Part shown: one piece after another, positions 1 through 64,000 of the stretch | How positions within the stretch are numbered: the stretch's first letter is position 1 | How the letters are laid out: each line of letters opens with the position of its first letter | The notes under the pieces: model-generated | Seen by the model: only the letters and a program-made list of their open reading frames with translations | Database searches by the model: none | What the model was told of the DNA's origin: nothing | Position numbers and translations under genes: made by a program | Origin: Ephemerocybe angulata | Taxonomy: Eukaryota; Basidiomycota; Agaricomycetes; Agaricales; Psathyrellaceae | Reading direction: 5' to 3' | DNA: 64,000 nucleotides | Assembly: GCA_013368325.1 (NCBI GenBank) | Contig: JAACJK010000113.1 | Span: 558,001 to 622,000, forward strand

Positions 1-60
1 GCAAAGTGTGTTTAGACATAGATGTGTGTGGTATGTCCGCCGAGATAACAGAGCGCTGCA

Positions 61-871
61 TCACCGCTTCTGCCCGCTCGTGTTGACGCTTTCCCATATC
101 TTCCTCGTTTCTTCGTCAGATTTGGGGGGCGCAAAGTACCGACAGCGCGATTGGAACGCTGTAGACAGCTGTTATCAGTCACACAACTCTAGACGTCTGT
201 TCCAAGAACCACATACCGTCTACAACGCGTTTCCGTACGATAGTTTCTACAGAAAGTTCGTTGTGGACCTGTCTCCGCTGAAATAGGAACAACCCAAGGA
301 TCAGCCACTGTCCTCGAAACAGCAATAGCTGTTACGCACGTAGACCTCATCCTCATAGATTGCTGATTTCGTCTTCCTCTGCAATGCAGCATCCTCTGTT
401 TGCTCCTTCAGAGCAGTGTGTTTCTCGTCCAAGTTGTGATCAACCACAGAGATGCAATAGTCAACGAGTTTCGTCCGACGCTTCCAGTTCTCTAGAAGTC
501 ATGAGACGCTGTGCATGGTAGACGGGCTGTATAAGCTCACCAGTAAGCTCCATCCATACGCTTAGACATGCTTTACTCTGTGCGTTCTCTGTACGCTCGT
601 CATGACCCTGGCCTCTCTCCTGGTCCCGAGCCATCGCATTCGCTCGATTCAGTCGCATGACTATGGCATCGTCTAACCGTCTATATTCCTTCAAGATGTC
701 TATATTGTCCTTCATATCAATACTTCTGTATTCAGGATGTTTTATCAGCAACAACTGACCTTTGAATAGAGATAGATTGAGACATGTTGACGATGTAACA
801 TGAACCACATGTGGCTTAGTAGACGGAGCTTGCAGCGCGAGGGTGCCGAGTTGTGAGTTTCTGTTCGACAT
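61..871 (-). CDS. MIX23 / caffeine-induced death protein 2 (Cid2) family protein
   Basis: Homologue of the small Cid2/CCDC58/MIX23 family, in which MIX23 is a mitochondrial intermembrane-space protein linked to protein import. Five exons splice cleanly on the minus strand. The start ATG at 871 gives MSNRNSQLGTLALQAP; then come the family core LFKDILKEYRRLDDAIVMRL and RANAMARDQER, a CLSVWMELTENWKRRTKLVDYC block, RRQVHNELSVETIVRKR, and the C-terminal family ending AFQSRCRYFAPP. The last exon runs to a TGA at 61-63. Two introns continue in frame without stopping, so a long unspliced reading frame here is misleading. The family is recognised from the conserved core and the ending; the mitochondrial role is known for the family only and was not seen here. 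Confidence 0.82.
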
Positions 872-2592
872 GGTCTCCTGTTTCTTGTGATCAGCGGTTT
901 GTCGAAGTGAAGCGAAAGAGCCAGCAACAGAGCTGAAGAGAGTAGGTACGAAGCGCGGAGTCGGCGGCAAGGACAACGTTGACGCTCGGCTCCCGGCAGC
1001 TGAATCCGGTCAGTGCCGGCCGATTTATCCCCGTTTGGTCCATCTGGGCGCTATGGGTGTCGGTAGGTGTCGGTGGGCCCAAGGACATCATGATAGTCAA
1101 AGCGGCAGACTCAGTCTTTCCTAGGAGGCGCACGGCATCTGTGACGAGTCTTCGCGGGAGTAGCGGGAGAAACCACTCCAAACACAGGGCAGGTATAATT
1201 CAATTACTTTTCCACCAAAACACTTCTCAAAAAGGCCTATCGAATTTGCCCCGAGCGTCCCGTCGATATCCGCCACGGTGACACTGCAGTACAGCTAACT
1301 TGGTTTTATGTGCTTATCCTTGCCAAGAGTGACTCAAATAGATTCAGCTCCCCAAATATTATCTGATCCCCATACCTTGGATGCTCAGTATACAGCAGTC
1401 AGAGGGCATATCGGACCGCGCAAGCGGTACTTGAAGATTTCCGATGCCTCAGGAAAACTTAGAAAAGATGGTTTCAAAGGATACACCCATGTTCGCTAGT
1501 GACTTCACTAACATCACCTCGTTACTACCCATCTAGGTCTAACATGACATAGCAAGCCCGACCTGCTGAGGGAGCAAGATTCGAGAACTTCGGAAGTAGA
1601 ACAAGGGTCCGGTGAATGCAGACAAAGCTACCAGGACAAATTCAGGCACTCTCGCCCCGTGGTAGCTATCTATGCTCGGGGGTCCGCGGAGAAATTGACA
1701 AAGTTCAATCTTAAACAGCTGTCATTAGTCAGTGCTCTTAACATAGCCGGAGGCTGAGCCGCATTTAGCCCATTCATTGATAGCACGAAATCAATTCAGT
1801 CGCCTCTCGTATAGCTCTTTAGAGCACGTCCTTGTCGGAGCCTGGAGGCATGCCCAGTCGGTGCTGACAGAAAATAGATAACGAGCTCTGGGGGCATACG
1901 TATAGTGACGGTATACCCTCCGGGACATGCCTGTGAAGAGTGTACACCAGAGAAGCAAAGACGTTGCACGACAGTGGAAATTGAGAAAGCCGCGCCATGG
2001 TTCGCGGAACGTTGATGTGGCAACTCTGTATCAAATACCATGGACAGAAGCAAACGTGAGCAAACCAGAAGTAATGCAAATCGTGAGCGCCTGATTGTCA
2101 AAGATCGTGTGGGTCCAACGTTCGGCGCCTCGCATCACTCGGGCATGCCTTGATTAGGCGCGCGTTTCCTTGCCCTTTCCCCATTTGTACCACCTTTCAC
2201 GACTAACCATCCCACTTCAAGTTGTTCGTGTTTTATGTTTATGTTTTACGAGCATGCGTATGACCTAATCGAGTCTTTATAGCATGAGCACTTCTCCAAA
2301 TTGTTCGCCTAATGCAGGCGGCGCTTCACATAATCCGTTCTGTAGGCGCCCAAAGAGCTGATCTCGGGGGTCGGTGAATGATGCTAGTCGCGCTACTCTG
2401 AGACTCGGTTTGGAGGTTTGAACTGTATGATATTGATAGCATTGGAAATGTTAAGTCGTACAAAGATGTAATTCTATGGTAAGTGGTAAATAACAACAAT
2501 AAGATAAAGAATAAATATCATGCTGCGGTGACCAAAATGCCCGGTAATGCTAGGAGAAAGCTTGAAAAAGGATGCCAGAACCAGGAGGAAAG
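872..2592. other. Gene-poor intergenic stretch, no gene recognised
   Basis: About 1.7 kb between the MIX23-like gene and the 3' end of the zinc-finger gene. Only short open frames occur on either strand (for example 979-1281 plus and 1796-2101 minus). None shows a recognisable domain, a run of plausible splice sites, or a signal peptide. No clear inverted repeat or transposase relic was seen. It probably holds the promoter of the MIX23-like gene at its left end. Confidence 0.6.
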
Positions 2593-4175
2593 TCAGGACT
2601 TCTCAGGGAGAAGAAGATGCGCAATATCTTTGTATTCGATTTTGACGCGAGGCTTCTTCACAACCTTGTCGGGATGCTCCACGCGATAATGCTTGTGCCT
2701 GCGCGCAGGATCACTGAAACAAGATTCGCAATGCTCACATTTGAGAGGCTTTTGGAATGTGCTACAAACGCAAACACCGACATCAGAAAAGAGAAAGGCT
2801 GATAAGGATAGAATAGAAACGTACTGGACCGAACGGATGTGGATATCCAATGAGGTTTTCTGCGGGAAGGGCTTTCTACACTCTGGGCACACGTGGGGTC
2901 TGGTCGATTTAAAATAGGTTAGTATTGAGTACACACAGAGTATAACCATGACTTACTTTTTTCCTAAGTGTACAGAATCAACGTGCCGTTTAGCGAGTTG
3001 CTTCTTCCCGGTGTAGACGCAAGGTTTGCCGTCAGGCTTGGGCCACCGACAAGTGTACATGATGGGCCCAGCGCCATTCAACCTCCCAGCTTTCTCAACA
3101 TAGCTTTCCCAATTCTCGTTCGCCAAGCTCCGGTCAGCGCTTCTGTAGGCCTCAGCAGCTGACCCGTAGTCAGAATATGACGTGGAATGATGATACCCCC
3201 GCGTCGGTTTACCGCCAGGGGGCACACTGTGGACAGATGTCCGTCGCGACAGAGGCAATTCGAGATCCGAATCGAACGATGGTGACCTATGCGAAGTCGA
3301 GGTGGACTGCGACGGCGGTCTCCTCGAATGATATTGCGCGCTGTACGAGCGCTCTGAGGGAGGGGAGGGACCACGGTATCCATCGCTACTCAGCGAAGTC
3401 AGATGACTAGAACAGAGAAGGTTAAAATATCAAATACGCACTCCGACTCTGAATCTATTGAGTAGCTGCGGCTTCGCCCGTGAGACGGGTAAGGATGCGA
3501 TCGTATCCCCACAGGCTCGCTTGCCGTTCCCCAGACACTCGACTTTGTAGGTGGGTGTGGCGCCCTCCATTGATACAAATCTTTGTGGTCGAAAACCGCA
3601 GGAGAAAACGAAGGCCCTGAGGACGACTCGGGGCGTCCCTCGCGATTGCTAGAAGAACTTAAGAGGCCTTCCAGAGGCAGTGGGCAATGCCGATACGACT
3701 TGGTCTGCACGACGCTGACAAGTGGTGGTAAGGGATGTCCAATCCCAAGGTCACGAAGACCGGAGTCCAGACTAGAACCGCTGTGCACAGTTAAGCTTTA
3801 GAAGGTAGACTAGGTTTGTCTCAACCTACTTTGACGGCAAACGTCCACTCCAGAACTCTCGAATGGAAGGAAGCTTTACATGCTCGTGGTCGGAGTCTGA
3901 CGTCTCGCTGCCAGAAGGGGAGACATCCCTGCAAAATCCAAGGGAAGGTCAACATGTGTTGACTGTGTATTACCTTGCCAGGACTCACCGAGAATGAGCT
4001 GAAGGGCTCGATTCGATGTCGCCTGTGGCGCCTATACTAAGGCGTTAATCCCAAGACATATCCCGGATGCAATAGGCTTACCTGCGAGACGGGATTTGTG
4101 CCTAAACTCGAACGGTGAGCCCGTATCGCTCCTAGGAGGCATATGCTCAATCGAGGGAGAAGGAGAACGGGACAT
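2593..4175 (-). CDS. C2H2 zinc-finger protein (probable transcription factor)
   Basis: The N-terminal half is Ser/Pro-rich and disordered, beginning MSRSPSPSIEHMPPRSDTGS at the ATG at 4175. The C-terminal quarter carries three C2H2-type units: CRWPKPDGKPC with a downstream H..H (an atypical finger with a long Cys spacing), CPECRKPFPQKTSLDIHIRS, and CEHCESCFSDPARRHKHYRVEH. The protein ends in IAHLLLPEKS at a TGA at 2593-2595. Introns at about 2895-2957, 2767-2830, 3415-3440 and further upstream have GT-AG ends and rejoin the frames. Two classical fingers plus one divergent finger suggest a nuclear DNA-binding role; target genes cannot be inferred. Exon edges between about 3440 and 4100 are less certain than the finger region. 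Confidence 0.72.
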
Positions 4176-4283
4176 TGGGGAGTTGCTCTGGAATAAGTGG
4201 CGGGATGGGTTGACGCCTCTGTTTATCAGGCACTGGGAAGGGACAAAGCGAGGGATGAGCAAATCAAGGAGTAGACCGTTACA

Positions 4284-4293
4284 TTTATATAAA
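4284..4293 (-). promoter_or_regulatory. TATA-like box of the C2H2 gene
   Basis: The sequence TTTATATAAA lies about 110 bp upstream of the ATG at 4175. It is AT-rich in a GC-balanced background and sits at a plausible distance for a fungal core promoter. It is near-palindromic, so orientation comes only from the neighbouring gene. Confidence 0.4.
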
Positions 4294-4819
4294 GGCGCCT
4301 GTGGGTGTACACTCCTCGGCGTTCGAAGTCTAGGGGATCGCCCAGCGGGGAACATCTCCATAAGAATTACCGGCACGAATCTTAGATGTCGTCTCAAGAT
4401 AGGCCCAAACAAGAAGACAAGTGTTGCCGGCCAAACGGAATCAATTTGGGACACAAACTGGATAAAAAGGGATGATGGAGGACTGTCATACACGAATGGA
4501 GATAATGTCCTGTGGGGAGGCTGTCTCGGCCGCGCCCATAACCATCCACATACAGAAACACTTCACTGAGCAGTGAAATGGATGCACTCCCCTTTCAAAA
4601 CGGCGATCCACGACATACGCAGGTGATTACGACGAGGATACATTGCTCAGCTCAGCGACCAGGGGCAAGCCGAGCGACCAACATCGCGTTTGTTCTGAGG
4701 GTGAGATGTGAGTAACCTTTGTTGTCTTAAACACAATGAATCAGAAAAACAAATGGCGAAGTGTTCGGAAACTCACACATACAGAGTTAAAGCTAAAGCA
4801 AAGGATGATCCAAGATAGG

Positions 4820-5536
4820 TCAGAACTCGAGAGGCTGGAATGGGGTGGTCGCGGTGTCGGCATTATCAGCTTGCATGACACTCCAGTCCTCCTCATCTAC
4901 TTCAAATGTGGTGGCCATATCTTTTGGACGGGACAGGCTACCGCCACCAAAGGTCAAAACACTGTCTGATACGGCCTTGCGGTTCTTCCTCAGAGGCTTC
5001 ATGGGCCTCACTCCATGGGCATTAAACTGCGAACGCTCCAGGTCCATGGATACATGATCGAGTGGTCGAGTCGCATCGAGGTCGATGGCATCTTCGGCAG
5101 CATCATCCACCATTGTGCGGTCCCGCTTGTTCATTGGCGGACCAGCATTGGTGTTGACCGGCATCGGATTAGAGAAGACATCACGCAGGGTGTCACTTTC
5201 CGAACGCCATAGGGCGCCAGTCGAATTGTGTTTGGTGAACGAATGCGGGGTCGTGATGTATCCCTGGGAGACACCTGGGTAGACATGCAGGCTTTAGCTC
5301 AAGGAATTGAACAGATACAATCCAGTTCAACTGACTTCGCCTCACACGGGAGCCCACATTGCGGAGCTGCAAAGCGATGTCCGATGGGATGCTGTATATG
5401 CGCGCCGGTTAGTGCAGTTGGATCAAATGAAGCACATCTAGTACCTAGAGTGCGACGACGCGTCGAGAGCATCGGCGGCCCCTCGATCCTCTTCTGTCAG
5501 AAAGCGCTTGGTGGGGCCGTCCATGGTCTCGAACAT
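4820..5536 (-). CDS. Probable Dif1/Spd1-type ribonucleotide reductase inhibitor
   Basis: Three exons: 5445-5536, 5336-5391 and 4820-5274. Together they give a protein of about 200 residues that starts near MFETMDGPTKRFLTEEDR. A second ATG (MDGP, 5524) is an equally good start. The core spans both splice junctions: DIALQLRNVGSRVRRSVSQG followed by YITTP. This resembles the GxRVRxxVxxGY signature I associate with the fungal RNR-inhibitor/import-facilitator family (Spd1, Dif1, Hug1-like). A second block, WRSESDTLRDVFSNP, follows. The acidic tail contains DEEDWSVM and ends QPLEF. Family members bind or localise the small RNR subunit. The assignment rests on one short motif, so function is inferred. 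It is transcribed divergently from the kelch gene at 5931. Confidence 0.6.
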
Positions 5537-5930
5537 GCAACGGAGGGGGAGGAGACAAGACGAAGCAGCGGAACGACATCGGCATCACCTTGTTCATTAT
5601 GCGGCTTACTAATCCCCGGGCCGGAAATGAGGACTATGCTGGTGTTGCTCATGAGGCTGCTGAACAGGTAGGAACCTTGCTCGTTGTATGTAAAGTAGAA
5701 GGAAATATGCTCAAAGCGCCCCGGATCTTCTTGAGAGTCGCAGTGGGTGCAGGAATGCCCACAGCGGAACTTGATGCGCAACAGGGCTTGGACTGGAATT
5801 GATTCGCTGAATCGAGCACTGGTTGCGTTCTTCTTTGATCATCGCCAGTGAGGCTCTCACCCAACCGTCGCCTGGCACATTCCGCAGGCTTGTTGTCGCC
5901 TCCAGGTCTGTTTGCCGCCACTGTGGGCGA
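5537..5930. promoter_or_regulatory. Shared divergent promoter region, Dif1-like and kelch genes
   Basis: A 394-bp gap separates the ATG at 5536 (minus) from the ATG at 5931 (plus). It contains open frames on the minus strand, but none joins the Dif1-like exons convincingly. It presumably holds both promoters and 5' UTRs. No clear TATA box was seen. Confidence 0.5.
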
Positions 5931-8900
5931 ATGGCCACGGCCCTTATTCTGTTCTTTTATCTGTCCCATTGTCTCGCGGTTTCTCTGGGCCAATCTATCT
6001 CGACAAGCACGCCAGTACCACCCCTGCAATGGCTCAACCTCACCCCTTTGCTCCAAGGGGCTACTGCACCACCGTCTCTGAGGAATGTCGCCCTCGGATA
6101 CGATGAAGCAAGGTACGACAGTACTACAAAGTGGCGTATGCAGCTAAAGGCCTGCTCAGTCGGCAATTGGTCGTATTCGGCGGAGAGGCGGATGGGGGTT
6201 TCGTGCAGTCGCAAACCTATCTGTGCGTGTTCCTGGTTCCTGGAACGAATGTGCGAGCTTAATTGAATTGTTCCTCAGTTTGAACATGGACACTCTGACA
6301 TGGTCAATTCCTTCACCCCCGGCCAATCTGGCATCTACGCCTCCAGCTCGAAGTGCAGCAATATCTGGGATCGACATCGCTGCCAGCAAGTGAGATGCCA
6401 TTTTCTCTCTTCCTTAACACTTTACTTAATAGTTCAGTCGACATGCTTTTATCATTATTGGAGGCAAAGGATCGAACAGTGTTGCTCTCTCAGACGTCTG
6501 GGTAGGCATGAACAGCGGCTTCCGGACTCCATAGCAAATGTTAATCATCCATAATAGGCCTTCGATTTCACGAACCAATTCTGGTCCCAAATATCCCCTA
6601 CGAACGCAGGACCGACTCCAAGATGGGGTGCTTCAGGAGGCATAGATCTCCAAACACCCCCCATTCAAGACCCAGTACTTCCAGGCCCGAACAATACCTT
6701 TTACCTGGCAGGTGGATTCGATGGGAGGACGATATACCCGCTCTCTGATACTTGGAGGTTGAATGTCTCTGGCACCTTATCTGCCAACCTTCCAAACAGC
6801 GTGATGGCTACCTGGGAGAAGATACCAGTCGCCCAAACCTTGCCATCGAAAGTTCGTCAAGGCGGCAGCATCATCGGCCAGCGGATAATCTCAACCGGAG
6901 GATGCAGCACTGCGATTGATGAAAACAACGGCGACCCGTCATGCGCACAACAGGACTCCTACGTTCTTGATATTGCGCGACGGTCTTCCATCTCCCCTGG
7001 CCCATGCCCAGCACCGAGGCTAGACCCCGTTCTTGTCCCAAATGCCAATGTCTATTCCACGAACTTTGCCTCTCAGGTTTTCCTAGCTCTCGGCACGTTC
7101 AACAACAGTCTGTGGAGCGACGGCAACGGGCTAAGTAGAGGTGAAATTGTGCGTCGCTTTGTTTGAGCATTGGCCCGAGTCTGACTTTTTTGTAGGATGT
7201 GCTTGATGTCAATACTGGGTCGTGGAGTCGTATACTGCCCTCAGGAGATCCAGGCAGCACGGGGGAAGTAGCTTATCCTGCCCCAAGAGAGGGGGCCGCC
7301 TCGTTCTCGTATGAACGGGCACTGGTTGGCGCTTCGCGTAACGGCATCTCAGACACAATCGTGGGTTCTCTTCCTTCTTGTTGCATGCCGAAGGCTTGAC
7401 CGCTCTCCAGATATTCGGCGGCCGCGATTCGTCTGGGAAATACCTCTCTGACATGTGGCTCCTGAGGAGTTATAGAGACTCGCTCACCTCATCATCGACT
7501 CACTGGTCAGGATACGGTAGCGGCCATCTCCAATCTGGCATTAATGCTAATGGCTCTGGAGTGGTTGTGGAATATCTCACTGAATGCAGCAGTCTGAAGG
7601 ACTTCACAACTCCAAGTAACAACGAAACTGCTACCAACCCTGGAGAGGCGCAACCGCACGGCGCAACCTATAGAACCACAGCTGCCCACATAGCACTCTC
7701 AGCCTTTTCATCAATCGTCCTTCTCGCGTCGTACTCTTCGCTTCGGCGATGCCCCACAAATTTCTCCTTGAACCCTCGTTCAGGTCTGCGGCCCCTCCTC
7801 ATGTCCATCTTCATCATAATCGGCTACATAATTGGTTTGGCCGGTCTCGTCATTTCGTTCACCTCCCTGAAAGTGACCAATTCCACCGATGCCTCGACAA
7901 AGAAACATCTCTCGACACCACACGGTAGAGCAGGGCTGGCATTCTTCCTCTGTCTCTATGTTCTGGCGCCAATACTCTACTTCACCTCTCTCCTCCTTGC
8001 TCGAAACCGCAGGAGGGTCCAATCTGACGATGCTAGCGGGACGACCGAACTACAGCGCACAACGTCCAATGGCACATACGAGAAGCCTGGGAGTACCACC
8101 CCGCAAACTCCTTCCATCAATGGGCTTTACTCCCCGCCTGCATCACCTCGCCCTCGAACGCAGTCTGCTACTCACCCCCGGCGAAGTTCAGAAGCGCTGT
8201 CGACAGATGGGGAGGAGTCCATGTCCTCTGGCCCACCTCGCCGGGGCTTCGAAGTGCTGAACCGCCCAGGACGAGCCCTGAGGTCTGCAGATGCAGGATC
8301 CTCCCTTCACCCTCCCACTCAGATGCAGCCGTCGTCCTCTCGGAGCCTCGGGGAGATAGATTGGCTTCTACGCCGCAGAAGTCTAAACGCGGTTGTGAGT
8401 TCTTACATTGCCTTGACATGATCTATCACATCATTAATCTTGTTTTGCACTTTGCAGGGGGAACTCGATTACGCGTTAAGCATGGCGCATAACGCGCAAC
8501 GGAACAGCGCGGTGACCACAGCGTCGCTCGTGCCAGCATCGGCCCAATCTCCCAGCACCCGCGACCCACCCTCATTTCTTCTGGTCGCAGCTTACCTGGT
8601 CGCCCAAGCTGGCTTCATAGGCATCTTCGTCATCACGCTCATCGCGATGTGGCGCCACGGTCCACTCGTAGGGTTCATACTCTTCCTCGTCGGTATCACT
8701 TTATTCTACATCACGATCTTGTGGTCTCCGCACCGCTTGCCGGTAGAGGACTACCTCTTCTCGTTTTCGTGCCTGAGGCGTCGTCGAGGACTGAACTCGA
8801 GCCCCATCCCTGGCCCCGCACCCGTCACAGCACCTCAATCTCCCCCCGTCCAGCCTGCACCTCATGTACAAGGCCCTTACCTTCATGCGCCCCCGTTCTC

Positions 8901-9087
8901 TCGAACAAGATCTAATTTTGGAGTAGGAGGATCAGGAAGGCCTGTCAGTCCGGAAGAAAACGAGGATGACGACGACGATATGGACGAGAATGCGAGGCAG
9001 AGGATGATTGAGGACGAGATGTCTCGAAGAGACGTTTCTATTGTTACTACGCCTAAACGTAAACTCTGGGTCGTCAACCCTTCATAG
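5931..9087 (+). CDS. Kelch-repeat membrane protein with C-terminal multi-pass domain
   Basis: The ATG at 5931 opens a signal peptide (MATALILFFYLSHCLAVS). A luminal or extracellular kelch propeller follows. Blades are marked by RQLVVFGGEADG, AFIIIGGKGSNSVALSDVW, FYLAGGFDGRTIYPLSDTW, and FGGRDSSGKYLSDMWLL. After the propeller come three membrane segments (near AFSSIVLLASYSS, SIFIIIGYIIGLAGLVISF, and GLAFFLCLYVLAPILYFTS), a Ser/Pro-rich loop, then two more (FLLVAAYLVAQAGFIGIFVI and FILFLVGITLFYITILW). The tail is acidic and ends KLWVVNPS. Introns include 6112-6155 and 8395-8457. The HGRAGLAFF segment faintly resembles cytochrome b561 helices, but the haem ligands are not established. It could be a cell-surface sensor or an oxidase-like protein; the substrate is unknown. 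Confidence 0.75.
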
Positions 9088-9476
9088 TGCTCACCTTGCT
9101 TTAACTGCGTCTCAGTATGCACATTCACTCATTTTTTCTGCTTTTCTGTTGGCTTTCTCTTATGTACTCCACGATGCACATATCTACTCGACGGACAAAC
9201 CTCTTGTTGCCTATAGTATACTCTTTATCACGGACACTGACTTATACCTACTAGCTTTCCTACTCAAAATTCTTTTTGAATAGCTCGAGCTGAGCCCTGA
9301 GATCTGAGATTCGATGTGTATTAATTATCGCGGTGATGATGTATGGTATGGGTCCACGCCATGTGCATGAATGTGCTTTAAAAACATATGAAAACGAATG
9401 AATGAGGCTGGAAGTCGGGAAATATGAAAGTGTAAATGCGTGAATGAGGCTTGAAATACGGAAGGGTTCTTTGTGC
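9088..9476. other. Convergent 3' intergenic region
   Basis: A 389-bp AT-rich gap lies between two genes that end towards each other (stops at 9087 plus and 9477 minus). It probably holds both 3' UTRs and polyadenylation sites. No gene was seen. Confidence 0.5.
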
Positions 9477-12460
9477 TCATCGTTCCCCGTCAATAGCAAC
9501 ATCTCGCCTCCATCTGTCGACACTAACAAATTTAGATTCGTCATGAATTGGCGGAGGAGATGGAATGGGCATCGGCGGCTGCATCATTGCCATGGGGTTC
9601 ATCATCGGGTTCATAGCGGGCGCGAAGAATGGAGAGGGAACCATAGGTTGGTTGAAGAACATGCTATTAGTGAATTGAGCTTGCATCATCATCGCTTGCT
9701 GTTGCTGTTGCTGCTGTTGGGCGGCGGCGAACATCTGGTACTGTGTCCGGCGTTGCTGTTCTGGGTGGAAAGCGAGTGGCTTGTCGTCCTCCTCCTCCCC
9801 GCTACGCGAATTCAACATGGCTCGAGATGCACGTAGTCCGAGGGGTTGACTATCTTCCTCCTCAGAATCCCCACCCGGCCTCCTATCGAAGTTGATATCT
9901 AGCATCGTAGACTTAGTCTTGGGTTCCCGGAGAACTTGAGCAAGGGGCTTGTCTTCGTCCTCATCCGAGTCGTCCACATTGGACGCTTGCTTCGTGCTAC
10001 GAGTAGCAACTCGTTGCATCGCAACGGTCAAAGGTAGATCTTCGTCACTATCAGAGTCTTGGCGTCGCCGCTGTACGACTCTTTTAGCCTGGCTGGGATT
10101 ACGAAGGCCCACACCGGTCGTACGCCGAGGGCCCTCCTCCTCCTCTGAATCTGAGTGCCAAGCACGAGTCGCTTCAACAAGAGGCGGGGCAATAGGATCT
10201 TCCTCGCTGTCGTCCTCGTCACTGGAATCGTCGTCAGCCGGCGGCGGCATCGTCCGACGAACTGTAGGCTTTATATCAGGGAGAACAGGGGGCTCAATGG
10301 AGACCCGCGGTTTGGCCTCCACTTCGACGCCCAAGTGATGGGTTTCCTCCCCGTCCTCTGCCGCATCAGGTTCTAGCTCCTCTTCTCGTGGCTTCTTTGA
10401 CTTTTTCCTAAGTTTCTTCTTAGTATCCACCTTCTTCCTAGCTTCCTCCGCTTCGTTCTTCCTCCTCTCTTCCTCATCGATTCGTTCCTGCTCCTGAATC
10501 GCCCGCAGCTTGACCATCTCTTGTTCCCAAAGGGTATCGACACCGAAGACTGATCGATTCTTCGGCAGACGATCCGCACCTGGGGGTGATAACCCAGTCG
10601 CTGCGACCTTGGCGTCGCCTTCGAAATTGAGCAGCGGTTTGAAAGCAGAGTTACGCCGACCCAACATATTTTGGGATCCTTGAGAACCGTAAGAGCTTTG
10701 TCGGTTTGTGCCTGGTCGTTCGTTGAGAGTTGTTGGGTCAATGAGTGTGCTCGTCCGGTTGCTGTCTCTTGCCATCATCGACGGTCTCTGATCGCCAGTG
10801 AACACACTGAATAGTAAGTCGTCAGAATACACGATAAAGAACTAGAAAAATGTAAAATGTCGGTACTGACCGCTTCTTGTTGCGCATTTGTTGTTTCCGT
10901 TGCTCAAGGTCATCAATGAGACTCTTTCCAAAAAGCTTCCCCGTCGGTCGACCAGGTTTCGGCTGCCCATGTCCAAATATTTGCTCCTCCTCAGGAACTT
11001 GTGGGACGCTCGGAGCCTCGAATTCAATTTGCTCTCCGTCCTCGGTCGCTCTAGGCAAGGCGGCTTCGGTTTCGAATCCAGCAGCACTCCCAGCTGCCAG
11101 GGTATTTCGGAAAACTTTCTGTGCGTAAGACAGATCCGCTGTGGGATTGGGTATAAATGAATTAGATGGAATGGGGACGGATCCGAGGTTGGAGGAAAGT
11201 CTTCGGGACATGGGTCGAGCGCCAGGTGGTAAAGGAGGACCGTCTCTAGACAACTGAAAGCCTTCCCGACCCGGGGCTTCGTCTGTCTGCGGCCCTACAG
11301 GCTGCAAGGGGCTCGGCATAACGAGGACTTTCGGGCGAAGGAGTTCAACAACGGAATATGGGCGGTCTCGTCCACCGGACTCGTGTGACTTAGTGGAACC
11401 AGCATCGAAGTTATCCAGAAGCCCCCGAGAGCCCATGGAACCATGGGATATAGTTCTTGCGTGCACTGGAGGTGGTGCAGAGATACCCTTTGGATCAAAG
11501 CGAGATGTTTGCGAGGGCGGTTGGAGGGTGAATGGATTGTCCTGGAGCGGTTCAAGTGTCATCTGGGTACCCTGGGATAGCGTCCGGTGGCGCTCTTCGT
11601 CGTCGTCTCGAGGCTCGTCCATCAGAGGGCGAGACCCAATGCTGGCTCGAGATTGTGAACGGGGGTGGTGGGACGAGCCAATTTGGTCGTAGCCTGGTGA
11701 TCTTCGCCCTGACGGGAACGGCACACCTCCGGAGCCTTCTCCCATTGCAGACGGCGGGAAGGTAGACTGTGATGCAGCTCGTCGACGTTGATTGGTGTAC
11801 TGAGTCGTGCTGTCTTCGGTAAGCTCCAATCGCGAAGACGTGGACTGCCTGATACCGAGAGAGTTTAATGACTTGGTCTGGGCCATCGCAGCGGGAATTT
11901 CGCCGAACTCGTTGGGACCTCCCGATATCGTCCTGGAACGGACAACTGCAAGCGTAGGCCCTGGAGAGTGCCTCTGCTTTCCCTTCGTCTTGTTCTTCTC
12001 CTTCGGAATGAACTGATCGAGCCCCCAAGACGAGAGGTCGACTTCCAGCTCTGTTTCGTGTTCTTCCTCTTCCGGCTCATCATCGTCATCGAACGAGTCG
12101 GCACCGAACGGGTTTTGCAGAGCGAGTGAGCCTCTCGAGTTCCTCGACCGTTTGCCAAAGGCGGACCCCCGGCCATCCTGCCCTGCGCTGTCCTGGGGCA
12201 ACGCGACCCCTAGATGATTTGACTGGCTGGAATGGCGCTTGTGGAGATCGGGTCGAGCAGCGGGATTGCTTCTGAAGTGAGCAAATATCGCACTCTCCTG
12301 AGCAGACCTATTCTTCCCCTCGCTGTCTTCGGGATCGTTGTCATATTCTACCGAAAGCGCGAACGTCAGCAAGCATGCGGCGAGCTGGCAAAAGTCATCC
12401 GTTCCGAGGCTCACCAATAAGAGCTGCGGCCAGCTGAAGCCTTGAGAATGGTGCAGGCAT
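9477..12460 (-). CDS. Disordered acidic, Ser-rich protein of unknown function
   Basis: The first exon starts at the ATG at 12460 (MPAPFSRLQLAAALIEYDND) and is spliced over an intron beginning GTGAGCC. The protein then runs through a long Ser/Pro/Asp-rich region to KQQMRNKKR, where a second intron (about 10808-10871) joins VFTGDQRPSMMARDSN. Features in order: an acidic patch FDDDDEPEEEEHETELEVD; a conserved-looking segment VDLSSWGLDQFIPKEK; VVELLRPKVLVMPSPLQ; a coiled coil EEERRKNEAEEARKKVDTKK with a basic run; repeated DSDEDxxL acidic blocks; a poly-Gln run; and a Met/Pro-rich tail ending VAIDGER. No catalytic domain is visible. I recognise the general look of a conserved basidiomycete protein but cannot name it. 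Length is about 940 residues. Confidence 0.62.
9694..9720 (-). repeat. CAG/CAA microsatellite encoding poly-Gln
   Basis: The run of CAR codons on the minus strand encodes about eight consecutive glutamines after an Ala stretch, followed by a Met-rich segment, within the C-terminal tail of the disordered protein. Such tracts commonly vary in length between strains. Confidence 0.75.
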
Positions 12461-12752
12461 TGAAATTTGATAAGGAGAGTGAAAGGAAGGGGTATACAAG
12501 AAAGAAAGGAATGGTGAGGTTAATTGCAGGAAGCCTCTAGTTCAAGGCCAGTCTGGCTTGTCTACTTCTAGATTACTTAAGCAGTTGCTATAAATAGAGC
12601 CTATCCAAGCAAACATTGTGCAAAGTTCAAGCTTCGACGGGTAAGCTTTTGTAAATCCGATGGTCGGAGGTCCCAATATTCTATAAAGCAGGCCTTCAGG
12701 CTATGCATTGGTTTTAGAAATAATGATAGTAGACATTTGCTATTCTACGTGC

Positions 12753-15700
12753 TTATAGTTCATCATGAGGAATGACATTGCCGTCGTCATCAATCTCCTC
12801 CATCTCGATTGATACTTTGTCCTTCATGTGGTCTGGAAGAATGACCCGAGGCTTGCCATCGTCGGCGTGCTCGACGACTGGTTGCAGCGGCTTGTGCTCG
12901 GGCTTAAATCTAGGGAGGGTCGAATCTACAGGTGGTGCAGGCTTGACAGTCTCATCAGCCTTGGCGTTCTGTGGAACACCTAGGGACCTCCTCAAGACGC
13001 GGTCGACACGGGTGAAGAACCTGCCATTAGGTTAGCGCAAAGATCACAGACTAGAGAAGTAGACACGTACTGATTCTTGTCAGTGACATCGAATCCAGAT
13101 CGGACGAGGGCGCCGTCAATAAGGATAGAAGTGGCCTCTTTGATTTCCTCCTCCGTCTCGGGATCTCGTTCATCCTCGTCAGTTGGGAGGTCCTCAATAC
13201 GTCGCAGCAAACCCTCGATCAACGGTGACCGAGGATTGATCTCAAGCAGTTTCGCCTTCATCGCAAACTCGTGAAGCATGTCACCGCGCTTCGAGTTCGA
13301 CGCGCCTGTATCGCAAAAATCAAATTAGCTGGTGGAAAACAGATGCTGACGTCCAACTCACTCATCATCTTCTGGACGTTGGCAGTGTATCCAAAGCTCT
13401 CGGCGACGATAGCACAGGGGCTCTTGACAAGTCGATTCGAGATGACAACTGGGGAGAATTAGCAACATCCAGGGCAGTCTAACCGCACAGATGGCTTACC
13501 ATCTCGGACCTGATCCTTGGCCTCCGTCTTCAGCCAATCAATGAGAGGCTTAAACTTTTCGGTAAGTTCCTCCTGTTCCCTCTTCTCTTCCTCAGGGTCT
13601 ACAGAGTTCACTCTGTCAATAGGCATTGGGTATTACAAGATTAAACCTCCTTACCCTCGTCACCGAACTTCAGACCCGCCTTAGCAACGTCCTGGAAAGG
13701 GATCTTCTTGTACTCCCTGAGAGTACCAAAGAGGACCTCGTCAATCGGCTCGGTGAGCAACAAGACTTCGTAGCCGCGAGCAATGAGCTTCTCAGCGAAG
13801 ATACTCTGAGATAGCTCCTCTGCAGTCTTGCCCATCTCTCCCAAGTAGAAGATCTACAATGGTATGTCAGAGAATGGTCCCGAATTAACGCGTCCCACGA
13901 ACCTGCTCTTGACCCTGCTTCTTGTTCTCAAGGTACATGTCGAACGAGGTATCATTTCGCTGGTTGGTCTTGAAACGAGCGAGCTTCGTCAGCTTTTCCC
14001 GGTTCTTGGTATCTTCGACGGCGCCCAATTTAATGATGGAGCCATAGAGCTCCTGGATCTTGTCGAACTTCTTGGGGTCCTCCTTCTCGATTTTTTGCAG
14101 AAGCTGAAGCAGGCGCTTAACGATAATGCCCCTCAGCTGCTTCAAGAATCGGTTGTTCTGCAAGGTCTCACGAGAAACATTGAGAGGGAGATCGTCGGCT
14201 GCACACCATGTCAGTATCGTGGACGCCCTCTATCAAAAGGGTATTTACCGTCAATAACGACCTTCACCCAGCTGGCCCACTTTGGGAGCTTGTTCTCTCC
14301 GAGATCAGAGGTGATGAAAGTTCGCTTCACCAGAAGTTTGAGGTCATGAGGGGAATATTCCATGGGCTTTTGCCAGAACTCGTCGGGACTGCAAGCTTCG
14401 TGATCAGCACAGCGTCTTACAGAAGCAGTATTCATAAACTCACAGTTGGGAAGGCAAGTAGAGAATGGCTTTGAAGCCGACACCGTCGCCAGAATCACCA
14501 GAGAAATGAGTCCATCCCAAAGGTGGCTTGAAGTCCTTGAAGTATGAGTTGTAGAATAGAGTATACTCAGCTAGATGCGAGTGATTAGTACGTGCATTGA
14601 TTCTGTATATAAAATGAACGTACCGTCGCTGACGTTCTTGGGGTCCCGTTGCCACAGAGGAGGAGAAGCGTTCAGATGACTCCATCTTTCAGTGGTAACA
14701 TTCTTCATGGGTGTCGGAGGGGCAGCCGCCTCAGGCTTGTCCGCGTCATCGCTCTCGTCTTCGACCACAGCTTCGTCCTCGTCCTCTGGAGCATCTTTCT
14801 TATCCTTCTTGGCCGCTTCCTTAGCTGCTTGTTCAGCTTTCAGAGCTGCAGCAGCCTCCTCGTCTTCAACTTCTTTCGTCTCGAGTTCATAGAGATATAC
14901 TGGGAATGAGGACGAGAAGCCAGAGTGCTTCGCGCTAGATTAAGGTCAATTTTATGGGATGGAGACATCTGATCAAGTACGTACACAAGCTTGGCGAGCT
15001 CGACGGTGTCCAGGTACTCAAGAGCATCATCTTTCAAGTAAAGAGTTATCTCCGTGCCGCGACCGAGCACATTTCCCCGAGGGTCAGGATAGACCTCGAA
15101 AGAACTCTCATCCGCAGACGAGGCGAAGACATGCTGCACAGGGCTGGGGTTCTTCTTCGACTTTGGGGGCAAAGAGGCGACCTCAACACGGTCGGCGACC
15201 AAGAAGCTGCTGTAAAAACCGAGACCGAATGCGCCAATGAGGTTTCCGTTTCCGCCTGCCTCGTCCCCTTCAACTTTGCTGATGAATTCAGAGGTGCCAG
15301 ACTTTGCCAGTGTCCCCAAGTTGGCAGTGAGCTCCTCGGGAGACATACCAATACCAGTATCTATGCGACACATGGTTAGACGGGCCTGAATTATGAAGGC
15401 GCGACTTGCGTACCTCTAATGATGATCTTTCCACCCTTGCCTCCTTCCTCAGGAATGGCCTTGATAGTGATATTGAGTTCTCCACCCTCTGTCAGACCAG
15501 GTTCCTTCAAGGACGTAATCCTCAATTTCTCCAAAGCATCGTTCGCATTCGAAACCAACTCTCGCAGAAAGATTTCCCTGCAAAACAAAGCCGGTTAAGT
15601 TAAGGGGATGTGTGTTAAGCAGGCACCAGACGCACTTGTGGGAGTAGAGGCTGTTGATGACGATCTTCCTCAGACGCGCGACATCGCTCTATACAGGTAT

Positions 15701-15848
15701 TCAGGACCCTCCTCGAGTAAGCACAGTAACATCAAATGCATACCTGGTAGTCATGCTTCACTTTATCAGCGGGCGCCTTTCCTTCCTGTGCGAGAACATA
15801 TCCCGACAACAGGGTCAGAGAGAGAAGGAGTGAGTTAATGAGACGCAT
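12753..15848 (-). CDS. Endoplasmic-reticulum HSP90 (GRP94/endoplasmin-like)
   Basis: An ATP-dependent chaperone of the secretory pathway. The ATG at 15848 gives a signal peptide ([20 protein letters not shown]), and the C-terminus is HDEL before a TAA at 12753-12755, an ER-retention signal. Domain order: the N-terminal ATPase with [40 protein letters not shown] and [15 protein letters not shown]; a charged acidic linker ([16 protein letters not shown]); the middle domain with [20 protein letters not shown] and [15 protein letters not shown] blocks; and the C-terminal dimerisation domain with [19 protein letters not shown]. The cytosolic MEEVD ending is absent. At least seven short introns are present; one interrupts the codon run just before DTG. 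Length is about 800 residues, as expected for GRP94. Several model eukaryote fungi (budding yeast for one) lack this paralogue. Confidence 0.93.
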
Positions 15849-16275
15849 TGTCTGCGCTCGCTCTAAGACGACGGCCAAAGAGTGTGTGTGAGCGTCACGG
15901 GTGCAGGGGTGGACAGTGGAGATATTGCAACCGGCGTTTATGGGGTTTATCTGGGTTTATTAGTTCGGCAATGACCTCCGTCGCGCTGACGTGTCATTTC
16001 GTGTCCGCTCGCGCGAACCGTCATTACCCCTGTCCGCGTGATCGTGATCCGCGCTTCTGCCACTCGACGGACTCAGAAGGCCACCACATATCGCTGCAAA
16101 GGTGCACAAGTATCCCCTTGTTCATCTTCAGGTCCCAGGTAATGTCAAAGGTAGGCACAGATAACGTCTACGTGTAGAGATACTATCACAAAACGATGGG
16201 TAGGCAGCCCAACACAGCCAAATGGAACCCCGCGACCGGAGAGCGGCAGAAAACACTGACAGCAATCCGCAGGAA
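15849..16275. promoter_or_regulatory. GRP94 promoter region / downstream of TCERG1-like gene
   Basis: A 427-bp gap. It holds the 5' region of the ER HSP90 gene (minus strand) and lies next to the stop of the TCERG1-like gene at 16276, which reads in the same direction. No further gene was seen. Confidence 0.5.
15987..15994 (+). promoter_or_regulatory. UPRE-like site (TGACGTGT)
   Basis: TGACGTGT lies about 140 bp upstream of the GRP94 start codon. It resembles the TGACGTG core bound by Hac1/XBP1-type bZIP factors in the unfolded protein response. An ER chaperone gene is the expected place for such a site. An 8-mer can occur by chance, so this is suggestive only. Confidence 0.35.
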
Positions 16276-18962
16276 CTACGACACATGAACTGATAGCTTT
16301 GGCGCAGCCATGTTTGAGAGATAGTCCTGTCACACGGTGAGCATTGTCATTGAGGGTACCGAACGGCGAAACGTACCCGAAGCCAGCGTTCTCGTTCCTC
16401 TGGTATATGATCAAAGTCTGTGTACCGCTTATCTCTTCTCAGCACTTTGACCATTTCCCCGATATCAACCGTTTTGGCCAAAGCCTTCATATCTATCTTG
16501 TTGGCGCCTTCATCGTCCTCCCCAATGTCCTCGCTCGTGATCTGCAGACCCTGGTCTAGTTTGATATCACTCATTTTGCTCAGTCGGCCCCAGAACTCAA
16601 CGAAAGAGTTCTCGTTCAGCATTTCGTCGAACGCTTTACGAGCTGCAGTGCCCCGCTCTCGTTGCCACCTACCGAACTCATCTTCAAGCTGATTGATGTC
16701 GTATCCAAGTCTGGTGGCAGCGGCGGAAGATAAAACTTCATCGACTGGAAGATCGGTGAATTTCGAGGCCAAGGAAGGGGTTTTCTCCTCGAAGAGTGAG
16801 TGAAGCGCAGCGAGGGGCTTTGAGCGAATGTGAGTGATATGGTCATGGAAGAGTTTGACCTGGTGATTGTGAGCTAACGGCGAATTGATAAAGCGAGGGT
16901 CAATCTTCAGTTGAGTGACCGCAGCATCCCAGTTGACCTAAGTTATTCAGTGTAAGAACTCTGTCCATGAAGGGAGGATGGACGTACCTGTGGGTCACGA
17001 ATAGCATCGACAAGCATTGTCCTGTACAGAACGAGCAAGGATTCCGTTGAGCGCAATGTAGAACGGAGTCATCCCGAGCATCGCAACAGATGGATTTCAC
17101 GCACTTGAATAATCGCTCCCCTTCCTCCTGGTTCATCCCCGTCCTTGACTTCTCTATATCCGTGTTCACTTTGCTCTGCTCCACTTTCACTTTCTGTTCT
17201 CTTTCTCTGAGTGCACGCTCCCGGCGAGCTTCTCGAGTTTCGCGTTCGGGCGCAGTTCCTGGTTGTACAGGGTCTGCCTTTTGTGGCAATGCTCCGATTC
17301 CCTTTATATAGGTGTTAAAGAGCTCTTCTCTCAGTGTCGAGGAGCCAACCGCGTCATAGCGAGGATCACTATACAACGGTTTCTTGACCTGGAGGATGTC
17401 AAAAAGCAGGCCATGAGGTATGTGTGGCTAGGTAGTACTCACATCCTTCCAGTTGACGCCGGGTTTGATCTCTTGGTGTTCCTTCAGAAGGGCAAAGAAG
17501 TCCGCCTCTGCCTTCTGGGCGGCCGCTTTCTTCTCTAATAAAAGGCAGAAATGTTGATAGATAGCTTGGAATGAAAGGGTGGCCTTGCTTACTTTCACTT
17601 AGCGCTTTTAGGTAGTCTCTAAATGCCTTCTCTCTTTCTTTGTCATCTCGACCCCAGCCAAAGAAGCGCCTGTCCTTCTTCCAAGTCCGCCTGAACTCCG
17701 TCCAACTCGTTCGAGTGCTTTTGACTTCGTCCCTCAATAGATTGTCAAACTCTTCCCTAGGATTTGCTTCCTGACGCTCTTTCTTGAGCGCACTTTCTCT
17801 GAGCTCGCGTGCACGTTCACGGCAATACTCGTCGAAGGCTTCTTTCCTAGCAGTAACTGAGGGCAAGAGCACGTATCTTGGGTCAGAGATGAACTTCGGA
17901 AGGCAAAGATCCCAAGGGTGAAGAGGGTTGATGTCTTTCTCTCGTAGTAAGGTCTAAACGGGCGTCTTCAGCGCTGCCGTGACCGGAAGAAGCGGAGACT
18001 CACCTTGAACAATGCCTTCCCTTCTTCCAGCGACAAATCCACCCTATCAGGCATATTGAGCTTCGGTAGACCACCCTCCTTTGCCGCCTTCTCAGCTTCC
18101 TCCTTCGCCTTTCTTTCTTCCTCTTCCGCGCGTTTAGCCTCCTCCTCTTTCCGGATACGCTCCTCCTCAGCTTCCCTTGCAAGCTGCTCTGCGGCTTCGC
18201 GTTGCCATTCCTCCTCCTCCTCTGAATCGCTGTCCTCATCACTAGAAGTTCCCTCCTCATTCCCCTCCTCGTCTACCTTGACCTTCTTGCTCACAACCTC
18301 GTCGATGGGCAATGTCTGGTCCTCGTCCCGCTTCCGCTTCCCTTCTTTGGGTGCTTTAGCCTTGCCTTTCGCCTTCTCAGTTTGCCCAGCAGGCTGTGGT
18401 TGAGCAGGAGTCTGCTCCTGTGCTTCCAACGCCTTTACAGCATCTGAAATCTCAGCAGGGACAGTCCAGGAGCTCTGTTTCGTGACCTTGTTCGAATAGA
18501 ACACATTCCCCTCTGTTGTGACAACTCTGAGCCAATCGGTGCCGGGTATTGGGGTCTTGAGGTTGGCCTTTTCTTTCTTCTTTTGCGGTGGAGCTGGGGG
18601 TACTGGGCCTGTCGCGAAAGTGGGAAGGGGTCGAACGTATGTAGATTCCTTCGTCTGCGCGTTGTGGTAATACACCTGCCCTGCCGGACCTATGGAATAC
18701 TCGTTAGCAGTTGACCCTTTAGAGTACGCCACACTCGTCTCACCGATGTGCTGAGTCCATCCAGGTGGCAAAGGGGGGAGGTTTGCAAGGAAAGGCGGAG
18801 CAGACATGGTATGACTTGGGAGTCCAATGATTCCAGGAACCGCGACCACAGGCTTCACCAGTGTTTGTCCTGGAGGTCGATAGCTTTGATGGGAATTCTT
18901 TCTTTGGCTTCAGGCGCTTGATCACCAAGTGGGGGCTGTGCTGAGCGCCTGTGCTGACTCAT
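16276..18962 (-). CDS. WW/FF-domain protein, TCERG1 (CA150)-like transcription-splicing factor
   Basis: Nuclear adaptor of the TCERG1/Prp40 class, which couples the RNA polymerase II tail to the spliceosome. A short first exon (ATG at 18962, MSQHRRSAQPPL) splices to GQTLVKPVVAVPGIIG. Two WW domains follow: PPLPPGWTQHIG...GQVYYHNAQTKESTYVRP and TDWLRVVTTEGNVFYSNKVTKQSSWTVP. Then come a Lys-rich nuclear-localisation stretch, an acidic Ser patch and a long Glu/Lys/Arg coiled coil. Several FF domains follow: ...HPWDLCLPKFISDPRYVLL; REEFDNLLRDEVKSTRTSW; GVNWKD...YSDPRYDAV; GERLFKTM...; and a C-terminal one with LARLGYDINQ-like sequence. The last exon adds DYLSNMAAPKLSVHVS and stops at 16276-16278. 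The FF spacing and DPRY motifs favour TCERG1 over Prp40. Confidence 0.85.
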
Positions 18963-19456
18963 GCCTTTCGATTGCCACCACTTCTCCTTCTGACGGTTAT
19001 TCGCTCTCTCAAACCACCTCCGTTTCTGATGTTATCTTCATATATCGCTCCAAACACATGCCCTATACCACGGGTAGATGGTAGATCAGTGTGGGATAGA
19101 AGACGAAATCACCTTTCCAATTCGTAGAAGCCAAGTGCTTGCATAAGTCTCCGGGACGGCCTCTTTCGAGTCGGGGAAGGAGATGGGCAGAGGACAAAGG
19201 AATCAGGTCTATAAAGTCTATTTAAGTCCATGGAAATTACGTCTTTGATTCTTATCCCTCAGAAATATGCTTCGAAGCTCTTGAGGTGCTTCTTCCGCTA
19301 TGCTCAGTCGGACTCAAAAACCAGGCGCGTGCAGTGTGGAGCGACTTCCCGGCCAGATGCCTTCTGCGGGCTTATGCTATAAAGATCGTTGTCGAAGGCT
19401 CAATATCTCCAGACAACCCGCACATCTCCGGATTTTGTAGAGGTTTCTGCCCTGTC
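18963..19456. other. Divergent intergenic region
   Basis: A 494-bp gap between the ATG of the TCERG1-like gene (minus) and the ATG of the MFS gene (plus). Upstream ATGs exist in the plus frame (about 19286), but they add no recognisable MFS sequence. It presumably contains both promoters. No RNA gene was seen. Confidence 0.5.
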
Positions 19457-21642
19457 ATGTCTTCAAACGATCCCAACGACATCGAAGATGCATACGCCAG
19501 AGGAATGACAAAACGGATTTTGTGGAAGTTGGACTCCAATATCCTCCCCCCATTGGCACTTGTAAGTACTTCCAGGTGTCCACTTTTCTCTGATATGAAA
19601 GTTGTCTCGAAGCTTTGGCTCGCCAATTTCATCGACAGGAGCAACATCGGCAACGCCAGGATTGCGGGTCTGGAGAAGGATACTCACTTAGTAGGGAATC
19701 AGTTCAATGTCCTCCTGACCCGTAAGCACCTCTTCTCGTCGGGTGTTGCCAATTAATGTTTTCCGTTGGTCCAGTCTTCTATGTCACGTATGTCACTACC
19801 CCACGTTAGGCCCTCTAATGCATGTGTCGCTAACTCTATATATAGGTACGTCCTCGTGGAAGTACCGTCCAACATTGTATTGAAGAAGATGCAACCCAAT
19901 GTGAGCAAGGCCTCGTGTTTGCCCTTCAAGACCACAAGTGTTCACTCGGCTGCAGAGATGGATTCCCCTTCTAGTATTCCTTTGGGGAATTGTCACTATC
20001 TTGACGTGTGTGGTGAGCACTTCCGACCATAACCATACTTCTCTTGGGAAACTCTAACTTGAAGGGGCCATACTATTAGGTGAAAGATTTCAAGGACCTG
20101 GTCATCATCAGGCTCTTTTTGGGCATCTGTGAAGGCGGCCTTCTTCCAGGACTAGTGGGTCCTTTCAATACTCTTACGCCTCTGCCTGGTAAGTTCATCG
20201 ACATTCGAGGTTTTGTACTTGAGTACCCTGTACAAGAAGCATGAGCTACAACTCCGGTAAGTCGACGGCATTCGGGTTGTGGCAAAATATCGATTGATTT
20301 GCACTTCCATCCAGAGTCGGTATCTTCTACGCGTCCGGTAAGCTAACGTAGTTGTAACCCCTATCCACCTGCTTACCTTAGAACTGATAGCCTCATTATC
20401 CGGTGCATTTGGAGGTAGGCGATCTCAGGCGCTTGCCCTCTATGATCTTCCCTGTTCTCACACGAGGCCAACCCAGGACTGCTTGCTTCTGCGATTCTAA
20501 AAATGGATGGGCTTGCCAATGTACCTGGTTGGAAGTGGATTTTTGTGAGTCTTGTGTTTCGTTAGTCTGACACCCACTGCGAAAATGTTGACTAACGAAT
20601 CCTACTTATGGATTGAAGATTTTGGAAGGAATGGCCACCGTAGTGATTGCTGGCATCGCGTTTCTCATTTTACCCAAGGATCTCGCATCCGCGAAGTTCT
20701 TGACCCCGGAGGAGCGCACTTTCGCAGGTAACAACACTTAAACCGTTGAGAGAGTGAGGGCGTACCTGATTGGAATTTGGCTGTCAGTTGAGCGATTTAG
20801 ACGCGGCAACATCAACCTCGTCGTATCACGCGCAGGCACAGTCCGAGAGGACAACCTTCCGGGGTCTGGCAATGCGTTTGACGCGGAGAAGAGCGAGAGT
20901 GTGTCTGTCCGAGAGGCCACATCGATCGATCCTTTGGCGGTTGAAGAAGAGGAGCACTTTGAATGGAGAGAAGTTTGGCGAGGTATGTGCCTATCTTGAA
21001 CACTCATTCGTGCTGCATGTAACAACCTTTGCCTTTGTGTAGGAATCACCGACATACAAACGTGGCTCACTGGTATCGCTTACTTTGGGCTTGTCGTGGG
21101 TCTATACTCGTATTCCCTCTTTCTGTGAGTGACCACAACGGCTCGATCTTGGTGGTGCGACTCACCAATGGATAGACCGACAATCATTGCCGGACTTGGA
21201 TACTCTGGCATTCAAGCTCAGCTTAGAACAGGTGTGCATATTCTAACTAGACGATCTTGATTGCTAATCCTATCCACAGTCCCGCCTTACGTTCCGGCTG
21301 CAGTAATGACAGGTCTCATTTTCTTTGGCTCGGAGCCCGAAACCTATCTAATCTACATCCGTACAGTTGTTGTGGCAATATATAGCGACAGGTTGAAGTG
21401 GCGTGGGCCCTTCATCCTTATGTGCTTGCCTTTCTCCATCATTGGTATGTTGACGCTATCAAAGCTTTTATAGACGCCCAGGTTTCTGATTAGGCGCCTT
21501 AGGCTACATCATCGCCATTACGGCGACAACCAACAAAGCTCGTTACGTCGCTGTGTTCTTCATGTCGGTCGGAGTGTAAGTGAGAGGCTATACACCCCTG
21601 TGTTCAACTTTCTAACAGAAAGGCTACTGGCAGATACCCATC

Positions 21643-21680
21643 CATCAGGAAAAGGCCCGACCCGTGTGGGGCGTGTGGCA
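21643..21680 (+). repeat. Left terminal inverted repeat of the element
   Basis: It reads CATCAGGAAAAGGCC, then CGACCCGTG, then GGGCGTG. It matches the complement of the right end at most positions through about 35-40 bp. Confidence 0.75.
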
Positions 21681-22245
21681 CGGCCATCACGGGTGCACGA
21701 TCACCGTGCACCCACAAGGTATTAGCGTCTTGATCACAATCAGATTCGTGGGCCCACGGCGCCTCACGGCGCTCGTGGCTGCACGAAACGCAGTTCTCCA
21801 CGCCTTGCACGCTTCGTCCACGCCCGCCCCACGGTCAGTTCACGCTTTGAATTTCTTTAAATTCCATAGATGATAGGTAGAAAAAAGTATTCATTCAATT
21901 GTTCTATACGACAGACTAAGATACATCTACGTAGCAAGCCATCGGCAGTAACTCTAATCTACCCTAAGGCGCTTTAAGCTAAGCTATCCGCGGCCAGTGC
22001 GGCTCCGGCCTTGGTCAGCCTCTCCTCCACCGTGCTTGCTGTTGCTGCAGCCACCCGAAGGGGCCAGGTCGCGGGAGCCTCATGTAGTAGGCCTTGGGCA
22101 TCAAAACTTGGAGGTCAGGGCGGACAGTCGACACACTAGGATAGGAAAAGACCGCTCAGTAGTTAGTTTCAGGGCAAAAAGAGACACGAACCTTTGTACA
22201 GTTGGATCGGGGACGGAACGTAGGCTCGGGGGGAAAGAACGCAAG

Positions 22246-22640
22246 TTAAATATGCTGGGGAGGTTGAACGGGCTGATAAGATAGTAGGTAAGCGCAAATG
22301 AAGCATCGATCGCATGAAAAACATACCTGTCGCATTTCCATCGGCTGACGGTCGAACATGAAGACGGAAAGGGGCTGTGATTGTGAGGTGCCTAAGTGAC
22401 GTGCCAAGGGAAGCGAGGTAGAGGGCTTACAGACACTAGGTCTCACCCATCGGCGTAAGTAGAGAGCAGAGGAGGGACGACGGAAAGCCAAGGAGCGTTG
22501 GAGAAGGGGATGATGATGGTGGAAGCCAAGCCAGGAAGCGTCGTCGGAGCCCCACGAAAATTTGAGCGCATCACGTGTGCGCGCTTCATCAATCGGAGTT
22601 TGAACGAACTTGGGGAGATTCGGAATTGGAACTCGGAGGA
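22246..22640 (-). CDS. Possible small spliced gene carried by the element
   Basis: On the minus strand, reading frames join across plausible GT-AG introns: LLQRSLAFRRPSSALYLRRW, intron GTGAGA...ACAG, then PLSVFMFDRQPMEMRQ, intron GTATGT...TCAG, then PVQPPQHI and a stop near 22246. No start codon could be fixed and no domain is recognised. It is not transposase-like. It could be captured host sequence or chance. Confidence 0.25.
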
Positions 22641-23031
22641 TCGTGCCTGTTACCCGGCGTATAGCTATATAGTTGAAAATACACATACTTTTTTGTGAAG
22701 ACAGGATTAGCATTGCTACGTGGAAGAACATACATACATACATCAACAATGAAAAGGCACACTTGAGATTAGATATGAACCTTTTCAGACCCAGGACGCG
22801 AAGATTCGGAAGAATCCTGGCAACTCACATACATTCCTCTCAATTCACCGTGTTATGTAGCCATCATGGCTGCTGTGCTCTTGGGAAGCCACTGGCCCAC
22901 ATCCAAGAATTCAAATCCGTGCAGGTGTGAAGCCGTGCAGTGATCACCGAACGTGTGGAAGCGTCTGGGCGCGTGTGATGGCGTGCGCAGGCGTGGCGGT
23001 GTTAGCTCCACGATCAGACGCGCCTGACACG

Positions 23032-23069
23032 GGCCCCACGCTCTGCACGGCTCAGGCCTTTTGCTGATG
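23032..23069 (-). repeat. Right terminal inverted repeat of the element
   Basis: Read inward on the minus strand it is CATCAGCAAAAGGCC, then TGAGCCGTG, then AGAGCGTGGGG. It differs from the left end by scattered single substitutions only. Confidence 0.75.
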
Positions 23070-23646
23070 TCGGCACCATGCATACTGTAATTGGTCAAAG
23101 ATACGAAGGAGCATTGGTCACTAGCACTGACCAGTTTCCAGATCTATACTCCCCAATAATAGCAGTGGGCACTATAAGAAGGCCACCACTACCGCCCTGC
23201 AACTGGCGATCGCAAACACTGGGTACGTCGATCACGAGGAACCGTTGGGGTATGCAGTTGGCTGAACGCGCATCACAGAGGCTTCGTCGCGACTTTCGCC
23301 TACACCCCCGGTAAGGACGATCGCACCTAGTCAGCGTGATTATAGAGTGAGATCTGAGGCTTACATCTCCAGACCAACGTCCCAAATATATTCGCGGACA
23401 CACGATATCTCTTGCATTTGTTTCGCTTGCCTGGTTCCTCGTCGCATGCAATGTGTAAGTTTTTTGTCACAGATTGAAGATTTTGATTAAGTCTCAATTC
23501 GCAGGGCATATTGTATGTGGGAGAACAAAGCTAGGAGGGAAGGAAGGCGCCAAGGCAATATCACAAAGTACGAACATCTGAAGGCAACCGGGAAAACACG
23601 AGCGCCAATTGGAGACAGGCACCCCGACTTCATCCTTACGTTGTAG

Positions 23647-24008
23647 ATTCTGTCTACCTAGAATGCCTGCCTTCTCTTCTAGCAAGACTGGAAACCAATG
23701 GAAATGGGTCAGAATAAAGATACATCAGATTGTAAGACTACAGATACGTTGTACATAAATCTATATCATAACTGGTCGTGTGCAAAGGAAAGCGATGTAT
23801 GCAAGAGAGCTAGCAAGTGCAATGAGTGACAGAGGAGAGGGAAAGAGAGAGCAACATTCAAGATCGAGAAAGATGATAAGCGTATGGAAGATGAACAGCA
23901 AGAATGAATGTTGTTGGCACATAATGTTGAGACTTTAGGGGGCTATGAGTAGAATCTACGGAGTGTTTGTTAGCCGATGATCCAGGAAATAGGGATAAGA
24001 GAGTGCAC
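23647..24008. other. Convergent 3' intergenic region
   Basis: A 362-bp AT-rich region between the stop of the MFS gene and the stop of IQGAP. It should contain both 3' ends. No gene was seen. Confidence 0.5.
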
Positions 24009-27000
24009 TTACTTCTTATTTACTTGATACAGGAAAAGCTCAAAGTTAACCTTGACTTTCCCACCGAGGATGCTGAGCGAAGGCCGATTCTCGTACTTGG
24101 CCTGCAAGAGGTCCTCCATCCGGATGTCTTCCTTAGCTATCTTCTTGGTGACACCACCAAGCATAGTAGACGCCAGAACGACAGTGAATACACCGGCCGT
24201 GTTGGATGACATGGTAATTTGCAGCTTGTCGAACTGCCGGGGAGAATACTGGTCGATCGAGAGCAAGATGCCCTTCTCATACAGGTACTTGGCGGTATAG
24301 ATGAACGATCCAAATTGCGGAGTCTGCCCGGAGCGTTGCAGCTCACGCAAGTGGAAGTATTGCTTGGTGAAAGGGATGACGAAGCGCTTCTTCCTATAAG
24401 CAGATGTTAGAACGTAGTAGCAAATCTCTGGAATTCGTACGTACCCTTTGCCCTTCTGCATTGTACTCATCGCAGATTCGACATATTTGTTGTAACTGTC
24501 GATCTGCTCTAAGAAGTACTTCTTCCGGTCAGCGAGCTGACGCAACGCCTCCGACATGCTTTCCATCTCTTGTTGTCTTTGAATCCTCTTCCGATGCTTG
24601 CTGCGGACATCGCCAGCGATGGCATTCAATATGCCTTGGAAGCCATCGTTTCGTGAGATTTTCCCTTGCTTTTCCAGTTCGAGCAAGTTGGAGATGGCTA
24701 AGCGCTTCACGGCAGCGAAATTCCACGATCGGATGTCTTCCAGGCGGTAAGCGGAGTCAGGGGCTGCAGCAGAGGGTTGCCGTCTGCCAGGAGGTTGTTT
24801 CATCTCCGATTCCATCTCCGCTTCCAAGATATCCTCCCATACTAGCTCGTCGTTTTCAGTGACAGGCTTGAGCAGAGATTCTAGAAGGTCGGCAGCAGGC
24901 TGAACCCGAAGGACAGCAAGGACTCCGCGTTTCGCTTGAACCCACATGGTCTTCTCCTCAGCAAGGGGATCTAGAAGGAACACCGGTTATTATGAAAGAT
25001 CCGAATAAGAATGCGATCGAAATACCTTGAACATTAGCAAATCGGTTGGTCAGTTCAAGAGTGATGGCGGTATCACGAGCATCCTTCAGCTCTTCGTTGT
25101 CCAGGTGAGGTACACCGCCTAGTTCAGCAAGGATCACTCGGAGAATATCATCGGCGGCGGCCTTGTAAATTATCAGAAACGTCCACAATATCAAAACGCT
25201 CGTACTCACGAGGTGATTCTGGTGTTGAATAAGAAGAGTGTGGAGACTGTAGATTTCGTTCGGTGAGATATAGATAGGTTTAGGCTGAGCAGTGATGTCC
25301 AAGAATTCGTGGGCGTGGTACTGCGTCTCGGGATCTGGGACATTGGCAACTAAAGCATCGTCAGTCCTGTGGCATCATGAGAGAAGGAAAGTGTTTTACC
25401 TTCAAGGAACCAGGCCGACATCTCCCCTATTGCCTTGTTGACGTATTCGTTGAGAGGGACATAATTGGGGCTATCATCGTCAAAGGGAGCCCCACTCGCG
25501 ATCTGAGAAAGGACCTCCGAGATTCGGGCAAGGTTCTTGCGTGACCTCACGTCCACAGTTTTCGACACAACATCGAAGGTTTCAGGAATACTGTTGCATC
25601 TAGTTAAGCACGCGGTCTTTCCCGTAGAAAGCGGATAGTCTCACAGAATGACAGGGTTGATATACTTGTTGTATATGAAGCGCCCAATGCACTGTGCGTA
25701 CATTTCTTCGGGAGCGTCGGGGAATTTGGCCTGAGGAAACTATTTTTAGCAAATGGGCGCTTAGCTGAATTGATGGCGCCAAACATACCCGAAGCCAAAT
25801 CAAAGTCTCACGCGCGAGATAGCGGATTCCATAGGGCATCTTCTTTGTCGACTGCGTGATTAAAGCCATGAACTGCTCGACCCACCAGCGCAAGGTTTGG
25901 AGATCTGAGCGGAGATGTTACCTTATTCTTTATATTGCAAGGGGAAAAAGTGCTCACGTCGAATATAGATCGGTCGCGTTTCTAAGTCCTCGATAGCCTC
26001 TCGGAAAGTCACGTCCTTTGGTTGGCGGCTAGCAACACCTGTTCGCATTTCTTCAAGATCAATCCTAGCACGATGAATCTGTTGGCATATTCAGTCGAGA
26101 TCGGGGAACTGCAAAGTAGGAAAGCGCACCGTTTTGGGATTGACTTCAAGATCGAGGTCGTCTGCGTCGATGATATCCCTGATGATGGTCTGGAAGACGT
26201 CGCGAGCGTAGGTTGCCTGCTTTGGTCGAAGGTAGGGGAAGGCGATGTTGATGTACATCGGGTGGCCATTCATTACATCTTCAGGGGTGGATGCCGCTGA
26301 GATCTGGTCCCTGATTGCGAGCTGAGACTGGGTTAGAGCTCATATTGACAGCAGACTTGAACGAATGACATACCTGGAACAACTTGAGGAGTAGGTAATC
26401 CTCCCTATGATCTTGACCATATCCGAACACTGTCAGGACGACTCTTTCCACAAACTGGCGTTTCGCTTCTGGAACACTATCGGACGAAACTCGAATGAAA
26501 AGGCGACTGAAGTAGTCTGCTTTCGACTGGAGGAGATAGAAGAGTTGTTGGTACAGCTCCAACTTGCGGCGGGTGTCGTGATCAACGATATGAGATCCTG
26601 AGAATGGATCTCCGTGAGCAGCCAACAACGATACGCGCGCGGCTTGCGCGGCGGCATTGTCTGCGCCATGCTTCTTCTTTGCCTTCACAAGGTCCTCGAA
26701 GTTCTTCGCATTCTGTACGACAAGCGCAATCTTGATGTCCAGCGAGTCGACTTCTGTCTCGAGGCCTTGATTTTCACGAATGCTCTCCACGACCTTCTTT
26801 CGCAAACGTTCGACCTTGATCTCCTCTTGAAAGTCGGCCTCCGAGTCATCGAGCAGATGGACAAAGTTCTTGATCGTGCCGACCGAGACGTTCTTCCCAA
26901 GGGTGAGTTGGCGGTATTGCTCTCTGGTTTCCTTGGCACGGAACAGTGACTGGATCTTGACGACCTTGCTGAGATTCGCCTGGAAGTAGTCCAACTTGGC

Positions 27001-30000
27001 TTGGAACGCATTCCGTTGCATGACACCACGCAAAAGAGCTTGCAGGAAGGTCGCAACGGGATGGCTGCGATGCAAGTGGTCTCTCCATGCTCGGTACTCC
27101 TGGCGTACGAGATATCCGCGACCCGCAGCCTGCACATTGACGACGTCAGGAGTCACTACGTCCAGCTTCTTGCTTAACTGCTCGTGCTTCTTCCTCACCA
27201 GGCTCGCCCTAGCCAAGGCTTGAAGGCTGTGGACAGATGTCGTGGTGTGGACCTGCATCAATGCCTTGTTGAGGCTCTTGTGCTCCTGCCGCTGCAAGTT
27301 GGCCCGTGCCCGTGCTTGAATCGCGACAATGAATGGGGTCGCCTTTCGAAGGCCTCGGATGAGACTCAAGAGCCTCTTCCGGGCGAGATAAGTCCGTACT
27401 GCAGCTTGGATATTGATGACAACGTCCGTAGCGTTCTCAAGCTTGGCCATTTGCGCACGCATCCTCCGGCGAAGTAGGATACCGCGGCACTGAGCCTGAA
27501 GTCCAACGAAGCTGTGCTCCCTCCGCTTTAAGGATTTCCTGAGCTTCTTGAGCTTCAAGCGGAGGAGGTTTCCTCTAGCTTTAGCCTGAAGACCGACAAT
27601 CGAAAAGCTGACTTGGGGCTTGTAGAAAGTCTTCGTGAGCTCGGCGCGCTCGTGGCGGGTAACGTGGGCGCGGGCAACAGCTTGCAGCTTCGTGAAAGAG
27701 ACCTTCATCTTCTGCAAGGCAGTCCTCAGTCGAGCGTAGTGTCGGCGTTGAAGGACACCACGGATCTGCGCCTGAAGCTTCACCACTTGCGGGGCACACG
27801 CCTTGACCCTCCGAACCTGAGCGTTCCAGCGCCTTCGCACGATCACACCACGGGCGGCAGCTTGCAACGCGGTTGCCCAAGGTCCAAGTTGCGACTGAAC
27901 CTGACGCCTGGCCTTCAGCTTACGCCGGATTAAAGCACCGAAACATTGCGTCTGGATCTTTGCGACATGCCTCTCGGACAGCTTAATGCGGGCCTGTAAA
28001 GCACTCTGGCTGCGCCTGAGTAAAACCGCCCTGCAACGAGCCTGCACTTGGATGATAGATGGCTCGTTCTCAAGCAGCAGCCGATCGCGACCTGTAGGGA
28101 AACTTTAGTATATTGTTGGGAAGGTTAAGTAGCTGTCTCTTACGCTCTTCTTCTGTTTCCACTTCCACCTCTGGCTCCTCGTTGATCTCCTTCGCTAACT
28201 CTCGGCCCACGTTGCCGAAGTTTGGCATGGCGATACCAGCATCCTTGAGGCCTTTCTGAGTTGCTGCAAGCTGGTCGTCGGAGAACTCCAGACGGCCAAG
28301 AAGGTTTCCGATGCGTTCAGCCCTACCTCGACGGGACAGGAGATGACTAAACGACAAGATGAGTACCCCGTAAATTTAAAGTCAAACATACCTAGCTCAC
28401 CTCAAAGCGTGAATGCAGTAAATGACTTTCGGAAGGTTCTTCTTGTCGTACAGATCGGTCAGTTCAAAGATAAAGCCCTCGGGAAGCCCCTCCTTCTGGA
28501 CAAAGTTGAAGAATATGTTGATGTTATCGGAATGCCGGAAGTCGAGTTTTGGTGCCTAATTGGGAGTCCAGTAAGTGAGATGAGTTAAATGAAGGAAGCG
28601 AGATTCAAACTTACTTGGTATATACGACGAACTGCCTGCTCGCCTTCAAACGCGCGGACAAGCTTCGCCAAAACAACGCCATTCCTGAGCCCTTCCTCCA
28701 TCTCCACAACGCCAAATCCGAGCTCCTCACCCAAACATCCCTCAATCCACTGCTGAGCTTCTCCGACGTGACAGAGATATTCATATGCCTGGATCAAGTG
28801 CCGCTGCTTGTCAGCCCACGTCGAGCCTAACAACCGGGAAGAAGGCTTTGGGTTGTTGCTAGTAGGCGCCTTTAGAGACAATCGGCCAGGCAACCCGACC
28901 ACAGCACTGGAGTCAGGCATCGCAGCACCGACAAGACCCTGGTCGGAGAACGAGCTCTGAAGCTTAGTCTCGTTGAATGCCATGTCGCTAAGCCTTTCCA
29001 GGCGCTTCTTCCGCCGCCCAGCAAGATCCTCTCGCTGAGGAGGGGGTGAAGGCAGCTTCTCTTCTATCGGCTCCTCGACGTCACCACTGGCGATGCGGGG
29101 GAGGTGTTGGCCAAGTCTCGATCTCGGCACAGCTGAGCCAAGGGTGTTATGATAGCTGTCTGTCTTCTTTGACTTGTTGGCGAGGTATGAGCTTCGGTAT
29201 GGGGGAGGATGCATGACTGAGTTCGATTCTGGAAGTGATGAGACTGGGGTGCTGGGTGTTGCAGGGGTAATGGGTTCCGTATGCGAGACGCGAGATCCAA
29301 AGAGAGAGGTATTGAGGGAGGATATTGAGGACGATGTGCGGTCCGATGAAGACGACGATGAGGTATACATTCCATGTGCAGAGGTCGGTCTTCGACGAAG
29401 GGGGGATGGTGCAACTTGCGGTTGCGCAATGGCAGGGTGATCTCTGTTTGGACTTCTGTCATGGAAAGATAGAGGCGAACTCGGATGTGTCGGCCTCAAA
29501 GGTGAACTTGGGGCCAAGTTGAAGTCATGCACCCTCGAACCGAAGGAGCTGGTGCCGAGATCTCGACTACGGGAGGACGATGGCAGGTGGATTCGAGTAG
29601 GCGTGGCCGATGTGGGGGAGTCGACCTCGACAACAATCCCAGTGCTGTTTGGCGATAGCGGTGACGCAATGATGGGCGCGGGCATCGTGTGTCGCTTGAG
29701 GTATGTCGGTGTTCTCTGCATATCTGAGAGTGCTCGAGCTCGGGATGGGGTATGATCCGATGTTGAAGACGACGACGAGGTGGTGGACGATCCGGTGTTC
29801 GACACTGACGATGCGGATTTGTGCGTGTACGAGTCCCTGGTCGGGCTGTGGGCCTCAAGCGCTGCCTCCCTTGTCCGTTCCTCCCACTTGCCCCTAACTG
29901 CATTAATGCCGCTTCCCGATGCTGTAGCAGAGGGCGTCGATGGGGTAGTCACAGTCATCGACCTTTCTCTGAATAGTTCCTTTGTCGGACTGGGGGAAGC

Positions 30001-30309
30001 TACCTCGCCCTCGCCGTCGGGTGCATCGCGACTCCGTTCCTCCCACTTCCCGCGAATCATATCCAGACTGTTTCCTACACGGTGCCCTGGAGTCCATCGT
30101 CGTGCTGGCGCAGGTGGAGAGTTCGATGAAGATCCTGTGTTGTTGGAGAGGAGTGACCCCGTCGATACCGAACTGTTGCGAGATAGGGTGCTCGCGCGAT
30201 TTATGGATGAAGTTCGCTCGAGAAGTCGCGTCTGGTATGCGAACTGGCCGGTAGAGAGCGGCCTAGAGCTAGAGGGAGTGTTGGAGGACATGGAATTTGG
30301 GCGTTCCAT
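24009..30309 (-). CDS. IQGAP-type scaffold protein (Rng2/Iqg1-like)
   Basis: Cytokinesis scaffold that binds actin, calmodulin and Rho-family GTPases at the contractile ring or septum. The ATG at 30309 gives MERPNSMSSNTPSSSRPLST. A roughly 550-residue Ser-rich disordered N-terminus contains two copies of a (I/V)RGKWEER motif. Then come a calponin-homology domain (LIQAYEYLCHVGEAQQWIEG, GLRNGVVLAKLVRAFEGEQA) and about 13 IQ motifs in tandem, such as LQAAARGVIVRRRW, LQAQCRGILLRRRM and VQAAGRGYLVRQEY. A Ras-GAP-related domain follows, with KMPYGIRYLARETL and LKLFQVCHSF-like segments. The RasGAP C-terminal domain ends YQVNKK at 24009-24011. The total of roughly 1,750 residues is in the usual range. 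IQGAP GAP domains lack the arginine finger and stabilise GTP-bound Cdc42/Rac. The next gene on its left, the MFS gene, runs convergently. Confidence 0.93.
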
Positions 30310-30757
30310 CCGCGTCGGCCAGCATTGAAGAGGAGGGAAACAAGACGGCTCAGGTTTGAACTTCCTTCTCAAGCACTGGAGCGTCCTCTCGAGGCCCAGG
30401 GCAAACTTGAGAGCTGCCCAAAAGGGTGCGCACGTCACGTGCATATGCCGATCGTGTTTGTTTCCCAGGCCGACGCATTTGGCCAAACAAGGGTTCCTCT
30501 GCTCCGCTTTCGGCAAGCGGGGTTGATTTAGGGGTTAAGCAGGGTTAAGCGCTCGTTGAGCGAATATCGCAAGGCATTTTATACAAACTATAGATCAGCT
30601 AAGTACATACAAGGGAGTATACACAAGTCTGTTATAGGCCTCAAAGAACAGGGGCCGGATATTGGTTAAGTTTAGTGGTATAAGTATGACGACATTTGGA
30701 GATTTGAAAAAAAGACAACGGGTGCAGAGGGCGATAAATGCCGCGTTGACGAGGTGC
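30310..30757. other. Intergenic region upstream of IQGAP
   Basis: A 448-bp gap between the IQGAP start and the acyl-CoA ligase stop, both minus strand. It should contain the IQGAP promoter and the ligase 3' UTR. No gene or structured repeat was seen. Confidence 0.45.
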
Positions 30758-33550
30758 TCATAGCCGGGGCGAGGGGCCCACCTCTGCTTTGCGAGCTTCC
30801 CAGTGTCTCTTAGCAAACGTGCGTAGCTCCGCCTTGAGAATCTTTCCAGAGGGAGTGCGAGCTAAGTGAAGGTCAGACAGCCGAATTGCCATGGTCCAGG
30901 GTCACGCGCGCTTACCGAATGGCTCATTCTGAACGATAATGATCACCGGAACGGCGAATTTGGGTAACCTAACCGAGGTAAAATTGATGAGAGCACGAAT
31001 GAGATAGAGCCCAAAAAAGACTTACACTGTCGCAGCTTGCTTCAGCAACTGGGCTTCGTCCACTTTCCCGTGATGTGGTGATTTGATAGAAACGATCGCT
31101 GCGACAAGCTCGCCAAGACGCGCATCGGGCACTCCGACAGCAGCAGCCTCGAGCACACGCTCGTCCGCGTACAACGCATTCTCCACGGAGACAGAGTCCT
31201 AGCAAGAATAAATTAGGCCTCCTGTGTTGGCATTAAGATAGTGTCATTGACGTACGATATTCTCGCCCCCTCGAATAATGATGTCTTTGACTGTGAACAA
31301 CGGATATCAGCATACGCGGCATCTCGCGAGAACGGCGACTCACTCCTATCCCGGATATAGAGGAACCCTTCATCATCTACATACCCAAGATCGCCGGTGC
31401 GAAGCCATCCGTCCTTCGTTAGAGCCTAAGTAGAAGCGAAATAAATGAGCAATCGAGCAGCTGACGGAGAAATCTCAGTCACCTTGCTTGTCGCATCTAG
31501 ATATGGGCGCGTAAGTGATAGGTTATAGCAGATGCGACTGGTATATCCTTACCAGGATCATTCCAATAGCATTGCATGACATTGGGCCCTTTCAGCCAGA
31601 CTTCGCCTATTTCCGTCGCTGGTACGACAACGCCGTCCTTGACAATCGCGATATCATTGACAGGAGTAGCCAGACCGCTATGAGAGATCACGAGTGAGTA
31701 CGGCGACCGATGAAGGCACCAAACGGCTCACCAGCTGGTCGGACGGGCAACATAATCTTCGGCCGCTGTTGACAAATTTATAGATGGAGGAGCTCGGCAC
31801 GGTTATAACGCTTACCGATTCCAACAGCTACACTATTAGTTTCGGTCAATCCATATCCTTGGCTCCTAAATGGCGGTTAGCATACCCGAAACCGCCAGCC
31901 AGCAATATTTACGCACAAGGACGCCGATGGGAAGGTTTTCTGAGCCCTGGGAGGGAGTGTATCAGGAGCAGGTGCCCCTCCAAACAATAAGGACTCTAGA
32001 GGATGACCAGCACTAGAGCTGTCGACAAGGTCTGAGACCATTGATGGTACGCTGAATTCAAGCTTTAGGCTGCTTGTCTAGGCTCAAAAATGGCCGTGAA
32101 GCACGTACCCTCCAGCAACAGTTACATTCTCAGCCTTAATCAAGCTAGAAGATAATCAGTCACTGGTCCCCATTATACATGGATATCACCGTACCTGGAG
32201 GCTTATTAAGAGTCAGCGGGACGTGTCAGAGGTAGATGGAGAGGAAGTGTCGGAGTTTACTCACCTTCTTCTGGGAGCCATTTCCGCATCAAGACAATCT
32301 TCATCCCACTTAACGTCCCAAGCATCTAGATTGAGGACGGTAAGCGGCTTGCAATTGAGGGATACAAAGGTCGCGCACCGCTAGACTCGTAGACCCAGTC
32401 ACATGGAACAGCGGAACGGAAATTAAGATGCCTTTCTGCGGACCTTCTGGCTTTTCAGGCGTGGCGGGTGGGTTCTCTCCCCTGCGGAGGGCCGCCCTGC
32501 GACTGCCAACGGATATCTATCTACATTGTAAGCCACTAGAAGCCGCATTGAATGTACGCAACGTACGTTCATGACGTTCGTAAGGTATTGGCGCTGAGTG
32601 CTCAGGACGCCCTTGGGCAAGCCAGTGGTCCCTAAAGAGTATTGGCAAGATGGAGGGGCAAGGATGTCCCATCAAACGCACCAGAAGTGAAGAAAATAGA
32701 GGCGCTGTCTTCCGGCGCGACCGCAGGATCCACTGCGATAGCATCGAGGGGTCCACCATAGTCGTCTAGTGCTTCGCCCCAATTTCGCATACCGCCCCAC
32801 TGACCCTTCCCCTCCTGGCTCTCAATGACTAGAACCCCGGACGTACCAGCTTCCTTGGTCAGGTCCGCGACGATAGGTTCCAAACGATCAGCCCGTTCTG
32901 CGTCCACAATAATGATCTTGCACTGGGTATGGATAAGGCAGTGGCGCAGGACGGGAAGGGGGGACCATCTTTTGGGCTAAGGCATCAATGAAGGTAAATC
33001 AAAGAAAGCATCAGGCGGACTCACGCGTTTGCTAACACGGAAACCGCGCCAATGAGCTCTAGTAAAGACGCGATGAGCAAGGAGTGGGGCATGCCTGAAG
33101 CAAGGAAACTTACGGCAAGCCCAAAAGGCAATCATATACTCTGGATAATTCCGAGCACATATGGCGACTCTGTCACCTACTCGAGTAAGACGCATGCCCG
33201 AAGGGGTACTGAGAGACGAACCTTTCCGGACGCCATAAACATGACGGAACATGGAAGCAGCTTTAACTGCGCGATTATGTACTTGGCCAAATGTATAGCG
33301 CTGCTTCTCGAAAACGAGGTAGACGGCATCCTTGTGCTGTGCGAGCGACCACAGCCAGAAGACGCGGAGGGACGGCCACTGGTTCTTGTAGACCCTGAGC
33401 AGGCGACCGTCGATGAGCCGCGTCTGGACCTCGTGCGGAGCGCCGGGGGCGATGAGGAGGGCGTTCGCTGGGGCCCAGGGTGAGGATCTTGCAGAGAAAT
33501 GTGGACAGCAACGCACCTTCAGCAACCGAACGCTTGGGGACGAAAGGCAT
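30758..33550 (-). CDS. AMP-binding acyl-CoA ligase / synthetase
   Basis: ANL-superfamily enzyme that activates a carboxylate to an acyl-adenylate and then to a CoA thioester. A short first exon ([14 protein letters not shown] at 33550) splices to [20 protein letters not shown]. Motifs in order: [28 protein letters not shown] spliced to [20 protein letters not shown] (the AMP-binding P-loop); the glycine-rich region near 31740-31900; [38 protein letters not shown] (the hinge Asp); [11 protein letters not shown]; and [11 protein letters not shown] with the catalytic Lys. It ends VGPSPRL at 30758-30760. Around ten short introns are present. The chain length of the substrate cannot be told; medium- or long-chain fatty acid or an aryl acid are all possible. 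There is no clear C-terminal SKL peroxisomal signal. Confidence 0.85.
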
Positions 33551-33694
33551 GGGGCCAGAGAGGGGAATGGACCTTGGGGGTCATGGGGGAGGTTTATATA
33601 GGGCGGATGGACGAATGGGGAAAGGCATGAATATGTGCCAGGCAACACATGACAAGTCCCGGACTCCGCGGTTGCGCATTTCTCTTTCTCCCAA
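33551..33694. promoter_or_regulatory. 144-bp bidirectional promoter, acyl-CoA ligase and Vip1 kinase
   Basis: The ATG codons of two divergent genes lie only 144 bp apart. A TATATAAA element (minus strand, 33593-33600) stands about 43 bp upstream of the ligase ATG. Both core promoters and 5' UTRs must fit in this space. Confidence 0.6.
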
Positions 33695-36600
33695 ATGCAT
33701 CACCGTGATCGACAATCGCGCATTTCTGCCCATCTCAGCTCTCCCGAGAAACCGTCCCATCGTTCTAGCTCTATCATCACCAGGTCTTCTTCGCCCTCTT
33801 CCGTCGGCTCCTACTCTGATCTCGCCTTCACTGCCGATTACAAGGATCCCAGGTCTTTCGCCCCTATTCTGCCCTTTTTCTGCAGGTCTGACTTGCATTG
33901 GCTTCAGAAATGCCCACTCGGTTGTGCTCGGAGTATGTGCAATGGACATCAAGGCCCGCAGCAAGGCCATGCGCGAGATCCTCACGCGATTAGTCGAGCG
34001 GTCCAGGGGATCCATCGAGGTCAAGGTTTTTGGAGATAAGGTTATATTGGACGAGGGTCAGTTCTTCCCCTTGCTTTCGGACATTGACTAATCCGCCCCA
34101 GACGTCGAGAATTGGCCGAGATGCGATGTCCTCATCTCCTTCTTCTCCACCGACTTTCCTCTCGACAAGGCCATTTCCTACGTCGCGCTCCGGAACCCGG
34201 TATGCATCAACGAGCTACCGCCCCAAGCCCTCCTCTGGGACCGTCGCCTCGTCGGCACGGTCCTGGACCATCTAAAGGTCCCCACTCCGAAGCGTATAGA
34301 AGTCTCGCGCGACGGGGGCCCCAAGGTTGAGCCCGAGCTCGTATCATTCATGAAGAAGAGACTCGGGATTACCCTTGGAGGATTCGCAGTCACCCCGGAA
34401 GTCACCCTTCGAGAGGACGGAAATGCCATCATCATCGATGGAAAGGTCATGGAGAAACCCTTCGTCGAGAAACCTGTCAGTGGAGAAGACCACAACGTCT
34501 ACATTTACTTTCGGGACGGGGGAGGCCGTCGGCTTTTCAGAAAGGTTTGATTCAATCACTCCTGCATGCCAGTCTGTCCATTGAGTGTCAATTTAGGTGG
34601 GGAACAAGTCCAGTGAACTCGATCCTACTTTGAATCACCCGCGAACGGATGGTTCCTACATTTATGAGGAATTCATCGACGTTGACAACTCGGAAGACAT
34701 CAAAGTGTACACCGTGGGCACCGACTATACTCATGCAGAGACTCGGAAATCCCCAGTGGTAGACGGCGTTGTGCGACGTAACACTGAAGGGAAGGAGATC
34801 AGGTATGCGTCCTTTTGAACGGTTCTAATCGATTATGCTGGACCTCGATACAGGTTCATCACGCGACTGACGGCAGAAGAGATGTCCTGGGCAAATAAGA
34901 TATGTGAAGGTTTCGGGCAGCGAGTCTGTGGCTTCGACCTGCTACGCAGCGAGAATGGGACCAAGAGCCAGGTCATCGATGTGAATGGCTGGAGCTTTGT
35001 GAAGGGTAACGATAACTACTACGGTATGCTCTGCCTATTCCTTTTCATATAGCGGTTTTGAGCGCCTCTTTTTATTAGATCGAGCTTCAGACATCCTTGC
35101 GGCACTATGCCTGCGCGTGTCCTCGACGATCGAGAGGCCCTTACCTACTCAAGAAGTGCCGCAAGAAGCACCAACCTGGGTTCTGAAGGCTAATGTCACC
35201 GTTTTCCGTCACGCCGATCGGACGCCCAAGGTGATTTTCACTTATGCCTGGCCTCGTTTAGTGGCGTCGGATAATCTCATATCTTGCTTTAGCAAAAGTT
35301 GAAATTCAACTTCCCTATCGGGGAACCCTGGACGCAGCCATTTGTTACCCTTTTGAATGGAGAAACCGAAGAGATTATCCTTCGCGAGAAAGAACAGTTG
35401 GCCTGGATCGCAACGGCGATTGAAGAAGCGCGTAAACTCGGCGCCGACGGCGAAGAGCTCAACAAGCTAACCCAGCTCAGTAATGCTCTGTATAGCAAGA
35501 TCGACCTCCCGGGGACGAAAGCGCAGCTGAAGCCTGTCTACTCTAAACGGCAAGCCGGGCAAATTAGAAAGCTTACGAAATTGACCTTGGTTTTCAAATG
35601 GGGTGGCGAGGTGCGTAGCTCCTCCTAACTCAGATCCCGAGGCAACTCTCTGATCTCCCCTAAGTTTACCCATTCAGCTCGCTACCAGTCTCGCGACCTT
35701 GGGGAGAACTTGAAGAAGGATATAACTATAATGAGTACATACAGTTTATTGACTCTCGCCTCGTTGCCGGGATTCACCATTCTCCGCAGATAAGGAAGTC
35801 CTTCACAATGTCAAGGTGGGTTTAAATCCTTCCTTCTGCTTTCCCTGCCCATTGACCATGCTTTGCATCTAGATTTTCACGTCATCCGAAAGGCGTGTTA
35901 TTGCTTCTGCAGAGGTCTTCGCCGCTGCGCTCCTCGATCCTCAGCACCCAAGCTACTCTCAGCCGTCTGCCAACTCCACGATGTCGGCTGAAGGGAAGAA
36001 CGGATTCATCAACAAGAATCTGCCGCAACAGCAATCGCACCAGCCCAGTCAACCTCTGAAGTTAATCGTGCGAAAGGACCTCCTCGATGACTCCAATGCT
36101 GCCAAGGACCTCATGGACGACGTCAAGAAGCGGCTCAAGATTCTTCTCCGTCCTGGAGAGTCGGAAAAACGACCAGAACTGACTTGGCCGAAAAGCATGA
36201 AGAAGGAACCTGTCGAGGTTGTCAAGGTAAGTTTAACCTCTTCATGTTCGAAGCGATTCAATCGGCGTCGGCAATTAAACGAGACTCGCATTTCCAGGAA
36301 GTAATTGAACTCCTCAGTTCTTTCAGAGACATTATGCACCGCAATTTCGAAACCTTAGATGTGGATAAGATTCAGGACAGATGGTGCACACGGAACGTTT
36401 TGCTTCCATGACCAAAGGTTGACTCTTAGCTTTTAACAGGTGCTGTGGCGACGAACCTTGGCTCTTCCGTGAGAGATGGGAAAAGCTCTTCGAGGACTTT
36501 TGTGACGTTGAGCAGAAGAAGTTCGATCCATCTCGGGCAAGTCAGACCTATCTCGTTATGCGACGCCTCAGCGTTAACAACCCAGTAGGTGTCGGAGCTC

Positions 36601-37504
36601 TATGACACGATCAAGTACTGCGCATTGCACCACCGCACCTTCCTGTTCAACATCTTTAGCGAGCATGGTCAAGCGGAACAGGGTCATGATAGGCGGATAC
36701 ACGAGCTGTATGGGCGCGCGAAGGCACTTTTCGACCTTGTAGCGCCCCAGGAATATGGCATCGAGCCTGATGAGAAGTAAGCCTAGAAAACGCTTTGCTT
36801 GTTCTTTACTTGCTGACCACCCTTTTCATTTCATCCAGGGAAGAGATTGGTATCTTGACTTCCCTTCCTCTGTTGAAGAACGTGGTCTCCGACTTGGAGG
36901 CTGCTAGGAACAATGGGGAAAGCTCATTGACGCTTTACTTCACGAAGGAGAGCCACATCCACACGCTGGTGAACCTAGTCCTATTCTCTGGGCTTCCCAT
37001 TGCCAACCGACGTGTTCCCGAGCTTGACTATGCTGTGTGTAACCACCGATACTCTGATGAAACCCGCGCTCACAATGTTCTAGTCGCACATAACTTTCGA
37101 GCTGTACGAGCGCAACCACGGGCGAGGCAAATCAGATAAAGAGTACTCCATCAAGATCTCGCTCAGCGAGGGTGCGCACTCGTCCAACGTCCTGGACTCG
37201 ACATTAGACGCCCGCCATTCGCTCAATGTTCAGCCCCGGAGGTCTGATTCCCTCCTAAAACGTTATCAGCAACGACGACTGACAGTTTTCCATTCAGGAA
37301 ACTCACTCAACATCTCCCATACAGTCAAGTGATCGAGAAATTGTCGAAGCACTTCCACCGCTTAGAAGAGGTTCGCTACAGTCTTTTCTTCCCTATGAAT
37401 TCCATGTCGCTGATTGTCTTGCCATCTAGTTGGACGAGCCTGAATCTCCTTTCGAGATAGATGCCAATGTAGCTGTCAATGACTCCAGCGCTGATGAAGT
37501 ATAG
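33695..37504 (+). CDS. Diphosphoinositol pentakisphosphate kinase (Vip1/Asp1, PPIP5K)
   Basis: Bifunctional inositol pyrophosphate enzyme: an ATP-grasp kinase phosphorylates IP6/IP7, and a histidine-acid-phosphatase domain reverses it. The ATG at 33695 ([16 protein letters not shown]) leads, over a 60-bp intron, to [20 protein letters not shown]. The kinase domain includes [77 protein letters not shown], and [12 protein letters not shown]. The phosphatase domain opens with [18 protein letters not shown] and includes [20 protein letters not shown], and the SHIHTLVN segment that corresponds to the catalytic histidine block. The tail is [20 protein letters not shown] before a TAG at 37502-37504. 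About 11 introns are present. In fission yeast this enzyme affects phosphate signalling, polarity and dimorphic growth. Confidence 0.93.
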
Positions 37505-37717
37505 AGGGCTTATCTTAGTCGGTTTCTGACCGACAATTATAATTTATAGAACGAGCTGGAAAATGCGCATAGTCCTAGAAACGGTAGAAGAAACCCATAA
37601 TGCACCATATGTACACTACACACTCATACAGATATGCCGAGATAACGTAGAAAAATTGAACTGTAGCCTTGCAGACTGCATGACGAAGACAGCGTTGTGC
37701 CAGGTGCTAGACCGACT

Positions 37718-38760
37718 CTATGCCTTTGTGCCTGGAGGCTGGAGCCCCAACTTCTCGTTCACTTGTCGCATCTGCTCCGAATTAATTTTCTGGAACTGGA
37801 GGGAATGGGGCGTGCCCCTGTTTCGGTTGTGGTGGTCCCGGTCGAAGAGCGCAGATTCCGACTCAGATAGATGAACGGACTGCGTGGCCAGAGACGCGAA
37901 GGACTGCGCAGATTCCTTGTACCTGTGGTCCCCGAGGGCGAGCGGATGAGGAAGAGGAAGAAGGCCAGCCGTCAGGATGCGGGATTCCCAAAGGTCAAAT
38001 TGTAGACAACTTACAGTCTGTATTTCAGCGGAACATTCGTTCGCAGAGGGATCAAGAAGGTTAATAGCGGGGATTAAAGGAGGGGGAGTCTATTAGCCGG
38101 GTGCGCGCACGGCGGGACAGCGAGGGCTCGACGCACCGGAAGGCTTCCTTGTTTATGCAGTCTTCTCCCCGGAGCTTGTCAAGGGTTTCCATCTTAAATG
38201 CCGACTTGATAGAGTGCAAGATATCGAAGATGTGGTGCTCCTTCGGCCTTGACAAGGCATTCAGCATCAGATAGTCGTAGGAGCACCAATTTCGCTAGGG
38301 AACAGGAAGTCCTGGAGGACTGTTCTCCCGCGATTGAAACCAGCGTCTTTGGTTCTCTTAAGATATGGATCGGGGCAATACATACTCACCTCCATGGTCT
38401 GAAGCGCCAGTCGAGAGCGAAGTCTCCGTCCTGGGAGATGAGAGGGTGGAACACCTCGGTGACGAAGCGAACGCTGGGAGGACCCTCGGGGTAGTTCTCG
38501 GGGAAGGTCACACGAAACTTTAGTATCGCGCCTGCGTAGTATCCTGAGAGAGGTGGTTGAGAATTTGAAATGAGGCTTATCTACTGCTGGTCTCCAGACT
38601 GACCTTGGTGAACGAAGAAGACGACGTCCCAAACGAAGAGGTTATCAGGGGATGGAATAACATACATTCCCAGAGGGCAGTGCCCATTGCCCATGAGAGC
38701 TGCATACTCCACAGAAATCGTGGTTCTCGCCACGAGGTACGATGCTTGGTCTGAGGACAT
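37718..38760 (-). CDS. AKTIP/FTS-like ubiquitin-conjugating-fold protein (non-catalytic)
   Basis: UBC-fold protein related to AKTIP (Fused Toes), which works with Hook proteins in dynein-linked vesicle transport. The ATG at 38760 gives MSSDQASYLVARTTISVEYA, then DNLFVWDVVFFVHQ spliced to GYYAGAILKFRVTFPENYPE and GPPSVRFVTEVFHPLISQDG. Where a true E2 has its catalytic cysteine after HPN, this protein reads HPLISQDGDFALDW and has no Cys. A 214-bp intron (37923-38136) joins INKEAF to RYKESAQSFASLATQSVHLS, ALFDRDHHN, and the end LGLQPPGTKA (TAG at 37718-37720). A stop at 38061 is only reached by reading through that intron. AKTIP family members have a similar C-terminal extension. The gene converges on the Vip1 gene. 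Confidence 0.8.
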
Positions 38761-38965
38761 TATGACCTCAAGAGGTTTGAAGGTGGACGTTTTCGACAAC
38801 AGTACATGTCGGACGAAGCCATCACGATCATCGTCATGGACGCGCCCCGACTGAGGAATTGATCACCACAAATCTCCGCCAAGGGCGCTTAACCCCTCCT
38901 CATATATATGTGCGACAAGAATCAAGAAGGATAGAAGTCAAGGTTCTACAACATGGTATACATTG

Positions 38966-40935
38966 TCATCGGTTATAGGAGCCTCGATAGCGAGGCCCTC
39001 CACCTCCTCCATTAGAATAGCGATCCCTCCTGTCACCACGATCATTTCTTCGGTTGTTGCTCCCTCCTCTTGAACGGTAGTCTGCTTGTTCGGGCGATCG
39101 AGGTCGGTCCTTCCTATCCTTTTTCCTCTTATTCGAAGATTTGGACGACCCATTTCCATTCAGCCCTTCTCCCTGATACCCCCCATATGCTTTCTCCTTC
39201 GTACTATCCTTCTGATACGTGTCCCCAAGACGTGATAGCAAGCTCGGAGCGCCCCCAGAGCTTCCTCCAGACGTTCCAGGTTGGAATTCCCGCCTATCAC
39301 GGAAGGATTGTGCGTTGAAGTTGAAGCTCGTCTTTCCCCTGGGGCCTGTCGGTGGCGCCTTCTTAGAGCCGTCCTGTCGAGCGCTCCCGCGCCCACTGCC
39401 CGCTTTCGAAAACCAGTCGTCTTGATCGTCGTCGTCTGCCCTGTCTTTGAGCATCTTTCCTAATTTCGACTTCGACTTTTCCTTGCCCATCCGTCCGACG
39501 TCATCTGGGACGTGCTCCAAGTCGCGGAACGACTCTTTCCGACGCGGTTTCGACTTTTTCGACGACTCGCCGTCCTTCGATGGATCGTAGAAGGGCCCTG
39601 AAGCTACATTGTGATAGCTGAATGCTGAGTGTTCAGCTGGGGGGTTGCTTTCGAGGCAATCCTAAGAAGCAAAGTCAGTCAACACCTTCATTGAAAGATA
39701 GTCAAGGAAACGTACATCTCCCCAGTGTCCGCAGTCACCACAATTATAGCACCACTCATCATTTGCAACATAACCCTCTCCACCTTCGCCTAGGGGCAAA
39801 CTGTGTCTTTCTTCGCGGAACCTTAGGACTTTCGCCCGTCCTTCGTCAGACAGATAGAGATACATTCTCCACCATGTTGGACATTCCTGATTGTGTATAC
39901 GTTTAGGCAGAAGCTCGGATTTCAATTGAAGAACGAACGTTTGTCTTGTGCTTCGAAGAGTAACAGCGGTCGCAGTCCATGAATCTTGAGGATGGTATCC
40001 CCTTCGTGTGTCGATTTGGGCATTTCTATGAACACGATGTCAGCCTAAACCACCCTTGGATTCATGGGATGCACGTACTGAACTGATATGCCCTTTCATC
40101 CCACAGTTGAAGCAGACCTTGCTGATAGGACATGACCGTGTCGGATGTTCATCCCGTACGCCGCATGTCAAGCACTAAGGTAATAACACATTGAGAGGAG
40201 TGCTTTGGAAATGCGAAGGTGATATATTGCACATACAATGACCACTGTGCATTCCGAGGTCTTGTGTTGATTCTCGGCTCCGCATTTCTTACATACCGTC
40301 CGACTCGGCGCCTTCTGTTCCTCGGTCTGGTAATAACGAGCGAATTGCTACAATCATGTTAGTTCGCTAGGTGGGGACGACGCATTGGAAGATATACACA
40401 CTTTTGAGTCATCGTAGTCCAAGAACTGAATTGAATCGTCCTCCAAGGATGTCGTCGGCGCATGGATCTCAACAGGTGTTGAACCAAAGACTGTAACATG
40501 TGCAGGAAGGAGAAGGGTATTCTGATCTGGTTCTGGTTCTGGTGCGAATACAGGTTCGGGCTGCGTCTGTGGCGGTTGTGCGATAGCAGTTGGCTCAACG
40601 TCTACGAAGAACAGGTCGCCTTCAGTCGGCGAGCTTGGGGCTGCAGGTACGGGGTCTCTCTGGGATGCCCGCGTTTCGTCTGCCAGGATTTTTCTGGGCT
40701 TACGGGCTGGTGGTCGTTCAGAGGAAGTGTCTGGTGATTTCCGTTTGAGATTGCGTTCCGGCGGTGGTTGTGGATCCTCTTCCTGAGCCTTGGCCTCCTT
40801 CCTCTTCTTCGCTCGACGCGCTCTTCTATTAGACTCTGGAACGGACGCATCGTTGTCCGTATTCACGGACTTTGGCGTTGACGGAGTTGATTGTGTAAGG
40901 TCGATTATCTCGGCTGCGATGGAGGCTTCCGCCAT
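38966..40935 (-). CDS. Zinc-knuckle protein, Air1/Air2-like (TRAMP complex)
   Basis: Probable RNA-binding subunit of the nuclear TRAMP polyadenylation/exosome-targeting complex. The ATG at 40935 gives MAEASIAAEIIDLTQSTPST, followed by a basic segment and a Pro/Glu-rich region. Then come CCHC knuckles: CKKCGAENQHKTSEC, CLTCGVRDEHPTRSC, CFNCGMKGHISSKC, and, after a spacer with CPTWWRMYLYLSD, CYNCGDCGHWGDDC. The tail is Lys/Asp-rich and then Arg/Gly-rich (RSRGGSNNRRNDRGDRRDRY), ending RYRGSYNR at 38966. Introns lie at about 39663-39717, 40030-40080, 40176-40232 and 40347-40403. Four knuckles here compare with five in yeast Air2, and the WRxY segment near the last knuckle supports the assignment. 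Confidence 0.85.
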
Positions 40936-41324
40936 GTCGCCTTGAGTGCTGGCTAGTGCTGGGCGCTTGCTTGCCCCTGACAGTTGCGGTTCAAGTCAGA
41001 ATTTTTGGGCCAATTTTGGAAGCTTGTTGTATTGGATCACGTGTTAGCGCTTTGCGCGTCTCGTCCGTTTCGGGGTCAATCACCGCTCCTCACGCTACAG
41101 TAGAAGTCTCCAAAACTGAAATTGCGGAATAGGAGGGTCAATACATATGTAGAGTATGCTATAAACTCTAAAAGCTTTGGGGTGCGGTTGAACGCAAGAG
41201 ATGGGAATAAGATCTAAGGGCCAGGCCGCCGGATGAGCGCTTAATGCAAGCTTAATGACTGTAGTCGTATCTATCGAGGGTGAGTCGTCAGTGTCCATGA
41301 TCTCATGGGCTTTGTGAGAGTAAC
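40936..41324. other. Intergenic region
   Basis: A 389-bp region between the Air-like start and the Caf16-like stop, both minus strand. It should hold the Air-like promoter. Short open frames are present but none is convincing. Confidence 0.45.
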
Positions 41325-42452
41325 CTACTTCTTGTAAAAAGTCTCGGAGTCGGTAGGTACGGCCTATTGTGATCCGTCGTTAGAAAAGTTTAGCGCTTAG
41401 GACTTGGGATGTAACTCATACCTGATCCCTTCGAGCACCTCTAGTGGCTCTCTTTCCTTCAGCTTCCAATTCCTTTCGCTTGTTTCGGTCGTCCCTCAGC
41501 CACTGAAGAGCCGTGCTATATAAAGAGAATGGCCCATTTGGCTTCCATGCAATTGGTTCTTCAACGAACTCTCCAAATCGCATGTGAACGATATGTGTCG
41601 GGAAGTTGGCCAGGCCATCGAAGATATGAGTTGCGTCTAACGGGGAGTTATATTAGAATTAGATGTGATGTTGACCAGATCGAGAGATACTAACATAAGA
41701 TAGTCGAGTTTCGCTTCTCGCTATCCTCCTTCAGGAAGTTCAGAAGGGCATCTCGTACCAGGACGTCGAGATCAACGGTGACCTCCAGATACGAGAATGT
41801 GTCATTAAGCTGATCATGATGCCATGGGTGAATCCACAGCTCACCTCATCGAGCAGGAGGACATCCCAGGGTACCATCAGACCGAAGCAAAGCTGAACTC
41901 GGCGGCGCTCGCCATCCGAAATCTGGTGCATCCTCCATTCCAAGTCGACGTCTAAAATGTCAAGCAGTACATCCCTGCGCTCCTTATGTCTATACCCTCC
42001 GACGGAGTCCAGGAAAGCCGAGACAGAGATATCCCCCCGGACCACAGGATTCATTGCCCTGCATTGTGGGATAGATCAATGTGCGATGATATCGAAAGGC
42101 AACAAAGATGCGGACCACTCTGTTCCAAGGAAGGTGACACCAGAGGGTGTGTTTCGGAAGACATCCTGTCCCTTGACTCGCACATCGGCCCCTACTGTGG
42201 TAACAAGCCGTTTACCTGCCAGGAGCTGCAGTAAAGTCGACTTTCCAGCTGGAGTACAATGGGTATGGTTCAGGGTATGTATGTGTGCGATGCCATACCT
42301 CCATTGGCACCGATGAGGATTGTCCGGGAACCGTGAGGAAGAGCTAGATTAATGTCGACCAGAGAGGGTGGTGCAGAGGGTTTGTGGCAGAAGGTAAGGT
42401 GGGAGGCCTGGATTGCCCATTCTGCAGGATCTGAGGAGGAAGTGGTGGTCAT
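41325..42452 (-). CDS. Caf16-like soluble ABC ATPase (CCR4-NOT associated)
   Basis: A single-ABC-domain protein without membrane segments, like yeast Caf16, which associates with CCR4-NOT. The ATG at 42452 ([20 protein letters not shown]) leads to [12 protein letters not shown]. An intron splits the Walker A motif, which rejoins as [19 protein letters not shown]. Later motifs are [20 protein letters not shown], the signature region [20 protein letters not shown] with variant ISDGER in place of LSGGQ, and Walker B as DVLLLDEV. The H-loop follows in [20 protein letters not shown]. The C-terminus carries [15 protein letters not shown], and a last exon adds [12 protein letters not shown] to a TAG at 41325-41327. 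The length of about 300 residues matches the family. It is divergent from the Opy2-like gene. Confidence 0.85.
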
Positions 42453-42736
42453 GGCTATGAAATGATATGAATTCGCAGAATCTGGATAATCGATTGCGTT
42501 ATAACTTACTCAGTCGTGAGGGAGAGCACATGCACAGCTGATGGAGGAGGAAGGGGTTCTGCTTACCCAAGCATACTTATTCCCACATCGGTTGTCCCCC
42601 CGCAGCACAGGTCTGCGGGTTGAGTGAGCCACTTTTGATCTTGTGCTCGACGAGTCTCCACTGCCTCCTTCTCTCATTTGCTTTATTTTTTCTTATCTCC
42701 TGTCTTCCCGGAAACCCCACACTCTTTTGCCCAATT
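42453..42736. promoter_or_regulatory. Divergent promoter region, Caf16-like and Opy2-like genes
   Basis: The ATG codons are 284 bp apart on opposite strands. The Opy2 side contains a long pyrimidine-rich stretch (about 42650-42730), which is typical of the 5' region of fungal genes. No TATA box is obvious. Confidence 0.45.
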
Positions 42737-44742
42737 ATGCGTCTCAACGCCCTTCTACCTCGCCAATGTATCACCTGCCCAGCTCCCCCAACCTGCAACT
42801 GCTCAGCAAATCAAGACTGTGTGCTCATTAACCGGTATGGCGACCTGCACGCCCAAGAGGACTTTTCCTTATTGTTTTACACAGTGACTGCACGAATTGT
42901 GCCAAGGCGTCGTGCGTAGACAGACAGACCGCTAGTACCAGCTCCTCCGGCGGAGTCTCCAAAGGCGCGGTAGCAGGCGCGGTGGTCGGGTCGATCATCT
43001 TCCTTGCACTGGCGGTGTGTTTGTATCTTTGGTACCGCCGTACCACACGAATACGCAAAGCGCTCGCAGCAGCCAAGGATGCGAAGGATGTCCCCGCCCC
43101 AGCAGCCTCGGTCCTTAATCGGCCAGATCCCAATGAGAAGCCCTCGCCCAACCCGTCTGTAATCGGTGCGTCCTCTCTACATCCCCGCTTCGCAGGGGTC
43201 TAATGACTCTTCGCTCTAGATGTTCCCACTTCCCTCGACCCTCCTTACGTGTTCTCAAGAGATGGCAACCCGTTCGACGACACGAACTCTATTCAGACAG
43301 CGGGGACAGGTGGAACGAATGTCATACCAATTGCTCTGGTATCACCAGAGCACCAAGGGCAGTCCATTCGTTCTGGCGAAAGCGTTCCTTCCATCAACTC
43401 CGGTCCAATTCGCCCAGCTCGGTCACCCGAAGACAATCTCAATCTCGACCACGTCAATGTGTCCCATGATAACTTGCGTCCGGGCAATAACTACGAGGGT
43501 TCCACCATCTCCGGCATTTCTGCAGTTTCATCGAACCGCCAATCGTATATGTCCGGAATGACCTATGCCAGCGATTTCCTCAACGAAGCGCCCATGATCA
43601 TGACCCCGACGAAGGGACCTATTCGTCAGGTAATGGGTGTCGCGAAGCCGGAGGTTATCAACGCAGGAACACTCTCCTCGGGATCGAATGATTCTTTAAA
43701 ACCGCCTCCGAGCTACACAAGAGCAACTAACAAATCCCCTTTGGCTGCCAGCTCTTTTGGGCCCAATGATGTCCTAAAGGAAGGCGACGAAAGAGAGGGT
43801 ACCAATCCATTTGACGACAAACATTCTTCGACCAATGCTGAATATTCCTTATCCCCGCCTCACACCGCCACCACCGTTCAAACCACACGGCAGGACCGTG
43901 ATTCCAACGCCTCAGGGTGGACCCCCGAAGGACCCACGCTTCCTTGGGCAAAGACCGACGACGCCAGTCGTCCCTCGAGTATGAGCACACAAGCAGGATC
44001 AGTGATTGACATAGCCAGTGCCACACGAGTAAATGTTGGTTTAATGACCCCGGGAACTGCCTCTACTGTGCCTAGGACGCCATTCAGGACTACGATTGGA
44101 AGGCTCATCTCCCCCACCGGAACTGCAACCGCCGCGACCGCAGGTAGCCTGCAAGAGCAACAGGCAAGGGCCCTTGCACATGCTCAAGCCCAAGCACAGG
44201 CGCAGGGACTTGATAAACCAAGGCCGATTTCGGGCTCTTCGGCGATCTCAGCAACCTCGACGAGAGCTGACTCGATCCTTGAATCTTTCCCCTTCGTTCC
44301 CCCCTCTCCTATCTCAAATAGACCTATCAGGTCCCCGCCTGTATCTCCGCTGGCCCAACAAACCTTCTCTGCAGGCTCCTCCTCACCTCTGGGTCAACAC
44401 ACCTTTGTTGTAGCACCTCCTTCCCCATTGTCCAACACCGGCTTCAATTCGCAAGGAGGGTCAACGGAGGGCGGACTACCAGCTCCCCCCAACCGGAAGA
44501 CTTTGGGCATGTCAACAGCTTCTCAACTATCAACGGCCTCCACTGGGCTAGGATCTTTCCCCTTCCAGATTGACTCTGGGTCGGATCGACCAGAAAGCTT
44601 GCAACCTCCGGTACCCTTCAACCGAACCCGAGCAAGTCTTGATACCCTGGCGCTTACAAGCGATCTTTCTTCATACCCTCTTGGATTCGATCGCGATAGC
44701 ACCGTGCCGCCTCCAAGGCAAGGGCCGCAGGGCAAGTTCTAG
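42737..44742 (+). CDS. Opy2-like membrane anchor protein
   Basis: Single-pass membrane protein resembling Opy2, the anchor that recruits Ste50 in the HOG and filamentous MAPK pathways. The ATG at 42737 gives MRLNALLPRQCITCPAPPTC and a cysteine-rich extracellular domain. Across a 49-bp intron the pattern reads CxxCPxxPxCxC..C....C..C....C (NCSANQDCVLINRDCTNCAK, ASC), which matches the Opy2 N-terminal domain. A glycine/alanine-rich linker precedes one membrane helix (GSIIFLALAVCLYLWY) and a basic stop-transfer sequence. The long cytoplasmic tail is Ser/Thr/Pro-rich, with PF/NPFDD repeats (DGNPFDDTNS, TNPFDDKHSS) and a C-terminus PPPRQGPQGKF. Length is about 620 residues. No classical signal peptide precedes the Cys domain; yeast Opy2 is similar in that respect. 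Confidence 0.75.
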
Positions 44743-45120
44743 AGATTGCAGATTGTCGTGTATTCTATTTCTTTTACTCTATGTATCCATTACCCCTTCT
44801 TGCTGCCAGCTCTCAACGGTCATTGTCATTCTATCTGTTGTCCCATTTCTCTTTGTCCTCTATTTCATTGGTTCATTTATGCTGTGCACTGTATATCATA
44901 GACCAGCGAGGTTACCTGCCTTTGCTTTTACCTTCTAATGTATCGATGTCGATCTGAGCTTCAGGTTGAGGCGCTCATTTGATGATTGATGGGCCGACTG
45001 GCTTAACTAAGCGTCTAATTAAGGGTCCCGAGGGACGTGACTTGGAATCGGACCCTGCACACCTTCAACGTTCCTTTCCTTTCCAACTGTCATTGCACTG
45101 CATCAACTCGTGTCCGCACA
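44743..45120. other. Intergenic region
   Basis: A 378-bp region between two plus-strand genes. It is T-rich directly after the Opy2-like stop (a likely 3' UTR) and has pyrimidine-rich patches before the next ATG. No gene was seen. Confidence 0.45.
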
Positions 45121-48100
45121 ATGTCGGAAAGTGAGGTGCAACAACTCGTAGAAATGGTTTGTGGATCATAGAATCCTTCCGTCTCCTCAAACTTATGCCT
45201 CCGTTTGTAGGGCGCGAGCCGCGCCCAGGCCAGAGCAGCTTTGAAGCAGTACAAAGATGTTATGGAGGCTGCGGAACGCTTCTTCGACGGCGCTTTCGAC
45301 AATGTGAAAGATGACGATGGTGATGTCGCGATGTCTCCCCCCTCGCCCAAGAAGAAGACCATTCCAGTGAAATCTGCTGTGAGACAGGTTTCGTTTGTTC
45401 TTAACCTAGCCAGGGTCGCTCAACTCTTTACAGAGCTCCGATGAGGAAGATGACGATGGTGAGGGTGACGACGGAATGTATGATAGCGACGATGGTACGC
45501 TTTCCCCGATACCGGCTTTTGGTGCATTCTTGACAGTTCACGTAGGCGCTGAAGATTTCCTGGATTACGACGACGAATTTGAGGACAATATGGATAAGGC
45601 CAACGGTGTGCCGGACGTAGATCCTTACGCAGGTGAGAGGCCAGCACCTCCCAGCTAGGGATTCAACAAATTTACTTGTATCCAGGCATCTTCTTCTCCA
45701 AGGACCGTCGAGAAGAAGTCATCGAAATCGAGGAAGAGCCGGAGATCTATACTCATGCGCCGAGCGGAGATACAGTCAAGCTGCTCACGCAAGGCCAATG
45801 GATGAAAGGTTGCCCAGAGAAGGGAGAGCAGAACTTCTTGTTTGGATTGTACTCTCAATTCACGGAGACTGAGTTCAAGTGCCCTCATGACTGTGGCGCC
45901 GTAATCCGAAGGAACAAAGGGGATTTCTTCGCGCTTTACGTGAGCTCTGCGCAGACCTTACCTTTGTTTGACTGCTGACTAGTTTGTAGCCCGACTTTTC
46001 GACCTACATCGATCGCCTTAGGAGTGTTGTCCGCGCCAGATGCACAAGATGTCATTCGGAGGTGTGCCTTGCATGCCGCGAGCCTGTTTCTACGGAAAAA
46101 GAAAGATCGAATAGGTCCAGCGATCCCTTGTTCCATTGCTCAGATCTGCAGGGAATCATTTTGGGAATGGGATTGTTGATGCTTGAGCAAACCTTCCAAG
46201 GCACAGACGAGGAACCAGCAAACGAGTCAGCGGAGCAGACTTCGAAGAGCAATAAGCGTCGCAAGACGGACAATGGTTCGAATGAAGACTCATCACCAAG
46301 TTTCTTGGGTCTCCTTAGTGGGGTTGGTTCGAAGAAGGCCAAGGGCGGCATAGGTTACGCAGGAGAGCAGAGGGAAGATGTATGTCATTATCTTAAACCC
46401 CTGACACTCCGGCTAACCCGACATTAGCTTACAGGGCAGTTGGAAGCACAAGCCTCTCAAAAGGCGAAAGATGAGAAACTCGGCAATTCTCTGTCAGCGA
46501 TTCGTGTTTTCCTACCGAATTTGCATCGCCCAGAAGGTGGCCACTCAAGCGATTATCTTGTTCATCCAACTGCATTGGCCCATCTCCGACGTCGATTTAA
46601 TCATATCTGTAGCACGTTGTTGCGGAACGACTCTCTTGCAGATATGTCGGATCGATCTGTTCTCTACTTTGAGCTCCTGAACTGGCTTGAGGTGATGTTT
46701 CACCTCTACTATCCTCAAACTTCTCCTTGGCTAACGGGTTCTCGGACTCAGACTATCTCCAACCACGAAGCTCTTGCCAGCATGATGGCGATGCCTATCA
46801 TGGTTGTAGCCTCTGTGAAGGAGGTCAAGACTCTCAAACGATCTCCTAAGTCAAGTGCGATCAGAGAAAGGACTATTGTTTACGAGGGAAGTGCAAGTCC
46901 TCGGGAGCTCTTGGAGGGACTGGCTATCCAGGCCCGCGCTGCTATCAAGGGTTTAGAGGGCAGCAAGACGCAGGAAACCGTCGAGGAGGAGTTGACAGAA
47001 GAGCAGAAGCGGATGACAGTCGATACCAAAGGTAAAGAAACGGCGAGCCAACCCGTTCTGTCTGATGACAACCAGAAGCTGCTCGACTTCTGTCAGCGTA
47101 TTCTGTCTACCATCAACGCCATTGACCGCTCCCTCCGAGAGGTTAAGGGAGATGCCTTCGTGGATCGCCTTCATGAATCGTTGCCTAAACTGACAACCTC
47201 GACTGGCGATTTGGCGAAGTATCGTGTGGACAATTCAACAACGGCAGAAATGACCAGGAAGATCTACATGGATTGGGTGACGAAGGCACGTTTCGAATAT
47301 TGCGACCTCTCGATCCCGATCCCCTCAGAGGAAGATGACGGGCAACCGCCCCATTACAAGTTTTTCTTCGACGCTGAGGCTCGTATGCTCGTGAACTCGG
47401 ACATTCCCAAGCGTTCTTTAGCCATCGCGAAAGAGGTACGCTAGGCCGTCTTGGATGTGCCTTCAAGATTGCTGATGAACCATAAAAAGCTCGCCATACT
47501 AACGACAAACATGCCTGTTGCGTGGGATTCGTCAATTCTCCTCAAAGTGGACGAAACCCGAGTCGATATCATCAAAGCACTCATTATTGGGCCTGAAGGA
47601 ACACCGTGAGTCGTTGCCTACCTTGCGTTTAGTTCGCGACTTACGTACCTATTTCGTAGATATCAGAACGGATGGTAAGCAGTCTCGAGCTTCGCACAAT
47701 GGCCTATGTCTTTAAGCCCCCAACTTTAGCTTCCTGTTCGACATCTTCCTTGGCCCGAGCTATAACCAGTCGCCACCGAGTGTCAAATATATGACTGTAA
47801 GTAGCTCATATTCACCCTCATGCTAGATGCTCATTCTTCTTAGACAAATGGTGGAAAGTTCCGGTTTAATCCCAATCTGTATGCGGTCAGTGTGCACATC
47901 TCTCTCTTTACCGAACCCATCTAAACTGGACCCTTTGAAGGACGGTAAAGTGTGCCTTTCCCTCCTCGGTACATGGTCAGGCCCCGGATGGGTCGCAGGG
48001 AGGTCTACACTACTCCAGGTATGCAGCACCGTTCCTCGAGGTCCAACTATCTCTGACTATGGTTGGATTCTAGGTACTCATCTCAATCCAGTCCATGATT

Positions 48101-48568
48101 CTCTGCGAGGAGCCGTACCTCAACGAACCTGGTTGGGCTCAAGGTGCAGGGACCCCCCCATCACAAGCATGTAAGCTGCTTTGAATGTGTGAAGGGTTAC
48201 ATTTGATTAACCGCATGTTAGACTCTGCAAACGTCCGAAGGATGGTGGTCAAAACAGCGGTGAGCGCACTTCTCTGCTTATTTGTCTTCGAACTCTCATC
48301 GTCGTCACGTTAGATGCTCGGCAACTTGAAGAATCCACCCGAGCCCTTCGGCGACATCATCCGGACCCACTTCCGTCTCAAGGCCAAGAGCATTTCTGCT
48401 CAGCTGGACGACTGGTTGCGCAAGGACGATGGGAAACCTTTGTCTGGTGAAGGGGCTGGCTACAGCCCTGGGAGGGAACCCGCGGGTACGGGCAGTAGCA
48501 ATGGGTTTGCGAAGGACATTGAAGAATTGAAGGCTGCCATGCAGAAGCTGCAGACGGAGGCTGCATAA
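45121..48568 (+). CDS. UBA / IBR-like / E2 protein with BIRC6-type conjugating domain
   Basis: Probable ubiquitin-conjugating enzyme of unusual architecture. The ATG at 45121 and a first intron give a UBA domain: MSESEVQQLVEMGASRAQAR, AALKQYKDVMEAAERFFDGA. An acidic linker follows. Next is a cysteine cluster CPHDC...CTRCHSEVCLAC...FHC, with the spacing of an IBR domain. A long middle region holds GSKKAKGGIGYAGEQRED and VYEGSASPRELLEGL. The C-terminus is an E2 fold: [60 protein letters not shown]. The active-site Cys (VCLSLLGTW) and lack of a standard HPN are as in BIRC6/UBE2O-class E2s. A coiled coil ends the protein (DIEELKAAMQKLQTEAA). No BIR domain is seen. Length is about 950 residues, with roughly 13 introns. 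Confidence 0.82.
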
Positions 48569-48845
48569 CGATTTACTGAACAGCAGGTGTATTGACATTA
48601 TTCTCGTAGGACGTAATCCTTTCATGAAGTATATTGGAGCTCCGTGCGTTCCATGAATTATGAAAGAAGTTGAAGGGGTCGTCGCTGTTGCGTCCGTTGG
48701 CCCGTTGTGTGTGTGACAGTTGAGAGGCTTGCATGTGATTGCCGTTCCGTTCTTGACGCGCTACCGATCCCGAGCTTAAATGTCCTAGTACCCGACACCG
48801 GTCTCAACTTATCCTACTCTCCCTTTTGCACAATCGCCCTAAAGA

Positions 48846-50193
48846 ATGAGTGACTCTGCAATTCACGCGCTCGCCGGTGCAGCTGGCGGCATCGTCGCAA
48901 TGACTGCGACTTAGTGAGTGCAATGCTAGGGGAGGTCGGAATGCCATAATTGACCGTAGTGGATAGCCCGCTCATCTTCTTGTCGACGCGTGCAGCCGTC
49001 GAGACCAAGAATGAGCCCAAGGCGAGTGCTCTAGACCACCGTGGCATTGGAGGTGGCTGACGATTGGCCTTCCAGTCCGTCTATCAAGCTGTCCTTGACA
49101 TCATTAAGCGAGAGGGGCTTGTGGGGTTGTATAGCGGGTTGGATTCCAGTCTGCTCGGAATCGCTGTTACCAATGGGTGAGTGCTCAAAGATACAATACG
49201 AATATGGAATACTCACGCGTGGTTCAGCGTGTACTATTACTTCTATGAGCGTACTCGAGAGGCCCTGCTCCGGTCCAAGAGCTCCAAGGCCCTGAGCACC
49301 TTGGAATCAATGCTGACTGGCCTCATCGCCGGTGCGTTTTGGTCACGAATACAATGGCAGGTATCTAACAGCAACAAGATAGGTTCTGCTACTACCCTTA
49401 TCAGTAATCCTATTTGGGTCGTCCAGACTTCGCAAGCCACCCGGACCATGTCCACGGAAGGCTCAGCCTCCGTCAAGAAGTTGGGCTTCTTTGAGAGTGC
49501 GAAGACTATTATCGCCAAGGACGGCCTTAGGTACGCTCCTCCCACCTCTACACAACTCTCGCAATCCTAACACGAGGCATCAGCGCTTTCTGGCGTGGTA
49601 TTGGACCTGCTCTGGTCCTGGTAATGAACCCTATCATCCAGTATACCGTCTTTGAGCAGCTCAAGAACTTCCTTATCACACGAAGGACAAACAGGCTCCG
49701 TGCAAGTGGTGCAGTCGCCGCTGCAGCTGTTGTTCTTACTGACTGGGATTTCTTCCTCTTGGGAGCGTTGTCGAAGCTTGGTATGGCTCATTACTTGAAA
49801 CTCATCGATTTCTGGTTCTGATTCCTGAACCCTAGTCGCCACCAGCTTCACCTATCCATACATGTGCGTATCTGACCATTAACTACTCAAGAGGGTACGT
49901 ACTGACCTGCTTATAGTGTTGTCAAGAGTAGGCTCCAGGCCGGTAATATGAAGTATAAGTCGGCACTTGACGGCCTCATGACGATCATCAAGGAGGAGGG
50001 CATTGCAGGATTGTACAAGGGTATTGGAAGCAAGGTCGTACAGAGCGTGTTGACTGCGGCAATTCTCTTTGCAGGGCAAAGGAGAATCTTTGAGATGACC
50101 AAGAAGGTTCGTGACAATTGCATGACAAGGCGGCGTCAACTAACGTGGACTCTGAATGCGCCTTAGGCTATCCATCCTCTCGTTGCCAAGTAA
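48846..50193 (+). CDS. Peroxisomal adenine-nucleotide carrier, PMP47/Ant1-like (SLC25 family)
   Basis: Mitochondrial-carrier-family protein with three repeats of about 100 residues. The ATG at 48846 gives MSDSAIHALAGAAGGIVAMT. Carrier signatures appear spliced across introns: YPLIFLSTRAAV, NPIWVVQTSQATR, and YPYIVVKSRLQAG, each followed by a GL(Y/W)xG segment (REGLVGLYSGLDSSLLGIAV, GLSAFWRGIGPALVLVMNP, EEGIAGLYKGIGSKVVQSVL). It ends AIHPLVAK. The order and the short N-terminus fit peroxisomal PMP47/PMP34, which import ATP for fatty-acid activation. Such a carrier would support an acyl-CoA ligase, but the ligase in this window is 15 kb away and not linked in any evident unit. About seven short introns are present. 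Confidence 0.85.
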
Positions 50194-50367
50194 GAAATAT
50201 ACCCTACAATGTAAAATTAATTGTTACTCCTACCTATTGTATAATTCATTGTAACGATTGGACTAAGTGTTGCTGTTGCGCCAGCCTCTGTCTGATGATG
50301 CATGATGGGCCAATGCGACTCGCGCTTCAGCTCGCGCGGACACTTGACCAGAACCACCATCATCATC

Positions 50368-50962
50368 ATGCCCTCGACGCTCAAACTCAACGCGGTTGCG
50401 TTCATATCACCGCAGAACCACCCCATTCTCATTCGAACCTTTTCGAAACAAGATGAGAACACTATCAAGTACCACTATATCGCTCACACCAGCTTGGACA
50501 TCATTGAAGAGCGAGGTCCTTCCTAACCACGATAATGGGTGTCGCTGGAAGCTTAATTTGACGCCCTGAACAGCAAACATGACTGGCAAACTGGGGGATT
50601 GTTACCTCGGGCTATTGTACTCCATGGAAGACGTCGCCGTGTATGGGTACATTACGCCTTTGAAAGTGAAGATTGTGTTGGCGCTGGCGCTTTCTGATGC
50701 CGTTGTGAAGGATGTCGAGGTGATAATGGTGTGTCGTATTTTCATCCTCTTGGAATTCAGGCCCCTGATCATAAGAACATTACAGCTATTCAAAGCCATG
50801 CACATGGCGTACTACTCCGCCATTTCAAACCCCTTCTTGAGACTGGAGAGCTCGATGGATTCTAGCATTGATCAATCACCCCATATTCTCGTTGGCAGTC
50901 CAAAGTGGAAGAATTTCCGTAAACGAGTGGACGAGATCGCCCGGACTTTAGGGACGTCTTAA
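50368..50962 (+). CDS. TRAPP complex subunit TRAPPC2L/Tca17-like
   Basis: A small longin-fold (sedlin-type) subunit of the TRAPP tethering complex, which acts in Golgi traffic. The ATG at 50368 gives MPSTLKLNAVAFISPQNHPI and LIRTFSKQDENTIKYHYIAH. A 55-bp intron follows. The second exon reads NMTGKLGDCYLGLLYSMEDV, AVYGYITPLKVKIVLALALS, and DAVVKDVEVIM. A second intron leads to LFKAMHMAYYSAISNPFLRL and the end DEIARTLGTS. Length is about 155 residues, normal for the family. The YGYITPLKVKIV block and the SNPF motif separate TRAPPC2L from sedlin itself. Confidence 0.85.
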
Positions 50963-51206
50963 ATTGATGATTATACCCCTTCAAATCAGTAAGCAAACCA
51001 TGCATCCTTCACGAAATGCAGTCCGAAACGACGATGGTCCCGTTGCAGGTTTTCACGGACAAACCACCCACCCGTGATAACGATGCAACCCGCCATGCGG
51101 AAATGGACCTAGAGAAACTCGTTACACACCCTCTATTGACTCAGTCTCTTCAAAGCCACTAGGTCTGAGACAGATATGGGGTGAACAAATCACTGTACAA
51201 TTGGGT

Positions 51207-54200
51207 TTACAGGCCGACTAAATATGATTCAAAAGACGACAACTCTTCGTTAACCTCCCTTGCCATCACGCGTACAACGGAGTCTTCGTCTGTTCCGGAA
51301 ATGTATCCCAACGTTAGATGCGCTCTTTTGACAAACGCCACGGAAAATGGCATTATCTGATGCCCATCTTCTATCGCTTGTGCGGTGGACCGGATTAAAA
51401 GAGCCAGCAGGTGAAGCGCCGCCCGCCTCAATGGTGGGTACTTTGAGTTCGCCGTCAAGTGGTCATTGTCCCCAGCCTGCTTCTCGACCTCTTCGAGTAT
51501 TGATTCGTCTCCTGTAGCGTCTTGGGGTTTAGTCTCTTCCTCTGACTTCAGCGCTTCCTTTGCTTTTGGCATCAATGGAGTTGGCCGGCTCTCGACCTGA
51601 AGTAGGTCGATCATTCCTTGGGCGAGATCCTCAGTGTAGGGAAGCATGACTAGGGGATATGCTCCAAGAGCATCTGCGAGAAGAGATAGCGAAGATGTCC
51701 GCAGAGTAACCGGGATTCCTCTGAACCGGAAGACTGAGAACAGGGCTGGGATCAAGATATCCCCTGGAACCAACAGGTCAATAAGGCCTCGCGAGCGATA
51801 CGAAAGGTAAATACCGAATTTCCCAAGAGTAGGACCGCAGCGGACTATTACGGTGCTGAGGGCCTCGCCTATCCTTATCCTGACGTCGAGGTCTTGCTGG
51901 GACATAGAGTCTGCTGGCATCGTTTCCAACCCACCGCTGTAATCCTTCACTAAACCTCTCAATACATCCTTGCCGAAACCATCTACCATAGCCGCCAGTC
52001 CTTGAACACCGTTTAAGAAAATATATGAGTCCTCGTCCTGGATCGACTGGAGGAAGATCGATAAGATCGCAGGAATCAAAGCAGGGTCTGTCACCGTCGT
52101 CGACTTTCCAGCTGACTTGGGCTTGGGAGTCACAAGTTGTCGTAGTAGAAGGAGGCCATGTGCACGGACAGGCAAAATGGGATCTTGAAGGAGCTTGAGA
52201 GATTTTTGGTAGATCTCTTGGGCGCTCTCCTCCTCGGCGTCTCGAGCTTTTCCCGGGGTAGTCGTTGAGGTAGATGCGGAACGTGCTGTAATGACCATAC
52301 GGGCTTCGCGGGCGATAGGTCGGAGAGCCGAAGACTCGCGGTATGTTATAGGTTCAAGCAGCGAGAATATATCGTTTAGTATTGGCGCAGTTCTTGCAGA
52401 AAGTGTTTCATGCACTAAGCGAGACGTCAGAAGAGGACAAGAAAAATGGGAAAGAGACGATACTCACTTTCTAAAACAGATAGCAGCAAATTTATCGCTG
52501 TTTCAACCATCTCATCGTCCGGTTTAATGACCTCTGATGTCGGGTCATCATCGTCGCTGTCGTACTCATCCTCGTCGTCGCTATCCTTGTCTTCTGTATT
52601 GATATCCAGGCGGTTTACTGGGGAGGTGGGGGTTTCCTTCTCGGACACTGAAGCGCTTTCCAGTACTTGTTTTATAAAGGACAGAAGCTGATCAGGTTTG
52701 CGCAAGATGCTCGACGAGGATTCGCCCAAGAGTTGAAGCTGCATCTGCATGAATATTTGCAGGTAGTGCAATGATCTGTCGGATATCAGCTCGAGTAGGT
52801 GATGAAATGACCATTAAGTACTTACTTCATAGGGTCCCCACCCGAAGTCTTTGATTGTTGGTAGGCATCCAGAACCTTAATGAATAGTTCGGATACAACA
52901 TCGCCCCTGTCGAGGAGCTTCAGGAAGCGAACGAGATGACCAGGGTCGGGATACAGGTCAAATATATTGGCATCAAGCGAATTCTGTTCTTCTGCCTGCT
53001 TCAGGTCGTCAGGCGTAAGGAGATCTAAAGGTCTGGTTTCCTGTGGTCTAACAGTGGTTATAGCAAGTTGGTACAACATACAAGGAAATCCACTCACTCG
53101 GGAATCAGCCGAATCGTTCCATCCAAACTAGCACTCCAATACTGTTCCCGCCCTTCTTGGATGAGGGCCCATAGTAGATCAACCGCCCTCGAAGGGTCCA
53201 CGATCTTGCCCCAGGTGACGAGCAGTCCCTGAACAGATTCTTTTAACCTAGGATCGGTCGTCTTCTGCGAACTCAGGTAGAAGAATAACGAATAGAGTGG
53301 GGCTATGATAGGTGAAAGCAGATTTGAGATCAATTCCGGTGATGGGTCACAGTTGGCTATTAGGATGAGGAGGTTGGAAAGAGCCGTTGATGGGAGGGCC
53401 TGCGGTTTGTCTTCGGGAGTCGGTAGGCGAAGGAAGGGAAGATGAAGAGTTGAATAGACGAAGGGGGCGGCGACATCCTGGTATTGGAATGTCTTTTGAG
53501 AGCCCAACATTTGGGACAGAGTAAAAGCCGCAATCTTTCGATACGACGCAGGTACCCGTTCAGACAGCAGTTGTATTATCCTTGGGACTATGACACCAAA
53601 ATATTCCTAACCAAGGATTAGCTTTTGTCGTTCCGCTGTCCTTTTAACAGACTTACCTGAGGCGCCATCCTCGTTGGAACAGAGACAAGAGTTCTTGAGA
53701 TCTGCTCCAGTTTTTCCAATTTTACGGCATCCCCGGAGGTCTCCTCTTCTCCAAAAACGGATTCGCAGAGGCCCAGGACCCCTCCCGGGCGGAGCAACTG
53801 CTGTGTTATGAACGAGGAGGCCGCTTTGCGTACATGCATTGGTAGATTGTGTCCATCTGACAAGATAGAGCCCAGAGCGGAGATCAGCATCGCGGGAGAC
53901 AAACTTTAGACGAGATGAGTCGATTTTATGAATGCCACAGTAACTTAAACTACATACGTGGAGAGAAGGCGCATAGTGAATGGACGGAGATGGTCGATGG
54001 TAGGCATTGCAGGGGTAGAGAGAGAAGGGGGGAGCCAGCCGAGAGGTATTGAACATCGAAGGATGTCAACTAAGTGCCTGTTCGTCAAGGTGGAAGAGAT
54101 GACGGTCGGAGACATATTTCCCTTGACTCCTTGAGGGAAGAGGATGGTCATAACTCGAGTCACGATGTTCGAGACAGTCGCATAGCTCTCATCCTCGACG

Positions 54201-54623
54201 TCAGCTTCGATAATTCTGCGACCCTTTCCCTTCACATCCACCTTCCACGTGTCGTTCATTGACTTCAAGAGAGGTTCTGTACCCCATTTGAAAACGAGGG
54301 ATATCAATGTTCGGATCTGCGCCAGGTCGCGAGTCCCCAAGAGTGGTTTCTGTGTTGCGTCAGTTGTATCGTCAAGCAGAAGGACCTTCTCAATTCTTTC
54401 TAATGCTGAAAGTGCCTCCTTCGCCGTAGCAAGTTGAGAACCTTGAAGACTCGATATTGACACAGTTGGCTCGATTCCTTCGTGGCTGTAGTAATTCTGT
54501 AGGCGTTCCTGTAAAAGGGACTGCAGATTACTGGCTGCTGAAGCATCTTCCCCCTTTTTTGACTCCAGTAGATGGCTCGAGCTCTCCAAGAGGGGGATCA
54601 AAGCATCTCGAAGGTCTGGCATT
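51207..54623 (-). CDS. Rtp1/TANGO6-like RNA polymerase II assembly factor
   Basis: HEAT-repeat protein like yeast Rtp1, which helps import RNA polymerase II into the nucleus. The ATG at 54623 begins MPDLRDALIPLLESSSHLLE; the longer frame upstream starts only with GTG. The body is helical HEAT-like repeats (for example MAPQEYFGVIVPRIIQLLSE, YRKIAAFTLSQMLGSQ). An acidic insert DSDDEDEYDSDDDDPTSEV precedes the Rtp1 C-terminal region: LPVRAHGLLLLRQLVTPK, DSYIFLNGVQGLAAMVDGF, VRIRIGEALSTVIVRCGP, and PPLRRAALHLLALLIRSTAQ with AHLTLGYISGTDEDSVVRVM. It ends SYLVGL. Length is about 1,020 residues, slightly larger than Rtp1. About six introns are present. The TRAPP subunit gene converges on it with a 244-bp gap. 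Confidence 0.82.
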
Positions 54624-54725
54624 GGGGTTGTTGTCGCGAACAGAGGAAAACGGTAAGGAAAGCAAAAGGCGCGTCGGGCGTCAGTCAAAGACTGAGTCAG
54701 CTTTGTCTCACGGTCAAGGTGCACA

Positions 54726-54758
54726 CTCACTTTAGCTCAGCTGGAGGAGCATGGGACT
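54726..54758 (+). repeat. Truncated tRNA-Tyr 5'-half copy A
   Basis: 33 bp match the first 33 bases of the tRNA-Tyr at 55128 with two mismatches, including the A box TAGCTCAGCTGG. The 3' half is missing. It lies about 100 bp upstream of the Rtp1-like ATG on the opposite strand. Confidence 0.65.
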
Positions 54759-54843
54759 TTGCCACACCCGATGATGGCCCGGTACACATCCCAGCCTCTA
54801 TCACGACCCACAGCAAACATTTTGGTTTACCTTTTAACAAGTC

Positions 54844-54900
54844 TGACTGTAATCCTCTTCTAAGCAACTCACTTTAGCCCAGCTGGAAGAGCATGAGACT
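54844..54900 (+). repeat. Truncated tRNA-Tyr copy B with anticodon/intron remnant in front
   Basis: 54868-54900 matches the first 33 bases of the tRNA-Tyr with one mismatch. Directly before it, GACTGTAAT...CTAAGCA resembles the anticodon loop and intron end of the same tRNA. The pattern suggests nested or tandem partial duplications. Confidence 0.55.
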
Positions 54901-55127
54901 GCGACGCGACATCCTTCAAGACCGACTTGTGGGTGGGACTTTTAAGGCTATAACAAGCTAAAGCTACAGAACAGGTCCTCCACTGACCACTGTGCAAATA
55001 CCGTGGGATTTGGACTTGATGCAAAAAAAACACAAAACCACATTATTCTGGGACACGGAAAAATGGCTTTCCTCCTCGTACCTTTCTTTTCTTTGGGGTT
55101 GAATAACCATGTTAATGGCTATATTAA

Positions 55128-55220
55128 CTCACTTTAGCTCAGCTGGAAGAGCATGAGACTGTAATTGGCTATGCTGACTAAGCAAATCTCAGGGTCGCCT
55201 GTTCGAGCCAGGCAAGTGAG
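55128..55220 (+). tRNA. tRNA-Tyr (anticodon GTA) with 21-bp intron
   Basis: A full cloverleaf forms. The acceptor stem CTCACTT pairs with AAGTGAG in seven perfect pairs, with the C1-G72 pair typical of eukaryotic tRNA-Tyr and A as the next base. The D arm is GCTC...GAGC. The anticodon stem TGAGA/TCTCA has the loop CTGTAA, interrupted after position 37 by a 21-bp intron, TTGGCTATGCTGACTAAGCAA. The variable loop is GGGTC. The T arm is GCCTG/CAGGC with TTCGAGC. The A box TAGCTCAGCTGG and the B box GTTCGAGCC are intact, and a T run at about 55225 would end transcription by RNA polymerase III. Nuclear tRNA-Tyr genes commonly carry such an intron. Confidence 0.93.
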
Positions 55221-55663
55221 AAACCTTTTTGCACTTTCTGAATCTCATGATCAAACGAATGGCCATTGGCTGCTGGCTGCTGTATGGAAATGGTTCTCGA
55301 AGAGAAGGGTCCACTGGCAGCGAGACGCAGGTACCCCGGCCCCCCAACCCTTCCACTCTTCACCTGCTCACGATATGGCTGTGCGCTTCTTGTCTTCTTC
55401 AACTGCAACCACCACCAGTGCCACTCTGCACGCCAACTTGAACTTGAATGCCCTCCCCAGCTGCTAGGTAGGGTACAACCTTCAATCCCTTTCAAGTTGT
55501 GGGCATCTTTTGAATACTGTGATGTGCTAGTGGGGAGTTTCCCGCCCATTTTTTCGAGGGCGCACACCATTTCCACATCGGACAGCATACATGTGAGTCT
55601 CTGCTTTCAGAATACCGCACTTTCGCTCAACTTTGTGTAGCCATACGCGCAGATACCGTAGTT

Positions 55664-55879
55664 GTGGAAGAAGTTGACTTCGACGATTTAGGACGTGGAC
55701 TGGATGAGCTAGGACTTGGATTGGATGAGCTAGGACGTGGACTGGATGAGCTAGGAAGGGATCACGATACGCGGAAAGCTACGCACAAGCGCAGCGGCCT
55801 CAAATGCTCTGATGTGGTCGCGATTGCCCTGTTGGTGGCCATCGGCGGGATTCTTCTGATGGCCTGTATGAAATGTTGA
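55664..55879 (+). CDS. Small LGRGLDE-repeat protein with C-terminal membrane segment (start uncertain)
   Basis: The readable frame is VEEVDFDD, three copies of (L)G(R/L)GLDE, a basic stretch RKATHKRSGLKC, and a hydrophobic segment SDVVAIALLVAIGGILLMAC ending KC. This looks like a small tail-anchored protein. No in-frame ATG lies nearby; an upstream exon is likely, possibly spliced from about 55590 by an intron GTGAGT...GTGTAG, but I could not fix the start. No family is recognised. Confidence 0.35.
   Translation: MEEVDFDDLGRGLDELGLGLDELGRGLDELGRDHDTRKATHKRSGLKCSDVVAIALLVAIGGILLMACMKC
55688..55756 (+). repeat. In-frame 21-bp tandem repeat, about 3.3 copies
   Basis: The unit is CTAGGACGTGGACTGGATGAG, encoding LGRGLDE. 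Copies 1 and 3 differ by one base and the middle copy by two. The repeat falls within the small membrane ORF. Confidence 0.8.
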
Positions 55880-55970
55880 AGGAGGCTTGATTGAACGTTC
55901 ACTCGGGAAATCCTTGATTGTATACCCGCAGATATGCTACATGAATCGACTACATCAAACCGCCTGGCAT

Positions 55971-57876
55971 CTAGTTCACGCTGAGCTTGGAGAGGCCCTC
56001 ATCAACCTCATCGATCGTGTTGTTCTCAATGAGCTTCGTGATCTTGCCAATAGCAATGGTCTTACCCTCGTCACGGAGGGTGAAACGACCAAGCTGAGGG
56101 TAGTCAGTGAACTTTTCGACGCAGACCGGTGCCGTGGTCTCAATGAGGGCAACGATCTTCTGGCCCTTCTTGGCAAACTGAGGCGGCCTCTTTGACTTGC
56201 GGCCGGTGGCTTTGTCAAAGTAGTGCAGGAGTTGCTAGGGGGGGAGATGATGTCATTACAAAAGTTATCGATGCTAGCTCGAGGACTTACAGTGAGGACG
56301 ACCTCTTCCGAGAGTGTGTGGATGTGCATGACGGCGGAGTAACCGGCACAGATGATGCTCTTGTGCTCGAGGATAGCGAGTTGGGCCTCGAATTGCCTCA
56401 CGGCGTGAATGGGCTTGTTGGGGCTCGTAAGCACGTAGCCGGGGTTGATATCTTCATCATCAATACCCGAGAGACGGATACGGATGTTGTCGCCAACAAG
56501 TGCAGTGGTGACTTCCTCCTCCATCTCGTTGAACAGAGTGGAGACCTTCACCTCAGTCTTGTTGGGCATCAGAACCAGGGTTTCGCCCTTGGTGACATGT
56601 CCAGACTCAATCTTTCCAACGACGATGGTACCCATGTCCTTGTACTTCTCGGACACTGGCAACATGAGAGGGGCGTTGAGCTTGCGGTCCACCATCGGCA
56701 TCTCGTCGACAAGCTCGAGGAAAGCGGGGCCACTGTAAATTAAAGATTAGAAGAGAGCAGGGCAGGAGATAGCGTGGAGTACTTACGAGTACCAAGGGGC
56801 AACCGATGGTGAGACCCTCTCCTTGAGGTTGACACCGGTGTAGGCAGAAACGGGGATGAAGGTAACATCGGTCTTGGGGTTGAAACCGGCAGCACGGACG
56901 AAGGGGGTGAGCTTGTCCTTGATCTCGTCGTACCTGGACTTCTCCCAGTTGACGGTGGAGTCATCCATCTTGTTGATGGCGATGATGACCTTGGAGACAC
57001 CAGCGGTCTTCACCAACATGATGTGCTCGCGCGTCTGTCCTCCACGCTCGAAACCAGTCTCGAACTCACCCTTGCGGGCAGAAATGACGAGGATGGCAAC
57101 ATCGGCTTGTGCAGCACCAGAGATCATGGACGGCACAAAGGTTTTGTGTCCGGGGGCATCGAGGATGGTATATCTCCGTTTATCGGTTTCAAAGTAGGCA
57201 CGGCCGACCTCGACGGTCTTTCCCTTTGCACGCTCTTGAGGAGTGGAGTCGAGAGCCCAGGAGAGGTACCATGAATCACGGCCAGCTTCTTTGGCCTCCT
57301 TCTCGAACTTTTCCATGGTTCGCTTGTCGACCATGCCGGTCAGATAGAGGAGATTTCCACCAAAGGTACTTTTGCCGGCATCGACATGTCCGATGAAGAC
57401 AATGTTCAAGTGCTCCTTCACTGCAGGAAGCTGGTTAGCTGGGATCGGATATCTGACAACAGAAGCAACGCACATGTGCCGTAGAGATCCTCGAGAACAG
57501 CAAGATCTGCTGCATTTTTAACTTCCTGAGCAATGGTAAGGGTATCGGTCTTGGCGCGGTCAGAGGTGAAGGTCTTCGACGATGCTCCCGAATCGATCTT
57601 GACGGTGGTGGTGGCAGCAGGCTTGGGGGCTGGTGTGGCGGGTTTGGATGCTGGAGGAGTTGCTGCTGCAGGAGCGGGGGCCGGTGCAGGGGCCGGGGTT
57701 GGCTTGGGCCCGCCGATGTTGAGGGAGATGGTGGGTGCCGGTGGGGGAGCGACATCCTGCACAGGACGGTCGACGGGGGGAGGTGGCGGCGGAGTGTTAG
57801 CGCCATGCTGGGGGGCGCCGGGGACGAAAGGGCGTCCAGGAACGAAGCTGAAGGCACCGGCGTTGAGTCTGTTCAT
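55971..57876 (-). CDS. SUP35: Translation termination factor eRF3 (Sup35), GTPase
   Basis: GTP-binding release factor that works with eRF1 at stop codons. The ATG at 57876 gives MNRLNAGAFSFVPGRPFVPG. Its LNAGAFSFVP core fits a PAM2 motif that binds the poly(A)-binding protein. The N-region is only about 130 residues, Pro/Ala-rich, without the Gln/Asn-rich prion domain of yeast. The GTPase core has G1 GHVDAGKST, the G2 region TVEVGRAYF, G3 DAPGHK, G4 NKMD and G5 SAYTG. The eEF1A-like beta-barrels include YKDMGTIVVGKIESGHVTKG, GDNIRIRLSGIDDEDI, and RFTLRDEGKTIAIGKITKLI. It ends LSKLSVN. Introns lie at about 56236-56290, 56733-56786 and 57422-57476. The gene is divergent from Sla1. Confidence 0.95.
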
Positions 57877-58163
57877 GGCGGTCAATTTGAGGGCTGAAAT
57901 TCCGCGCGATCAAATCAATTGCCTCTTATCTCCTCATTAGCTAAGGCTCCGCTCGGCCGCGAATTCGAATTCATGACTGGGTTCGCGGCCTATCGCAGTT
58001 ACAGGACGCAGTGCGCAGGCGTAGTCTATGTAGTATTGCAGCAATAAACGCAGATGCATCGAGCGCGCTGTTTGCGATTGATCAGACTGTTTGCCCGCTT
58101 TGGACTAACCGAGTTGCACACGGACCACGGCCACCGTTGGCCCCGCTTTCTTACCTCACCGAC
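57877..58163. promoter_or_regulatory. Divergent promoter region, eRF3 and Sla1
   Basis: 287 bp separate two opposing start codons. Both genes are expected to be constitutively expressed. No TATA box stands out. Confidence 0.45.
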
Positions 58164-61100
58164 ATGGCAAGTCCTGAGCCAGACTACATGCACTACTTGG
58201 CCATCCTTAAGGCGTCCTACGACTATGCTCCTCAATCAGAAGACGAAGTAGAGATCAAGGAGGACCAGCTTCTGCTGTTAGTCGAGCGGGTTGACGACGA
58301 GTGAGTTGCGAAATCGAATCAGCCCATGGGCGTCCTCGTCTGAATGCCCCATAGCTGGTGGAAGGTCAAGATCAAGGGCGAATCCCAGGACGACGAAGGC
58401 CCCGTAGGCTTAGTCCCCGCAGCTTACGTCGAGCAGGTGCGTTCCTGTCCCCCCTTCCGCGGAGCGCTGAGCGTAATTGTCCCAGGCCGAGCACACGTCG
58501 CTCGTCAAGGTTCTGTATGATTACGATGCGGCTGCAGAAGGCGAACTGTCAGTGAAGGAGGACGATATCCTGCGTGTGTTCGAGACGGAGGGCGACTGGA
58601 TCCTCGCGCAGTCGCAATCGGAAGATGCTGCCGGCTATGTCCCAGGAAACTACGTTGAGGCCACGTCTGGCGAAGCCGCCCCCGAGCCCGTCGCCGCCCC
58701 TATCGTCGTCCCGGAATCCGTATGTCCCCACCTATTATCGTTTCCATCTCCATTTCTCACACATACCCCAGCCCGCTCGACCATTGAGTAACTACGAAGA
58801 TCCCGCCGTCCGAGTCCAAACGCACAAGCTCAGCGCTGATGATATCAAGACCTGGTCTGTATCGGAACTCGATAAGAAGGGCAAGAAGAAGAAGGGTACC
58901 CTGGGCATTGGAAATGGGTCGCTATTCTTCGCCAGTGAATCTGACAAGGTACGCGCCCCACATTGGACGGAAGCGTGATATTGATATCTTTGATAGACTG
59001 CTGTGCAGAAATGGCAGACCAGCGATGTTATAGACGCCTCAATAGACAAACCCAAGCATCTTCTCGTCGAAGTTGGGGGTCCCAATGCAACTACTTTGCA
59101 CTTTCACGCAGGTTCGAAGGACAACGCCGAAGAGATCCTCGCCAAAGTACACTCATCCAAGGCTATTGCTACTGCATCATCCTCCCCTGATGGTTCGTCG
59201 GCCCCGACGGCGGCAAGAAGAATACCACCATTAGCAGACTCGACACCAAGAGCTGCGAATAAGGGAGTGCACTTCTCAGAATCCTCTCCCGTCATAATCC
59301 CAGTGGCCCCCCGCGTGGAACAGGAGGAAGAGGAGGAGGAGGAGGAAGCATCTGCAGACGGAGAAGTTGCGACTGCGCTTTACGACTTCAAGGCGGATGG
59401 CGAAGACGAACTATCTGTGTCTGAAGGAGAGCAACTGCTTATTTTGGAGCGCGACGGTGACGAATGGTGGAAGTGCCGCAATGCGAACGGAACCGAGGGT
59501 GTTGTCCCTGCGCAGTATCTGGAGGTAAGGTCCACAAGAATTGCTTGTTTGCGATTGCTAAAAATCGTTTACAGCTGCAAGATGGCGCTGGCGGTGTAGC
59601 CGCAACCTCATCCGTAGCTGCTTCTCAAGAGGAGGAAGATGACGACGCCGCAGAAGAAGAGGCTAACCGACTGCGCGAGCAAGAACAGCGCGAAGCGGCC
59701 GAAAAGCAGAAGCGCGAAGCGGAAGCAGCCAAGGCTCGAAAGCAACAAGCAGCCCAGCAGAAAGCGCTTGCAGCCGAAGCAGAGAGGAAGCGCCAACTGG
59801 AGGCCAGGGAGAAGCAGATAGCTGCCAAGCCCAAATCGTATGCACACTTCTATCAGATTTCTCATGTTTCTGACTGGCCCATCGCAGGCCTACACGCTCC
59901 GACACGAATGATTCCTCCTCCAGTTCCACCAAGCCAGAGCCACTTTCCCGTACGTAATACGTTATTGCCGTCTTCAACTCGCCCTCTGAAATTGTCATAG
60001 GTCCCCCGCCAGAGAAAACACGTACCTGGCACGATCGCAGCGGTCAATTTCGTGTCGATGCCGCGTTCCTGGGGTTCTCCAACGGCAAGCTTCGCCTTCA
60101 CAAGACAAATGGCGTTGTCGTCGAAGTTCCCGCGGAGAAGATGTCGAGTGAAGATATGCGATATGTAGAGCGACTCGTCAAAAAGCAAAGAGCGCACAGT
60201 GGAATGTCTGACGAGGACGTTCCGCTTGCGATAAGCGCTAAGGTCAAAAACGGATCAGTACCCAGTTCTGGTGCCACCAGAGTGGCCCCGCCGCCGAAGA
60301 AGGCTCCCCAGATCGACTGGTTTGACTTCTTCCTCGGTGCCGGCTGCGACATTGACGACTGTACGAGATACGCAGCGGCCTTTGAAAGGGACAAGATTGA
60401 CGAGACCATCCTTCCTGATGTTACCGACTCGACTATGCGCTCGCTAGGGTTGAAGGAAGGCGATATCATCCGGGTGAAGAAAGCAATCGAGAAGCGCAAG
60501 CCAAACGAAAATCTTAACAAACCTAGCCCGTACATCGCAGATCAGATTCGCCGCGACGAAGAGCTTGCCAAGCAGTTGCAAGCACAGGAAAGTGGGAAGC
60601 CTGCTCCCAACCTCTTTGCTGGCCCTGGTGGCGTGTTGAAAGCCCCGAGACGAGGCCGACCGCAGCCGAAGGGTAGTTTGCCCTTGTCGAATGTCGACAT
60701 TAAGGCGATTGACTCTGCATCGGACACGATCCAACGCACCGGTTCTCCTCGCTCCGCCACCCCTGTATCGTCCACACCTAGTGCGACCAACGCTGTACAG
60801 GCACCTCCACGCTCATCTTCGGCCTTAGCCAAGCCTTCATCTGGCTTCGAGGACGATGCATGGACTGTCAGACCAAGTTCTACGAAACCCTTGGTTGGCA
60901 CGCCACCCTCAGCGACCCCTCGTATACCCTCAGCTCCTCCTGCAGAACCAACACCTGCGCCACCACCTCCCGCTGCGGCGACGCCAGCACCAGCACCGGC
61001 ATCTCAACCCGCTCAAACCGCCTCCCCCGCAGCGCCCAATCTCGCGAAGACCACCGAGTCTGATATTTTCGACCAGCTGGCGCGCCTCTCTGCCTTGCGG

Positions 61101-62034
61101 GTAACGTCTTCGCCCGCCCCGCCCCCTCAGCAGAGCACGCCCCAGCCGCTGTCCGCAACCCCGTCCATCCAGACTCCCCCAAGCTTCCAAATGGGCATGG
61201 GCATGTCGAACTCTCCTCTCCCTCTTGGACATCTTCAGGCGAACGCCCCGTCCCTCTCGCCCTCTCCTCAATTCAATGGCCCTCGAGGACCATATGCGCC
61301 TGTGCCCGCTAACCAGGGCTTGTTACAGCCGCTGATACCCACGCAGACAGGATTCAATTCGTTCGTGCCTACGAGGGCTCCGACGATGAACGCCCCGCCG
61401 CTCCCTAGCATGCAGAACAACATGATGCAGCCGAATATGAACAGCTTGTCACCGCCTCCCCAGCTTTCGCCTCTGATGCTCCAGCAGACGGGAATGATGT
61501 TGCCGCAGCAGACTGGAATGCCTATGAATGGAAGTGGGTTTGTCCAGGGCAGCCCCTTCAATGGTGGAACACCGATGCACTCGTTCCCGAACAACTCTGG
61601 GTTTGGAGGACAAACAATGCAGCCCCTTCAGCCTCGTAAGTCGCGTCAATCTACTATGCCCTCCGTCTGTGTTCATATACTTCATTCTAGAATTCACGAG
61701 CTTCAACCCGTCAGCTGGCGGCAACTTCAATGGAAACAGCTTTAACGGACTGGCTTCGGCTGCTCCTGCTCCCCAGGCACCCAAGGACAACACCCCGGCC
61801 AATATCTTTGCTTCCATGAAATCTGGTACCTTTGAGGAGGACAACAACCAGAATAACAACGGGCCGCAGCCTGCAGGCATGTACGATGCCCTCCGAGTCA
61901 ATCGTAAGTTAAAGCCGCTCTTCGTATGGACCACGAGTGTTCTGAACTAAATTCCCCCTTCAGCTACTCCTCTTCAAATGCAACCCACTGGATGGGGGCA
62001 GCCTCAACAGAATTTCGGGATGGGTTACCGCTAA
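58164..62034 (+). CDS. SLA1: Sla1-like actin-patch endocytosis adaptor
   Basis: Cortical actin/clathrin adaptor that links cargo and Las17/Pan1. The ATG at 58164 gives MASPEPDYMHYLAILKASYD. Two N-terminal SH3 domains (ASYDYAPQSEDEVEIKEDQL, VLYDYDAAAEGELSVKEDD) are followed by a PH-like region. The third SH3 domain is ALYDFKADGEDELSVSEGEQ. An Ala/Glu/Lys coiled coil leads to the SHD1 domain (TWHDRSGQFRVDAAFLGFSN, LRLHKTNGVVVEVP). SHD2 is SAM-like (IDWFDFFLGAGCDIDDCTRY). The long Pro/Gln-rich tail has a few QTG motifs near the family LxxQxTG repeat (LMLQQTG, LIPTQTG). It ends GWGQPQQNFGMGYR at 62032-62034. All family domains are in the usual order, but the repeat region is short. Length is about 1,070 residues. 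Confidence 0.93.
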
Positions 62035-62176
62035 CGGGATATACACGCCCAAGGACTTTAATATTTCTGACTTCCTTTTACTCTCTTCTGCACGTCGCTG
62101 CCCTGATGCGAATGGATATGTGCATTATTCCCAGATTCCCCATGCAGATATGTACGTAGGTTTTACAGTCAATAAA
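62035..62176. other. Convergent intergenic region, Sla1 and Sec7-like genes
   Basis: Only 142 bp separate the two stop codons, so the 3' UTRs probably overlap or nearly do. Confidence 0.5.
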
Positions 62177-64000
62177 TTAAGAAGTGCTGTCTATGATGCG
62201 CTGGGCAAGGCCGACCCGCGTGAAGTAGGTTTTGAGAGGTTGTCGAATCTCGGGAGGGATTTCGCGAGAGAGGAGTTCGACGGCGAGGGGGTAAATGGCG
62301 GAGAGGTATCGCGCAAAGGTCTTATCGTCCAGGCGGCTGAAGCCGTCCAAGGTTTCGGCGACGACTGGGTTCCATGTCAGGACATTCTTTCCCGACGGGT
62401 CTGGGCGCAGTTTGGTGTAGGTGTCTAGAATCTCCAATCCCAGGCTAAAGAGTAGTGTCAGCTTTGGAATGCCGGGGAAGAATGGGAGGAAGTGAAACGT
62501 ACAGAAGGAGTCGCTCAATGATCTGAGGGCGAGCAGCTTGGTATTCGGGCCGTTGGTCATGGTGCATAAGGAGGAGATTGTGAATTACAGTGCTTGAACT
62601 AGTCGTCTCCTGCTTCAGCAGATTTGGGAGGTGCTTCATGAAGCCTAGAAAGGAAACAGCGTGAGAAACCAGTTCCCTTATTTGGACACGACTTCCACTC
62701 ACCGACTTTCCACAGGCCAGTTCTGAGATCCTTGTCCTCGTTGAACTCGTGAGCAAACCTGTAACTGTGGTTGAGGACCCCCAGTAGCTTGAGAAGCTGG
62801 TCCGCGGGGATGGTGGTATAAAAGTCTTGGTTGCGAAGCAGATCTGTTGTCGTCTCGATGAGGAGCAGCTGCAGGATACACTTGAAGATGATTTGCGCGA
62901 ATATCCGCTGACGGTCCTCGTGCGTTATCTTCCCGTCTGTTGAACCATTTGCATCCCCGTTCTGCGCCTGCACTTCTTCAACATCGATGTCAGCGCGTAG
63001 ACTTTCGTCAAATAGTTGGTGAGGTGTTGTGGTTCTGAAGAGTCGGCTGAAGGTGGAGATAACTTTCTCCCAGAGAGCGGGCGAGAACTTCTTGACGTTG
63101 CTCTCCAAGAACTGCTGCAAGCATGAAGTTCCAATCCGTGATAGTGTGTTATCCTCTTAGGGATTGTCAGAATTCGGAAAATGTGATCTTTTTCAAGAGA
63201 TGTACCTTGGCAAATGCAGATGCAGAGCAGGTCGAAGAGTCCGTCCAGCATTCGGTCCAATGTGTCGAAGAAGAAAGTGTATAGGTCGACCAAATCGCGA
63301 AGGGCCTGGATCATGGTTGTTGACAGCCAAACGCTCATATCCTCCTGCGTGCTAAAGCGAGTCATCTCGGCTTTATTCTTGAGTGGAGCAAAGATCTGAA
63401 GCAAGAGTTCGTTGCACACTGTATCCCAGAACTCGACTGGATAACGTGAGCCATAAGTCTTCAGGGTAGTAAACAGGGAATCGAGAGCTCTGTTTTTATA
63501 GTTAGAACGTATTGCATACTGAGGATATAGTTGTATACGCACAGTCGTCGGACCTCTAGGTCCTCGCCATTCATGATGATATCCCGGAATCCGAAAAGAA
63601 TTGGCCACCAGAACTTGATCATGCCCTCGTCGAGCCCTTGCTCAGGATTTGACTTGGGCTTGTCAAGGAGAATCAAGCACTCTGGGTTCTTCACCATCAC
63701 AGGTATAACACCCCGGAGCATGGCAATAGCGAGCAGACTGATCTTCTGGTACTTGCTGACTTTGCAGAACTCTGTGATACAGACGATCAAGTCCGTGAAA
63801 GCACCGTACTTGACAATCTGGGTGAAGTTATCACGGTTCAACCTCGTAACCAACTCAAACGCAGAGTGCGCGATGCGTTCTGTGGGTTGCTTGTCACTGT
63901 CTGCTCCTCGGACTCAGATTTAAAACGGCGTACCATTCTGAGCTTTGGAAGCTGCTGAGAAGACGCCGAACATCGTTCTCCAACCGGATCGCAGGTTTTG
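62177..64000 (-). CDS. SEC7: Sec7/BIG-type ARF guanine-nucleotide exchange factor, C-terminal part
   Basis: Partial gene: the start lies beyond the right edge. The visible part is the C-terminal HDS region of large Golgi ARF-GEFs. It includes HSAFELVTRLNRDNFTQIVK, YGAFTDLIVCITEFCKVSKY, KISLLAIAMLRGVIPVMVKN, FWWPILFGFRDIIMNGEDLE, VRRLALDSLFTTLKTYGSRY, and EFWDTVCNELLLQIFAPLKN. Further on come NNSHYRFAHEFN-like and LWKVGFMKHLPNLLKQETTS segments, and the end GLAQRIIDSTS at 62177-62179. The LALDSLFTTLKTYG and FGFRDIIMNG motifs are family signatures. The catalytic Sec7 domain is not in the window. At least six introns are present. Confidence 0.9.

Follow-up and report, generated by a model that had tools for sequence, protein, structure and literature searches.

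Transposons of the PlavakaB type are described as ending in CATCA..TGATG and as producing target site duplications (TSDs) of 2 or 3 bp (Kojima 2025, PMC12730594, available part). The same portion of that paper places Transib and RAG1 in the same wider clade as Plavaka, and its text on PlavakaB (CMCT clade) makes no mention of scarred ends. Among the matches listed from the open-licence PMC literature there was no mechanistic study of Plavaka transposons, and in the accessible part of PMC9674265 the sole Plavaka-related event is a deletion that does not resemble an excision.

The window, that is, the whole 64-kb stretch of DNA analysed (genome contig C143, positions 558001-622000), carries an element of 1427 bp on the + strand at 21643..23069. 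It starts CATCAGGAAAAGGCC and finishes GGCCTTTTGCTGATG, with CATCAG..CTGATG as termini, and a TC dinucleotide read from the sequence stands on either side (left copy 21641..21642, right copy 23070..23071). The same ends are found in the full-length copies C214 and C117a. These borders and flanks are exactly those given in the preliminary description. Alignment of both ends confirmed that the terminal inverted repeats are imperfect and located them at 21643..21682 (+, CATCAGGAAAAGGCC...) and 23030..23069 (-, reading inward CATCAGCAAAAGGCC...). The subterminal zones proved to be loaded with CGTG/CACG, as had been claimed: 15 motifs were counted in the first 200 bp (21643..21842) and 10 in the last 200 bp (22870..23069), against at most 6 per 200-bp window (step 50) elsewhere in the analysed stretch. 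An internal block at 22500..22622 is common to other subfamilies at 76-89% identity (blastn; element positions 849-980, varying by pair). The subfamilies carrying this block of about 120 bp otherwise resemble the window element at the ends only, and the block found no match in the transposase-bearing 6498-bp element described below.

Stop-to-stop frames in the window element reach 192 aa at most, and a genome search with PF18759 gave no match inside the element among the matches listed. It is called non-autonomous because no Plavaka transposase lies in the element itself. As a control for over-reading, 15-bp inverted ends with at least 14 matches, a 2-bp duplication and a spacing of 300-3000 bp were counted. 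Such pairs were not beyond chance in 64 kb, with 1 in the window and 0 or 1 in each of eight crude pair-block shuffles. The element is judged real on account of its family, namely 54 genome matches and full-length copies with the same end bases.

The insertion lies in an MFS transporter gene at 19700..23646 (+), with the stop codon at 23644-23646 and the start upstream of 19700. The split exon spans 21634..23086 (+), as read from the sequence and in agreement with the Ephemerocybe angulata protein P0121; when empty it measures 24 nt (21634-21642 plus 23072-23086). Taking out 21643-23069 together with one TC rejoins GVYPS|APCIL, followed by an intron and then SILPNN. Both the precise restoration of the frame and the broader proposal of a recent inverted-repeat element with a 2-bp duplication inside an MFS gene are borne out. 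The rejoined partial host protein was recognised as MFS_1, and the NCBIfam models closest to the orthologue P0121, which score below cut-off, describe transporters of the D-galactonate type. A Pfam scan of the read-through of the genomic host stretch found no domain, presumably because of the introns. Translation of the disrupted gene runs 29 codons into the element and then meets a stop; judging from the sequence, the insertion probably breaks the transporter.

P0121 reads YPSAPCILSILPNN, unbroken across the insertion site. P0161, from a metagenomic contig, reads YPS followed by 29 residues and a stop, which is the window's own translation into the element, and it is identical to P0121 at 399 of 404 residues upstream of the site. 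The isolate from which it came may be the same as that of the window. An uninterrupted motif of the GVYPS|APCIL..SILPNN type was present in 115 of the 120 best homologues listed, and P0161, with the same insertion, is among the five outside the motif expression. The unbroken and filled proteins, their close identity and the conserved motif together point to a recent insertion that at least one close lineage does not have. The empty allele suggested earlier as a check was thus recovered in part: P0121 reads through the site at the protein level, and a search of this assembly for a second, empty copy of the host gene found none.

Further copies, which the preliminary description had proposed to look for, were readily detected: a genome search with the window element returned 54 matching stretches, and two full-length copies share its end bases at 95.9% (C214) and 84.4% (C117a) identity. 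Both ends of 21 independent insertions, 42 ends in all, were surveyed. This set excludes C222, whose flanks are the same as those of C105b; C50, C150 and C189, of which one end is seen (canonical CATCAG); and two old C16 fragments with the ends CACCAG and CATTAG, which are single substitutions with no scar. Two CGTCAG pattern matches (C86, C115) also stand outside the survey. The C16 fragments (L033 2774-2787 and L040 1131-1144) have the flanking sequence GACGTCTGAGG in common.

Canonical CATCAG was found at 36 of the 42 ends, and an exact 2-bp TSD at the strict border in 17 of the 21 insertions (chance 0.064 per insertion). With C185 omitted and C196, C117L and C121L taken with a shifted border, the duplications of 20 insertions were TG (6), TC (3), CA (3), TA (3), CG (2), GG (1), CC (1) and TT (1). 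Pyrimidine-purine dinucleotides account for 14/20 against a background of 0.23 (binomial P 1.1e-5). The eight different dinucleotides rule out TC-specific targeting, and TC is not supported as a signature of the element. Differing borders or duplications had been named in advance as evidence against the element; the borders agree between copies, and the duplications elsewhere are mostly not TC. TA, the duplication made by Tc1/mariner transposons, accounts for 3/20 insertions, and the window has TC; that group does not fit.

The youngest burst comprises seven 1762-bp copies identical over the aligned 1759-1762 bp and the two near-identical 6498-bp copies described below. These copies point to very recent activity. 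The window subfamily is older than this burst, given its identities to C214 and C117a. Copy C98 (L011 1359-8245) is a 1.4-kb sister of the window element grown to 6.9 kb. It was rejected as a transposase source, being a 1.4-kb element with a nested insert and a reverse-transcriptase-like frame. The nested insert, C98n, is a 1366-bp CATCAGGAAAAAGC-ended element with a GG duplication that elsewhere has otherwise just a 38-bp match; the frame, of 1302 aa, was judged by eye to resemble a reverse transcriptase of the non-LTR kind with RNase H.

A longer copy with the same ends and a transposase, the other relative that was to be looked for, is represented by a 6498-bp element with CATCAG-type ends, present in two copies (C117L and C121L) identical over 6497 bp. 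It contains two divergent genes, for a Plavaka transposase and a DUF6532 protein. A model of the transposase gene with eight GT-AG introns yields a protein of 978 aa that matches PF18759 over its full length (1-325 of 325, E 3.9e-118) and is 97% identical to E. angulata P0001; the two gene models disagree at a few splice sites. No solved structure related in sequence to P0001 was found up to E 1. The second gene (L029 4346-6731, +) encodes an acidic DUF6532 protein that has close relatives in both E. angulata and Candolleomyces; the E. angulata DUF6532 protein at 94% identity is encoded on a contig equal in length to the one that carries P0001. Pfam found no TET/JBP domain in the tested transposase frames, and none is listed for the second protein. 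In Candolleomyces efflorescens the relatives of both genes have neighbouring gene numbers (g2812, g2813), and the pair therefore appears to travel together. The window element matches the 6498-bp element at the ends only (about 95 bp at 83% and 78 bp at 77%), which rules out an origin by simple internal deletion. The genome holds many further Plavaka stretches, with at least 122 matching PF18759.

The window element is a known kind of transposon in a recent insertion. Very probably it is a non-autonomous cut-and-paste transposon of the PlavakaB type, recently inserted in E. angulata or a very close relative. The earlier view that it matches no familiar superfamily is not upheld, as PlavakaB fits with CATCA..TGATG and a TSD of 2 or 3 bp (PMC12730594, available part): the window ends are CATCAG..CTGATG, the TSD is TC/TC, and PF18759 is found in the same-ended long element. 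It differs from PlavakaB in that the window element is without a transposase and the long element carries a DUF6532 gene. An origin in another superfamily, such as canonical CACTA/EnSpm or hAT, is highly improbable. Members of the clade to which Plavaka is assigned do have CA..TG termini and TSDs of 2 to 5 bp in common (PMC12730594, same portion), and the nested C98n has three matching flank bases, but the CATCAG ends, the 2-bp TSD and PF18759 in the long element speak against such an origin, and no element of the same subfamily with another transposase was seen. CACTA/EnSpm elements have CAC..GTG termini and a 3-bp TSD, and hAT and Zisupton elements an 8-bp TSD (PMC12730594, same portion). 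Here the ends are CATCAG, a third matching flank base occurs in C98n only, of 21, and the flanks of the 21 insertions match over 2 bp, one over 3.

The window element carries nothing but ends, subterminal zones rich in CGTG/CACG and filler with no recognised gene, and a Plavaka transposase supplied in trans would move it. The 6498-bp element is the nearest transposase-bearing relative found and may be the mover of the window subfamily. Insertion duplicated 2 bp of target, TC here and variable elsewhere, with a pyrimidine-purine preference.

The six non-canonical ends of the survey belong to five copies: one each in C185, C196, C223 and C117L, and both in C121L. Read from outside inward, all six have the form XY-C-rc(XY) abutting the element core, where XY is the flanking dinucleotide; the pentamers are TTCAA, TGCCA, GACTC, TGCCA, TACTA and TACTA. 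Pentamers of this form make up 1.4% of window positions. In C196, C117L, C223 and C121L, XY is the dinucleotide duplicated at the opposite end. In C223 the AT of the core is lost, and C185 fits only if the duplication is TT and one T is missing at the other end. The odd ends sit in copies otherwise identical to canonical ones, and by age they occur in 5/10 young and 0/11 older insertions (P 0.012, post hoc). The 42 ends, from one genome, in which the pattern came to light also served to test it. When other Plavaka families were tried for scars, L051 gave one weak end pair and L052 none. The homology border near 4055 in L052 turned out to be a truncation. L052 4053-7001, about 2.95 kb long, recurs on many contigs with an identity of about 100%; in several cases it lies some 9-13 kb from where the contig starts, and it is possibly a subtelomeric repeat.

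We favour, with a probability of roughly 0.6, the reading that PlavakaB cuts through hairpins on the flanks, with a nick one base inside the element, and that abortive excision leaves scars that lock the end. The non-transferred strand would be nicked after the first base of the element (C|ATCAG), and the freed 3' end would attack the opposite strand at the element/flank border. The resulting flank hairpin would read XY-C-rc(XY) with C as a one-base loop; opened off-centre and rejoined to the element, it would give the ends observed. The 3' G of the element would stay complete after these cuts, as it must for normal insertion. Had the hairpin formed exactly at the border, ends of the form XY-rc(XY)-CATCAG would be expected, and these are not observed. 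In favour of this reading, all six odd ends fit XY-C-rc(XY) against a background of 1.4%, the copies that bear them match canonical ones in all other respects, and XY equals the opposite-end duplication in four copies (C196, C117L, C223 and C121L). Flank hairpins and V(D)J-like footprints have been described for Ds (PMC1978519, available part). Against it stand the discovery of the pattern in the same data that test it, in one genome, and the imperfect fits, C185 needing TT and a missing T and C223 being without AT. A scarred end should no longer be cut and would accumulate in an active family, which could explain why scars occur in the active set; yet dead ends would be expected to survive in old copies too, and none of the 11 older insertions shows one.

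An origin of the scars at integration, with faulty gap repair or template switching copying the 2-bp target overhang in inverted form, seems unlikely. It would also yield bases related to the duplication, and one-sided scars would come naturally from it, but it does not by itself predict either the element's first base at the centre of the palindrome or scars at both ends of C121L. Still less likely is an origin of the extra bases in the target itself, through imprecise joining or chance palindromic targets. The target of C121L does form a palindrome (CCC TA GGG), but all six ends fit where 1.4% is expected. C121L also lies in a Gypsy-type frame (named by eye), and in the related Gypsy-type copy L055, with 74% identity over 243 bp, GCTCTGGGCATA takes the place of the GCCCTAGGGATC seen in the joined flanks of C121L; the C121L target was therefore probably without the extra bases. 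The absence of extra bases from L055 counts for flank hairpins and against a target origin, although this copy is just 74% identical and has TG, not TA, at the codon.

The insertion in the transporter gene is itself ordinary; it leads to a Plavaka system recently active in E. angulata or a close relative, of which ten young copies are at hand for comparison. If the scars do derive from hairpins, they predict to the base how Plavaka cuts DNA, in a form that can be tested in vitro, and young, otherwise identical copies would record a cutting intermediate of the clade that contains Transib and RAG1.

Ac/Ds and the other hAT transposons, which make an 8-bp TSD and use another family of transposase, offer the first comparison. 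There, too, flank hairpins are opened and rejoined, leaving V(D)J-like footprints (PMC1978519, available part). Cleavage in Ac/Ds falls at the flanking nucleotide (PMC1978519, same part), whereas in the Plavaka copies it would fall one base inside the element. Transib and RAG1, the latter in V(D)J recombination, offer the second: they likewise form flank hairpins and leave open-and-shut joints, with the nick at the signal border and a 5-bp TSD. The PlavakaB scars, if they are hairpin products, would in contrast imply a one-base loop taken from the element, and would bring a large group of fungal transposons within the reach of V(D)J-like chemistry.
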